NCBI RefSeq assembly: GCF_964204645.1
Contig: NC_134025.1
Location: 11,721,001 to 11,785,000 of the forward strand
Length of the DNA stretch: 64,000 nucleotides
Reading direction: 5' to 3'
Source of the DNA: Tubulanus polymorphus
Lineage: Eukaryota; Nemertea; Palaeonemertea; Tubulaniformes; Tubulanidae
Below, in pieces: positions 1-64,000 of this stretch. The position numbers and the translations under genes are program-made. The notes beneath the pieces are model-generated. The model saw only the letters and a list, made by a program, of their open reading frames with translations. It had not been told where the DNA came from and made no database searches. How positions within the stretch are numbered: position 1 is the first letter of the stretch; each line of letters begins with the position of its first letter.

Positions 1-1559
1 CTTTCATTTCCGCATTGACTACATGCAGTTAGGAGGTCTTGCAGCCATGCAGGCCTACTTTCTTTCTATGTGACTACACCATATTGGTTGGCAGACACAA
101 TAAGTAATTTACATGACACACCCTCAAAGTTACCTATGGCAAGTCTCCAGCACTGGTTGGCACATACATGTCACATGCAAGACCTCTATCCTGGGTGTTT
201 TAGGTGTCCGGACCCCTGCCTTCCAGTTATGGTTACCCCTTTCATCAAAACAGAGATCATTAAAACCTGCAAAATTGATTTCTTGGAAATTGCATCTTCT
301 CGGAAGTATTTCTTCAAAAATATCGAAGACCGTGGGTTGCCGCTTGTGGCCTTTGGTGTGGCTACTCTGGACCTTGCCTTCCAATTTTTGTTAGAATCGC
401 CTCTCTATTCATGAAGTAGATGTTACCTGACAGCTCCACTTGCTTCGATCTTTTTAAGGAATCTCTAGTCCTCTAAAATTTTACAAATGCAGCTATTCGA
501 AAAAGAGTTGAAGTTCTGGTCATTTGCAAAGAATTACGATTATTATGAAATTGATTAATTCAGTATTTAATCTTGTCATACAGTATTCTCTAATGGACAT
601 GCAATACTGATTAATGTGGTATAGTTTTCCAGTGCAAATGTTGACTCTAATATCATTATATTAACTTCTACTGGTACTATTATGATTGCATTTGGCATAG
701 TTAATGTCTCCATTTAATGTCAATGGTAATTCAAATATCAGAGTATGTATAGCTCATTTAGCCAATTCGAATGAAGAATATTGATTCAAATGTTATTACT
801 GTATGTGAAATCTTTAAGGTACCGGTAATAGAATTAATGAAAGTGAAACTTTTCACTTAAAATTCTTGGTTCACTAAGTCTAAACAGCAGCTTGTAAATT
901 TACCAGGTATGCCCATGTTATCTTTGGGTCTGGCATCCCATTACTAGTAGGTGGTTTTGTGGGTATCACAAGTTGCTGCCGAATCTCACAATTTGACATT
1001 TGACTGTTACGTTAGGTATACCTATGTTACACATAACTTCAATGTTGTTGTGACATTTGAGCTGACAAAGGATATTTGACTATGTGGTAATTTGGGAAGT
1101 CTGTCTACTTTCGTTCTATAATTTAATATACCGGCATATAGAAATTAGAGGGTTGATAATGAGCATTCCTTGTGTTTAGTGTATCAATGCCGTGTTGTTC
1201 ATACCTATATGTACTATATCTATATATTTATACAGTTTTACCGAAAAGTCTTTAAAAATTATACTGTAAATAAGGAAATGAATAAAGTCATTAAATGGTT
1301 ATTCATTTATATTTGTTGGTTATAACATTCATTATTCTTTTCATTGTGGCTTTTCATTCTATCATCATGCAATGATGTTTAGGTGAGGTGACACCACGAA
1401 ACAAAGGCCCCAAACATGTTTGAAGTAATGATGTTTTACTGGAAATGTAAGTCTCTACTTACCAAGTGGCATAAAACCGTAGTCAATCAAATTTCTATGA
1501 TAACGATTTCTATTTCTGCGGCGTTTTGATAAGTGGCTCTCATGTAAGGTAATTGTGGA
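1..1559. other. No recognised gene
   Basis: AT-rich sequence with short open frames only and no family I can name. A stretch near 310-350 encodes the minus-strand residues DIFEEI, and the same residues occur beside the GAC repeat near 35,570, so this is probably an old dispersed repeat rather than a gene. Confidence 0.4.
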
Positions 1560-1852
1560 ATGAACCAATCTATTAGATTGATTAGATTAGACTAACCAAC
1601 AACTGTAGAACTGGCCACATATATAAGGATTTAAAGCCTTGCACACGATTTAATTCTATATCCACTTTTTCCATACATGTAAATATTTTGAGATTTGGTA
1701 ACTTGCATCAGTGTTAATTTTTTTCTACTTCATTGTTATCCTATGTACAAAAATATTTCCTGTACACTATTCTTTCTTTTGTAAATTTTATTCTGTTTAT
1801 CAACAATCGTGCAAGATTTCATGATAAATAAATATTGAATTGAATTGAATAT
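1560..1852 (+). mobile_element. 3' end of a truncated non-LTR retrotransposon
   Basis: A non-coding 3'-UTR-like stretch runs into AATAAATATTGAATTGAATT, the repeated A-TTGA tail typical of CR1/L2-type non-LTR elements. No coding sequence remains upstream, so this would be a 5'-truncated copy. The 5' limit is a guess. A related TTGAAAT tail ends the minus-strand non-LTR element at 17.66 kb. Confidence 0.5.
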
Positions 1853-2446
1853 ATCACTCGCCTGATATTCCACAGGAGACGGACAAGAATCAGAGAATAA
1901 GGACAGATCCCAGTATCATCTGTAGCCTGGAACTAATCCTCTTCTGAAATCTAGATGGTTGTGGCACCATGAGGTCAGTTTCAATAAGAAACGTGTAAGG
2001 TGAGGTCTGAAGAAAAACTGGAACGGTATTTCTGTGTCTAATAGGGGATTTGGTACAGACCATAGAACACCTGAAAAACTATAGCGAATATATTTGCCAC
2101 ACAGCTTTAATATATCCACAGCTTTAGTTCAACTCTTACACAACCAGATGACACACGGATTGAAGAGTGACGAGATATATTTCACAGTACATGTTTACAC
2201 ATTTATTACTTTACAGTAGCATTTACAAGTATATACATAATATATCTGAACAATATATTATCAATAACCTCGACTAGTAATATGTATATAATAATACATG
2301 TACAGTTATATATTTACAGTCACTTTTTATCCCATATAAAGCCTCATCTTAACAATTCCAAATAAATCAAATATCGTCATCGTCGGTTCATATACCGGGT
2401 ATATCTCATCACATAACCATTTATATACATCTTTGGAATGTTTATA

Positions 2447-2448
<2 letters not shown>
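1853..2448. other. Intergenic, nothing recognised
   Basis: AT-rich sequence with no coding signal and no repeat that I can assign. Confidence 0.4.

Positions 2449-2535
<87 letters not shown>
2449..2535. repeat. (TA)n microsatellite
   Basis: Uninterrupted TA dinucleotides for about 87 bp, followed shortly by about five AATA units. The minus-strand Ile/Tyr-repeat open frame across it is an artefact of the repeat. Confidence 0.97.
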
Positions 2536-2537
<2 letters not shown>

Positions 2538-2565
2538 CGCTTCCATAAATAAATAAATAAATAAA

Positions 2566-4090
2566 TCTATTCACCTATAATTTAGAATTTTGCAGTCGCA
2601 GTGGATTTTACCGGTTAATAGACTATCATCATATTGCAAAACCCGGTATAAGGTTCTATTTTGATACCCCTAACTTTTTTTAATCTTTGCAAAATTCACT
2701 AATTTCGAAGTTGACCGACGATGCATAAAGTTGATAAGTTCTATCCATGAGAAAATACAGAGATTTATGAGACTGAACTATTGTATTCCGATGTTGTTTG
2801 AAAAGGAAATGTGTGGGGCAAAAAAGGTCAACAAAAGGTCCAAGGCGATCAATATGACACGTGTGAAGAACTTAACCTGCCTCTTCGACAACAGATGGGA
2901 TTTTCTTAAGGTACTTAATGTGTACTGTTGGTGTGTGGAACTGGATCCAGTGTCAAATAAAACTCACACACCACTGTGGTCCTGGATCCAGAGTCAAATT
3001 CATCGTTCAATAATCTACGAAAACGATTCCCTGATGCCAGATCTCATTCCTCATTAAGCAACCTGTTTCACATAAAATTCAGCACAACTGTCACAAGACT
3101 AGAACAAAATCATAAAATTGTAGAGATTCGTATTAGAGAAATACGGTTTTTGAAAGAAACCTTCATTTCCATAGTCGGGTCTTTTGACCTAAGTGAGAAA
3201 ATTCAACTAAATATCGATGAAATGAAATATCAGTAATAAACAGATTTTCTAGTCATGTGAAATCCAATTATTTACGCGTACTCTCTTTCATGTATTATTC
3301 ATATTCCTCTGTAATTTGTACTAGAAATGTATAACCTTAGTACCACAGCTACATTAGTCCAATACAGAATGGTTTACCCTATGATTACAACTATAAACCT
3401 GGGCCGCCTTCTCATATACACATACACTATGTGAAATTAATACTCTAATAATATATCATCCCTTATCCTCTTATTATGATTGTTATAAGGGGGTAGTAGC
3501 CGTATCTATGATATGGCCTCAGGGCACCAATCTTATAGAGGTAAATCATATACAGCAAATTTTATAATTAGACCATAAAACTGGCACCTCGGTGAACATA
3601 GGTGAAATCGAACAATGTTATGGTATAAATGAATGAATACATTCCGGGTTGTCTGTGGTGAAAAATACATGAATATCTCCAGCAATTTCCAATGAAAACT
3701 GCAGCGAATGATAGCTCATAGTTCATGTAGCAAAAACACTAAACCCCATATGGGATGTAATTGTGACTCAGTGTCTCTTAACCTGCCACTAGCTACCAAT
3801 GATCTGAACGAACTGAGATAACAGGTAATTTCTACAATCAGCAGAGATATTTACCGCTTCTGGCAATTTGTATGCAACCTCTTAAGATGTTGATTCAAAA
3901 TCGAAACACAAAGTGGGCGTCACTAATCATTTCTAATGTTGCTAAATTAAGATCACATTTAGCAGTTTTAGGGCTAATACTATCTGGTCATCCCTGAATT
4001 TGAGGATTTTTAGGAGTATTCGGGGGGTAAATGTCAGCTATCAGGCAGGAATTATGAGCCTAGCTGATTATCTAGAAACAATATCATATA
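2566..4090. other. Intergenic, weak open frames only
   Basis: Two overlapping plus-strand open frames (2,731-3,057 and 2,976-3,236) have no recognisable domain, no splice context and no codon pattern that sets them apart from the surroundings. I leave them uncalled. Confidence 0.35.
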
Positions 4091-4122
4091 TGCGGTCCAA
4101 TCCAAGCACTTTTCCGATTGCC

Positions 4123-4272
4123 CGGGACAAGTATATTCTCATCAGGGCAAGTAGGTTATCATTATCATCACTTGTCCCGATACAACGGATGATAGTGCCA
4201 CCGATCGGACAGCCTGTGTAGGGCAAGTAGCTTTTGGAGGGGGCAAGCAAAATTTCAGATATGCTTGCCCCC
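4123..4272. repeat. Nested short inverted repeats
   Basis: CGGGACAAGT at 4,123-4,132 pairs with ACTTGTCCCG at 4,170-4,179. GGGGGCAAGC at 4,239-4,248 pairs with GCTTGCCCCC at 4,263-4,272. GGCAAGT-type words also recur between them. It resembles a small hairpin-forming repeat, possibly a decayed MITE. No target duplication was identified. Confidence 0.5.
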
Positions 4273-4569
4273 TGGGCAAGTGGCTTTCATTCCTTAGATC
4301 GGACCCTGATATAGTAAGTCACAAAACATTGCATCATGCGTGTGCAGAGGGGAGTTCGGAACAAACACCCTTTTCTGGAAAGTGCCCCCCACAAAACCAA
4401 CTTTATGGACTTATGACGAATGATTAAATGGCCAATGAGTAACTAAATAGAAATAGGTTTCTAGTCTTGTTCTTGGGGATTAAGATATCATTTGGATATG
4501 TAAACCTACATTTTATAGGGCGAAACAGATAACTAGGGTCCAGGAACACCATGTCCGCTTGGGGAAATG

Positions 4570-4960
4570 CATGACGATTATACAATTTCAATATTCAACA
4601 CCCCTTGGTTTACAAAAACAGTCATCATTGAGCTTTTGAAACTTTTATCACAATATGCATACGTACCAACACATATGGAAATACCGCATTTTCCGCTTTT
4701 CTACTACCCTGGACACACACCAAAACCAATGACCTTGAACCTCACCATAACCATAGAGAATGTCACACGCCGGAGTAAAAACATGCCTAAGTACAAATAT
4801 ATAGGTCTTTGGTAAAAATGGATACCATATTTGCTCGCTAATGCCCCCTGGTGAATATATACAAAAACCAATGACCTTGAAATTCAGAAAGCGCCCGCTG
4901 GTGAACAAATAACCTTGAAATTCAGGACAATTATAGAATATGTCACATTAGCTAATGTTT
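4570..4960. repeat. Dispersed repeat carrying CAATGACCTTGAA words
   Basis: Degenerate units of roughly 80-110 bp contain 'CCCC(T)GGTGAA...ACAAAAACCAATGACCTTGAA'. The same words recur near 11,550-11,640 and, in the opposite orientation, at 37,010-37,400 (ATTGTGG...TTTCAAGGTCATTGG...GATCACTAGGGGGC). This indicates an old interspersed family. The core word reads TCAAGGTCA on one strand. Confidence 0.6.
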
Positions 4961-5104
4961 CGTAAACAATTACGTACAAAATGGCATCTGAAATGTTCCC
5001 ATGTCAGTTTTTGGGCTGGGGATGTGTGTGGGGTAGATAAATGTATAAACCAAACATCAAGATAATCCATCTAAGTGTCTCAAAGCTTTCTAGAATAACA
5101 GGAT

Positions 5105-5440
5105 TCTGTCTAGGACTGACTATCCTCCCTCGGCAGGGATTCAAACCTGATGGCATTGAGATCGCCATGACACGAAACCCTGCCACACACTACATGCCCA
5201 GTTTAGATGATGTCATTATTATCCTATTTTATTTTAGCCCAGGTCTTTACCCATTTACAGTTATTCTGCGAAATTTGCCTCAGCGATTATACAACGAGCA
5301 ATCTGATTGGTGCCGCCAGTTTTTGTGTGGTAAACCTGTGCATGTACCAGCGCCGTGCGCCCGGTCTAGTGTTGCAGGGGTTCATGTCGTGGCTGAGTGT
5401 AGTGATGCCATCAGGTTTGAATCCTATCCAATAGGGGATG
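5105..5440. repeat. Foldback of tRNA-like SINE heads, copy 1
   Basis: The left end carries, on the minus strand, a tRNA-like segment ending in B-box-like GGTTTGAATCC (GGCAGGGATTCAAACCTGATGGCATT on plus). The right end carries the same segment on plus (GGCTGAGTG... GCCATCAGGTTTGAATCC). The middle (GATGTCATTATTA...TTTTATTTTAGCCCAG) matches the copy at 16,535-16,955. Two copies with the same order show that this is one repeat family, not two chance SINE insertions. Confidence 0.65.
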
Positions 5441-6210
5441 AGGACCAATGGACACAGGCGGTTGGAAGGACAAATGAAAGCAATTGTCCGCTAGGACTCA
5501 ACTCTCAATTGGCCTGAAAATAGGTAAAAAGTGTGCCCTTAGTCTATCAAGAGTGCCTTGGATTCGAACTGGCCCCATCAATGTAAACTCAGCACACCCA
5601 TGATGAATGACCTACAATGACTTAAAAAGAAAAAAAATTTCTACCAGTAGTATTTTTCCAGAATTCAAGGAAGTTTCAAGGAGTTAAAGTGCAAATTATT
5701 TTAAATTAAGAGGAGATTCGAGGTCCTTGAAAGTATTGAGGTCCTCAAAAGTACTTGTTCAAATTAGACAAGTTTTCAAGGAGAATCAAGGAATGCTAGT
5801 ACATTGTGGTATGAACACTGGGTTCCCCTGTTAGTCCATGTATGAGCTTATAACAAGACAACGTGAATCCTAAATATCTTGCTAGAGCAATAATTGACAA
5901 ATTCTACCTAACATAATAAGCCTCGCAAGGTTTTCCCGCGATAGGAATCTTAACCAATTTTTATCAGTAAACCTTACTTAATCCTGATCATTTGGGACCT
6001 ATGAAATCAATCATGTTCAGGAAAAATCTGCATAACCAGCAAACATAAAAATGCACGCATATATTTATGTATTCATTTTAAGTTGAAACATGATGGCCGG
6101 ATTATGGTAGATCAATCTGCTTAAACTGATCTGGCTAAGTGAGTTTACCGGAAATATTGATAATATCTCTTCGAAAAAAAGGTTGGTACTTGTGCTATAC
6201 AAGCTGCCTT
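5441..6210. other. Downstream flank / possible 3' UTR of aftiphilin
   Basis: No gene seen. On the minus strand this follows the aftiphilin stop codon, so part of it is probably 3' UTR. I could not pick a poly(A) signal with confidence. Confidence 0.35.
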
Positions 6211-6485
6211 TCAATCAGACAATCTAGCTGCCTCTTGTGAAGGTGAAGTATCAGTTGTTGTCGGACTCGTCAGCGGAAACATCAGTACGCCGGCCTGCAT
6301 GAATGAGAGATTCTGCAATGTCGCCAAAATGCTTGTTGCTTCAGCGGTCAAATTCTCGTCATTTTTATCACAAACTTTCATCGTTGGTTTCATGGACGCC
6401 AGGATGCTCTCAAGTGCATTGATAGGTTTGGTTTCTGTTTGCTCTTTCGGTGGTTCAATAGACGATAAGAACTCACTTTCGAGGG
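6211..6485 (-). CDS. AFTPH: Aftiphilin coding exon 7 and stop
   Basis: Acceptor TTATCAATAG, then ALESEFLSSIEPPKE...INALESILAS, and the conserved terminal LTAEATSILATLQNLSFMQAGVLMFP before a short tail and the stop at 6,211. The vertebrate protein ends with L..E....I..LP.L.FM.AKVLMFP, so this is the true C-terminus. Confidence 0.92.
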
Positions 6486-9400
6486 CTATTGATAAAAAGA
6501 TGGAAAAAGATTTATTATATTACTCTCCTTCAAAAATTGTAAATGGGTTCATCTAACTTTCCACTGCTATTTATCATTTTTTGGTAATTATCATAAACAC
6601 TAGCAACCAAATGTCTTGTAAACAAAAAGTGCAAGTCTACAAATTACTCAACTGGGCACCCATAATTCGAAGCAACATTGGGGCCAAGTGAACTGAGTTG
6701 AAACTGTTCAACCACTACTGATTTCCTTTTGATCCAGTTGTAGGACACTAAAGTCACATTCCGTCTTAAGCCCAGAGTTATGATAAATACCAGTCATATG
6801 TGATGAGACATCTCCTGGGGTTTTAATGTGGACCTTTAACCCGGGGGGGAGGGGGATTGTTCAATTCATTGTCCCAGTTTAAAGTTAAAACTTGTCTACA
6901 AAACGAGTACCCAGATATTAACCCTGCTGTCACACCCTCCATCTCTCTGCACCTGTCTCAAATAATGACTAGAATGTCTGACCCACAATGCTTTGACCAC
7001 TCATGTTTAAGAAACTAATGGTCACAGGTTTGACATTAAAATTTCTAAAATAGTTTTCCATTCCAACTGTGTAACTCGGTCACATCGTTGGTCTCATTTC
7101 AGTTCATGTGTAAACAAAAATTTAGGTTTCTCACCTAATGATAAATGTTTATCATTTTATTTACTCGCCAGTCAAAATAACATAGTTCATTATGCTTGAA
7201 CTGTTCTGTATTCTAACATAAATCTGGCATACCCTCATATAATACTGGTAGTCATTCTATGATATGATTTTAGAAGACTGAAATTGAGAGATTTTAGATG
7301 AATTTTCACCAGGCATGAATTTTTATTTTCCATTGTGGATCAAACATTCTAAATATCCGAAACCTTCCACAACCATTCTACATTTTGTATTATTCTTTCT
7401 AGAGACAAATCAGTTATTACACAGTGTTTTACTAGGTTGCATCAGTGGCATTACATATAACAGACTTTGTATCTTGTAGTTTTTGATATAACATACTTCA
7501 AACAATGAAAAACATATGAAAAAACTCATAACAAATCAAATCCACTTCATGAACATCAAATGATGATTGAATCATGAGTAAAGTGGATCTCATGGGAGCC
7601 ATTACATTTTCAACTGAAATATTTGAGTATCATATGCACAACAGGAAAATAAGTCAGAGACTACAAATAGATATATAATCCTGCATACATATATAATACT
7701 GCATTTAACTGTAATGTTAAAAGCTCATATCCTTTAACGGATAAGTATGATTACTAATGTCTAATACCGCATGAAGACTGTAAACTGAAAAGGTCTGCTG
7801 AAACGGCATTCTAAAAAAAGATGTTTACAATTTCGAATGAAATGTATTGAATCGATTTAAGTGCAAAGAGTTGCTGAATTTACTGGAGGAGCAACATAGT
7901 TCTTTGAAGTTGTAAGATTGAAATTTTGGTCCAACTACATGCACAGGTATACAGATGATTGAACTAAATTCATCTGATGAACTCCTATGACTATCCAGCT
8001 CATATTGTTTGGTCAGCATTGACCTATTAACCTAACTCAATGTCCGGCCAGTCCTATTAAATCGAATAATCACTTGCACAATCCTAGGACCATTGCTTGG
8101 TACGTATCATATCATAATTTGTCTAACTCCTATATCATGATCAATAAAGTTGAAAAAAATCACTGGTCTCAAATCAACTCAAATTAGGAGAAGTCTACCG
8201 TACATATCACCCAAGCCAGACATATTCTCAGTCTAGAAAGATCCGACTTGAGCAGAGTCTACGGTAAGGCTGGTTAAAACCAATTTACAAAGCTTACAAA
8301 AACTGATACACCCCCAGCTTACAAACACTGATTACATGAACAGAAATCATCGACAACAAACTACATGTAGTTTTCACTGAATACACATATATCAAAAGAA
8401 AAATTGTGACTCGATGGTGCATAAAATAAAAGACAAAAATGGATTTAAGTACATAATAGCAAACGAATAGTTACACAGTAAATCAAAACGGCATGCACAT
8501 GCTCCTTCTAACCCCAAGCTACCATAAGAAAAATAACCTCATCAGTGGGAAAATAGAAACAGGCAAATTGCAGGTATCTAAGATAAAGAGTCGACAACCA
8601 TAAGTGATAGATATGAGATGTGCAAAGTTGTCAAAAATTGTAATTTTCTTTTGTACAACATTTAAAAAATTAAAAGAAAAAACAAAAAACCAACATGGCC
8701 GCGTCCTAACACCGAATAAGATTTCAACTGGATCACCATATTAGAAGCTACTGACATACCTGACGGCTTTGATTTGACTTCGGCATCCATAGAGGAATTT
8801 TTGGTAAAGAAGTCCAGGTCCAGTAAACAGGAACTGTTTGTCGCTAGAAATTAATGATTCAGTACGATTTTCGTTTTAGGAAATGGAACCCAATTCAACT
8901 ACAAGCTTGAAAACTCTACAGTTGACTGTGGCAAACGAGAATCCACCAGGTGACCACAATGAGCATTTTTTAGGACGATGAAGCCGGATTTCTTCTCAGT
9001 TTCAATTAAATCATAATTATCCATACATCTCAAATTCTAAGAATGGGGAATAGCACTATCAATGAACCCTAAAACACAATCTGAATTCATCAATTATTGC
9101 CTGATTTTTTTATGTGGGAGGCTAAAAATCTATATTTAAGTTAATTAATAATGAACTAAATTTTGACTAAGATGTTCCAATCTTACGCACGCCATCTGGT
9201 GGGATAGCTGGTGACACAAGGTCCTCATTAAGTTTTATTCAATTGCAAGGCCTATCTAACTAAGCACCTCTTCGTGAATTCAAGAAGTAACATGATATAT
9301 CCTGTTTTATGAAATAATGTGATGGCTCATGAAACTCCCCAAGATGTAAATGGACTTTTAAATACCTAAATCCAAGTTACCCATTCTTAAATGTATCATT

Positions 9401-12400
9401 TGTAATTATTTTTCAATTTTAAAAGCACTGGGTTATATAGCAATTTCGAAACATTGTAAGAGATTTAGCAACAGGGACATCAATTCAGTTCAAGTACAGT
9501 AGAACAGAATTACTGCCTATCATGAAAAACAAAGTGTATCCCTACAAAATCTTCCTAATCGAAATTTTCATATCTCAATTTATAGAACTTTTGTACTGCT
9601 TTTATATCAAACAGATTCAAATTAACTCAGTACAATATCCTACTAAAACAGATTTGTCAAAACCTTTTTAAAAGCGGTCACATTCCAATTCTTTCAACAC
9701 CCACATGGGAACAACGATGATATCGTATCAATACTGAATTGTGTGAGATAATTAACAAACAATATTATAATAAATGATGCTTACTATCCAAAGGGTTCGT
9801 GAGTCCGCTACTGCCCCAGTCAAACTCCACAGGTGGAATCGACTCCAGTGGCTGAAACAGATAGCAGTACAGTTTGTTTCAACAAAAATCAATTACGTCA
9901 GACGAAATTGATGTTAAATGTACCTATTTGAGCATGGCATGGAATGGTGATGAAAAACATATATAAAGCACACATACAAAAAACAAGGGTAGGAAAAAGC
10001 CCAAAAGAGAATTCATTAGAACAAGTGGTTCACACCAATCAATACGCATGGCACCTTTATTTCATACAAAAAAAAAGTTTCACCTCGGATATACCATAAC
10101 CTTAGATATCTACATTCTATAGAGGTCTTGCATGTCACGTCACAGTTAATTTGCCAATGAATGCCGAGGCTTGCCATAAATAACAACAAAAAACAATCAG
10201 GGGATGTACAAACTTTGTGGGTCTGTCATGTTGATCACATTGTGATTGCCAACGAAGATGGCAAAGCACATGGCTGCAAAACGTCTATATGAAGTATCTA
10301 TGTCAACATTTTTTCTAAGAGTGTGTATTTCTCATAGATAACAAACGTCCGAAATTCGACGACCACCGGTGTACTAAACTGATATGATGTCGAGTACCGG
10401 TATGTATCAAAGTAGAAGACTGAATTGAATTTTGATCCCCAAACCGCATCGAAGGCCAATATAATAACGCCAATACATGCTGTAGAATTCTTTCAGTTTA
10501 ACAGTTTATAGTAAATAAATGTATGGTGCTATGACATTATTTCGAAGGTGCGTGCGTTAGTGGTTACATTTAATACCGGACAGTGGATGACAAGCAAAAA
10601 GATGAAAAATGAGCTCGAGAACCTTCATGCTACGACAGTTGGCTCTTCACTTGTTAGTAAATGAAACCATCTTCAGTATATCTATGGTATACCGGTATAT
10701 GAATAAATTGCAAGCTGTTATGTTTAGAGTAGGGTAGATAAGACAGGCAATGAGTGAAACCCAAGTGTTTGTTTACCCCAGTACGTTCCTGGGTACCGGT
10801 ACTCAGATACATTTGCATACATAACAGAAGCGGGAAATCATCCAAATAGTAAGTTCAAGGTAGGACCACAATCTAAATCGGCAAACGTGCCTGATGAATG
10901 ATCTCTACTACCGGGTAGCAGCAAAATAACTACTTAACTAAAATTTCAAGCATGTTACCCAGGTATAATAGACATGAGAAAGCATTAACTTGTGCTAGAC
11001 AATGAAGGTTGCTAATCTTACGGTAACCTATTACAGTATGAGTAACACTAAAACACTCACTACATGCTGTTGTGTAGGAGATTCCTTCGATGTGTCAACT
11101 AATGTGGCGTCGGATTGCGGCTCGATCTTCTGTACTGGCTCGCGACTGGGTTCTAACAATCCGAGATTTGCTGCAAAGATCGGTATGGCCGGTTTCTTGT
11201 GGCCATGCAGCTGAAAAATTCATGGAAAAAAATACATTTGTCGAAATATGAAGTTGTACACCTATTTAAATACACTACAAGATGGATTTGTGTCAAAAAC
11301 AGTCTCAACACATACGATATTTCGCGGATCAATATGCAAAGCGGTTAGAAGTTTTCCGTAACTTTTAGAATCCGCCCATTGATGTGTCAACGCGTTCGTA
11401 TTTTCGGAATCATACAAGTTCTTCCACACGTTCAACTCTAACATCTGTATTTGACTGAAAATAGAATATTCAACATTTCATTCAGAAGAATGATTCTCGA
11501 ACTATGGAACCGGGGATACCATTACAACTTGGTGAAATGCCTGTCAATCCGACAATTTCAATATTGAATGCGCCCTGGGGAACAAATACTGTTAATAAAT
11601 TGGCTCACCATAGTCATAGAACTTGTCATCAGCTAGAATTTTGCAATTATTGATTAATAGGGCCTATATAACATATAGCCCCCATAACTGTATTTCGTCT
11701 AAGAACGGATGGATGATGGACGAAAAGTGAATGCAATAGCCCGATGGGACATAAGCCCCGAGTGGGCTAAAAGATTAGCCCATAAGTATTGATGTTACAC
11801 GATATTTCAATTTTTAATTTTGAACTATATCTAACGCAGTACATGACATATTACCTCGATTTATTCTTATGTTTCCCTTCGGTCTTTTTCTCATCCTTAT
11901 TGACAATCACTTTTCGATCCTTAATGATCACTTCGGCGAGTTTGTAAATTGTGGCTCCAATGGAATCTTCATCATCATCATTAGTGAAGCATTTACTGAT
12001 GACAATGCTGATTTTGGACTGGACAGTAACCTGACAACAGGGTAGGAAATCACTTCATTACAAACGGATAAAGATGTCTCTCAAATAGGCTTATTACTGT
12101 CAACCATAAGCCTCAATTTTTAATAATCACTCAATCCATTTGCCACACATTATTTCAGTCAACTCCAGCTTACATTTCTTACTACCATCTGATTTTGTCT
12201 GAGGTAGCCTTTGCACAATTAGCAAATTTTGAATCTTAAATTTTTTCATTCAAGGCAATTTTGTGAGGTAAGGCCTCGCCACGAAGTTCAAGGTATCTCA
12301 TTTTATTTCATTCCTCATTATAGACAAAGAAACTCTGGTGCCACCAGAACTATGAGCACTTAAAGGGGTGATGAAGAGGTTTTAAAAAAACTTCTCAATC

Positions 12401-15400
12401 TTATTTTCTTTGTATAAAACATTCACAACATTCAATAACAACTGTTGGCTTCCTAAACTTCCGACGTTTGATTGGAATCTGATGTATTTGAGTCACTATT
12501 TTGCACTTTAATCGCTGTTAGTATCACCCGTTTCTATACACTACACCATGTTGTTTTGGTTCGGGTTCTCAGAAAGACGCCACACTTCCGGGTTAGGAAG
12601 GAATCAGCGCGGCCGATCAAAAGTCTTGTTTTAACACTAATTGAAGAACTAAAAATTAATTTCTTGACCACTAAATCAATAAATAGGTTATAATTGATGA
12701 TAAAAAATACTTTTAGCCATATCTCAAAAACCTCTTCATGACCCCTTTAAGGATAGTGACCAATACAACACCCCTGTCATTTCATTGATATTGCCCCAAT
12801 CTATCAAATTCTAGGGAAAATTACTGTTGGATAATGTTTGTCAAAGGTAAGCCAGGACATACATTGTACACAAAACCATCAGAAATTCAATACAGCTTAA
12901 ATGTTATAGGCAAATTAAATGTATATCAACGCATGTTTTTCAATGATCTGTCAGTACATCCTATCACTCAAATTTCCAGGCAATCGATTGCCACAGACGA
13001 TTGCTAACCCCGGTCAAAATGTTTTAAAATAGTTTTTGATGACCCATTATTTTCACTGACTGCCCTGCAATTCGCCTTCTTGGAAAATATTTGTCTTGCA
13101 AGAAACAAGTCTCTGCTGTAGAACGATAACCACACTCAAACGTGGTGAACGGATGATAAGATAATAAATAGTGGGATTTTATCTTATTAAGTCTCTGCTG
13201 TACTACAAGGAGTCCATTGTATATGGTTGTAAGCATTTAGGTCAAAATGAAGTACAACAGGATGACCACAATCCTTCCACATCCAAATTGCTGGTGTTTT
13301 CGTGGTAAAAGCACTTCTCACCCAGGAGTCAATAAGTCCCTGGCATTATTGATGACTCCTGAAGAGTGCCTAGTAGCTGCTCGGATGTTACTTCTTTTCG
13401 CGCCATTGAACATTGTATCACAGTGAAAAAGAGCGCTATAGAAATCAAATAACTATAACTATTACTATGACCAGAGAGTTTTTATCTTGACAGACCCAAA
13501 ATTTTCACTTTCAGCTGATATTATTTTTTTTATAGGGATTTTAAAATTTACCATATAAAACAAAAATTGTAGAGTTGTTAAGTTCCAATGACAGGACGTT
13601 GCGACTATAAAATTACAATCCGTTGGGAAAGCGGGCGAGTGAAATAAACACCATTTCCTGTGTTTACCAGAGTTTATCCAATTCCCTGTTATGTTTTCCC
13701 TGTTTTCCAGCATCGTGGTCACCCCATACAATATCAATGACATATTCATTCATCAATCCCACGAAAATATCAGTCCCCACATGATTAAAATGTTATAAAT
13801 TTCGATTTAATCCAATGATTGGAGGTTTGTTCCAACGATTACAATGACAAGACATTTTTAGTTCAGTTACTTACTGAGTTCTGATGATTTTTCTGTAATG
13901 ACTCGACAGATGGCTTAACTGCTGAGCTATCAAAGTCACCGAAACTGTTATCGCAATCTTCAAAATCACCGAAATTATGCGCTGGCGCTTCAATGGTTGT
14001 TCGAGTAGCTTCTTCAAATCCTCCAAAATCGTCATCATCTACATCATTATCTTGATCAATTTTCAATGGTTCATCACTAGGACCAGCAAAACTGGCCCAG
14101 TCACTCTCTTCTGTAGATGCTGTTGTCAAACCATTATCAGCTGTATCATCACTTGTAGCAAATGCTGCCCAATCAGAGGCACCATCTGGCTTGGCAACAC
14201 TTCCGAAATTATCCGCAAAGGATGTAAATTCAATTTTTTGGCTATCAGCGAATTGGAAGTCATCGAAATCATTTTCAGCATTTACCATGTCAGAAACTTT
14301 CTCATCCTCAACAGGTTTATGATCATCTACTTCTTGATTGCGGATTTCAAGCTCTTGCGGAGATTGAAACTCATCGAAGTCATTTTCAGCATCTGCCATT
14401 TCAGAAATATTTTCATCTACACCAATTATTGGATTATTGGTATTCGCGTCTTGATCGGAAACTTTGAATTCTGGCCGAAATTGAAAATCATCAAAATCAG
14501 TCTCAGCATCTATCTTTCCGGAAATATCTATATCGTCCAAATTTTCTATAGATTTTAAATCAACAGTTTCTCGCTCATGATCGCGAGCGGAATCCTTGTG
14601 AACTTGTTTATCATCGATTTCATTAACCATTGGACTATGATTGACGTTAGTAAATTCTTCATCTGAACAACCAGCGGAAACGTTTTTCTCTTCGTGAGTA
14701 GCTGTGTCCTTCTCGGCGCTATCGAGAACATCTGGCGTATCGAGATTGCTTGCAACTTCATTTTCTAAATCGGTGGCATTTTCTGCATTCACTACATATG
14801 CACACGATCGATAATCAAGATCTGTCACTTCTTCAATTTTTGTTTTTTCCACCACCTCAGGGCGATCGAAACTAGCAGGATCTTCAAATTCGTTACAACC
14901 CAACTTTTTGACAATTTCATTTTGACTAGATTGACTTTGTTGTGACGATTTGACACCCACATTCATGACTGAATTGGACAAATCCGACGAACGAACGAGT
15001 TCGTTAGCAGCTATAGCTTTATCGTGAGAATTAACAGTACTTTGTTCTGAGTTTGGATTGCCATTCGTAACATGAACTTCGTTTTCTAGGCGTAGCTCTT
15101 CGCCGAAAGACTTTGCATCCCCGCGAATATCATCGTTAGTCGAAGGTGTGATGATCGATTCCCTGAAGTCGAGGTCCGAAGTTGGTTGGTCGCTCATCGC
15201 GCTTGTATTCGTGCTAGAAGAGGAATCCTGGTCGTCAACGTCGTGAGGGATTTCTTCCCCTGTGTCTGCTTGGGCGGCTTCTTCGCGATCGCTAGAAACG
15301 ACGACGTCTCTAGGCTTTTCCGTAGTAAGCTCCGGATAGTAATCAAAGCTGCGATTGTCTTCGGAGAAATCGGGATATTCTTCCGATTTTGGCAGAGGAG

Positions 15401-16031
15401 AAATGTCACTGCTCAAACCTGAGTCGATAATCGATTCATCAGTGAACTTTCCGACGGTGGAGGCAGTGTCAGTAGAAGTATTTTCAGAATCGAGCTCAGA
15501 CAGGTCCGGCTTCACGTTACCGCATCGATCTTCTAAGACATTTTCAGATGGAATGCTTTGCTGTTCGGTGGCGTCGAACTTATCAGTTGACAATTCATTT
15601 GGTATATTCGAATTACACGCAAGTCCGCTATCCACATTCGCGCTGTATTCATAATCGTTGAAGTCACTGTTCGCTTTCGGACTGTGACTGAGCTGTCCCG
15701 ACGAGCAGGGCGAACTTATATCCGCGAAGCCACCGTGCGAATCACTCGCCGGTGAAAAATCCGGTGGACTCTCAGCGAAATTCGCCCAGTTGTCGTTCAC
15801 TTCGATCGGAAACGAAACATTATCCAAGCTTCGATGCTTTTCGGATTTCGTTTTGAAAAACGCATTGTTTTCATTTGTTTCAGCTGGAAGACCATTATCG
15901 ATTATGTGGTTCGCCGATGTAAATCTTCCGAATTCATCGTCGTCGTCATCGTCATTCCACACGTCATCATTCACCGCGCTGTCGTCAAGAGGAGGCGGAC
16001 TCGAAGAGAGGATCGGTATCACACTTGACAT
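6211..16031 (-). CDS. AFTPH: Aftiphilin, seven coding exons (gene span)
   Basis: Adaptor protein that, in the animal family, binds clathrin and AP-1/GGA ear domains on trans-Golgi and endosomal membranes. Seven exons (13875-16031, 11855-12030, 11316-11454, 11061-11210, 9785-9851, 8760-8843, 6211-6485) are flanked by AG/GT sites, and their phases add to 3,048 nt: 1,015 residues plus a stop. This is close to the vertebrate length of about 940. The N-terminus SSSPPPLDD followed by an acidic run and EFGRF matches the family start. The C-terminal half contains family landmarks in order: an I/VW-type helix (LELNVWKNL), HIDPRNI, ANLGLLEPSREPV, PPVEFDWGSSGLTNPLD, LLDLDFF, and QNLSFMQAGVLMFP just before the stop. 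Orthology is inferred from remembered family sequence, with no database search. Introns hold SINEs but no coding insertions. Confidence 0.93.
6486..8759 (-). other. Aftiphilin intron 6
   Basis: About 2.3 kb between exons 6 and 7. I see no additional exon with matching phase and no intact repeat. Confidence 0.75.
8760..8843 (-). CDS. AFTPH: Aftiphilin coding exon 6
   Basis: 84 nt between TTTCTAG and GTATGT. It encodes NSSCLLDLDFFTKNSS...VKSKPS, corresponding to the LLNLDFFGP segment. The phases (2 in, 1 out) fit exons 5 and 7. Confidence 0.88.
9785..9851 (-). CDS. AFTPH: Aftiphilin coding exon 5
   Basis: A 67-nt micro-exon between CTGTTTCAG and GTAAGC. It encodes LESIPPVEFDWGSSGLTNPLD, nearly identical to the vertebrate LPPV.FDW.SSGLTNPLD block. 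Confidence 0.92.
11061..11210 (-). CDS. AFTPH: Aftiphilin coding exon 4
   Basis: 150 nt, phase 0 on both sides, acceptor TTTTTCAG and donor GTGAGT. It encodes HKKPAIPIFAANLGLLEPSREPVQK, matching the conserved KK.P.IVP.YAA.LG.LEPTKEP segment. Confidence 0.93.
11316..11454 (-). CDS. AFTPH: Aftiphilin coding exon 3
   Basis: Acceptor ATTTTCAG and donor GTATGT. It encodes LELNVWKNLYDSEN...THQWADSKSYGKLLTALHIDPRNI, which follows the family pattern LLDVW...L.YQW..S...K.LL..L.ID.RNI closely. A one-base start phase joins to exon 2. This is the most diagnostic of the short exons. Confidence 0.93.
11855..12030 (-). CDS. AFTPH: Aftiphilin coding exon 2
   Basis: Acceptor CTGTTGTCAG, then VTVQSKISIVISKCF, an acidic DDDED turn and IYKLAEVI. 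This matches the start of the conserved clathrin-binding-domain region of aftiphilin, where an ISKCF-like helix is followed by an acidic turn and a second helix. It ends with a split AGT codon before donor GTAATA. Confidence 0.88.
12031..13874 (-). other. Aftiphilin intron 1 (after coding exon 1)
   Basis: About 1.8 kb. It contains a SINE-like insertion at 13,256-13,465 and otherwise no coding signal. Confidence 0.75.
13256..13465 (+). mobile_element. SINE with TATCACAGTG tail, copy 1
   Basis: The 3' end reads TTGAACATTGTATCACAGTG, then AAAAAGAGCGCTATAGAAATC and short ACTAT repeats. The same TTGAACAnTGTATCACAGTG word ends the SINE at 16,118-16,360, which defines a shared tail. An inverted pair (AGGAGTCAATAA / TTGATGACTCCT) lies in the body. 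Confidence 0.6.
13875..16031 (-). CDS. AFTPH: Aftiphilin coding exon 1 (residues 1-719)
   Basis: A large first coding exon, as expected for aftiphilin. ATG at 16,031 opens MSSVIPILSSSPPPLDD, and the Asp run plus EFGRF lies at about residues 26-37. It is low-complexity, acidic and Ser-rich, as expected of a disordered adaptor arm. Three repeats of about 40 residues around 505-600 each carry an AE(T/N)DFD(D/E)FQ core. Then follow WAAF, WASF, DDDDFGGFEE, FGDFED and FGDFDS near 635-705, the acidic-phenylalanine type that binds adaptor ear domains. The donor GTAAGT follows QNS at 13,875, and the frame continues only 3 codons into the intron. A splice acceptor-like TTCATTCCAG lies about 45 bp upstream of the ATG on the minus strand, so a separate 5'-UTR exon is likely. 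Confidence 0.93.
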
Positions 16032-16117
16032 GATCGTTGATGAGCGACGCAGATCACCGCATTATACAAACACCTGGAATGAAACCTTGTCGTTATCAGT
16101 AAAGTCTCTGAGTGTTA

Positions 16118-16360
16118 TGGAGTGGTGTGGGTGACTTAGTTTGGCTCTAAGAAGCCAGGACATGGGTTTGAAGCCCATAAGTTACTATAGTGGCCCCAGG
16201 CAAGAAATGAATCATCAATGCCTCTCTCCACTCAAGAGTGAATGAAAACTTATGGTTAGAAACATAGGCTGGGGGCAATAATACAGATTAATGAGTGTCG
16301 TTGAACACTGTATCACAGTGAAATGTGGGGCTAAAATTAAATAATAATGTTGTAATATTT
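16118..16360 (+). mobile_element. tRNA-derived SINE with TATCACAGTG tail, copy 2
   Basis: An A-box-like GTGACTTAGTTTGGCTC is followed at tRNA-like spacing by a B-box-like GGGTTTGAAGCCC. Then come a body and the tail TTGAACACTGTATCACAGTG, shared with 13,400-13,430. Pol III-transcribed, LINE-mobilised SINE is the likely identity. Confidence 0.65.
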
Positions 16361-16534
16361 TACTAAGGCCTATGTCATTTCATAGTCCTCAATCATATTT
16401 TACCAATTCAATTCATTGTAACTCGTCATTTGGATAAGTCATGGACATAAGCTTTGACAGAGAGTTTGACTGCAGAAGTTTATAGGACTATTTGTAATCC
16501 AAGGCATGAAATATCTGCCTGTCCATACTACAAT

Positions 16535-16955
16535 CCATCCTCCCACGGCAGGGATTCGAACCTGATGGCATTGAGATTGCCACAGTACAAAACCCTGCCA
16601 CACTTATCCGAGTGCGCAGCTTAGAATAGATGTCATTATTAGCCAATCAGATTTATTTTAGCCCAGATCTCCCTATAGTTCTTCCGTGAAAAGACGAGAA
16701 GATATACAATAGACCTATCCGTGTAAGCCCATGATTACCAGAAAAACGTTGCTCGAAATATAATCATTTTAATATAGAACTTTTCATATTTGACTGAATT
16801 TATTGTGGGATTTCTCTTGTTATTCTCCCGTGAAATTTACCTCAGCGATTAGGCCTATACAACAAGCAATCTGTATAGTTTTCAGCAGGGATTCATGCTG
16901 TGGCTGAGCGTAGCGATGCCATCAGGTTCGAATCCCTGCCGAGGGAGGATGACAA
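16535..16955. repeat. Foldback of tRNA-like SINE heads, copy 2
   Basis: The minus-strand SINE head at the left contains GGCAGGGATTCGAACCTGAT on plus. The plus-strand head at the right contains GGCTGAGCG...GCCATCAGGTTCGAATCC. The middle GATGTCATTATTA...TTTATTTTAGCCCAG is shared with 5,105-5,440. Both B boxes here are perfect GGTTCGAATCC. Confidence 0.68.
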
Positions 16956-17663
16956 CAATCATAAGGGTCCACCTAAAAGAACTAGGCCAAAATATAAGTG
17001 GCTATTTTTCAAACATGCGGCAAGGCTATAGCATTAACAATACCAAAAAACAGTACAGCCTACTAGAAGAAACTCCACTGAATTAGCTTTGGTTTGCGTT
17101 GGTTTTTATATCATTCGAAACGTGTTAGCCTAACTCATTTTCGTTTAGTTTCAAAAACGGTTAAATTTTTGATAGATCTGAATTAATCGTTGCTCAGTAG
17201 CTAAATTCCTTTTAACACCTATCAGATATATGTAGGCCTAAACTGACATTATACACAGACTCCACAAGACTGAGGCTGAGCTTTTTTCAGCAGGCCACCC
17301 GTCCGAAGCACCCGTCCCAACCCAAGAACCAGACGTCCTTTCCTTTCTTCAAGCCACGGCACAAGCCACAAGGCGTTCAAGTTGAAATAGATTTTTAACC
17401 ATTATAAAGGTTACCGAAACCGCAGTCTTTTTCAGTATTAGATACCGTCAGTCACTGATGTCTCCGTGATTAATCATCTTTCGGTTAATTAATTAACTTT
17501 TCTTCTCGACGAAATGATTTTTTACTTCCGGGTTTGACACTACTGTAGATAGCGCATTATCGCACGCTAGCGTACTCCCGACACCTCCACTGTTGCCAGC
17601 AAACGCTTTTCATTAAAACTAACTCAAAATACGAAACGATGGTTAGTCGGAAAAACATCCCCG

Positions 17664-18729
17664 TCAATTTCAATTTCAATGTTAATTTCAATTTATTCAT
17701 TATAAATCCAAAGTATAAGATTGTGAATGAAGAAAACAACAATAATAACAAACAGACAAAAAACAAAAATGTGTGACACAAAGATGTGCACTAACAGAAA
17801 AATAATAAAAGGAGAGAGAACTAATACCACGTCTAATAAGTGTCTGTTAAGACATAAATGAGGTATGTACCCCAAAAAGTGAGCAAAATATCCAAGAAAA
17901 ACAGGTCTCATCAATTAATAAATAGACATTAACATATATATATATACAATATTATTTAAGTGATATTTACAAGCCCATGATATATGAATTTCGCAATATT
18001 TAAGAAGATTGGTTTATTGGGATTAGTAAAGGCCGAAAGAAAAGTGTCTAGGTTTAGATTTACAATATCATATTTAGTTCTTAAATTATCCTGCAGTTTA
18101 CAATAAAAAAGAAAATGGGATTCATCGCCGACAGCGTTACAGTGGGGGCAAATACGATTTGGTTGAGCGATGCCGAGTCTCCTTCCTTTTTCAATTATAA
18201 GGTTATGACATGACATTCGAAGTTTTGCTATTGCTGATTTTAGAGAGTGGTCTTTTAAGAATAATAAATATGGTTCTAGCTGAAATTTAGATTTCATAGT
18301 TCTATAAAAGTTATACCGGCTGTGAGTTGGATCATTGATCTCTGAATTCCAAAAAATAAGAAAACCCTGCTGCATATATTTACATACAATTCTAGTTGAT
18401 CTGGTTATATTTGGATTGTGCCCTAAATTTTCCCATATATGGTTAAGATTACAGTCTAATAGAATTTTTTTTATACAAGAAACAAAATTAAAACGAGAGT
18501 CTCGGGACGAGGATTCATGCATATCTAACAAACAAAGATAGAGCAGGGAGTTTTGATTATTTTTCATGCAATTTAACCAATATTTCACAGAAGATAAAAT
18601 TATTTCAATGAGTATGGGAAATTGGCCAAGATCTCCAAGGAGAGGTAGAATAGGTGATCTGTTATGGAGTCCAAGGATATGACGAAGGAAACGGTTAACT
18701 ACTTTTTGCATTGAGCAAAGTTTGAAGAT
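17664..18729 (-). mobile_element. Non-LTR retrotransposon, 3' half (RT C-terminus and tail)
   Basis: Minus-strand frame 17,956-18,729 has C-terminal features of CR1/L2/Rex-type reverse transcriptases: VVNRFLRHILG..., LLGDLGQFP, then KLRMSCHNLIIEKGRR and a CPHC...GDESHFLFYC cysteine/histidine block, followed by the stop at 17,956. The 3' UTR ends in TTGAAAT-type repeats near 17,664-17,697, the usual tail. The upstream part is at 26,681-26,945. The two were separated by the BEL/Pao insertion, whose ATCAC duplication flanks both breakpoints. Residues encoded from 18,730-18,789 belong to the LTR, not to this protein. Confidence 0.82.
17843..17931. repeat. Solo terminal repeat of the 33.5-kb MITE family
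   Basis: CTGTTAAGACATAAATGAGG... to ...AATAAATAGACATTA is about 97% like the outer end of the foldback element at 33,528-34,073. Only one arm is present, within the 3' UTR of the non-LTR element. The hydrophobic minus-strand open frames here are read-through of this repeat. Confidence 0.8.
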
Positions 18730-18734
18730 ATCAC
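18730..18734. repeat. Target-site duplication ATCAC (left)
   Basis: ATCAC directly abuts the left LTR and recurs at 26,676-26,680 abutting the right LTR. A 5-bp duplication is normal for BEL/Pao integrases. Confidence 0.93.
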
Positions 18735-18978
18735 TGTTGGTGAATGACTGTAATGGTACTGTGATCCTCTGGTTATTGGTAAGAGACAACGTAACAAGAC
18801 CTGGTTACTGTATACTGACTGACTGGAAACATTTATTCGGAGCTTATATACAACAATTATGAAAGAGAGGATTATTTTGACATTTGAATGGTTTTGAGTT
18901 TGAACAGTTTTGGTTGATTTGGTACCTGTAATATAATAGTATAGTACTGTAATATAAGCCTATATACAATTCCCGACA
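18735..18978 (-). repeat. BEL/Pao 3' LTR
   Basis: 244 bp, starting TGTCGGG and ending CCAACA on the minus strand. I found no difference from the LTR at 26,432-26,675, so the insertion is recent. Confidence 0.95.
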
Positions 18979-19211
18979 TTCTCCGGGGCGCAAAGAGTCT
19001 TAGATGATGATCCGTGATCTATTGAAGTCCAGCGTTACGTCATAACGATTATGACAATTATTGAATAAACGTACACATATCGATTTCACGATTATTTTAC
19101 GACGAACGTATATCACAACGGGTAATGATCGATTTCATTACGAAATTTCAGATCGAAATTTCACGACTTATGTATCACAATTAACACGGCGACAACTCGT
19201 ATAAATATACA

Positions 19212-20630
19212 CTACTCACTATCACTATTGCCCTCCGGGGCACAAACAGAGTTTTCCTGTTCGTAGATTCGTAGTATTCGTTCCCGAGCGGTATCGGCAG
19301 CTTGTCTTCTGGGCCGAGTGTCCGAGCGCGACGAGTCACACGATTGACTATTAGTCGGTTGTAGTTCCTCCGGATATGAACAGGTAACTTCTAACGGCAC
19401 TAATTTAGCTAGCGGCCTGTTCGTGATTCCGTTGGCGGTACGTAGAGAAGCTGATCGAGGGAACCCGTCTCTCCCATACTTAATATCAATAATAATTCCC
19501 ATCTTCCACTTTACCCGGGGAGAATCATCACAAATATGTACCAAATCCCCTTTTTTAACCTTGATGTCATAATGACCAGAGGAGTTTGTAAAGCGTTCAC
19601 GTAGTGATGTAAGGTATTCCTTACGCCATCTTGCCCATAATTGTTGGAAAACAAAACTCATGTGCTTCATGCGTGAGGTCAAACTTGCACTCGTCAGAAA
19701 GTCTGGATCAGATAAGTTATCTGATTCAAGTTTAACATGGGGAAGGTTTCTAATACGACGACCGTGAATTAAATGTGCAGGAGTTATAGGTTCGGGGTCA
19801 TCAAAATTTGATGACATGTAGGTAAGAGGTCGATCGTTGACGACTGCCTCGATTTCTGAAACGATTGTTATCAATTCAGTGCTAGAAACGCGTGCGCGAC
19901 CTAAAACCTTCTTCAGACAAGTCTTAACGATGCCAACCAGCCGTTCCCAATACCCTCCCATCCAAGGGGCACGTTTGGGAATAAATGCCCACTCGACGTG
20001 CTCAATTGCCAGCTCATGTGTTAGAGAGGGAGAGGAAAGTAACGTTTTTATTTCTTTAGACGCGCATTCAAATGTCGAGGCGTTGTCAGACATCATTTTC
20101 TGCGGAGAGCCTCTGCGACTCGCGAATCTTCTAAAAGTATGCATGAAAATTTCCACTGATAAACATGGAACAACCTCTAAATGTACAGCTCTGGTGACTG
20201 CGCAGGTAAAGAGGCAGATGTACATTTTACCTGGTTCGTCTTTAACTGGAATTTCCCCAGTAAAGTCGACGCCGCAAATCGCGAAAGGTCGCATTTCGTT
20301 TACGCGTAGAGATGGTAAAGGTGGACTGCGTGGCGTCATGTACGACTTACCAATTACCTTTCTACAGATGATGCATTTTTGTATAATGGATTTAACGACT
20401 TGGCGCGCACGGGGCACCCAATACTTTTGACGCAATGTAGTCACCGTCTGTGTAACACCTACATGTTTGGAACGTTCATGGCTATCCCAAACGATAAGAG
20501 TAGTAAATTCATCGCGTGGTGGTAGTAACGCGGGAAAACGAGTCTCTGGAGCTAAATCACAATTATGTATACGCCCTGATGACCGTAAAACACGATTGTG
20601 GTCAAGGAATAACCGGAGCTGATTAATCAT
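19212..20630 (-). CDS. BEL/Pao integrase with C-terminal DUF5641 region
   Basis: 472 codons. Integrates element cDNA into host DNA. An H-x4-H...C-x2-C zinc-binding domain lies at about residues 51-90 (SHERSKH ... CIIC). The catalytic core follows, with Asp in GVDFTGE (~120), Asp in MSDNAS (~180) and Glu in GYWERLVG (~227). Near 360-410 is the DUF5641-type module usual in Pao (LVHICDD..., GRDGFPRSASLRTANG). The ATG overlaps the stop codon of the RT/RNase H frame (ATGA) and lies in the -1 frame. Known BEL/Pao elements encode a single polyprotein, so I read this as a one-base indel, though a frameshift or reinitiation site is possible. Confidence 0.93.
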   Translation of the reverse strand: MINQLRLFLDHNRVLRSSGRIHNCDLAPETRFPALLPPRDEFTTLIVWDSHERSKHVGVTQTVTTLRQKYWVPRARQVVKSIIQKCIICRKVIGKSYMTPRSPPLPSLRVNEMRPFAICGVDFTGEIPVKDEPGKMYICLFTCAVTRAVHLEVVPCLSVEIFMHTFRRFASRRGSPQKMMSDNASTFECASKEIKTLLSSPSLTHELAIEHVEWAFIPKRAPWMGGYWERLVGIVKTCLKKVLGRARVSSTELITIVSEIEAVVNDRPLTYMSSNFDDPEPITPAHLIHGRRIRNLPHVKLESDNLSDPDFLTSASLTSRMKHMSFVFQQLWARWRKEYLTSLRERFTNSSGHYDIKVKKGDLVHICDDSPRVKWKMGIIIDIKYGRDGFPRSASLRTANGITNRPLAKLVPLEVTCSYPEELQPTNSQSCDSSRSDTRPRRQAADTARERILRIYEQENSVCAPEGNSDSE

Positions 20631-22985
20631 AGGTTTAGATCTAGTACTCGTTTTAGTTCAATACATTCTATAATGTCATGATAATGAACCGACTGAGTCT
20701 GCTTCACTATTGCTAATTCAGCATCCTTGAGCTCAGACGCTGTAATCGGTTCCAGGTTTTTATTTCTCGATTTGAGACAAGAAACGAATCGTAATACGTA
20801 AGCCATGATGCGTAATACTTCCCGCAATGACGTGAATTGCGATACTTCAATAACAACGGGTCGGACATCAGAATTAGTCATTAATAACGATTTGCATTCT
20901 GTTTCAAACAATGAAATTTCAGGGAGATGGCTTGCGCTAGGATGAGTAGGCCAGTTATCTTTCCTTGAAAGCCAAGATGGGCCAGTCCACCACAAGGTAT
21001 CACTAGCGAGAGTGAAACTATCACAGCCCCTACTCAAAACATCACTAGGATTACTGCTAGATGGGACATAACGCCAGTTGTATTGTGATGTTAAACTACT
21101 GATCAAGTTTACCCTATTTCTTACGAATACTGGTAAGGATTTAGACGAATGAATCCATCCTAGTGTGACTAAACTATCAGACCAGAGAAAAACTTCTACA
21201 TCTAGTTCTGACCCTAGACTATCAACAATATGTTGGGCAAGTCGCGCCGCAACGACAGCGGCCGACAGTTCTAGTCTCGGTATAGACATCGACTTAACGG
21301 GAGCAACCCGGCTTTTAGACATAACGAGATAACTCGAAGTAATATCCGGAAAAGACAGATATGCGCAAGCGCCGAAAGCTTTTGCAGATGCGTCCGCGAA
21401 CACGTGTAGTTGTTCTGAACCGACACCGACTGTCGAGACAGGAGATCTAGGCACTGTGATGGATTCAACTGCTCTTTGGAGATCGCGTATAATCGGTAAC
21501 CACGAATCCAACACGGTGGCATCGAGCGGTTCGTCCCACTCTGTACCTAACGACCATAGATTTTGTATGAATATTTTGGCCCTAACGGTTATGGGTGCGA
21601 TGAACCCAAGTGGATCGTATACCTTACTTGCGTCACTTAAAATCTCGCGCTTAGTAGCAAAATTAGTTGTAATGCTGGGTTTTGTCGAGAAACTAAGTAA
21701 ATCATTATCAACATTCCAATGAAGACCTAGAAATTTAACGATATCTGACTCATCTAAGATCCCTTCAGAACGCGCGAGTTCGCGCGTAGATTTGCAATTT
21801 GTCGCCCAAGACCGCAAATTGAATTTTGCATCTGACATGATTTTGCGACTTTCGTGGAAATAGTGATCCAGCTGATCCGGGGATGAATATGAAACTCCAA
21901 AGTTATCAACATATACATTTGTAAGCATTGAAGATGCAACAGCAGTGCTGTATTCGGACAAATGTTTGATGACTGTAGAATTTAAGATAAAGGGAGATGA
22001 AGTTGCCCCAAATAAAACAACTTTGAACCTATAATGAATGAACCTACGCTCAGGATCAGCTGGGTCACTCAACCAGAGAAAACGAGTGTAATCTCTGTCG
22101 CTGTCTGTAAGCAATATTTGTAGAAAAGCCTTTTCTAAATCGGAGATGGCAGCGTACCCGTGAAGCCGAAAACGGATAAGAATGGATGTAATATCGTGTT
22201 GCAGTGGAGGACCGGCCTCCAAACAATCATTTAAGCTACGAGAATATCTACCTTCACTACAACTGCAATCAAAAACAATGCGTACTGGCGTTGTTGCAGA
22301 TTTGCGGAAAACAGGGTGGTGCGGGATATAATGCACATTATTCGAGTCAATTTCATCGGGCGGAATTTCTTCAATAAAATCGCGCGCTTTCTGATCATTT
22401 ATTAGATCAGAATAAAGTTTCAACATAGGAGGATCTTTAGCTAGTCGACGCGCCGTTGATCGCGTTCGTGCATTAGAAACACTGAAGTTTGAAGGTAGAG
22501 TGTCAAAATCGTCCTTCCATGGTAGCGGAGCAATATAACGACCGGTTTGATTTCTCGTAATTGTACTGTTATATCGATGCATGAAATCTAATGTATCGGA
22601 ATCATTGGTGTCCGTAAGAATCTGAATTTCCCAAAACTTCTGCAACTTTGCATTATCAGAAGAATGACTACGTACAATGGTAAGCATAGACAAAACAGTA
22701 GAAGTACGAGAATCATTATGGACAGGTCCAGATAAAACATACCCTACTTTGGTTTTGACAGCAATGGGATCAGACTCAAATGGACCCTTGATTAATTCAC
22801 CCTCAACTAATTTATAATACTGGTCGGCCCCTATCAGCATTTGTATGACGAATATGCCAGACATGGAAGTCGGAGGGTGAGCTAAGTCTAGGCCAATAAG
22901 ATGAGGACAATCCTTTGCTCTATTTACCGATGAAGTGCTAAGCGGTGAAGCAATCGTATCTGTTACGATTAGCTCAACTGTAACA
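20627..22985 (-). CDS. BEL/Pao reverse transcriptase and RNase H
   Basis: The polyprotein segment after the foldback. The open frame continues upstream of the first Met (22,864) to the foldback edge. It contains LIGADQYYKLVEGE (linker after protease), VRIVFDCSC, DLEKAFLQI (motif A Asp), RFKVVLFGATSSPF (motif B) and NVYVDNFGVSY. The last gives YVDN in place of the canonical YVDD. Then come Pao-type SKVYDPLGFIAP, an RNase H domain (HVFADAS, IPRLELSAA, LWSDSLVTLGWI) and YVPSSSNPSDVLSRG. This is the Pfam peptidase A17/Pao arrangement. It ends in a stop overlapping the integrase start. Confidence 0.93.
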
Positions 22986-22987
22986 AT

Positions 22988-24745
22988 AAACCATTTTACA
23001 GTTGCTAGCCGCCATTTTGTTAGGGTACTTTTGTCCCGTATTGTTGGGTCATTTTTTTCGTTTTTTTAAAAACTATCCGTGATGTGTATTGTATCATATT
23101 TCATCTGCCCATGGATGGATTTTGACAACTTCAGCAACATTCAAACCGCATAAATCTCTAGTTTTCAGTTATGTAAAAATCATTTCTCAAATTTACAACA
23201 ATGCGACATGAGAGCAATATAAAAATCGGTGGTCAGTTTTTGCCGTGCGCATAGAAATCCAGGGTACTGAAATTTGAAGTTCGTTATTTTCAGAAATAAT
23301 TTTCTAAAAAATCCAAACATTTCAAGCACTGTGCGCATAAACGCCCCCTTTCAGGTGAACTTTGAAATTTTAAGATATCTTGCCTAGTTTTTTTCCTATG
23401 GCACTTTAACTGCAGCGCGTGTATTGTCATTCCGAGATTCGGCGCTGTTTTCTTTGCGTGTATTTCAGTATATGGGTGTTATTTCTTCATTTTCACTACA
23501 CTTGTCTCTACGGAAAATGGTTTTAATTGTTGGTACGAGTATCAGGTTTAAATATTACGGCATTAATACTGTATTCCGTTCTCCGGCGCTAGTTCGTAAT
23601 GGCTGTAATGGTAGCCGCTTTTACGGCAGGCAGAGGCTTACGTACATGCACCCAAGAAAACCCAAAATATCACTCTTTTGTTGTAAATGCAATCCACACA
23701 CTTCTTGCGTTTTTGTGATGGTAGATGTCACTTTTTACTTTTTATCACGTGCGTCTGACATTCGAACTTGATACTTGATATTTCACCACCAAAACAAGAA
23801 AGTTTTCCTATATTTTCTTCCCAATCTAATCAATCTTGTGTGTACTTAATACAAAGTATTCATAGAAAGTAGCTGAATATTTGCCCCACCCCATTTGTCC
23901 AGCTTTTTGACCACTTCTCCATCCATCTAATTTCAGTAGATTTTTATGTAAATTTATTGATAGACTACTGATTTAAATGGTCATCATACTCGATTTTGAG
24001 TGATATATTTCTTTTCTTCTTCCATCTCAATATAGGCCCATATATTCTCTTCCCGCGCGCAACTTCGAATGCGTGATCAAAATGCCGCTCAGTCTCGCTG
24101 CTAAAACTGGTCAGAAAAATCCCTTAAACCCCAACATCTCTAATGTCTTCGACCTATTATATTGCATAAACGACGTGATATTTAAACCTGATACTCGTAC
24201 CAACAATTAAAACCATTTTCCGTAGAGACAAGTGTAGTGAAAATGAAGAAATAACACCCATATACTGAAATACACGCAAAGAAAACAGCGCCGAATCTCG
24301 GAATGACAATACACGCGCTGCAGTTAAAGTGCCATAGGAAAAAAACTAGGAAAGATATCTTAAAATTTCAAAGTTCACCTGAAAGGGGGCGTTTATGCGC
24401 ACAGTGCTTGAAATGTTTGGATTTTTTAGAAAATTATTTCTGAAAATAACGAACTTCAAATTTCAGTACCCTGGATTTCTATGCGCACGGCAAAAACTGA
24501 CCACCGATTTTTATATTGCTCTCATGTCGCATTGTTGTAAATTTGAGAAATGATTTTTACATAACTGAAAACAAGAGATTTATGCGGTTTGAATGTTGCT
24601 GAAACTGTCAAAATCCATCCATGGGCAGATGAAATATGATACAATACACATCACGGAGGGTTTTTAAAAAAGAGAAAAAAATGACCCAACAATACGGGGC
24701 AAAAGTACCCTAACAAAATGGCGGCTAGCAACTGTAAAATGGTTT
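22988..24745. mobile_element. 1.76-kb foldback (long-TIR) DNA transposon, non-autonomous
   Basis: Inverted arms of about 570 bp (22,988-23,556 and 24,178-24,745) begin AAACCATTTTACAGTTGCTA and include GCCGCCATTTTGTTAGGGTAC. They surround a unique loop of about 620 bp with no recognisable transposase. A 2-bp AT abuts each end. Taking out the arms plus one AT restores the open BEL/Pao frame across protease and RT, which fixes the boundaries well. Arm divergence is a few percent. Confidence 0.9.
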
Positions 24746-24747
24746 AT

Positions 24748-26382
24748 TTCAGTCCGACACTGAATGGCTAAATTCACGACGTCCATTACTCGACATTCAG
24801 AAGTTTCCGCGCCGAATCCTGATAGTTCTATTATTTCGCGTCTAATAGGCTTTAAATCCAAGGAAGTGGCTAAATCTTGCGAAATAAACGACCGTTGCGA
24901 GCCGTCATCAAATACTAGGTTCGCTGATGCGCATGAATTCTCGACGTTAGGGACAAAAACGCTGACGACCGCGGTTTTCAGAAGTATTGCATTATCAGAA
25001 CTAGTAAACATTTGAGTTGTGCGATTACGACGCGGCGCGGGACGTGAAACAGTCCGAGGTATAGAGCGTGGAGCAGGACGTGGCACGGTATTGTTTACTG
25101 GCTGTATACCTGAGGCCTGTTGTTCATTCGACTTAAAAGTTTGACCTTGCATGTTGCTGTTCAAAATATCAGGACATATGCTACTGTGGTGCTTACGCTT
25201 GCAAGTTTTGCAATTAAATCGAGATGTACATGTAGCAATTCTATGAGGGCCTAGACAGTTATAGCACAAATTGTTGGTTTGTATAAAGGCAATGCGTTGG
25301 TCACGCGTTACAAACTCCCTGCAATTCCCCGTGTAATGATCGTTTGAACGACAAAAAGTACACGTGAATGATTTAGGTCCAAACCCGGGTGATGTGGAAG
25401 GTACAACACGATTTAAACTAGAATTTTGACCATTCGCCCCCTTTTGGGCAACTACTAAACTAAGGGATTTAACCCCATCGAATCCAGCTTCTAACACGTC
25501 GACTTCTTTCAATAAAAACAGTCTCAGTTCCGATAGAGTATACCTTTGATTACCGTTATAGCGCACAATACTACATCTAACGTTAGACGGAAGTTTATTC
25601 CAGATTAATGAAACAAGCATATCGCTGTAGGACATATCACCTAATGTTTCAAGAGACCTAATATGACACTCAATTCTATCTCGAAAATTTCGTAATGACG
25701 TCAGGTTATATGACGGTGCGGGTTCCGACATCAGAGCTTGCATGTGAGCATCAATGATAAGGTGCTCTTGGCCATAGCGTTGCGTTAAAATATCGATGGC
25801 GTGATGATAATTTGACTCAGTGAGAGTGAGTCCTTGTATTGAACTCAACGCTGATCCGGACAGAAGAGATTTCAGATATTGGAATTTCTGGACCGGTGCG
25901 ATATTTGAAACTGAATGGACTGCTGCAGCGAACGAATCCCAAAACGGTAACCAATTCATAATCTCCCCATTAAACTCTACCAATACTAATTTTGGCAAGT
26001 TGGTTCTGGGTGACGCAAGTTTAGAGGCATTGCTCATCGGTGGAGGCTCTACGGAATTATATGAGGAAATGTATTGTTCGTAAAACAACTTACGATCTAT
26101 CGCGTCTCCGATTACCGATTCCGCTTCATCTGCAATTGTCGCGTACAGGGTGTCGCACGTGACCATTTCCAACATGGAATCGTTGATGATTGACAGCTCA
26201 TGTATCTTATCTTCAAGCCTCTTGATTAAGCGCTGAAGTTTTTGCAGATCTGGAAGTTGAGCTGTCTGGGTATTGACGATTGTGTCTGCGTCTTTGCAGA
26301 TCTTAGTAACCTGTCCTCTTTGAGCAGATCTTTTCCGGAAGAGAGCCTGGTATTCGGACGAGTTGGTGACTTCTTCGCCCAT
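24748..26382 (-). CDS. BEL/Pao Gag and protease
   Basis: Begins MGEEVTNSSEYQALF at 26,382. An N-terminal coiled-coil region (~15-100) is followed by a Pao Gag (DUF1759-like) segment near 130-290 (MNWLPFWDSF, LKSLLSGSA, RYGQEH). Three Cys/His knuckles come next at about 335-400 (CTFCRSNDHYTGNC, CYNCLGPHRIATC, CKTCKRKHHSSIC). The retropepsin-like domain (DUF1758) from about 475 carries LVFDDGSQRSFI, so the active-site D-S/T-G is D-D-G here. Coding ends where the foldback begins. About 20 further codons before the frame's stop are foldback sequence. Confidence 0.92.
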
Positions 26383-26399
26383 CTTGATCGCTGAATCCC

Positions 26400-26431
26400 T
26401 GTTTCCACTAATTGCTCGAGAGGGACCACAA
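26400..26431 (-). promoter_or_regulatory. BEL/Pao primer-binding region
   Basis: The minus strand directly after the 5' LTR reads TTGTGGTCCCTCTCGAGCAA. TGGTCCC... is the shape of a tRNA 3'-end complement. I could not name the tRNA. Confidence 0.55.
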
Positions 26432-26675
26432 TGTTGGTGAATGACTGTAATGGTACTGTGATCCTCTGGTTATTGGTAAGAGACAACGTAACAAGACCTG
26501 GTTACTGTATACTGACTGACTGGAAACATTTATTCGGAGCTTATATACAACAATTATGAAAGAGAGGATTATTTTGACATTTGAATGGTTTTGAGTTTGA
26601 ACAGTTTTGGTTGATTTGGTACCTGTAATATAATAGTATAGTACTGTAATATAAGCCTATATACAATTCCCGACA
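26432..26675 (-). repeat. BEL/Pao 5' LTR
   Basis: 244 bp, identical by eye to the 3' LTR at 18,735-18,978. It is followed by the ATCAC duplication. Confidence 0.95.
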
Positions 26676-26680
26676 ATCAC
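26676..26680. repeat. Target-site duplication ATCAC (right)
   Basis: Pairs with 18,730-18,734. Confidence 0.93.
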
Positions 26681-26945
26681 CTATGTTGTCTTTTATAGTA
26701 CGATCATCTCCTTTATTTAGATTTTTAATCAAAGGTGTGACTCCCCAAACTTCGCTACCATATGTAATAATAGGTTTGATGAGACTGTTGAAGAGTTGCA
26801 GTTGTTGGATAATGCCTAAATTTCTAAAGCCAGGAATTTTTATGAGGTTGAATAATGCTCTAGATCCCTTTTTACCCAATGCATCTTGGAGACTATCCAG
26901 TTTACCATTACAGTGAATAGTAAAACCCAAATAATTATATTGATA
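26681..26945 (-). mobile_element. Non-LTR retrotransposon, upstream RT fragment
   Basis: The minus frame from 26,930 encodes LGKKGSRALFNLIK...LFNSLIKPIITYGSEVWG, the post-catalytic end of a CR1/L2-type reverse transcriptase. It reaches the ATCAC breakpoint in the same frame in which the 17.9-18.7 kb fragment resumes. Nothing of the catalytic domain lies further upstream, so the element was already 5'-truncated at about 26,945. Confidence 0.8.
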
Positions 26946-27121
26946 CGATATTGTAATTTAACTATAAAATATAGCTATAAAAAGAATATATATAGTACCT
27001 TGCTTGGGATGATCTAAGCAACAGTTCACCCCCTTCAAATACGAACCCCTGTGGAAGTGTCCCCCGGGCGCAAAACTGAGTGACATACCAATTCGGACTA
27101 GAATTAAATCCCGCTACGCTG

Positions 27122-27852
27122 CTAAAGTCTATCCCAGTGGTTATGATCGCGGCATTTCCACTCTCAAAGAGCCAGTATCAACAACAATTTAATTGATACT
27201 GACAGCTGTTACAGCAAGTGGTCAAACTCACCATGAGCATCGCTGACTCGCTGGACCCCAGCTGCTTGTTACTATAGTTACAGGCAAGAGTGAATAAAGA
27301 GCAAAACTTTTCGAAGCTTACACTAAGAAAATGGAGAAATTAGCAAGGAAAAATTAGTTTGAAGTCTTGTTGCATTCAAGAGTGAATATTTTCCGAGGAT
27401 ACCAAAGTCAATGTTTACATTAGAAAGTGTCAGAACTAATTTTCAAGTTGAAACATTATATTTGGACGGTGTGTAAGCAAAATAGCAACACAGAACGTAC
27501 GACTCATGAGATGATAATCAAATCCACAAATAGTCATTTGTTAACATATTTGCGCATGTCTAGCTTTGTTAAGTGCACAAAATAAGAAATTAATCCTCGA
27601 AATTCCATGCTTAAATACATTTTAAGTAATCGGTGTTCTTTGAGAATATACAAGAAGAAACCAAATCTAGAGGAATAAAGAGAAGTGAATGACCAGGATG
27701 TGAAAACTTTAGTATTATTCACTCTTGAATGTAGTAGTTGCCTGACCTCAGTTACTTGCAGGGTTGAGCATATAGAAACCACAGGGTTCCAGATCCGCGA
27801 TGATATGAACTGTTTGATGCACCGCGATCATAACCACTGGGATAGACTTTAG
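27122..27852. mobile_element. Inverted-repeat element with 31-bp ends
   Basis: CTAAAGTCTATCCCAGTGG...ATCGCGG at 27,122-27,152 is perfectly inverted at 27,822-27,852. A second inverted pair lies inside (CATTCAAGAGTGAATA near 27,372 and TATTCACTCTTGAATG near 27,715). No transposase is present. Probably a non-autonomous DNA transposon of about 730 bp. No clear target duplication was found. Confidence 0.7.
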
Positions 27853-27888
27853 TGCCCGGATCTTTACTGGGTCGATAACCAAAAGCTA

Positions 27889-28186
27889 CTATTGAAAAAA
27901 AAAATCAGAACTGGTCGACTGGGTACAACGGACAAAACAAAACCATAGATAAACTTTCGTTTTGGAGTCGGAACCTGAACTAATTGCAAAAAACGCACCC
28001 CATTCGAGATAGCGTCTGTCGGCTACAGAAACTCTCAGGTGGCCCTGGCCTTTGTGTACAATCATTTCCATAAAATTCGAATCATCAACCTGAAATCTTT
28101 TAATATTGAAAGGGGCTGGATTCAATGAGTCTTTAAACCGTATCTTAGGATCGCGCCACAGGAAGGAATGTATCCTTCCCCAATAT
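27889..28186 (-). CDS. Unrecognised ORF fragment
   Basis: An open minus-strand frame of about 98 codons. It contains FLWRDPKIRFKDSLNPAPFN, FQVDDSNFMEMIVHKGQGHL and RRYLEWGAFFA, a composition that looks like folded protein rather than random translation. There is no Met at its upstream end, and the Penelope insertion begins 35 bp upstream, so any 5' part may be separated. The last dozen residues probably lie past a domain end. I cannot assign a family. It could be a host exon or a fragment of another transposon. Confidence 0.3.
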
Positions 28187-28208
28187 CATCTCTGGGCACA
28201 AACCGTGC

Positions 28209-28220
28209 ATTCTAGACTGG
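28209..28220. repeat. Penelope target-site duplication (left)
   Basis: ATTCTAGACTGG, repeated at 31,598-31,609. Confidence 0.9.
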
Positions 28221-28327
28221 ATTTGTTGATGTGATGCGTATTTTGTTCCCCTCACCTCCGGTAAGACTTAATAAAATACAGATATTGACTATGACGAGGT
28301 GCATCTTTTATTTTCTTCACTACAAGA

Positions 28328-28360
28328 CGTTTTGGCCTTCAAGCCTTCATCAATTGAGAA
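28328..28360 (-). ncRNA. Possible degenerate hammerhead-ribozyme core
   Basis: The minus strand reads TTGATGA, then GGCT-TGAA-GGCC (a 4-bp stem with tetraloop), then AAAACGTC. Hammerhead cores are CUGAUGA-stem II-GAAA, and such ribozymes are known in Penelope pseudo-LTRs. Here the first C and the G of GAAA are changed, so it would be inactive if it is one. Confidence 0.3.
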
Positions 28361-28513
28361 TTGAATTAGACGGTTGAAGCAACAATACATCGTTGATAAG
28401 GAAACATTATACCCGCAAATAAAATACAAATATGGAATTTTCAACATGAGAATGAATGGATTAACAAGTACGAGCTTTCACAGATATATTATACATAGTA
28501 ATAATGATAATCA

Positions 28514-28514
28514 A

Positions 28515-28583
<69 letters not shown>

Positions 28584-28590
28584 TATTATT
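28514..28590. repeat. (AAT)n/(ATT)n microsatellite
   Basis: About 22 AAT units followed by several ATT units, within the 3' non-coding part of the Penelope element. The poly-Asn and poly-Ile open frames across it are artefacts. Confidence 0.95.
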
Positions 28591-28729
28591 ATTATTATAA
28601 TAAAAATAATAGTAGTAGTAGTCATATGAAATACTGACCTAACACCAATAACGATAACAATAATGTACCACAAGAGACAATTTATCAGATGGGGATTTCA
28701 TTTAAATATCGACATAAACTGAATTAGAA

Positions 28730-30490
28730 TTATCTACGATAGGTATCATCTTCGAGATTAAGGCCGCAGGGGGACAACGTATTAAGTTTGTGGATGTAGA
28801 ATGATTCCTTGAGGCGACGTTCAGAAGTAGATTCTACGCTTTCAATGGCAGTAACCGAGATATCTGACAGGCTGTGATTGTTTGAATTGAAATGTTGTGC
28901 AACGAGGGTGTTAGTGTGATTTTTGGTGATAGAATAAAGATGCTCCCTGAATCTATCACCTAATCTTCGTCCTGTTTCACCGATATATTTGATATCACAT
29001 TTGAGGCAAATGAGGCAATAAATGACGTTAGCACTAACGCATGAGAAGGACTGTTTTATACGGACGGATGAATGGCTCCCCACGATAGATTCAATATTAC
29101 CTATTACATGATCACATGTTTTACAAATTCTGCGTTGACAAGGGAAAGTGCCAGGAATTTCACATTCCTTATTTAGTTTAGTACGCACGAGCTTACTCCC
29201 AATACATCTGTCATTTTTGAAGCAGGTAAGGAGGTAACTGTCAAAAAGGTGTCCAATGTCATTGTCCTCGGATAGAATGTGAAAGTTACGTTTGATGGCA
29301 CGTGCGACTTTAGAACTATATTGATTGAATGTAAGAACTAGAGGAATTTTATGTTCGGAGCTTTTCACGGTTGTGGTCAGAGTGGTAGATCTTTCTATTC
29401 TACGGCATTTGTCAAGAGCTCTTGATAGGAGATTTTCAGGATAGCCACGTTCAGAGAAAAATATTCTCATGTCGTTAGATTTAATTTTGAAGTCCTGATT
29501 GTCAGAACAAATACGCCTTAGTCGCAAGAATTGGCTAAATGGTATGCTATTGATACATTTAGATGGATGGTTTGAATCATATCGAAGATAGCTGTGTGAG
29601 TCGGTGTTTTTATAGTGGACTGACGTTTCAATTTTGTTCGGTCCAACACTAAATATGGTGTCAAGAAAAACCTCGGATGTATCAGATATGGAGTGAGTTA
29701 CTTCGATGGACCTATGAAAGCTATTGAAACTTTCGATAAAGTTTTCCAAATTCTCGCGTGACATATCGGTTTTACCCGCAACATCGTCAATAAATCTAAC
29801 ATAAATGTCCGGTATGGGGCCTTGGAAGCTATCGAAAAAGCATTTCTCAAGATGCCCCATGAAAATATTAGCGTAAACAGGCCCAAATCGAGTTCCCATG
29901 CTAACTCCCGATACTTGGTCGTAAAAACGACCATTAAATTCAAAACAATTTCTTGTGAGCACCAGTTCAGCAAGACGCAAAATAGTGACAGTAGGTATAA
30001 CTGGGTTGCGGTTAAGATCTAAGTAATATTTGAGGGCACGGAGGCCATCAGCATGGGGAATGTTAGTATATAAGGATTTTACATCCATGGTAAATAATAG
30101 CGTATTTTCGGAAACAGGTACATCCTTAATTAAATTGAGAAAATGGGTAGTATCCCTTACATATGATGGTAGTGTGGTGACAATATGTTGGAGGTGATCA
30201 CTTAAAAAGTGTGAGATTCTTTCAGTCGGGCAAGAACATGCTGACACAATCGGTCGGCCGGGATTGTTAAGTTTGTGAATTTTAGGAAGCATATAAAATA
30301 TACTACACCTGGGTACATTATTGATAAGCGATGCAGCCGTTTCAGGTAGATTGCCTAAATTAATTTCTTGTTTTATAATAGTAGCAATATAGTCATTGTT
30401 TTCGATAGTTTTATCGGTTGATAGTTCCACATAAAAGTTCGAGTCTCTGAGTTGACGTTCAGCTTCATTTATGTATAGTCCTTCTGCCAA
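28730..30490 (-). CDS. Penelope-like RT with GIY-YIG endonuclease
   Basis: 586 codons. The RT is related to telomerase and makes cDNA primed at the target. Motif A is LLFTMDVKSLYTNIPH (~130), motif B GVSMGTRFGPVYANIFMG (~195) and motif C YVRFIDDVAG (~230, FIDD intact). A Cys-rich linker (CQRRICKTC) leads to a GIY-YIG domain from about 490: VIYCLICLKCDIKYIGETGRRLGDRFREHL, with a conserved Glu near RRLKESFYI. All catalytic residues I can check are present. It overlaps the upstream frame by about 22 nt in another phase. Confidence 0.93.
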   Translation of the reverse strand: MAEGLYINEAERQLRDSNFYVELSTDKTIENNDYIATIIKQEINLGNLPETAASLINNVPRCSIFYMLPKIHKLNNPGRPIVSACSCPTERISHFLSDHLQHIVTTLPSYVRDTTHFLNLIKDVPVSENTLLFTMDVKSLYTNIPHADGLRALKYYLDLNRNPVIPTVTILRLAELVLTRNCFEFNGRFYDQVSGVSMGTRFGPVYANIFMGHLEKCFFDSFQGPIPDIYVRFIDDVAGKTDMSRENLENFIESFNSFHRSIEVTHSISDTSEVFLDTIFSVGPNKIETSVHYKNTDSHSYLRYDSNHPSKCINSIPFSQFLRLRRICSDNQDFKIKSNDMRIFFSERGYPENLLSRALDKCRRIERSTTLTTTVKSSEHKIPLVLTFNQYSSKVARAIKRNFHILSEDNDIGHLFDSYLLTCFKNDRCIGSKLVRTKLNKECEIPGTFPCQRRICKTCDHVIGNIESIVGSHSSVRIKQSFSCVSANVIYCLICLKCDIKYIGETGRRLGDRFREHLYSITKNHTNTLVAQHFNSNNHSLSDISVTAIESVESTSERRLKESFYIHKLNTLSPCGLNLEDDTYRR

Positions 30491-31518
30491 ACTACTATGG
30501 CACCACCTTTGTCTGCTTTCTTGATGACTAAATCTTCTCTGGTTTGCAACCTTTTTAGTGCTGTCTGTTCATCACGAGTCATGTTAGTCTTTTTGGATCG
30601 TGGTGTCTGGATCTGTTCAATTGAATTTTGGCATGTCCTGATGAAATTTGTGATAGCTGTAGGAGTGTCTTCGGGAATCCATATGCTCTGCTTTTTAGGT
30701 TTGTATTTATTGAAGATGGAGGGATCGTCATCGATGTTGTTCAGGTGTTTGTCACGGATGGTTTTGTTGGGATCATTAAAGTGAGCATGTAATTTCAATC
30801 TTCTGTAAAATTCGTTGACCTGGACCTTCGTGGTTGAAACTTCAGGCTGAGGAGTGGGAATGAATTTGAGACCTTTCGAAAGCACAGATCTTTCATTGTT
30901 CGACAATTCAAGGTCTTCTGGTATAGTCACAACTAGTTTCGTTTGACTGACATTTGTAGAGTTAGTTTTCGGTTGAAGTGCTTTTAGTTTGGTGTGTTTA
31001 GTCCGTTTTAGATCTTCGTAGAGTAGGTTGTTCAAATTCCGGATAAGTTGCTTGATGGTATAAAATAGGTTGGTATCAGTAGTTTCAGATAAATGTTGAC
31101 GGGATGATGAGATTGTTTCGTTTATACCTAGGATCTTTCGCTCGAATTCCTTGATGGCGGTACGCATTAATTCTCGAGAACATCTAGTCGTAATTTTGTT
31201 GATTTGAGATTGGTACATACCCGTGCGATGGATTAAGAAACCTTTTGGGATGATACGTTGGTGTAAACAGTCTCTTAGGAAACTGACGTGGCTGCAAAAT
31301 CTCGTTTTCTTGAAGATCACATTTCCGTACACGTTGATTTGGCTTCTGATATCTGGTTGTTTGCTCTGCGCGAATATTGCCAGTCTTCGGTGTATGTTCT
31401 TCAAGATCTTCATTTGAGGGAACGGTTGTTGTTGATTTGTTGATGTGATGCGTATTTTGTTCCCCTCACCTCCGGTAAGACTTAATAAAATACAGATATT
31501 GACTATGACGAGGTGCAT
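30469..31518 (-). CDS. Penelope-like N-terminal region
   Basis: 349 codons. The first ~30 residues are encoded by the pseudo-LTR. The body has the N-terminal signature of Penelope proteins: VLSKGLKFIPTP (~215), then DLVIKKADKGGAIVVW just before the stop. In intact family members this runs straight into the RT (…Y.EA.RQL.D..FY). Here the continuation is in the neighbouring frame, so one small indel near 30,480 separates them. Confidence 0.88.
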   Translation of the reverse strand: MHLVIVNICILLSLTGGEGNKIRITSTNQQQPFPQMKILKNIHRRLAIFAQSKQPDIRSQINVYGNVIFKKTRFCSHVSFLRDCLHQRIIPKGFLIHRTGMYQSQINKITTRCSRELMRTAIKEFERKILGINETISSSRQHLSETTDTNLFYTIKQLIRNLNNLLYEDLKRTKHTKLKALQPKTNSTNVSQTKLVVTIPEDLELSNNERSVLSKGLKFIPTPQPEVSTTKVQVNEFYRRLKLHAHFNDPNKTIRDKHLNNIDDDPSIFNKYKPKKQSIWIPEDTPTAITNFIRTCQNSIEQIQTPRSKKTNMTRDEQTALKRLQTREDLVIKKADKGGAIVVWQKDYT

Positions 31519-31597
31519 CTTTTATTTTCTTCACTACAAGACGTAGTGAAGAAAATAAAAGATGCACCTCGTCATAGTCAATATCTGTATTTTATTA
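31434..31597. repeat. Penelope pseudo-LTR with inverted extension
   Basis: The direct copy of the 28,220-28,330 repeat ends at TACAAGACGT. The next 52-54 bp are its reverse complement, so the end of the element can form a hairpin of about 54 bp. Confidence 0.9.
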
Positions 31598-31599
31598 AT

Positions 31600-31775
31600 T
31601 CTAGACTGGAGACCGGTGATACTACTGCTACCCCGATACCACTGATACCAGTGATACTGCCCGATCCTTCTGGAGACCGGTGATACTACTGCTACCCCGA
31701 TACCACTGTTACCAGTGATACTGTCCGATCCTCTCAGAGACCGATGATACTACTGATACCAGTGTTGCTACGGAT
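31600..31775 (+). repeat. 65-bp minisatellite, about 2.5 units
   Basis: Two near-identical units of 64-65 bp (GGAGACCGGTGATACTACTG...CCCGATCCT) plus a partial third. Internally they are made of GATAC(T/C)ACTG-type words. They start exactly at the Penelope target duplication. Confidence 0.9.
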
Positions 31776-33527
31776 GCTTTCGGCCCGTGTTGTATGCGGT
31801 GGTCCTGTTCTCACTGTATTGTCCCATGGCGCCCTCTACATAGCCGCCATCTTGAAACGGTGTTCTGGTACACCACCGAACAACCGACTAGGCTGTGTAC
31901 CTTACAGGAAAATATGTTGCGATGTAAACACCATAATAAGTTCGTTAGTTTAGTAGGCAATTCTAATCGATGTAATTAATCACGGCGTTATGCGTTATCT
32001 GGCGTTACAATCAAACAAGATAAAATCAATAAGATTTATTCATATTCTATGCGATAAAGAATATATATACGTTTATTTTTCATTTTACAGTACCGTTCAA
32101 AATCAAACATTTGTGCGGGAGATCGACTAAATCTTCTCCATCATGAATTGTTCTTTGAAATTAATGTTCGTTGTGTGCGCAGTGTTTTAATCGTTGAGGC
32201 GGCGCCGGCCGAAAAAAAGCTCGACTTACGGTAAATGTTCTCATAGCAAATGAGTTATGTCATCATCAAGTAGTCACGATCTTATAAGTATTCAAGTAAG
32301 ATACAGTGATCAGTGACACTGTATTTCGGTAAGCCTAATACACATTTTCTTAAAATCTTTTATATTCTTTTTCAACATCCAATTTGTTGACGTGACGTGA
32401 ATTATAGAATTATTACCCTTAACAAAAAATGGTCGGTCCCTTCCGGACCGAGCCAGGAGGTAGGCTTTCAGTGCAGATGTTGTGTATGAAAAGATCTAAC
32501 TGCTAAACGAGAAAGTATACGGAGTGAAGATCAGATACAAAGTAGGGTTTCGGTCGGGTCTTTATTTTGAATGAATTAATCTATTTATTTCATTGGTCGT
32601 CAGTATGGCATAGCTGGTTCGTTGACGTGATCCGCGTTAAAATATAGGCATGCGGAACATGCAGCAGCGAGTGGAGATATCAAATTTTCTGTAAATTCAT
32701 ATTTGAAAACGCGAACAGGCGCTGAATGAACTCGAAATAAACCAGATGATTGGCGGCCAAGCACTCAACCACATCGTCGCATATACGTACCTACGAGCAA
32801 TCATCTCAAGAGACGATTGCTCGTAGCATATACCAGTGATTATAACTGTATTCACGTATGTTTTGACGTGTCGAACAGCATTTAACCTTGGAGTAATCAG
32901 ACTGATACTCCCAAGATTTAACCGACATATCCCAGTTTTCATTGCTTATGTTGGCGCGCATCGAATTTGTCACACGTGGCGGACGTTTTTGTTTGCTAAA
33001 CCAAAGAATATATACATGTATTCATTTCTTTTGTGCTAATATTGACGGGATGTTGAGCTAGAAGTTGTAGTCGTCAACTGGCGAGTGTGACTGATGGCAT
33101 TTCCGAAGAGCTTTATCAGTCTCATAACAGATGTTGCATTTTCTAGCAGATGCGGATATACAGATGGTGTCGAGTGCGTTGGGCTTTTTAGACCAGTATC
33201 GGCGCTGAGCCCAGTGATGAAAAAGCAACGCGACATTATGTCGTCTGCAGAACATTCAAGCGCAAGAACAGCCAACCCTCGATAACAGCAGCGTACTTTT
33301 GTTTTTCGCACAATGGAATCTAATTCTTTTTCGTAGTGCGAATGAAAATCTCGCGACCGGGCATCCACACGACACCAAAAAGCGTTGTTTCAGAATCGAA
33401 CGACTTCAAGCGCCCGACTTAATTCAGAGGCATTAGCTCCGACCGATTCCTCAAGATTCGAAAACTTGTACTATCAAAAATACATATTTTTGATATTATT
33501 CATAACTTATTTGCAGGGTAAAAAGAC
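31776..33527. other. Intergenic, no supported gene
   Basis: Mixed GC content. Several short open frames on both strands at 33,036-33,370 overlap each other and show no domain. I could not support any as an exon. Confidence 0.35.
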
Positions 33528-34073
33528 TAATGTCTATTTATTAATTGATGAGACCTGTTTTTCTTGGATATTTTGCTTACTTTTTGGGGTACATACCTCA
33601 TTTATGTCTTAACAGAATGCCAAAAGTCGCGGACAACAACTGAATATCCGATATATTTCCAGTTCTGTACCAATTAGATGGATTGGCAAAAAGACTCCTT
33701 AAGTCCAATTGAATGAGAGAGAAAATCCTCCATTTTGTGAAATTTCTTGAATTTTTACATTGTCACCATGCCTACGAAATGAAGTTATTTTTCTTGTGGG
33801 GTCTCAACAACTAAATCAGGGTGGCGTAGGCATGGTAACAATGTTCAAATCCAAGAAATTTGACAAAATGGAGGATTTTCTCTCTCATTAAACTGGACTT
33901 AAGGAGTCTTTTTGCCAATCCATCTAATTGGTACAGAACTGGAAATATATCAGATATTCAGTTGTTGTCCGCGATTTTTGGCATTCTGTTAAGACATAAA
34001 TGAGGTATGTACCCCAAAAAGTAAGCAAAATATCCCAGAAAAACAGGTCTCATCAATTAATAAATAGACATTA
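33528..34073. mobile_element. Foldback MITE, ~248-bp arms
   Basis: Arms 33,528-33,777 and 33,827-34,073 are inverted copies with about a 49-bp loop. Ends are TAATGTCTATTTATTAATTG. TA at each end may be a TA target duplication. A solo arm of the same family sits at 17,843-17,931. There is no coding capacity. Confidence 0.9.
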
Positions 34074-35315
34074 GCAACCGGTGCTGATTGTATTGTGATT
34101 GGGCAAAGTGAATTCGATGGCTGTGATCTGTGCGTCTGTAAAGCGGGACTGAAATTCGTCTGCACACCGTTAATTCGACCGTGTACACCGAAGGTTTAAA
34201 AATAAATTCGCAGCATTGAAGTCAATTTAACCTTGATCACTTTATAATTATCTAAATACAGCACCATTTACCAAGAAACATGTTTATATACTCTATCTAT
34301 GTCATAGCCGTTGGCAAATTCATCTTTCATTCCATCTTGATCTTTAATCATCTATTCCTCAACAAAACACATCTTCATGGAGCACAGAATATTAACACTT
34401 TTAACATGAGTGTATAAGTAAATAGCCCAATCGGCGTCAAAAATCTATTCACCGATTGTGTATATATATGACTGACATTCCATAGCATAACTGAATTTCA
34501 ATATGCTACAGAATATTTTAGACAGTGGAACCGCTCCATGATACTTGAAAATGTGTTTGTGAATAAAGAACTGATAATTAATTACAGATTCGTTAATTTG
34601 CGTTTTGTTGGCGCACATACAGAATTTATGCTTTTCTTGGTCTTATATGCATAATTTTGTCAAAATCAGACAAGATTTTATGTATTTATGTAATCAGAAT
34701 CCGGAATGGATTTTTAAATCACATGGATGATGGTGTGGGAACGCTACCGAATGGAAATCGATCAGTGTTATTTAAACAACGAAGCTTATCGTATTGTCTC
34801 CGTTTGCACATGTTATGTTTCCGAGCGAAATTGTTCGTGTTCCTACGTAGTTTAATCGCGCGGTGAGCTGTTACTTCACTTTTTAACCCAATCACAGATT
34901 CCGGAGAAATGGTTCAGTGCGAAATGGCGTGATATCGAACGACTGTCAGTGACGGATTTATGCGCTGGGGCATACGGCTCTTTTTCAACAAGAGTCCTTT
35001 AATTTTTTTATTAATTTTTAATCAGAAAAGAAATTTACAATTGATAGTTTATCTACACTCGAACAACATACATGTACTTTGTCTGGTACGATTATGGTAA
35101 AACATGCCATCAAATGAATGATGACTAACAACGAAAAGAACAAACACATAGGTTCCAAACAGTACTGAAATGAAATACCGCCAACCCGATGCGACGTTTA
35201 GACAATTTCACGAAAGTACCAGTTTTCAGGGTCGATATATCCGCAAAATTGACTGAAAAGTGTTTTGTAAGGTTTTCCTAGCCATGTTCAATAAAAAAGA
35301 AAGACGGGAACTTAC
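34074..35315. other. Intergenic, nothing recognised
   Basis: No coding signal or repeat assigned. Confidence 0.35.
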
Positions 35316-35324
35316 CTAACTGTA

Positions 35325-35498
35325 CAGTACAATTTGTGCTGGTGGAGTCTCAGACTCCACCAGAATACGTTTTAACACTTGTTTACGATTTCCCTCTAGA
35401 GCATCGCAGTCAGCTTCTGTTAAAAAGGACATACCCATTTTCTGTGTGTGGCAATCATAATTTACAACCATACATATAGTTTGGGTTTTGAAGATCAT
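35325..35498 (-). CDS. Possible isolated exon
   Basis: The minus-strand frame contains MGMSFLTEADCDALEGNRKQ...VLKRILVESETPPAQIVLYS and then TAG, with a strong donor (GTAAGTTCC) abutting the stop. A plausible acceptor (TTGCCACACACAG) lies upstream. The peptide looks helical and protein-like, but I cannot name a family. A stop right at the donor makes a terminal exon or a chance frame about equally likely. Confidence 0.25.
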
Positions 35499-35715
35499 TA
35501 ACTATGAAAGGCCGCATTTGGATGGAGGTTCGGGAGTCCCTGCCCTCTCGGATGTATAAATTTCTTCAAAAATATCTAAAACCGAGGGTGAAACCACGCG
35601 GAACCCCAATAAAGACCTTTTACTTGGTTGCTTTTCTTTTCTTTTGTACCCCGGTTTTCTAATTTTCCTAATGTTACGGTAGAAATTACCAAATTCTGAC
35701 CACACGAAAACTATC

Positions 35716-36029
<314 letters not shown>

Positions 36030-37000
36030 TGTATAAAGGAGACATTCACATTTATTCGAAACGACTATAAAAACTGGCCACGTCACGCGCAGGTCTCCTT
36101 TATATACCCAATTGGTCAGGTGACCGAGTCCTGCGAGTGACGTGAACCATTCATACATATCATAATACATGTATAACAGAATCAGCGATCGTATCATATT
36201 TAATATGAACCATCCGCATATAACACCGAAGAGTTCATTTTTTTCTTGAGTTGCGCGCGGCCGCTGATGAGCGACATGGTGAGCTGGCGGGCGTTAGGCC
36301 CAACAGATTCATTTTTCTCAGAACGAACGATACGTTGCGGCAATAAAGAAGTTCCCAGTCTCTCATTGCATTCAAAAATCCCAAGAATCACCGGCAATCT
36401 GCACTTCATTTCCTTTAAAATGGTAAATGAATTAATCAGTTGCTTGGTGGGAATCTATAATCCCTCGAAGAATCGAACCGAAAACCAGCAAGCACAGCGC
36501 GGGACGAGGATAGGAAAAGGAGATTTAAGTGAGACATTAATATCTTAATTTCTTAACTCTTTCCACTGGTGATAATGATAAACGATACCATGTTAATGAA
36601 AGGTGATTTATTTTCGCAATAAATATTGCCAACAAAGTTGAAAGTGTGCTTGCAAAATATTTGAGGAAATAAAATCTGAGAGTGACCAGCTGAAATTTAA
36701 GTACAGCAACGTTGCCAGTGTTTTTTGAGTCCCTATGAATAAGTTAAAGATGCAAAATGTGTAATAAGTCAGTGTATCCTGTTATCCTGTATCATGTATC
36801 CTGTTGATTCTGTTATTAATTACTTGTGGTCAGATATGCGCAAGCAGAAATTTGACTGTGTTCTAGGTCAACGCTCTGTTCGTCATGCATCGTTTTGTGG
36901 ATAGCTTCAAAATAACTCCTCTGCAATCTCAATAAGATTTGGCTTCACATATTGACTGCAACTGAAGTTATTGGCCTTTTTCTGAGGGACCGATTTTTTG
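36030..37000. other. Intergenic, nothing recognised
   Basis: Short open frames at 36,200-36,550 on both strands overlap and show no domain. Confidence 0.35.
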
Positions 37001-37004
37001 AAAT

Positions 37005-37400
37005 ACTGTATGATTGTGGTGATTTCAAGTTCATTGATTTTTGTATATGATCACCAGGGGGCTTGGAATAGCGGAATAATAGTAATACATGTATGATAGA
37101 ATTCATTCGTCAATATATGTACAAGATTTTTTATTAATGTTGCTTTGACATCCACCGGTCCTAAATAATTGAAAGGACATCCCCAAGCTTAAAGGCTGTA
37201 CCAAAAAGGGGGAATGCCCAAGAAAAAGTGAACTTAGTATTTCCATAATATATTGGTACCTAGGGATACTTACAATCAATTGCAAAATTGTAGATCAGGA
37301 TATGTTCTATGATTGTGGCGAGTTTCAAGGTCATTGGTTTCAGTATATGATCACTAGGGGGCATTAAATATTAAAATTGTCAAGATTGTTGCGCATTTCA
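37005..37400. repeat. Dispersed TCAAGGTCA repeat, second locus
   Basis: Two degenerate units (ATTGTGGTGATTTCAAGTTCATTG...GATCACCAGGGGGC and ATTGTGGCGAGTTTCAAGGTCATTGG...GATCACTAGGGGGC) match the reverse complement of the 4.6-4.95 kb units. Confidence 0.6.
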
Positions 37401-37477
37401 ACTCACTTATTAGTGGGCATGATTTCCCTAGACCCCCGGTAAATAACTAGGGGTTATCACTTTTGTTTTCTAGTATA

Positions 37478-37646
37478 CAGTGGGACCTCGTTACAATGAA
37501 CTTCCAGAAAATATGTTCGTTATGACCGTTAAATCCAGTGTGAAATTGATTAAATTTTCTTATTTGGGACGAAATTCCGTATTTGTTATATTCGATGAAT
37601 AGTTTTACATGTATCCAAGTTCATTATATTTAACGAGGTTCCACTG
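37478..37646. mobile_element. pogo/Tigger-like MITE
   Basis: Starts CAGTGGGACCTCGTTACAAT and ends in the inverted ATTATATTTAACGAGGTTCCACTG. CAGTGGAACCTCGTTA is the classic terminal repeat of pogo/Tigger elements. It is about 169 bp, too short for a transposase. A TA precedes the left end, and the right TA is lost. Confidence 0.75.
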
Positions 37647-38505
37647 GAATGTGAAATTAGTATACGGTATATATTGAATTTAGTATATAAATGGAATAAC
37701 TTGACATCGGATCTGGACGGAACACGCGAGTGCCTTGAGCAAAGTTGCCGATTCTGTCCGAGAAACAACACGTCAGACCGTCGCCTTATGCATGTGCAGA
37801 ACATAACGAAGATAAGAAGAATAACCATTTATCACGAAATTGATGATAAATAAAAGTTTATTGCATACGATAAAAACAATAGGTAAAATATAAAGCTGTT
37901 ATTATCGATACTATAATCAATACAATATACGTACTTATAAATACTAGCGTACAATAAAAACAATTGGTAAAATATAATAAATTGCCCATGGGCAAAGTGT
38001 GGTTTACCTTGAATGCTAGAGGTTGTTTGGAGCAAGGGCATTGCTTGAAAAATCCTTTTAATTCGTGACTTCAAAGTTCTACAAGTTTAAATTGTATTTT
38101 ATCTTTCTTAAAGAATTATTTTGTAGTAAAATAAGACGAAAGATATACATTTGTTTACGGTCCACGTCCGAAATTTCGTAGGGTACAGGCGCGGCAGGGA
38201 AATTATTTTATATTTTCAAAAAATATTTTTCACAATATGAAAAAATATTCAAATAAAATTTATACGATGTCACCAATCAGAGGGTAGCTGAATATTGAGT
38301 CTTGGAAACCTCTTCCAATGTATGGCCGCGGAAACTAAAATACCGGTACAGTAAGAAATCGGCGTATTAGATCGTCCTGGAATTTACTACTACAATATTC
38401 AGACCTCGATCTATACCTATAGTTTGCTGCTTAGTATTATCAGGTCACAAGAAATTACAATTCATTACAAATTCTATCAGACAGAAAACACAGCGCTCAT
38501 CTTCT
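37647..38505. other. Intergenic, nothing recognised
   Basis: AT-rich sequence with scattered TGGTAAAATATAA words repeated twice (near 37,890 and 37,970). No gene. Confidence 0.35.
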
Positions 38506-38509
38506 GGTC

Positions 38510-38905
38510 AAACGTAGGTGCCGGCAAGCACGCACAAATCTATATCACCATCGCCGGTGCGCAGCGAATCCAGCGAGCTTTCTAGCGAAGAGGTAGAAAA
38601 GCAAGAAGAGGAAAACGAAGATGAGGGAAAAAGTCACAGCAAGACCACTACTCTATCGAGGGGAGAGTAACTTCCTCACCACAACCGGTATCCGTGGGAG
38701 CCAAAATTTTCGAACACGTGCACACTGATGATTTATTTTCGATCCAATTTCCAAATGAAAATGATTTTGAAGAAATAGCAGACGATGAAAGCTTTCAAAT
38801 CGATACAAGGCAGTTAAACAAATTGCAAAAACAATTAATCGAAAACGAAATAAAAAGCATCTGCGCAGAAAAGAAAGACGCGGATAGGTTGATAAACGCT
38901 TTTTT
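38510..38905 (+). pseudogene. Unrecognised coding fragment, copy of the 63.1-kb region
   Basis: About 90% identical to 63,108-63,505. It encodes, across frame breaks, a Ser-rich stretch (SSELSSEEVE), an acidic run, GKSHSKTTTLSRG, then FEHVHTDDLFSIQFPNENDF and KLQKQL...SICAEKKDADRLINAF. It stops abruptly at about 38,905, where inverted element A begins. Family unknown. This copy has lost two bases near 38,532 relative to the right-hand copy, but it keeps the 38,694-38,905 part open. Confidence 0.55.
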
Positions 38906-38907
38906 TA

Positions 38908-39732
38908 TCACCGATGCTTAACCTCACATGAGGGGGGAATGACAGTCATTCGCGTAACCTTGACTGACGAAGACTTGCCCAAATTGACGGTATGGTTGAA
39001 GTAAATTGCATCGGCACCTGGTAACAAAAGGGCCTTTCTTGCATAATCAATAACTGCCTGGTTTTGTTCTAAGAAATCGGCTCCAAGAATTGCATCAGAC
39101 GTGATACCGTACATAGAGTGCGAAATTTGCAAATTGCCTATACAAAATCCACAGAAATAACTCCGAGATTTAGTTCCATCTACCCCACGGGCAGATTGGA
39201 ATTGACCCACCTGCAAAGGGCCATTTGATATCTGAGGATCAGTCGTGAAATAATTGTTTGATAATACAGAAATTTTGGCGCCCGTGTCAATCAAAATACT
39301 TAACGGTGTTCCTGAATGACAACCTGTCACTCGGTTGGCAACAGTTGCCATAATTGACGGGGAATAAGCCTCCTGTCCAAAGGTGTTATTTTTACAGGAA
39401 AAAGACTCGATGTCGTTGGTTGACGAATCATCTAAACCGGTTGTAACAAGTGGGAATGGTTCCTGACAGTGGACAGTTGGTTGACACTGGTTGACATTTG
39501 AGTTCGAATTTCCTATCCCAACATTGTCGTTGATTGGTGTAATCGGTTTAGACGTGGGGACAACCTCTGTCCTGTTCGTTGGACATTCCATCACCAACCG
39601 GATGATGAAAACTACTAGTCTTTGAGGTGACAGGACGATCCTGTTCTTTTTCGAATAACTGACAACAATTTTCCGACGTTGACTCCTGATTTGATACATT
39701 TGACAAGATAGTCCTTGTATTATCATGATCAT
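38908..39732 (-). pseudogene. Element A retropepsin fragment
   Basis: Contains GTPLSILIDTGAKISVLSN, where D-T-G is the retropepsin active site. Then come QFQSARGVDGTK, a frame-disturbed flap region, ILGADFLEQNQAVIDYA and VKVTRMTVIPPSCEV. It aligns throughout with the protease of element B (LIDTGADISVVS). A few residues are missing between NLQISHSMY and GITSD. Upstream acidic-linker sequence is in another frame (39,548-39,778), so the copy is not functional. Confidence 0.85.
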
Positions 39733-39934
39733 TACGACATTCCGACCGTGAACTGTTATTACTTAAATCTGATGACACAAGGTCACATTGTACCGCTGAT
39801 ACGGAAGTTACTGGGTACTTATACTGACCAAGAGTGTGTTCATGACAATTGAAATGAGACTTTTTATCTCTAAAAAGGTTATCTTCTGCCGAATCCGTCG
39901 GACCATTAACGCCTCTAGGGTGTGACCTATCGAT

Positions 39935-40365
39935 TCAAAACTTGTCACCCAAGCACGCCATATCAGTACGTACCTGCTGCAATTCAACCGGATCGCTGAA
40001 CGTGACCCTCCTGTGTCTTTTTACAGGCTCTTTAGTAACCGACAACTGGGAATTATCCCTCCTGTTGTCCTCAAAATTGGATCCTTGATCCATATAAAAA
40101 TTTCCATCTAATGACAACTTGGAATTGTCCCTCCAGCTGTCCCCAAAGTTACGATCCTGAATGTCATAAACGTCATCGGCACCCCATGAAGGAATGTGAT
40201 AACCAATAAACTCATCTAAATGTATAAATTCATTGTCATCAAAGTAATCTGCATTACAGTTCTCCTCAGGTTCAAAATAACAAGATAATGAGTCACCTAG
40301 AATATCGCCTTGATCAAACGACAAGTCAAATATACCATCCTTTTCGTCCATCATAATCAAAAATA
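39935..40365 (-). pseudogene. Element A acidic linker fragment
   Basis: FDLSFDQGDILGDSLSCYFE, SWGADDVYDIQDRNFGDSWR and HRRVTFSDPVELQQVR match the N-terminal part of the element B protease frame (43,740-44,110). A very acidic Asp/Tyr-rich segment between nucleocapsid and protease, with an internal 20-residue repeat (DSWRDNS..LS.DGNFYMDQGSNFED.RRDNSQLS). Function unknown. Confidence 0.8.
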
Positions 40366-40660
40366 TAAATTGAAGAAAACGCCGTCAATACCAAACGAGG
40401 GTCGTGGAAGATGGCTGAAATCGTATAGACATACGCCGGTGATGATAACTTTGTTCGCGTTGTTGATGTAAGGTGTGCTGATGGAAGTGTTCTCAAACGT
40501 CCCATTACGAAATCAGTGCTCCTGATGAAGAGAACCGAGAGAATGGACTTGATATAATTCGTGGTTAAGCGTTCATATAAGACATTTCGCATGTTCCAGA
40601 ACGTTCTGATGTTCGAAAACAAACATTTATTGCTAGTTAGCGTGAGAACTCTAATTCGTG
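40366..40660 (+). mobile_element. BEL/Pao 3' fragment inserted in element A
   Basis: The plus strand encodes YAGDDNFVRVVDVRCADGSV and LKRPITK, the DUF5641-type C-terminus of a Pao integrase, followed by about 150 bp that could be 3' LTR. Element A resumes near 40,660. The exact borders are uncertain. Confidence 0.55.
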
Positions 40661-40755
40661 TTTCGTTGTCAATTGTCGGACTGTCGTTGTCTTATCTAAG
40701 GTAACCCGAATATGAGTCGTCCCACCAAAAATCACTCCTTATCGCCGAATCGTAT

Positions 40756-42017
40756 TGATCCACAGCTAGATTTTCGTAGTAACTGAAAATGTTTCGTAGT
40801 ATTTAGAAATGTTCTTAATGTTGTTTCCGTATGCGTGGGGGTTACGCTAAAGCCGTCAGACAAGAACGTACTAGTAGTAAGAATTACGAAAGTTCTTGTT
40901 TGATGCTTTCATCTACCAACGCAAACCATAAATCAGTCTATAAACAACAATTCTTTCTCGGTTCTTCTGCTGTGAGATCTGGCAAACATTCAGAAAATCT
41001 TTATATAAAACTTTTAAATAGTTGGAACCATATTTGGTTGGGTCGGAACAATGGAGTGTATTTATAATGAGGCTCGTGAAGGGATCACGCTGATACTTGA
41101 TGATATTCCCGGCTACTTTCCGTAAAAGGAAAAACCGGAAGTTTAGGAAGATGTGGTTGTTTTGCTTATCCTGTATTAAAATAGAATTAGTTAAATTGTA
41201 GATAAAATAATTAGTATAAGTATTTCAAATAATTTAAGAATTGATAATCAATCACAATGTATTCCGAATCGTAGTTAATTATAATAATTAAAAAAGAAAC
41301 AATGAATTTGTACTGTAATTAGAAAAGAAAACAAAGTTTTGAAAAGATATTTAATTTGAATATCCTAGATGTTAAATGAGAACAAAGTCTCTATAATCGC
41401 TAATGTTTTAGACAAATTAATTTGTGTTAAATGTTAAAACTAGCTGTCTGAAGTTTCTGTTGTCTGTATGCGCTCGTTGGTAATTCACAGACAATAGCTG
41501 CTCTCTCAACAACGACTAGCAAGGAGTGAGTAAATCACAACGCGTCATGACAGGAGGGTTGGAAGGAAAAAGTTAGTTTAGCAAATCAGTTTTGAAAATA
41601 ATTTTAGATCAGCGAATCATTAAGGCCAAATTCTATATGACCAAAACAGTCACGACAGTAACGTTGCTGCTCCTTGCCAAAAGTCGAGTGGGAGAGTCGG
41701 TATTTTAAGAATGCCGATTCTTTCTGTAAAAGGGACCCGCATCTTGAGAGAGCAGTTAATCGGGAGAATCTGTACCTTAGTAAGACGAGTGTCGACAGCA
41801 GGACAGGAGAAGCTTCGGAACGATAGGGATTCATATAATAGGGATTAGGAAAATCATTCTCAGGTTCAAGGTAAATAGAATATATTATCTTCAATATTAT
41901 CATCCGGTATTTCAGTTTATTCATTCAGATTTGTGCACGGACACGTTCTCTCGCCAGGGCCTTACTCAAGTATTTTAATAGATAACGATTAAAGAGAGGA
42001 TTGTGACCGGTGTATCA
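40756..42017 (+). repeat. Ty3/gypsy element B 5' LTR
   Basis: 1,262 bp, TGATCCACAG to GGTGTATCA, about 98-99% identical to 46,974-48,227 (small indels near 41,410 and 41,822). It is preceded by GTAT (40,752-40,755), the target duplication. A TATA-like TGTAAAAGGG at 41,725 lies ahead of CTTGAGAGAGCAG. Confidence 0.93.
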
Positions 42018-42018
42018 C

Positions 42019-42031
42019 TGGTGCCGAAACC
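42019..42031 (+). promoter_or_regulatory. Element B primer-binding site (tRNA-Phe)
   Basis: TGGTGCCGAAACC starts one base after the LTR. It is complementary to the 3' end of animal tRNA-Phe(GAA), whose acceptor ends GGTTTCGGCACCA. The match is shorter than the 18-nt match in element E. Confidence 0.85.
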
Positions 42032-42084
42032 ATATTGATTAATTATTGTGTCGAGCTTTTATTATTTGTAATTTATTAATTTTA

Positions 42085-42204
42085 ATGGTTCGAATTTTTA
42101 TTTGTTCACACTGTGGTGAGAAGAACGCTTTTTCAAAGAAGCGCCGCACTCCAGTAAACAGGCCGACACAGGCATTGTGGGATTCGAACCCACCCCGTGC
42201 ATGA
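42085..42204 (+). CDS. Leader ORF with CxHCG knuckle (element B)
   Basis: 39 codons from the first ATG after the primer-binding site: MVRIFICSHCGEKNAFSKKRR, then LWDSNPP and a stop. The N-terminus matches the leader ORF of element D (55,541). CSHCG with a basic FSKKRR tail could be half a zinc-binding ribbon. The stop falls inside the first T-arm unit. The same frame continues for a second LWDSNPP-type unit before another stop. Function unknown. Confidence 0.5.
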   Translation: MVRIFICSHCGEKNAFSKKRRTPVNRPTQALWDSNPPRA

Positions 42205-42429
42205 CCATTTCAGATCCCGGAGGAACTTCGAGAGCCGTCGTGGGATTCGAACCCACCACTGCACGCTCATGTGTAATACCGGAGGAGTGTCGGGGACCTC
42301 TGTGGGATTCTAACCCACTCGCCATGCAGGTCGACACCGATGGGGCTGCACTACAGCCATTGAGGGGTTCGAACCCTCCACCTTGTGAATTGCCAAAACC
42401 GTCCAGCCAGGATGGGGAATCGAACCTAC
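42177..42429 (-). repeat. Antisense tRNA T-arm array, element B
   Basis: Five units at about 42,177, 42,240, 42,302, 42,362 and 42,413 (steps 63, 62, 60, 51). Each carries GTGGGATTCGAACCCAC or a variant: GTGGG-ATTCTAA-CCCAC, GAGGG-GTTCGAA-CCCTC, TGGGG-AATCGAA-CCTAC. On minus this is the T-stem, seven-base T-loop TTCGAAT and B box of a tRNA. It lies between the primer-binding site and gag. Confidence 0.85.
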
Positions 42430-42496
42430 ATCTGTTTTTTTGGGTTGGAAAATTTTAAAATGTTATTTTAGATTAGTATTCGTTTAAAGATATACA

Positions 42497-43562
42497 ATGT
42501 CGACTGGAGGGGAGACGACGTACGGTGCGGGTGGCTCACGGGAACGATCCGCTGTAAGCAACGACACTGTTCTGCAGGCCCTCTCTGGCCTTCGCGAACA
42601 GGTGGACACAGCCACGGCGTTCATGAATTTCTCTTTGCTCCCTAAATTTACGGGACGAGACGACCAGTGCGTCACTGATTGGTTCAGAGGATTTGACCGT
42701 TTGGCCGATCTAAGGGGTTGGAACGATGACGCTAAAAAGAAACAGTTGTATTGGTTTTTGGCTGGCCCGGCCCTAATCTTATTTAATGATCTTCGAATTG
42801 ATCAGGGTATCGATGCGACCGGTAGAAATATTGCCACTCCCTGGGAGCATATTGTTCATGCATTTTGTTTACAATTTAGCCCCACCTCGTGGGCTTTGGT
42901 CAAGGAGTCGGCTTTGACGACGATGCGACAGGGGGAGACAACCGGTCGATAGGTTTGCGGAAGAGATTGATCGTGTGGCCTCGAGTTTGAAATTTTCGGA
43001 CCACCAGAAAAAGATGTTACTAATTAACAACTCTCGCCCTGACATCTCTGTCTACCTGTTGTCACAGCGTCCGACGACATTTAGGGATGCATGGGAGGCA
43101 GCCAGAATGGCGGAGCATATCGAACAACGTAAAGCTCTGTCGTCTCCCAAGGTATCGCAAATTGGGACCGAACCAAATAAAGCGATGGGTGATGTCATGA
43201 CTGAGCTACGGGACATGTTTCGCCAGATCATGGACACTCAAAAATCTACCCGTACTCAGCGAAATGATAGAGGTACCTACTATAGTGAGAACCGTCAATC
43301 ACAAAGGTCGCAAGATGGACAGGTGGTGTGCTATCAATGTCACGCCCCTGGTCATTACGCCAGGAATTGCCCGACGTGGCGTTACGACCAACAAAGGTCA
43401 CGGGTCTCGCCAAACCGGGACGCATTTCAGTGTGATAATCGCCGGCCCCAAAATTCTGGTAGGGGTCAGTTTCGGTCACAGAATCTTGGGCATGATTCCC
43501 AACGGGTTAATCGAACATTTGGTCAGGGAAACGACCGGAGACCTCATCCTATGGACCGATAA
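42497..43562 (+). CDS. Element B Gag (capsid and zinc knuckle), one frameshift
   Basis: Starts MSTGGETTYGAGGSRERSAV at 42,497. The capsid-like region includes LPKFTGRDDQCVTDWFRGFD and KKQLYWFLAGPALILFNDL. A 2-base loss near 42,940, relative to element A, ends the frame at 42,952. The remainder resumes at 42,953 with RFAEEIDRVASSLKFSDHQK and reaches the zinc knuckle CYQCHAPGHYARNC (C-x2-C-x4-H-x4-C) near 43,330. It ends in TAA at 43,560, where element A has CAA. The protease frame overlaps the end. Confidence 0.88.
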
Positions 43563-43564
43563 GG

Positions 43565-45508
43565 GTGGGGTCGCGCAATGAATGGTCAACTGAGCCCTCG
43601 CCGGACTCGTTAATAAGGAGTGATTATTGGTGGGATGACACATATTCGGGTTATCATAGTTATGATAATGACAGTCCGGTAATTGATAGTTATATCTGTG
43701 ATGATGATGATTATTTTGAGGACGATAGGGATGATATATTTGACATGTCATTTGATCAGGGCGACATGCTAGCTGACTCATTTTCTCTTTATTTTGAACC
43801 TGAGGGGAACTGTAATGCAGATTACTTAGATGACACTGAACCTTTACATTTAGATAAGTTTATTGATTATCACACTCCTTCATGGGGTGCCGATGACGTT
43901 TATGACATTCAAGATCGTAACTTTGGGGATAGCTGGAGGGACAATTCTCAGTTGTCGTTAGATGGAAATTTTTATATGGATCAGGGATCCAATTTTGAGG
44001 ACATCTGGAAGGACAATTCCCAGTTGTCGGCTACTTACGGGCATATAAATAGACACAGGAGGGTTACGTTTAGCGATCCGGTTAAATTGCAGGAGGTACG
44101 TGCTGATATGGCGTGCTCAGGTGACAATCTTAGTATTGATAGGTCGCACCCTAGAGGGGTTAATGGTCCGACGGTTTCGGCAGAAGATGACCTTTTTAGA
44201 GATAGGAAGTCTCATTTGGATTGTCACAAAGGCGCTCTTGGTCAGCATAGGTACCCAACAACCTTCGAATCAGCAATACAATGTGATCTTGTGTCATCAG
44301 GTTCAAGTAGTAGTAATAATTCACGATCGGAATGTCTTAATGATCAGAGCAATATGGAAACTATTTTGTCAAAGATATCTAGTCAGGAGTCAATGTCGGA
44401 GAATTTGTGTCACTCGTTTGAAAGAGGACAGAACTTTCCTGTCACCTCAAATGCCAGCAGTTTTCACCATCCAGTTGGGGATGGAATGTCCCATGAACAG
44501 GACAGAGGTCAAGTTGTCCTCACGTCTAAACCGAATATGCCAATCAACGAAAAGGTTGGGATAGGAGATTCGAACTCCGATTGTCAACCAACTGTTCACT
44601 GTCAGGAACAATTTCCACCTGTTATGATGACTTTAGGTTACACGTCAACCAACGACATAGGGTCCTTTTCCAGTCAGAACAACACTATTGGACAGGAGGC
44701 TTATTCCCCGTCAATCATGGCAACTGCCGCCAACCGAGTGACTGGTAGTCATTCAGGGACACCGTTAAACATTTTGATTGATACGGGTGCCGATATTTCT
44801 GTAGTGTCAAACAATTACTTCATCAATCATCCTCAGATATCGAATGGCCCTTTGCAGGAGGGACAATTTCAGTCCGCCCGTGGGGTAGATGGTACTAAGT
44901 TTTATTTAAAAGGTGTTATTTCCGTAGATTTTGTATTAGGAAATTTGGACGTGTCGCACTCTATGTACGTGGTCGACGGTATCACGTCCGATGTAATTCT
45001 CGGAGTTGATTTCCTGGAACGAAACCAGGCAGTTATCGATTATGCTAAAAAGGCTCTCTTGTTGCCAGGCGCCGACATAATTTACTTTAGTAATGATGTC
45101 ATCTTGGGGAAATCTTCGTCGGTTAAAGTCACGCGTATGACTGTTATTCCCCCTTCATGCGATGTCACCGTAGACCGTAAGTGGTTAATTGACAAGTCTC
45201 AGTCATCGATTGCAGCCTTTGAGCCTGTTCATGATTTGAGAATGCGTGATCTCATGAGCGCAAGGTCAGTTGTTAGCGTCATGCCATCAAGGCATAGGCT
45301 TCGACTCACGAACCCTACGTCACGACACGTCTCCCTCTTTGAAGATACGTGTCGTAGTGATTCGTGGACAGATGGGTGGTCACTTGACCGATCACTCAAA
45401 ACAGAGGCGAAGTCAGGACAGCTTCCTCGGCCACCGGAGGTGTCTATCACACATGTGGAAGACCCTCAGACGTCAGACGAAATTTGTAAGTATAATCGAA
45501 TTATTTAG
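43565..45508 (+). CDS. Element B acidic linker and retropepsin
   Basis: 647 codons, open throughout, without an ATG at its start and in a different frame from gag, so frameshifted expression is likely. Residues ~20-190 are strongly acidic and Tyr-rich. From ~380 the retropepsin follows: HSGTPLNILIDTGADISVVS with D-T-G, QSARGVDGTKF, MYVVDGITSDVILGVDFLE and VIDYAKKALLLPGA. A tail with FEPVHDLRMRDLMSARSVV, usual before the RT, then ends. No RT follows. The function of the acidic linker is unknown. Confidence 0.88.
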   Translation: MGSRNEWSTEPSPDSLIRSDYWWDDTYSGYHSYDNDSPVIDSYICDDDDYFEDDRDDIFDMSFDQGDMLADSFSLYFEPEGNCNADYLDDTEPLHLDKFIDYHTPSWGADDVYDIQDRNFGDSWRDNSQLSLDGNFYMDQGSNFEDIWKDNSQLSATYGHINRHRRVTFSDPVKLQEVRADMACSGDNLSIDRSHPRGVNGPTVSAEDDLFRDRKSHLDCHKGALGQHRYPTTFESAIQCDLVSSGSSSSNNSRSECLNDQSNMETILSKISSQESMSENLCHSFERGQNFPVTSNASSFHHPVGDGMSHEQDRGQVVLTSKPNMPINEKVGIGDSNSDCQPTVHCQEQFPPVMMTLGYTSTNDIGSFSSQNNTIGQEAYSPSIMATAANRVTGSHSGTPLNILIDTGADISVVSNNYFINHPQISNGPLQEGQFQSARGVDGTKFYLKGVISVDFVLGNLDVSHSMYVVDGITSDVILGVDFLERNQAVIDYAKKALLLPGADIIYFSNDVILGKSSSVKVTRMTVIPPSCDVTVDRKWLIDKSQSSIAAFEPVHDLRMRDLMSARSVVSVMPSRHRLRLTNPTSRHVSLFEDTCRSDSWTDGWSLDRSLKTEAKSGQLPRPPEVSITHVEDPQTSDEICKYNRII

Positions 45509-46973
45509 AGTTTGGATCAAGATGCATACGTCCTATTGAAAATTATGAATTGTATACGGTAAGCGTCTCTTCAGTAAGTTATCGAAATATAATTACATAA
45601 GTGTTGTGAAACTGAAGTATATATAACGCATTGTTGCCAATGAGTTAACTCCTGATCTGGGTTTAATCTAATATAGGAGATAAAGACAACCATAAATAAA
45701 GTGAATAATAGCTTGATTGTCGTGATATTGGTTTTTTTTTCGCTGAAATATCACTAGTCTCTAGGGTTTATTATCCGTAGTCTGAATGGATGTCATTGAT
45801 TGTCAGTTAGAAAAGAAAGAGTTATGAAATTTTTATATAATCTCTGTGTTTTTATTTGATTGTAAGGTACCCTTATCGGATTTGTGAAGATGAGACCGTC
45901 GGGATATGACAGCACTACGATGGAAGAATGTCTTCTTCTGTCAACCGCAATAGATGTTGACGGGTACCCCCCTGATAGTGACCATATGGAGATGGGGACT
46001 TGTTGGGAGGTATCCTGAAACTCTATTCGACGCAACTGATAGTATGATAAACCAGCAACTGGTATGCTCTGGTCGAGATGGGTGATATTAATTCACCGAT
46101 TCGTCAATTAACGAGGAAAAAGGAACAACTATATACAGCCTACAACAACGATCTAGGGCGTTGCTGTTTCAACGGGATGGAATCATGCTCGATGATTAGT
46201 CATGCGATTCTGGCCATTGTTAGTGGTGTTTGTCACTCTCGAAGACCTGTTATATACTCACAAACTTAAGTGATGAAGGGTGGACAAAGACACCTGGCCA
46301 ATGCGATACGAAATATGAAGAAAAGTGATAATTTCCGTAGACATTTTAGCGGAGTAAAGCCGAGTGTGCTCAAGATGGCTCCCGTGTAGTTACATTAACA
46401 TTCGATGGAATGTTGTTCGCTCAAGCCGTAAGATGCGAATACATTACTGTTCCGTTTCTATATTAACTGTGGAGAAAAGACTCCGATATAGTAACCGTAG
46501 TACTATAGCGTCTATGAATAACGAGCAAGTATCAGCTGAACATCAATGCGTTTTGCCGTACTATCGACGTTGCAGTACGCGCTTCGAGGAACTGCGGTGG
46601 ATGACGTCATTCGTCCGTCCATGACGTACTTTGTTGTGTCTGGTAGCTGTTGCGTCACTTCGCGGTAAATTCTAAACTCAAACTGTGAACTGTTTTGTGC
46701 TTAACTTTCGACTGTTTAGTGTGCGGGGACAGCGGTCTCGAATGAACTTTTTTCCGATTGGGTATCCAGAACTTTAAATGCGGTTTTATGATAAACTATA
46801 TCATGAACTTTAATATGCGTTGTAGTGTCGAACTCTAAGAAATAGTTACTCGTTATAATGAATTGTTTACTAATGTTCTTTTTCAGGATTTGTTCTAGAG
46901 GTATCAGCGGGATATTCACGAGTTGGTTTAAATTCAAAATTTCGGGACGAAATTTAAACTGGATAGGGAGTGT
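45509..46973 (+). other. Element B internal region replacing pol
   Basis: Lies between protease and 3' LTR. It has short plus-strand frames only (46,078-46,269 and 46,364-46,624), no RT, RNase H, integrase or envelope motif that I recognise. The last bases, GGACGAAATTTAAACTGGATAGGGAG (near 46,944-46,970), are the usual purine-rich priming region. It may be a captured sequence or a badly decayed third ORF. Confidence 0.5.
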
Positions 46974-48227
46974 TGATCCACAGCTAGATTTTCGTAGTAA
47001 CTGAAAATGTTTCGTAGTATTTAGAAATGTTCTTAATGTTGTTTCCGTATGCGTGGGGGTTACGCTAAAGCCGTCAGACAAGAACGTACTAGTAGTAAGA
47101 ATTACGAAAGTTCTTGTTTGATGCTTTCATCTACCAACGCAAACCATAAATCAGTCTATAAACAACAATTCTTTCTTGGTTCTTCTGCTGTGAGATCTGG
47201 CAAACATTCAGAAAATCTTTATATAAAACTTTTAAATAGTTGGAACCATATTTGGTTGGGTCGGAACAATGGAGTGTATTTATAATGAGGCTCGTGAAGG
47301 GATCACGCTGATACTTGATGATATTCCCGGCTACTTTCCGTAAAAGGAAAAACCGGAAGTTTAGGAAGATGTGGTTGTTTTGCTTATCCTGTATTAAAAT
47401 AGAATTAGTTAAATTGTAGATAAAATAATTAGTATAAGTATTTCAAATAATTTAAGAATTGATAATCAATCACAATGTATTCCGAATCGTAGTTAATTAT
47501 AATAATTAAAAAAGAAACAATGAATTTGTACTGTAATTAGAAAAGAAAACAAAGTTTTGAAAAGATATTTAATTTGAATATCCTAGATGTTAAATGAGAA
47601 CAAAGTCTCTATAATCGCTAATGTTTTAGAAAAAATTTGTGTTAAATGTTAAAACTAGCTGTCTGAAGTTTCTGTTGGCTGTATGCGCTCGTTGGTAATT
47701 CACAGACAATAGCTGCTCTCTCAACAACGACTAGCAAGGAGTGAGTAAATCACAACGCGTCATGACAGGAGGGTTGGAAGGAAAAAGTTAGTTTAGCAAA
47801 TCAGTTTTGAAAATAATTTTAGATCAGCGAATCATTAAGGCCAAATTCTATATGACCAAAACAGTCACGACAGTAACGTTGCTGCTCCTTGCCAAAAGTC
47901 GAGTGGGAGAGTCGGTATTTTAAGAATGCCGATTCTTTCTGTAAAAGGGACCCGCATCTTGAGAGAGCAGTCAATCGGGAGAATCTGTACCTTAGTAAGA
48001 CGAGTGTCGACAGCAGGACAGGAGAAGCTTCGGAACGGATTCATATAATAGGGATTAGGAAAATCATTCTCAGGTTCAAGGTAAATAAAATATATTATCT
48101 TCAATATTATCATCCGGTATTTCAGTTTATTCATTCGGATTTGTGCACGGACACGTTCTCTCGCCAGGGCCTTACTCAAGTATTTTAATAGATAACAATT
48201 AAAGAGAGGATTGTGACCGGTGTATCA
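46974..48227 (+). repeat. Element B 3' LTR
   Basis: 1,254 bp, near-identical to the 5' LTR. It ends GGTGTATCA, followed by GTAT (48,228-48,231), the right target duplication. TGTAAAAGGG lies at 47,940. The identical 78-codon frame seen in both LTRs (MRGGYAKAV...) is only LTR sequence. Confidence 0.93.
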
Positions 48228-49221
48228 GTATCATTTCACGACCCCACCCTTGTCGGTCCAAAGGATGAGGTCTCTGGCCGTTTCCCTGACCAAGTGTTCG
48301 ATTAATCCCTTGAGAACCACGCCCAATATTCGGTGACCGAAACTGACCCCTACCAGAATTTGTGTGACATTGATGGCACACCACCTGCCCATCTTGTGAC
48401 CTTTGTGATGGACGGTTTTAACTATAGTAGATACCTCTATCATTCCGCTGAGTATGGGTAGACTTTTGTGTGTCCATGATCTGGCAAAACATGTCCCGTA
48501 GCTCAGTCATGACATCTCCTATCGCCTTATTTGGTTCGGACCCAATTTGCGATACCTTGGGAGACAACAGAGCCTTTCGTTGTTCAATATGTTCAGCCAT
48601 TCTGGCTGCTTCCCATGCATCCCCAAACGTCGTAGGACGCTGTGACAACAAATAGACAGAAATTTCAGGGCTGGAGTTATTGATTAATAACATTTTTTCT
48701 GATGGTCTGAAAACTTCAATCTCCTCCGCAAACCTATCGACCGGTTGCGTTTCCCCCTGTCGCATTGTTCTCAAGGCTGACTCTTTGACCAAGGCCCACG
48801 AGGTGGGGCTGAATTGTGTACAAAATGCATGGACAATATGGTCCCAGGGAATGAAAATTTTAGCGCCGGTTAAATCGGTTCCCTGATCAATGTGGAGGTC
48901 ATAGAATAGAACTAGGGCTGGGCCAGCCAAAAACCAATATAACTGTTTCTTTTGGCGGTTTCATCCCAGCCTCTCAGATCGGCCAAACGATTGAACCCTC
49001 TGAACCAATCAGACGCACTGACCGTCCCGTCCCATCAATTTAGGGAGCATGGAGAAGTTCATAAAGGCAGTGGCGGTATCCACCTGTTCGCCTAGGCCCA
49101 GAACCATGTCATTACTAATTGGGGGGGGGGGGGGTGACCCTGTGGGACCCCGTCGGTAGGGGTTTGCCTCTGCAAACTACCCACATCATCTGGCCAGTAT
49201 GCTGTCACGCTTCTAGTTGCC
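48228..49221 (-). pseudogene. Element A Gag, N-terminal part
   Basis: The minus strand matches element B Gag: LVLFYDLHIDQGTDLTG, WDHIVHAFCTQFSPTSWALV, RPTTFGDAWEAARMAEHIEQ and QGNGQRPHPLDRQGWGRE. The zinc-knuckle region is deleted down to VCHQCH. The likely start is MATRSVTAYW at 49,221, with frameshifts and stops near 48,950-49,130. It breaks at 48,227 where element B was inserted and resumes at 40,755. Confidence 0.85.
49115..49134. repeat. Poly-G tract
   Basis: About 15 consecutive G on plus inside decayed gag of element A. Similar tracts occur near 53,840, 56,361 and 62,130. Such runs are prone to sequencing or assembly length error. Confidence 0.8.
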
Positions 49222-49426
49222 ATTTCAACCAGAGTAAATCAAATTATTATTGATCCCTACTATGATACTATTTTAAATACTAAACCTGATTCTGATGATC
49301 AGCCCAATGAAACAGGTTTTCCCAAGTACGGGCAACCTCTTCCACCATGAATTCTTCCCTTAATAATGCCTTAATAATGACGAAAGAATGTCGTCAATCG
49401 CCTCAAAAGTTCACAAGGTGCAAGGG

Positions 49427-49825
49427 CTAAGGGCAGACTGACTTTCCGAAAATTGGCCTCCCTCTGGGTGACAGATCCAACGGTTGGTCAACCGCAGATG
49501 CACCTAAGGAGAAGTCTAGTGGAAAATTTTGGACTTGTGTGCCCGAAGGTCCGCACAACAATTGGCCAGCTATGGGCGTATCAACTACTAACGGTCTGTT
49601 TTTGAAAGATCGAGTTACAGACAGGTCTGCCGGTTGCTCTATGTTGAATTGACCAATGCCTATAGGTGGACCAGGCGGCTGCGAACAACAGCACGAAATA
49701 CTCGAGCCGCTGGAACCCGTTGATCCAGCTGATGACGGCGGCCGTGTGGAAGGTTCACCAGTCCGTATCGAGCAATACCGGTTCGAATCCGTACTCGTAG
49801 GACTTAGGGGCGGAGGAGGGGTCAC
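49427..49825 (-). CDS. Leader ORF with PxDLS-like motifs (element A)
   Basis: 132 codons upstream of gag in element A. Ser/Thr/Pro-rich N-terminal half with a TDSNR segment encoded by another T-arm-like sequence, then EQPADLSVTR, NFPLDFSLG and DQPLDLSPRG near residues 68, 109 and 120. PxDLS is the consensus binding motif for the co-repressor CtBP, and PLDLS is its best-known form. No counterpart was seen in elements B or E. The frame is intact, but the surrounding element is decayed. Function is inferred from a short motif only. Confidence 0.4.
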   Translation of the reverse strand: MTPPPPLSPTSTDSNRYCSIRTGEPSTRPPSSAGSTGSSGSSISCCCSQPPGPPIGIGQFNIEQPADLSVTRSFKNRPLVVDTPIAGQLLCGPSGTQVQNFPLDFSLGASAVDQPLDLSPRGRPIFGKSVCP

Positions 49826-50178
49826 TGAAAGTGAACAAGTATATACAATTTATCCAGTCCTGAAAACCGCTAACGTCGGGCACGCACAATACAAACAGCG
49901 TCTGAAGACTGAGAAGTTGGGGTCCCAGCACTGGTCCCAGGAGGAGACTGCGCAGCAGCTATAATCATAGGCGCTGCAGGTGCCACACTCCAGTAGTGAG
50001 ACACTTTTTCTGGGGTAGCGTACTCCAATAACCAGTGCTAGCGACGTTTGTTTGTGCACCTCACCGTAATCGGCCCCGACATTAACGTACTAACTCACGG
50101 ATTATAAGTAATACAAAACAAAAAATTATACAATATGTATATAATATCTTATAACGATCCCAATAAATAAACCCCAAA

Positions 50179-50553
50179 TTATTCAAAATAGCTGTATATC
50201 CGCCACTTGTCAGCCAACAATACGTCGTGATCAGGGATAGCGCATAAACTGAAATCCCCCTGATCCCAGGTAGACGAATAAGTTAACCTACTGGGTGGAG
50301 GGTTCGAATCCCTCAGTGTCTGTCCAACGGCTCCATTGTTGGTGGTACCCTTGGTGCTGAGTGTGTTCGAATCCAACAGTGGCTGTTCGACAGCACTGTC
50401 GTTGGTGGTACCCTTGGTGCTGAGTGCGTTAGAGTCCCACAGTGGCTCCCTTAAATGAGCTCATACCTCCCAATAAGACTTGGGAACTGGGGCAAGCGTG
50501 TGTGTCTTGTAAACCGTTGCCCCACAGTGACCACACTTCAACCCAACGGACAT
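50179..50553 (-). CDS. Leader ORF CGHCG + LDSN repeats (element A)
   Basis: Starts MSVGLKCGHCGATVYKTHTL at 50,553. It meets one in-frame TGA at 50,461 and otherwise stays open to 50,179. After the stop are two and a half 21-residue repeats, PLWDSNALSTKGTTNDSAVE-like, encoded by the T-arm units, then DSNPPPSRL and DFSLCAIPDHDVLLAD. The element D frame at 56,130-56,435 has the same domains in the same order without the stop. Conservation of ends as well as repeats argues for a real protein. Function unknown. Confidence 0.55.
50298..50440 (+). repeat. T-arm array, element A
   Basis: Three T-arm-like units in sense orientation on plus (antisense to element A): GAGGGTTCGAATCCCTC, GTGTGTTCGAATCCAAC and GTGCGTTAGAGTCCCAC, each 63 nt apart. 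The first is a perfect stem and B box. The others have lost some pairing. Confidence 0.8.
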
Positions 50554-50799
50554 GTATCAACCACAATAAAAAAATTAAAGTATTAAAAATTTAAAAAATA
50601 TATATATGTATTCAACCAAATAACAACAGGCAATCGTGATGATAACAATTGAATGGTACTATAATACCCCACTTGGTCTATGCTGGACAAAGAATGTAGC
50701 CATCTGCGTCTTTATCACCAAAGTACAACTCGGCCGGGTTCGCAAAATCGCGAAAGAGATGTGCCCAAAATGGGTCGAATTTTAATCTATCAGTGCTGA

Positions 50800-51722
50800 C
50801 CATAAATCAGCCTGGTGTAAAAATAATTCTTTCTCAGTTCTTCTGCTGCGATATCTGGCGAACATTCAGAATCTTTTTATAAAACTTAAGAATAGACGGA
50901 ACCGTATTTGGTTGGGTCAGAACAATGAAGTGTATTAATAATTATGTGGCTCGTGAAGGGATCTCGCTGTTACTTCTTGATACTCCCTACTACTTTCTAT
51001 AAAAGGAAGAAACGGAAGTATAGGGAGATGTTGTTTTGCTTTAAAGTTAAATTACAAATGAAAAATTAGTATAACAGTTATAGAACATTTTTAAGGTTGA
51101 TAATTAACCACAATGTATTTCCGAATCATAAGTAATATTAATAAGTCGAAAAGAAACAATGAGTTTGTACCATGATTTGTGATGAAAACGAAGTTTTGAA
51201 AATATATTTAATTTGAGTAATCTGGATGTTATTTAAGAACAAAATGTTAATAATCGCTAAATTTTTAGGAAAATTAATTTGTGTAAAATGTTAGGCCTAA
51301 TGCTAGCTCTTTAAGGTTTCTCTTGTAGTATACGTCTGTTGGTAATTCGCAAAGAATAGCTGTTCTCTCAACGATGATAAGCAAGGAGTGAGTAAATCAT
51401 TCCGCGTCATGACAGGAGGGTTGGAAGGAAAAAGTTAGTTTAGCAAATCAGTTTTAAAAATAATTTTAGATCAGCGAATCATTAGGGCTAAATTCTGCAT
51501 GACCAAAACAGTAATGACAGTTAGGTTGCTGCTCCTTGCCAAAAATTGAGTGGGAGAGTCGGAATTTTAAGAATGCTGATTCTTTCTATAAAAGGGGTGT
51601 GCAGTCTTGAGAGAGTTCGATTCGAGAGTTCTATTCAAGACCTTGTTTGGAGAGTTTCTTTCGGGAAGACAATTACCAACAGGAGTGTAGACTAGAAATC
51701 ATTTTGAGAGTTAGGATCTGGA
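50800..51722 (+). repeat. Diverged LTR of the B/D family (element C)
   Basis: Clearly homologous to element B LTR from about position 170 onward (TAAATCAG...TTCTTTCTCAGTTCTTCTGCTG, GGTTGGGTC.GAACAATG, AGCAAGGAGTGAGTAAATCA), but much diverged. TATAAAAGGGG at 51,587 precedes GTCTTGAGAGAG. It abuts element A's leader on the left. No primer-binding site was found to its right. Confidence 0.8.
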
Positions 51723-52064
51723 TTGTGGAGCTACATAGAAAAAACATTCCGGTTTATGTTTTATAACCGATCCATAGCAAGGGACTCACAACTGTTAGGT
51801 TTGGCAAACCCGGGGCAACAACCAGTCGTAGGACCAGCTGATCCAGCTGTAGACCATGGAAATGACGATTATGAAAGTGATGATGAGTTCGTCATAGTGC
51901 CGAAAGGCCAAAGTGGACTAAAACTGGAACATTTTGATGGTACGAACGATCCGGAACTGTGGTTGGACGTGTTTTTGCAATACGTGAAACTCATGGCGTG
52001 GACTGGCCACCAGCTGTTGCAGACCTTCCCTTTATTTTTACGAGGGGAAGCCAGGTCTTGGTAA
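51723..52064 (+). pseudogene. Ty3/gypsy Gag capsid fragment (element C)
   Basis: Contains an acidic YESDDEFVIVPKG, then LEHFDGTNDPELWLDVFLQY and LFLRGEARSW, the conserved start of a retroviral-type capsid N-terminal domain (FDG...W...F.....LLQTFPLFLRGEA..W). A stop follows at once. The matching frame continues only weakly before the minisatellite begins. A similar fragment is at 54,749-55,060. Confidence 0.65.
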
Positions 52065-52214
52065 ATTTATCTGGGTGTTGACAAGGGGAAGAAACGAGTT
52101 TGGAATGATTTGATCAAAGAATTACATCACTGATATAATAATCCGGATAAGAAAATGCTCGCATAACCAACATCGTCGAGGGGGTTAAGAATAATTCTAG
52201 GAATATGGATCAGT

Positions 52215-52610
52215 TGGCGACTTGCATGACTCGCAAGGGAAGAGAGTACATGGACCATGACTTGCATTGATATGAGAGTACATGGACTATAACTTGCAAA
52301 GAAAAGGAGTAAATGGATCATGACTTGCAAGGGAAGAGAGTACATGAACCATGACTTGCAAGGGAAGAGAGTACAAGGACCATGACTTGCATTGATAAGA
52401 GAGTACATAGACCATAACTTGCATTGATAAGAGAGTACATGGACTATAACTTGCAAGGAAAAGGAGTAAATGGATCATGACTTGCAAGGGAAGAGAGTAC
52501 ATGGACCATGACTTGCATGAGGAAGAGAATACATAGACCATGACTTGCACGGGTAAGAGAGTACATGGACGATGACTTGGATGGGGAAGTACATGACTTG
52601 CGAGTCTTTG
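52215..52610. repeat. ~31-bp minisatellite, block 1
   Basis: About 12 imperfect units of ACATGGACCATGACTTGCAA-GGGAAGAGAGT. Unit lengths vary (29-32) and there are no unique spacers. The minus-strand CKSWSMYSL-repeat frames are artefacts. Confidence 0.93.
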
Positions 52611-52854
52611 TTTTCAGTACAGAACGTGGGAGCCTGAAAAGAATATTTCTCGACAAATCAGTTATTGACGCGTTTAATGAAAAGAAGAAAAAAGACATTG
52701 AATTTCAATTCGACTAAATAATACACATGCCATTAGGAGACCAATTTCTTGCAAGTGTCTCTTCTTTCCACCTTTTGTAGGCTGCCTCATCCTTTCTATA
52801 TCTCCAACACGGCAAATGCGATGATGACTCAGTTGTAAAACAGGGTATGGTGTA

Positions 52855-53391
52855 TTGTTCGAGAAAGTGGCCACCATTGACGATGGTCATTCCGATTGGC
52901 TGCACACCATGGTCATACCCTGGATACAAGTTCAACCCGTCAACTTAGACATGCCAACGTGTGATCGTAACGATGAAGTTTGCAATAGTTTTACTGACAC
53001 CCTCAAATTTTTGCTATTTAAACATAATGCTTTGATCGAGAGTGTTCAAACTAACATGAGAACGGTTCAGAAATTGATTTCAAGTACGGATGCGCCGAGG
53101 AATAGTAGGGCTAAATGTACTGCTGGGTTTTTTGCTAGTGTTTTTAAATCATTATTCGGCACTGCGCTTGTTGACGATGTCCTGCAAGTACAGGATCATG
53201 TCAATCGGGTGGAAAAATTGACGAAATTAAATACGAAACAAATAAATTCTTTGACAAAACGTTTGGTCCATTTGCAGGGGCTGTTGATAAACGAATTGAT
53301 AATTCCATGTCCTGGAACTGGAACTTCACTGGAAATCGGAACTGGAACTCGAGAAATTTTATTCTATATGCAGTTAGTTCAGTTCACATAA
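52855..53391 (+). pseudogene. Envelope/fusion-protein-like relic
   Basis: A 178-codon open frame. Around residues 78-130, a basic-rich junction is followed by a Gly/Phe-rich segment, FKSLFGTALVDDVLQVQDHV and a heptad-like VNRVEKLTKLNTKQINSLTK. This matches the arrangement of F-type envelope proteins carried by some gypsy-class elements (cleavage region, fusion-peptide-like segment, LFGT block, coiled coil). The expected multibasic cleavage motif is degraded. No signal peptide or transmembrane anchor remains, and the end runs into a sequence repeated near 54,520. Old, inactive copy. Confidence 0.5.
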
Positions 53392-53399
53392 CTGTATGC

Positions 53400-54430
53400 A
53401 AAATTATATAAAAAACTTATTCAACTTGATATGACATCGATGTAAAGGATTCTAACACACACAAGCAACGAATAAACATTTCACGGACATTAATTCAACG
53501 TCTCAGACTTTGTTCTTGATCCGGTATACCAGTACTTACATTATGCGATGATACCATGCATCATCACACTTTGTCAGGCCCTCACAAGTGCTAGTGTTAT
53601 GCCATATAAGGTATGATGTCGGGGCCTCGCCGAACTAGCGGCTGATGTGGGTGTCAGCTACTTCCTCATATCAGATTATAGATAAGAAGATAAATAAGAA
53701 GAGAGTAAATGGACCATGACTTGCAAGGGAAGAGAGTACATGGATAATGACTTACAAGGGAAGAGAGTGCATGGATCATGACTTGCAAGGGAAGAGAAGG
53801 CATGGATCGAGATGAAACTTTCAAACTTAGGCGATTAAGGGGGGGGGGGGTTGAAAACTAATTAAAGAAACATGGACCAATTAGCAAAAGATGAATCAAA
53901 TCCATTTCAGAATCAAAACCATAATAACAACATTTATATCATTGAAAATCAAACAACTGATGCCTGTTGGTGCCAATAAGAAGGCGTTTTTCTGAAAATA
54001 AGTCAATCCAAGACATCGTATCATGTTTGTAAGTTTGTTTTGTTGCTCATATTCTGTATTAATAATTCTGAAAATAGTGATTTACTGGTTGAGAGTTCTT
54101 AGATACCAATGAAGCCTCAGTTATGCATGTGAAACACTTATTTTATCTTATATTGGAGATTTTAATATGTTAAATATTTTGGGTCTTTTTATGGTCATCT
54201 TGCTAATGAGATGGGTTGGGGGAATTGGCTATATATACTGGGATTTTTGGACCGTTTGGGGTACCGCTAGAAATATTTAGATCGTTGAGATCAGTTCATG
54301 TAATAGAGAGAACGCTGTGAGATAAAAATAAAAATAACTCTGAAGACAGGAACTCTGTGTGGTGTGACTTGTTTTCTTCTCTGACGTTTTGTGGTATTTT
54401 CACTCACTCAAGCGAAATTCAAACATCCCG
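53400..54430. other. Possible LTR region; minisatellite block 2 inside
   Basis: Contains a second block of the 31-bp minisatellite (53,695-53,810). The far end (TTGGTGACAAATGGTGGAGA at about 54,431) resembles a primer-binding region after an LTR. No matching partner LTR is seen in the window, so I do not assign an element. Confidence 0.35.
53695..53810. repeat. ~31-bp minisatellite, block 2
   Basis: Four units of GTAAATGGACCATGACTTGC-type, the same family as 52,215-52,610, separated by the envelope-like relic. Confidence 0.88.
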
Positions 54431-54748
54431 TTGGTGACAAATGGTGGAGAATCTGGCGGGCATTTTACTTGAGTGAGATCGAACTATATATTAAATAGGC
54501 TTAAAAAAAACAACGGAAAGTCACTGGAACTTCACTGGAAATCGGAACTGGAACTCGAGAAAAACACACGGAAGACAATGGATTTTGGTAAATATTGAAC
54601 AATACTTGTTATTTAATTCTAATTTCGTCGTGTGCGTGGAACAATTTTCTGTGGATAGACCGGATATTTTTCCGTCTCCTCCGGTCTATCATACAATTAA
54701 TAGACATAATATTGAAGAACGCTAGAAAATACTTGATTATAATTGTGT

Positions 54749-55060
54749 ATGCCGGTCGAAACGAGGTCTGGAATGGACCGCGCTTTGGCAGATAGACTAG
54801 CTGAAATGACAGCCAAGATTGACGATAAGCCAATAGGCATGACTCGTTTACAACCGCCACAGTTTACCAGTATGGTAAATGAAGGCGCTATTATTTGGTG
54901 GCGGTGGTTCATCCAATATTCTACTTTTATGGGCTGGACCAACGAAAAGAAACTTAAGGCAGTGGGGCTGTTTTTAGATGGACTTGCTTCCGCTTGGTAT
55001 TGGACCGTGGTCAAAAGTCAAAAGACGCAACCGTTAAGACAACGGCAAATAGTATTAACA
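54749..55060 (+). pseudogene. Ty3/gypsy Gag capsid fragment
   Basis: Starts MPVETRSGMDRALADRLAEM, then LQPPQFTSMVNEGAIIWWRW, MGWTNEKKLKAVGLFLDG and ASAWYW. This is the Gag capsid start again, of a different lineage from B/E. It is cut off at about 55,060 where element D's LTR begins. The last ~13 residues of the open frame come from that LTR. Upstream, a sequence at 54,520-54,560 is shared with 53,310-53,355, which suggests that this and the envelope-like relic are parts of one older element. Confidence 0.65.
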
Positions 55061-55061
55061 G

Positions 55062-55468
55062 TCATGACAGTTAGGTTGCTGCTCTTTGCCAAAAGTTGAG
55101 TGGGAGGGACTCGGAATTTCAATAATGCCGACTCTTTCTATAAAAGGGGCCTGCAGTCTAGGGAGAGCAGACACTCGAGAGACATTCAATGGACACTCGA
55201 TAGACACGAGAAATTTGTTAGAGACTAATGCTCGTGAAAGTTGCTGACAGGAGCATAAGAAACTAGAGCTAGGGACCTGGATTGTGGTTGTTGGCTGAAC
55301 ATTAAACTATTTAAGGTAAATAAGCTTCGTTTATATTATTATCATTAATCAGGATTCCGGCAATTCTAGTTTTTACTTGGCTTTGTGCACGGACACGTTT
55401 TCTCGCCAGGGTCCGATCTCTACGTTTAACAATTAACGATTAAGGAGAGGATTGTGACCGGTGTATCA
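55062..55468 (+). repeat. Element D LTR, 3' part
   Basis: GTCATGACAGTTAGGTTGCT to GGTGTATCA, homologous to the last ~400 bp of element B and C LTRs. TATAAAAGGGG at 55,139 is an intact core promoter, followed by AGTCTAGGGAGAGCAG. The 5' part of the LTR is missing. Confidence 0.85.
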
Positions 55469-55469
55469 T

Positions 55470-55484
55470 TGGTGCCGAAACCCG
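55470..55484 (+). promoter_or_regulatory. Element D primer-binding site (tRNA-Phe)
   Basis: TGGTGCCGAAACCCG, two bases after the LTR end. 15 nt complementary to the tRNA-Phe 3' end. Confidence 0.88.
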
Positions 55485-55540
55485 TACTGTTTATCAGTTG
55501 CCGGAAATTTTTTTTGCATTGATCAATCATTGTTGTTCGA

Positions 55541-55633
55541 ATGGTACATATTTTTGTATGTTCTCATTGTGGTGCGAAGAACGTGTTCTCTAAGAAGCGG
55601 CGCACCACAACCGACTCGACACGCGGAAAGTAA
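55541..55633 (+). CDS. Leader ORF with CxHCG knuckle (element D)
   Basis: 30 codons: MVHIFVCSHCGAKNVFSKKR, a short Arg/Thr tail, and TAA. It matches the element B leader ORF residue for residue over the first 20 positions apart from conservative changes. The TAA is directly followed in the same frame by the long LWDSNP repeat frame (55,634-56,071), so a single stop codon separates two parts that are joined in element B. Confidence 0.55.
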   Translation: MVHIFVCSHCGAKNVFSKKRRTTTDSTRGK

Positions 55634-56071
55634 TTGTGGGAGTCGAACCCACCTAGTATACAACCATTTGAAATTCCGGCGGAGTTTCCGGAACCATTGT
55701 GGGATTCGAACCCGCTGCCCACTCCGGTCATCCCTGTTGTTGAGACATTGCGGGATTTGAACTCGCGCTGTACGCGACCATTCGAAATTTCGGAAGAGCA
55801 TAGGGAGCCATTGAGGGATTCGAACCCGCTGCCGACTTTGGCCGTCTTTGCTGAGCCTTTGCAGGATTCTAACCCAACTGCTACACAGCACGAGGCCTCA
55901 GTTTCGATCACATCAAGGGATTCGAACCCCCTAGAACGCCGGCAAAGGGTAAAGCCGGTGAGAGTGCCGGAAAAACTCGACCCATTTTGGGCACATTTCT
56001 TTCGCGATTTTGCCAACCCGGCCGAGTTGTTCTTCGGTGACGCAGGCGGCAACTTTCTTTGTCCAGCCTAG
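55634..56071 (+). CDS. Leader repeat ORF, element D
   Basis: 145 codons, no ATG at its start. Six copies of a (L/S)(W/R/Q)(E/D)SNP-type motif are encoded by the T-arm units, with PFEIPAEFPEP and PFEISEEHREP between some. The end, KLDPFWAHFFRDFANPAELF, then FGDAGGNFLCPA and stop, recurs in element A (FWAHLFRDFANPAELYFGD). The conserved C-terminus is hard to explain unless the frame was once translated. Function unknown. Confidence 0.5.
   Translation: MWESNPPSIQPFEIPAEFPEPLWDSNPLPTPVIPVVETLRDLNSRCTRPFEISEEHREPLRDSNPLPTLAVFAEPLQDSNPTATQHEASVSITSRDSNPLERRQRVKPVRVPEKLDPFWAHFFRDFANPAELFFGDAGGNFLCPA
55636..55931 (-). repeat. Antisense tRNA T-arm array, element D
   Basis: Six units at 55,636, 55,699, 55,750, 55,813, 55,861 and 55,915 (steps 63, 51, 63, 48, 54, all multiples of three). 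Stems vary: GTGGG/CCCAC, GTGGG/CCCGC, GCGGG/CTCGC, GAGGG/CCCGC, GCAGG/CCCAA, CAAGGG/CCCCCT. The seven-base loop stays ATTCGAA or one change away. CCATTG precedes several units. Confidence 0.87.
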
Positions 56072-56129
56072 ACCGGGGAACTACCGTTAGTTGATATCAT
56101 CGCGATTGTCTGTTTTTTGTTGTTGATGC

Positions 56130-56435
56130 ATGTTAGTTGGGTTGAAGTGTGGTCACTGCGGGGCAACGGTTTTTAAAATGCGCACGCTTGCCCCAGTTCA
56201 CGAGTCTAGTCGGGAGGTACCGGCTCGCATATTAAGGGAGCCACTGTGGGATTCGAACCCACTCGGCACCAAGCGTACTACCACCGACGGAATTGTTGAA
56301 CAGCCGCCGAGGGATTCAAACCCTCCACCCAGCAGGTTGCTTTATAAGGCTACCCGGCATCGGGGGGGGGGGGATTTTAGTTTATGCGCTATCCCTGATC
56401 ACGACGTATTGTTAGCCGACAGGTCACATGTTTAG
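56130..56435 (+). CDS. Leader ORF CGHCG + DSNP repeats (element D)
   Basis: 101 codons, fully open from an ATG: MLVGLKCGHCGATVFKMRTL, then PLWDSNPLGTKRTTTDGIVE, PPRDSNPPPSRL and DFSLCAIPDHDVLLADRSHV. It aligns end to end with the element A leader ORF (50,553-50,179). The CGHCG pair with a basic tail suggests metal binding if a partner supplies the other ligands. Two T-arm units (56,246 and 56,309) lie within it, 63 nt apart. The best-preserved copy in the window. Confidence 0.6.
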   Translation: MLVGLKCGHCGATVFKMRTLAPVHESSREVPARILREPLWDSNPLGTKRTTTDGIVEQPPRDSNPPPSRLLYKATRHRGGGDFSLCAIPDHDVLLADRSHV

Positions 56436-56900
56436 GGTTACTTCGAGTGATCTGGAATTTTACAGTGTTATTTTGTAATAACGTTTTGCATACTACGTAT
56501 TTCTTTTGATATTCATCTATCGCGTGTTAATGAGGGGCCGATACCAGTTCGGTGTACGAATAACGTCAGAGCGCTGGCTATTCAGGTGCCCGAATTCGGG
56601 TGAAGGAAATCACGGCGATGTAGTCATGAGAAGAATTCGTGGAAATGAGCAATTATGAAATAAACTTATGAAACACTCGCTGACCCTTCGTCTGATAAAT
56701 CAATTATAAGGAGTAATTAAAGAGTAATATTAAAGAGTAATATTAAAGAGTTTTATTATTCTAATTAATAAAAGTTTGTGTCTTTAAATTTGAATGTACT
56801 AATTATGATAAAGAATATAAATAAGAAAGATGATATTTTGGCTTACATTGTATATTACTATTTAGACAAAATTAAATACCGTTCATTATGGGAATTGTGA
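56436..56900 (+). other. Element D leader remainder / junction to element E
   Basis: TTAATG..GGGGCCGAT..CGGT and ACGTC words match element A's leader near 50,050-50,100, so D extends to about 56,620. No gag of D follows. AGAGTAATATTAA is tandemly repeated near 56,700-56,745. Confidence 0.4.
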
Positions 56901-57501
56901 TCATTGGATAAGTTAAATAAATGAGTTCGAGGGTTGGAAAAATAATATGTAATCTCTTCGGTGGGGTTGAGAAGGAGATCAGACGGGCAGGTATCATGAC
57001 GTCGAGGGTCGAGTTTAAGTTAGCGGCGAATGAAAAGTCTAAGAATCAGGACCCCAGCTCTGCGTCGTGGTGCTGCGTTGGTTGCTCGTTCTCTTTTACG
57101 GCTGGCCGCAAGCAGGGTTCCGGATTTTTCTTGGGTGTGGACTCAGCCGTATAAGAGAGGCAGCACTGCGAGAGAGATCAGACTATTTTAGAGAGCATTT
57201 TCAGAGGAAGCATTAGAAGACTATAGAACAGATAACTTTCGGCTATCCGGTATAATTGTATCTTCTTGGGTGTGGGATTTACAACAAAATTCAAAATTAA
57301 AAGGTAGGGAATTTTATAAATTGTTGAGATTGAAGTTAAGTTTAAATTGTTAGAATAAAAGTTGAGTATCATCATATTTAAATCCGGAGTTCCTTTTTAT
57401 TCCTTGGTTTTCAGGTTTCTGTGTTCGTGGTCGACTTTCTCGCTGGGGACTGGAGTTTGTAATAGAGGAAAAAGACAATAGAGAAAGGGACCGCGGAACA
57501 T
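56900..57501 (+). repeat. Element E LTR (5' limit uncertain)
   Basis: The region ending GGACCGCGGAACA just before the primer-binding site has LTR structure: TATAAGAG at 57,150 and AGCACTGCGAGAGAGATCAG after it, paralleling the TATAAAAGGG...GAGAGCAG of B, C and D. The partner LTR is absent from the window. Confidence 0.6.
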
Positions 57502-57503
57502 AT

Positions 57504-57521
57504 TGGTGCCGAAACCCGGGA
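57504..57521 (+). promoter_or_regulatory. Element E primer-binding site (tRNA-Phe, 18 nt)
   Basis: TGGTGCCGAAACCCGGGA is a full 18-nt complement of the 3' end of animal tRNA-Phe(GAA) including CCA. This identifies the primer for the whole family. Confidence 0.93.
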
Positions 57522-57705
57522 ACTCTGGAATAATATATAATAAATTAACTACTTCAAATTCCAATTTGAATAACACAAAAAATTCTGAATTTCGACAATA
57601 ATATATATATAGATTTCTGAATTATGGATGAAGAGATCATAGAGAAACCTATGATTTTCTGTTAGAAGTATTTACAGATGGCCTATAGGGTCTCTGTTGG
57701 GCGGA

Positions 57706-57721
57706 GCAGGATGCGAACGCA
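57706..57721. repeat. Lone T-arm-like hairpin in element E leader
   Basis: GGATGCGAACGCATCC, a perfect 5-bp stem with a six-base loop and TTCG core on minus. Weaker match to tRNA (loop too short). Confidence 0.4.
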
Positions 57722-57917
57722 TCCGGTGACGATGATTCATTTTTACTTATTGTAAATGCTAATGGGCCAAAATTAAGGCACCTTCGAAATTGCCTTTTAG
57801 AAACCACAGAAGTGCTGGGTAAAGGGCACAAGGACCCCTCATGGGCGGAAAGCTCTAGGTTTTTGGCGATGATCTTTCAATAGATTTCACACATTGGCAT
57901 TAGTCATAAGAATATTA

Positions 57918-57920
57918 GGG

Positions 57921-57951
<31 letters not shown>

Positions 57952-57985
57952 TTATAATATCGGTAATAATAATAATAATATTAAC
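57918..57985. repeat. (AAT)n microsatellite
   Basis: AAT-rich runs in the element E leader, just upstream of gag. Confidence 0.85.
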
Positions 57986-58015
57986 ATTAGAAATTGTGAA
58001 CGAAATTTTTTTATA

Positions 58016-59220
58016 ATGACGACTCGAAGTCGGGCCCAATGGAATCCAGGTACGGCTGCTGATTATTCGGTCAGCAATGACACAGTCATGCGGGCGCTGA
58101 CCGGGCTTCAAGAGCAGATGGGCTCAGCAGCAGCATTTGTCAATTATAGCCTGCTTTCAAAATTCACGGGGCGAGATAAGCAAAATGTAGATGAATGGTT
58201 TAGGGGATTTGATAGGCTCGCCAACCTCAGAGGCTTGACCACTGAGGACAAAAAGAAACAGATATTCTGGTTTCTGTCCGGACCAGCTTTGGTCCTTTTT
58301 AACGATTTTAATGCATATCGACCAAGAGATTGATGCAGCTGGCGAACGTATAATGACCCCATGGGATAACATCGTGGCGGCTTTTATCAAACAATTAAGC
58401 CCCACGTCGTGGGCTTTTAGTCAGAGAATCTGCCCTGACAACTATGAAACAGGGAGAGGGGCAACCGATTGACCAGTTCGCCGAGGACATCGATCGGATG
58501 GCCTCTGGCTTATAGTTTTCAGATCATCAAAAGAAAATGTTGTTGATAAACAACTAAAAGCCAGAAATTTCCGTTTATCTGGTCTCCCAGCGGCCCGCTT
58601 CTTTTAGAGATGCCTGGGAGGCCGGTAGGATGGCGGAACACATAGAGAAAAAGAAGAAAACTGCCCCCACGGTTAATCAGCTTGAGGCAAGCCCGAATAA
58701 GGAGGTACGAGAAGTCACGGCTGAATTGCGTGACAAGTTCAAACAACTCATGTCAACTCAGAATAGGGATTCGAACCCTAGACATCATGACCAGCATGAG
58801 AGGGGAGTATCTCCAGATGAAAGGCAATCTCTACAGAGATCAAGTGGAGGGAGCGTGATTTGTTACCGCTGCCACGCCCCGGGACATTACGCCCGTAACT
58901 GCCCTACCTGGCAAGTGGACCAAGGATATCAGAGGCGTCCAGATGACAGAAATGTTAATAATTCTAGCCCGGCAAACACTAGACGATATAACAATAGAAG
59001 ATTTAGCAATCAACGCTCAATTTTGAATAGGCCAAATCAGGGAAATGCCATGGGACCTCATCATGGTATACCACTTAATATTCTTATTGACACCGGCGCG
59101 GAAATATCAGTTTTAAATAGTGGTTGTTTACATAGGAATTCGCAGATTCAGTCAGGTGAAACGCGAGAAGGACTATCCCATTCTGCTCGTGGGGTAGATG
59201 GTAGTAAGTTTGGAGGAGTA
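58016..59220 (+). pseudogene. Element E Gag and protease start
   Basis: Begins MTTRSRAQWNPGTAADYSVS at 58,016. The capsid matches element B (SKFTGRDKQNVDEWFRGFDR, KKKQIFWFLSGPALVLFND). Frameshifts near 58,310 and 58,420 and stops near 58,514 and 58,557 break it. It is open again from 58,630: AEHIEKKKK, the zinc knuckle CYRCHAPGHYARNC (~58,862), then the protease start GIPLNILIDTGAEISVLNS (D-T-G). Between capsid and knuckle it has NRDSNPRHH, encoded by a T-arm-like sequence that element B lacks there. Confidence 0.88.
58768..58787 (-). repeat. T-arm-like hairpin within element E gag
   Basis: ATAGGGATTCGAACCCTA: a 5-bp stem TAGGG/CCCTA, loop ATTCGAA, with B box GGTTCGAATCC on minus. It reads RDSNP in the gag frame. 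Confidence 0.7.
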
Positions 59221-59222
59221 AC

Positions 59223-60080
59223 TTGCGAGGATTAGCAGACATAAAATTCCAGCTGGGTAATCTAGATCTCACCCATTCTATGTATATTGTCGATGACGTG
59301 AGCTCCGATGTTATTCTCGGAGCAGACTTCCTAGAACAGCAACATGCTGTTATTGATTACAGCAAGAAAGCTTTCCTGCTGCCAGGTGCCAACACCATCC
59401 ATTTTAGTAGCTATACAGTCAAATTAGGAAAACCCTCGACAGTTAAAGTGACCGAAATGACAATTGTCCCACCTTTGTGTGAAGTTATTGTGAAAGGGAA
59501 CTGTTCGTCGGACAAACCTCCAGCGCCGTTTGCTGTATTTGAGCCATCTAACCATCTACGCACTCAGGATTTGTTAGGTGCTAGGTCAGTAGTTGATGTC
59601 ACTTCAACAGGGATTCCCATTAGCGTCATGAAATCAAGGGGGATTTTGGCCAGCTTCCAAGGCCACCGGAGGTCAATTTTACTCGGGTTAACGAGCCGCA
59701 GACATCAGCTGACATACGACTACCGGAGACGATCTAGTCGAGTCAGACCTGACGCTGTCACAACGAACGAAACTTTGTAAGTTACTCCACTCATACAAGG
59801 ATGTTTTTGCTAGGTCCCCAGATGAATTGGGTAAGATGGTCTTTGTCAAACACGTTATAGACACCGGAGATGCACCCCCTATTCTGAAGAGGCCATATAG
59901 GGCAACCCCTCGTATGCAGGAAGTCATCGACACTCATGTCAAACAATGTTGGACAACGGAATTGTTCAATATAGTACGAGCCCTTGGGCTGCTCCAGTGG
60001 CTGTCCAGAAAAAGAGCCCAGACTGCGAGGTCAAGTGGCGATTTTGTGTAGATTATATAGGACTCAAAGAAATGTTTCCG
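59223..60080 (+). pseudogene. Element E protease end and RT start
   Basis: The protease continues in a new frame: DIKFQLGNLDLTHSMYIVDD, VILGADFLEQQHAVIDYSKK. Then a frame change near 59,780 leads into the start of a Ty3-type RT: LKRPYRATPRMQEVIDTHVK, MLDNGIVQYSTSPWAAPVAV and WRFCVDYIGLKE across two frames. RPYR...I..HV..ML..GI...S.SPWA.PV...KK....RFCVDY is the canonical RT entry. The homology stops before the catalytic Asp residues. Confidence 0.88.
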
Positions 60081-60099
60081 AGGGGTTGTAAAGACGGCC

Positions 60100-60394
60100 A
60101 ACCATGTAGTATTAGGAAAATAATTATATTCATTCCATAATTTATGTGTAAAAGCAGCTATATAGCAGAGCCAATTCGAGCCAATTCATATAAGGAGGGG
60201 CCCGAAACAGAGAGACAGAGAGCGAGGGAGACAGAGAGACACACCGGAACTGGAGAACAGCCCTGGGAACAGAATAGAAATGAAAGCTATACTATTCACT
60301 GGAGAAGATTTCTTTTAACGTTTCATTTTACTATCACCGGTGGAGAACAACCGGGCAACGTCACAGACAAGTAACTAGTGCGACATCGGAACAA
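60100..60394 (+). other. Junction and leader of element F
   Basis: Purine-rich GAGACAGAGAGCGAGGGAGA near 60,213. No LTR pair or primer-binding site identified. Confidence 0.4.
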
Positions 60395-61320
60395 GTGAGT
60401 TTTAGTTTTCAAACGGAATTTGACAGAATGAATGTGCCAATTTTAACGTTGTCAGGGTCTGTAGAAAAGAGCGATAATGGTGGACAGGCATTAGCACCTG
60501 GTCTACCCGATTTGCAGTTGCAGCTAATGCAGCTGCAGGCGCAAATTGCATCGCTTGTTTCAGACACGTTTGACAAGCTACCGTTCAAACTGGATGACAC
60601 ATTTTCGGGTAACTCAGACGAAGACGTAAATAGTTTTCTTAGGGATTTCGAAGCTAGAGTCAATTTTGGGGGATGGAAAAAGTCGATGGCTGTAGTGGCT
60701 TTTCCGATGTGCTTAAGCGGAAGAGCTAAAAATTATTTTTATGAGTTAAAAGATCAAAGTAAGGACGAACAAGGAAGTGCCACAGATGTTAATTTAGAAA
60801 ATTTTTATAAATTGTTTAAAGAGAAGTTCGGTGGTAAAGACATGTAATGGGTTTTACAATCGGAATTTTATTCAATTGAAATGAAGGAAGGAGAATCATT
60901 AGATTCTTACATATCTCGAGTGGTTGGGGTGGCTACTAGGCTACGCAAAAGGGGCGATGATATTTTGCAACCCTTTATTCACGGGTTACTACCGAATACT
61001 AAGGCATTTGTGCTGGGAAAGTGCCCAACTTCGTTAGACCAGGCGATAAATTATGCGTGTCTGGCGGTGGAGTTCGATCAACTAGTACCAGCAAAAAGCC
61101 CAGGTGAGGTCTTTTAACCTCGACTACTCGCGGCAGGTTGCGTTGAACAGGAGGTTAAAGGATTCAACGAAAAATTAAGCCAGCTGTTATCACTACAGAG
61201 AAATAACGATGGTGGCGACCAGCGGAGACCGATAAGGTAATCCGATGGTCATCCCTATTGTGGAAACTGTAAAACTACTGGCCATACTACAGCTATGTGT
61301 AGGCGAAACTGCCACGTCGC
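60395..61320 (+). pseudogene. Element F Gag, with three in-frame TAA codons
   Basis: A Ty3/gypsy-type Gag distinct from A-E. The capsid has DKLPFKLDDTFSGNSDEDVN, FLRDFEARVNFGGWKKSMAV, FPMCLSGRAKNYFYELKD and, after the first stop, MKEGESLDSYISRVVGVATR, FIHGLLPNTKAFVLGKCP. The zinc knuckle CGNCKTTGHTTAMC (C-x2-C-x4-H-x4-C) comes near 61,262. All pieces are in one frame, interrupted only by TAA near 60,845, 61,115 and 61,239. No frameshift is needed over 900 bp. Nothing of protease or RT follows. Confidence 0.82.
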
Positions 61321-62502
61321 GCGAGCGCCAACTATGTTAAATTCCCTTTTATGATAACAGCAACTGTTTAAATTTATTAATTCAGTAATTATAGTCCGTC
61401 CCTGGTAGCAACTGCAACTAATGTGAAAACCACATGCTGATTTGATATTAAAACAATGATTTATGGAACTGGCGACCCCAAACTGAATGGTTTTCAAAGC
61501 TGAATTAGTTTGGTTCGAACTGAGTTTATTGCCGATACCAGGAACTATGAATTTGCTCCAAACCTATAGCTGCTGTTACACATAAATTATGGAATGAATA
61601 TAATTATTTTCCTAATAGTAGATAAATGTTCGTATAGGTGGGGGGGAAGTTTATAATACTGTATAAATCACGTCATATTCGGCAGTTCTTGCAGGAATCG
61701 ACTAATGAGAGTTTTAATAATATGATATATAGCCCATGTATTATGTATATTATATATTGTCTTCATTTCACCTCCTCATACATTTCATTTAGAGAGTTGA
61801 ACCGCCGGTCAGTTTACTATATCGGGTAATGAAATACGATCCCGACGGTAATATTCTCTACTCCCATCATTTTAGAATATAGTAGTACCCCTCCCTCGAT
61901 CATCGCCTCCACACTCATCCGGACCAGTCGGTAATAGATGCACAATACATATATCCAAATTCACGATTGGTTATTTCTATATTTCACGGACAATCATGTT
62001 ACGGACAACACATCTGAGGTAATTACCCAAATATCAAATACGTGTTTTTCCTTCTTTTTTTCCCTCTTTCAGACACTTTCACAGGAAAACTAATCAGTGT
62101 AAGTATAAAGTTTCATTATTCTACCACAGGGGGGGGGGGTTTCAGGTTTAAATACGAACAGTTCTATTGCTTTTAGGTACATGTAAGCCAAACATATAAA
62201 CGTTATCGTAGTTCAATAATTCTTCGTGGGAGGAGAAATTTATTTGAATGAAGTAATCATTGCGGTTTGAATTACGTTATTACACGTAAAATTTGTGGGG
62301 AGCTAACATATCACGTATCTAGGAATATATCAATCGTTGTCCATCTGAGAAGAAACATTCGCTACTGGTGTTCACGCGATGGGAAAAAACAACTATTCAA
62401 TCATTTACGTGTAGAACTCGAAGACTTTTAAATACCACCATTGGAAAAACTCTATTTTTCAGAGATTAATGTCATTAATATTCAATCGATATTAACGCTA
62501 CG
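61321..62502. other. Intergenic, nothing recognised
   Basis: AT-rich, with short poly-G near 61,641 and 62,130. No coding or repeat assignment. Confidence 0.35.
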
Positions 62503-62841
62503 GTGTACAGATATATCCGAGAAGCGTCCTTAGTTAAACATTATCTCCAAACAAAAACTGTTAGATTTGCGCTCACAGAAATACCGACATTCATAGAAAC
62601 TATCGAGAGCAATAATTATTTCTCGCTCAAATTCAATAAATCGTCTACAGCATTAATATCGAAAGAAAAGATTTGTCTTGTGAGTGATTCATTCGTTAGA
62701 CAGATTGTCTTCTTGCGTAAAGTATCTCAAAATTCTGAATACGCTAATAGATCTGGAAGAAACGTTATGAAAATGGATTCGGATACACTCGTCCGGCTCG
62801 TCGAAAAATTGTCAAAAAACAATTTATCGACGAGAAAGTAA
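62503..62841 (+). CDS. Unrecognised ORF, possibly start of the right-edge coding region
   Basis: 112 codons. RYIREASLVKHYLQTKTVRF, IPTFIETIESNNYFSLKFNK, KICLVSDSFVRQIVFLRKVS and SDTLVRLVEKLSKNN have the character of a folded, charged protein. It is followed in neighbouring frames by SIMKNYIDKNIERKE. There is no ATG before the first codons that I can call a sure start. Same strand and order as the 63.1-64 kb frames, so it may belong to one gene or element. Family unknown. Confidence 0.4.
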   Translation: MYRYIREASLVKHYLQTKTVRFALTEIPTFIETIESNNYFSLKFNKSSTALISKEKICLVSDSFVRQIVFLRKVSQNSEYANRSGRNVMKMDSDTLVRLVEKLSKNNLSTRK

Positions 62842-63114
62842 CTAGCATTATGAAAAACTATATAGATAAAAACATAGAAAGAAAAGAGACACTTTGAACT
62901 CTTTTTTCGAAACGCTCACAAATTTGGGGAGCGTAGACTTGTCAATTTACCACTTGGGCGAGAAAAGCGCGATAACAGAAAAAAATATGAAATATTTGGA
63001 AATAATATAAGACGACGATACTGATTTAGTGATACGTCAGCTCGAGGGTAAACCAACGGAGTAGCAACAAGAAACAATCACACAGTCAATCGGCTTCAGT
63101 AGAAAGAAAATGCG

Positions 63115-63407
63115 CACGCACCAAATCTATATCACCATCGCCGGTGCGCGGCGATTCCAGCGAGCTTTCTAGCGAAGGGGTAGAAGAGCAAGAAGAGGAA
63201 AATGAAGATGAGGGAAAAAGTCACAGCAAGACCACTACTCTATCGAGGGGAGTAACTTCCTCACCACAACCGGTATCCGCGGGAGCCAAAATTGATTTTT
63301 TTCGAACACGTGCACACGGATGATTTTTTTTCGATCCAATTTCCAAATGATGATGATTTGGAAAAATTACAAGAAATAGCAGACGATGAAAGCTTTCAAA
63401 TCGATAC
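63115..63407 (+). pseudogene. Unrecognised acidic region, second copy of 38.5-kb fragment
   Basis: Reads SPSPVRGDSSELSSEGVEEQ, EEENEDEG, KSHSKTTTLSRGV and, after a frame change, FEHVHTDDFFSIQFPNDDD and IADDESFQIDT. About 90% identical to 38,510-38,820. A Ser/acidic linker followed by a more ordered segment. Stops at 63,330 and 63,415 show that this copy is damaged. Confidence 0.5.
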
Positions 63408-64000
63408 ATGCAGTTAAGCAAATTGCAAAAACAATTAAACAATAATAACAAAATAAAAAGCATCTGCGCAGAAAAGAAAGACGTGGATAGGTTGATAAAC
63501 GCTTTTATCAACCTATCCATTAATGAGAAGAGCGGACGAAATTCCCTCACCAAAATATCCGCGTGGGGGAAAAAATTGTCCGTGCACGCAGATGCGGTTA
63601 TAAAACTGGAATTAGATCTTGAAAATTCGTTTTTAAATTTGAAAAATGCGTTGGAAATCTGCCACGAGAAATCCACCGCTCTAGCCACGCAGGTGGAATG
63701 TTCGAAGAAGACGCATAGATTTATGAATTATTTTGAAAATGATTGCCTCTCTTCCAAATTTCAGATGAATTAACTAAACCGATAGGAAAACCACGCGCAA
63801 TTGGGGTGATATTTCGCAGAAATAGCAGCCAAGGAATCGGGTGCTTTTTTACGCATGATTCCCTTCTTAGGAATCCCATATATAATGCTACTGGGATGAA
63901 TGAAGGCAGATCGGATTCAACTCTTAAAACTTGGTATAGCGGTCCGCACAGGGAATGGTGTGCTAATACGAAGTGTGAAATTCCAGACAGCTGCTTTGAT
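63408..64000 (+). CDS. Unrecognised coding region running off the right edge
   Basis: 63,408-63,773 encodes LSKLQKQLNNNNKIKSICAE, a heptad-rich helix, then KISAWGKKLSVHADAVIKLE and ALEICHEKSTALATQ. From about 63,765 the neighbouring frame stays open to the window end with ELTKPIGKPRAIGVIFRRNS, GIGCFFTHDSLLRNP and GPHREWCANTKCEIPDSCFD, which has four Cys near the end. Either a one-base indel or a splice joins them. The N-terminal part is duplicated at 38.8 kb. I do not recognise it. A captured viral or mobile-element gene is possible because it is repeated. Confidence 0.45.

Follow-up and report, generated by a model that had tools for sequence, protein, structure and literature searches.

The arrays of T-arm-like hairpins described here are repeats inside two small coding frames that lie between the primer-binding site (PBS) and gag of LTR elements, and these frames are open in several related element families. 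Superimposed on the protein code is a constraint that keeps the outer bases of the 17-nt unit paired, and the codons flanking the DSN residues are mutual reverse complements in most slots (clusters of units) of open copies. That the repeats encode a peptide and a hairpin at once is, taken as a whole, an even call in our estimate. A sequence-only reading had placed the arrays in a non-coding leader, a description that has to be given up because they sit in two protein-coding frames kept between families.

The window (the whole stretch of 64,000 nucleotides that was analysed) contains T-arm-like units in three of its elements: eight in element D, five in element B and three in element A. These are the numbers counted earlier (6+2, 5 and 3), and the stems then named (GTGGG/CCCAC, GAGGG/CCCTC and GCGGG/CTCGC) were all located. 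The elements are provisionally labelled Ty3 on the basis of their gag and protease domains (PF00098 and PF13975), although such domains and LTRs also occur in other LTR groups. LTR direct repeats lie near 40752-42017 and 46970-48227. Priming by tRNA-Phe, as first proposed, holds up: the PBS TGGTGCCGAAACC fits the tRNA-Phe genes of the genome, whose 3' end is GGTTTCGGCA. The primer-binding sites, frames and arrays are as follows.

42019..42031, plus strand: PBS of element B
42085..42204, plus strand: ORF1 of element B to its first stop; the array runs past that stop
42177..42429, plus strand: element B array, five units (starts 42177, 42240, 42302, 42362 and 42413)
50298..50440, minus strand: element A array, three units, within a relative of ORF2 (about 50182-50553)
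55470..55483, plus strand: PBS of element D (tRNA-Phe), exact TGGTGCCGAAACCC
55541..56071, plus strand: ORF1 of element D (CSHCGAKN...KKRR, [W/R]DSNP repeats, tail DPFWAHFFRDFANPAELFFGD..FLCPA)
55636..55652, plus strand: element D unit 1, GTGGG-AGTCGAA-CCCAC
55699..55715, plus strand: element D unit 2, GTGGG-ATTCGAA-CCCGC
55750..55766, plus strand: element D unit 3, GCGGG-ATTTGAA-CTCGC
55813..55829, plus strand: element D unit 4, GAGGG-ATTCGAA-CCCGC, 4/5 pairs
55861..55877, plus strand: element D unit 5, GCAGG-ATTCTAA-CCCAA, 2/5 pairs
55915..55931, plus strand: element D unit 6, AAGGG-ATTCGAA-CCCCC, 3/5 pairs
56130..56435, plus strand: ORF2 of element D (MLVGLKCGHCGATVF..., two units, tail GDFSLCAIPDHDVLLADRSHV), 101 aa
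56246..56262, plus strand: element D unit 7, GTGGG-ATTCGAA-CCCAC
56309..56325, plus strand: element D unit 8, GAGGG-ATTCAAA-CCCTC

All five stem pairs are formed in 10 of the 16 window units, four in 2, three in 3 and two in 1. The pattern GGTTCGAATCC, with at most two mismatches, occurs 40 times on the two strands of the window versus 15.6 (sd 3.95) in shuffles, none of 100 of which reached 40. Among window hairpins with a 7-nt loop and at least five Watson-Crick pairs, the commonest loop is ATTCGAA (n=5), and the next reaches n=3 when TTCGAAT, its reverse complement, is left aside; the five ATTCGAA hairpins are not independent, since the elements are related.

For comparison between copies, a genome of 267.8 Mb in 77 contigs was searched. 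Sixty loci were obtained, 21 of which were removed by hand as the same places, and the 39 retained together with element A make up 40 stretches. Units were detected by at most three mismatches to GGATTCGAACC, a motif that biases the D, S, N and first P bases. The 40 stretches gave 308 units and 143 unique 41-nt sequences in 32 clusters; two clusters were removed as non-units, leaving 30 slots with 139 unique units, each slot being represented by its commonest unit. Because each of the two genome searches scored 40 of its 42 first candidates, more distant families may exist. In five related copies (L020, L026, L027, L032 and L058) the PBS is repeated two to four times in tandem, in steps of exactly 32 bp, a pattern that slippage duplicating the primer-binding region could leave.

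ORF1 is open over 175-212 aa in three families (L010; L011-L016; L059-L061 with L063), with slight differences among copies. Its plan is MV(H/R)IF(V/I)CSHCGA(K/R)NAFSKKRR, which includes a CxHCG motif, followed by [W/R]-D-S-N-P repeats and a conserved tail, DPFW(A/V)HFFRDFANP...GYFLC. ORF2 is organised in the same way (CG(H/Y)CGATV, repeats, tail GDFSLCAIPDHNVLLADKSR) and measures 146 aa in one family, 101 aa in element D and about 105 in L061. Both proteins have one CxxC pair near the start, and ORF1 has a basic patch. Protein searches of the genome returned 85 matching pieces for ORF1 and 57 for ORF2, several per copy, with stops inside 4 and 10 of them, respectively. The point estimates of dN/dS are well below 1 for both frames. 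Outside the motif they are 0.15-0.35 for eight cross-family ORF1 pairs (L010, L012, L013, L059 and L063) and higher, 0.38-0.50, in pairs with L026; for ORF2 they are 0.15 for L013/L059, 0.22-0.55 in pairs with L009 or L019, and 0.06 in one partial pair. The two frames thus have the features of accessory ORFs, being open ahead of gag, kept across families and with dN/dS below 1. The spacings between units of element D (63, 51, 63, 48, 54 and 63) are all multiples of 3, as are most spacings in related copies, because the array is coding.

The copies in the window are damaged. ORF1 of element D is broken by an in-frame stop (end at 55633), a stop falls within the match of its ORF2 to the longer relative, and element B has an early stop in ORF1. 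A phase change inside the array is common to about 20 copies of family B; related families have open copies. ORF1 and ORF2 of L013 had no relative at E <= 0.001 in a set of 5.8 billion proteins, at a reach of relatives sharing 5-residue words, and ORF1 had no match at E <= 1 among solved structures. In Pfam, ORF1 (L013, L059) and ORF2 (L013) gave nothing above the cut-off, the best hits being far below it (DUF7577 and DUF6451, E 0.025-0.22).

Pairing of the stems goes beyond what the peptide requires. In the 16 slots with W, the stem third bases are uniform (G in 14/14 L codons, C in 16/16 N codons and A in 16/16 P codons), while control P codons in the same slots use all four bases, both two before the W codon (10 slots, 1.69 bits) and next after the stem P codon (8 slots, 1.91 bits). 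This weakens a coding-only explanation, since the stem P codon is fixed while neighbouring P codons vary. Codon-level conservation with free third positions had been named in advance as the outcome that would account for the similarity; the codon-level conservation is there, but the stem third positions are not free. That stems change in pairs, as the sequence-only reading had noticed within the window, extends to the genome: the 25 W/R..P slot representatives are TGG/CCA (16), AGG/CCT (7) or CGG/CCG (2), with no other combination, and 85 of the 95 unique W/R..P units obey the same rule. Detection does not create this outer-stem pattern, because the outer stem bases are absent from the search motif.

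Statistics over all slots agree. Stem cells are paired in 94.7% of cases versus 82.3% in shuffles (0/5000 reach this value), and pairing drops to 20-65% when the partner is slid by one to three columns. Paired cells with both sides changed number 15 versus 4.2 in shuffles (0/5000), and further pair types 8 versus 5.2 (81/5000). The top mutual information among all column pairs, 0.99, joins base 1, the first base of the W/R codon, with base 15, the synonymous third base of the P codon; the next value is 0.73. Five pairs are formed in 24 of the 30 slot representatives, four in 4 and three in 2, a count that masks units broken family-wide (unit 3 of L011-L016; units 5 and 6 of L009/L010). In addition, synonymous sites differ less inside motif codons than elsewhere in 14 of 15 ORF1 pairs. 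The loop bases, which are unpaired, are partly frozen too: the D codon is GAT in 11/11 cases in W slots, a figure biased by the search motif. The wobble counts point clearly to neither strand as the one that folds, with G-U 28 versus A-C 16 in the 139 unique units and 7 versus 6 in open-frame copies.

On a rough tree of the 30 slots, pair 2 changes on both sides on three branches, all ending paired, pair 1 on three branches, one of them ending paired, and pair 3 on one, which ends paired. When variants are included (67 sequences), both sides of pair 2 change on three branches, of which two end paired, and one side alone changes 22 times, leaving a pair in 13. Within slots, the pair is lost in 36 of 52 one-sided changes and survives in 3 of 5 two-sided ones; retention of pairs within slots is thus no better than chance, though many copies are decaying. 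One slot differs between copies in a paired manner, ORF2 unit 1 being TGG/CCA in L009 and CGG/CCG in L010. A function of the hairpin stays putative, because independent paired changes are few (about three).

The resemblance of the units to an antisense T-arm, also proposed from the window, is borne out for the main unit, which is the exact reverse complement (17/17) of the T-arm GTGGGTTCGAATCCCAC of four tRNA-Leu genes of the genome. These genes were called by ARAGORN on 20 fetched non-array genomic stretches, together with one tRNA of unassigned type; the others were uncalled. In the comparison with T-stems of the genome that was suggested earlier, tRNA-Leu matches and the primer does not: the T-arm of tRNA-Phe, CCTGG-TTCGATC-CCGGG, differs, which means that the units do not copy the arm of the primer tRNA. 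The comparison covered tRNA-Leu and tRNA-Phe genes; the oldest stem classes may derive from different tRNAs, and the unit may descend from an antisense T-arm. By the rules of tRNA structure, AUUCGAA, the loop of the plus strand, does not qualify as a T-loop. A whole antisense tRNA was considered as the unit and rejected, as no tRNA model matches in the window and the similarity ends, by eye, at the arm. Exact GGTTCGAATCC occurs 6017 times genome-wide versus 23 for the reversed pattern. These occurrences are not all element arrays; 20 sampled stretches (L069-L088, from the first listed places, contig C1) are, by eye, many different short repeats, several of them SINE-like.

Two further sequences were noted. 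In L001, at about 1500-1900, there is a tandem array of units of about 76 bp, each with GGGTTCGAATCCA and no T-stem. At 56263-56271, directly after the first ORF2 unit of element D, TCGGCACCA is identical to the final 9 nt of mature tRNA-Phe (the gene end with CCA added) and complements the start of the PBS; it is also present in L010 and altered in other families.

It is unlikely, in our view, that coding alone explains the arrays. On that account the repeat peptide arose from the T-arm of an antisense tRNA or SINE, units came from different tRNAs, and the paired stems were inherited and are unselected. The tRNA-Leu match of the main unit, the abundance of B-box-bearing repeats in the genome, the small number of double changes and the failure to hold off breaks within slots all fit such an origin. 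What it leaves unexplained is that the third positions in the stem stay fixed although nearby synonymous sites of the same units, only a few bases off, have diversified, and that a paired difference separates L009 from L010 inside one slot; it is also at odds with the window, in which tRNA models found no match (ARAGORN 0; Rfam 0 at gathering thresholds).

The same loop recurs in other genes of the window elements.

44563..44579, plus strand: hairpin GGAG-ATTCGAA-CTCC in the protease-containing frame of element B, read GDSNS
49777..49793, minus strand: single unit TACGG-ATTCGAA-CCGGT, 3/5 pairs, in a third frame (ORF3, TDSNR) of element A
58764..58780, plus strand: single unit TAGGG-ATTCGAA-CCCTA in gag of element C, read RDSNP

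The hairpins in the protease-containing frame of element B and in gag of element C share the phase GAT TCG AAC. In 11 fetched stretches related to the former, stem and loop are exact in six, one has a G-T pair, one a changed loop, and three are without the site; the frame itself has one weak protein match (E 7e-4). By eye, an outer second stem surrounds this hairpin (44545-44600; L117, L118), and in L118 the outer stem GTTGGGA/TCCCAAC brings it to about 11 bp in all. The gag unit of element C is identical in seven of eight fetched copies and cut at the loop in the eighth, L135 (C12:10401340-10401535), whose match starts exactly at the hairpin loop, possibly at a template-switch or deletion breakpoint. 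The ORF3 unit is TACGG/CCGNN, with the inner three pairs alone constant.

To explain the paired stems within the code, we propose that the units act in the genomic RNA, in its dimerisation or packaging, and that the object under selection would be either the hairpin or, just as well, a 16-bp duplex formed by two units. Our favoured role, a multivalent dimerisation or packaging signal carried in coding repeats, has appreciably less than an even chance of being right, and is preferred because the B-box core is lost with stems kept, because the loop is palindromic in about half of the slots, because units can form a 16-bp duplex, and because Ty3 and Ty1 offer precedents. The 6-nt palindrome of the loop (TTCGAA, UUCGAA in the RNA) is present in 16 of 30 slots and lost in 14. 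The leader ATTCGAA hairpins, like dimerisation hairpins, have a self-complementary loop near the 5' end, and the array occupies the region in which retroelements have their dimerisation and packaging signals. RNAfold paired units 1 and 2 of element B as a 16-bp duplex, and the energies of the main unit are -23.5 kcal/mol for the self-duplex versus -6.0 kcal/mol for the hairpin, the self-duplex value being matched by 56 of 200 shuffled loops. Of the 29 units in five folded leader stretches, 11 had inner stem pairs above a probability of 0.5, in competition with duplexes between units. Many copies of the unit might also make the decay of single ones tolerable.

In retroviruses such as HIV, loops of the DIS/psi region pair with each other close to the 5' end, and this pairing can spread into the stems. 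For yeast Ty3, dimerisation of the RNA in vitro proceeds through a single 6-nt palindrome (DS/PAL6), located at the tip of a short hairpin close to the 5' end and, by its coordinates, in the GAG frame (PMC11381356); the present array could be a multivalent form of that hairpin, with 5 to about 12 repeats spread over separate frames ahead of gag instead of one site, UUCGAA in about half of the slots, and a putative role. Kissing loops have been proposed for Ty1, again as loop-loop pairing near the 5' end that can extend into stems (PMC5454406). The arrays described here differ from both Ty1 and the retroviral signals in being arrays, in dual coding and in losing the palindrome in part of the units.

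To our knowledge, few LTR elements carry genes ahead of gag. Ogre has an additional ORF of 550 codons between LTR and gag (PMC1142308), and ORF0 of Retrosat2 is possibly another (PMC3485330). These are plant elements, whereas the proteins described here are short, repeat-built, CxxC-bearing and without a found homologue. In the parts of the open-licence PMC literature covered, no dual-coded hairpin array in orphan accessory frames was found described. Within that coverage, an ORF between LTR and gag (Ogre) and palindromic hairpins as single sites are already known, and a hairpin array dual-coded in orphan accessory frames is new.

The proposal in its most specific form, which we hold only tentatively, is that a T-arm-like palindromic hairpin was made into a dual-coded multivalent RNA signal in which each repeat of the two orphan accessory proteins doubles as one hairpin and the codons flanking DSN are kept as reverse complements whatever amino acids they encode, the array steering dimerisation, packaging or primer capture of the genomic RNA. 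If this is true, an LTR element can multiply a cis-acting component of its RNA and conceal it in repeat-built accessory genes, with pairing imposed on codons and two orphan frames added ahead of gag. The system would be a clean test case, as peptide and hairpin are separable by synonymous differences.

Correction of quasi-palindromes is a known process, and stems could match without selection if template switching during reverse transcription corrected imperfect palindromes. The elements are reverse-transcribed, and the match of L135 begins exactly at the loop, as switching there would leave it; still, we consider this improbable, as breaks within slots are mostly unrepaired, and such upkeep alone does not explain frozen third bases across the W class or one loop reused in unrelated genes.

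Equally improbable is a docking role, in which the units, being complementary to the T-loop, would recruit tRNAs, the primer tRNA-Phe among them, much as U5 contacts the TpsiC arm of the primer tRNA in avian retroviruses. UCGAACC is retained in 21 of 30 slots and is able to form a 7-nt pairing with the GGUUCGA of tRNA-Phe, a sequence that is, however, common to many tRNAs. In L062, L065 and L066 the last unit has the loop GATCGAA, which complements every base of TTCGATC, the T-loop of tRNA-Phe, but the remaining loops do not follow that T-loop, 9 of 30 slots lose the matching bases, and pairing with a tRNA would need no paired stems.

A DNA-level role of the B boxes as TFIIIC sites, acting as an insulator or transcription brake, would be the TFIIIC version of the Su(Hw) insulator of Drosophila gypsy. 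That insulator, too, is an array in a Ty3 element, placed between PBS and gag; unlike the present one, it consists of protein-binding DNA sites, non-coding and without hairpin constraint. We regard the TFIIIC role as very improbable: the minus-strand B-box loop core, as given by the general consensus, is kept in 22 of 30 slots, more than the palindrome, with several sites per element, but it is not kept at every site, being lost in 8 of 30 slots that retain at least 4/5 stem pairs; the outer stem bases are constrained although they lie outside the B box, whose binding does not need them; and the protease-frame unit of element B has AG/CT in its stem, not GG/CC. The loss of the core with stems kept and the different stem in that frame disfavour TFIIIC recruitment, one of the roles first suggested for the arrays, as a common constraint.

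The window also contains retroelements of other types on the minus strand: a BEL/Pao-type element at 20627-26382 (Peptidase_A17, RVT_1 and DUF1759), and a Penelope-like reverse transcriptase with a weak GIY-YIG match at 28730-30490.
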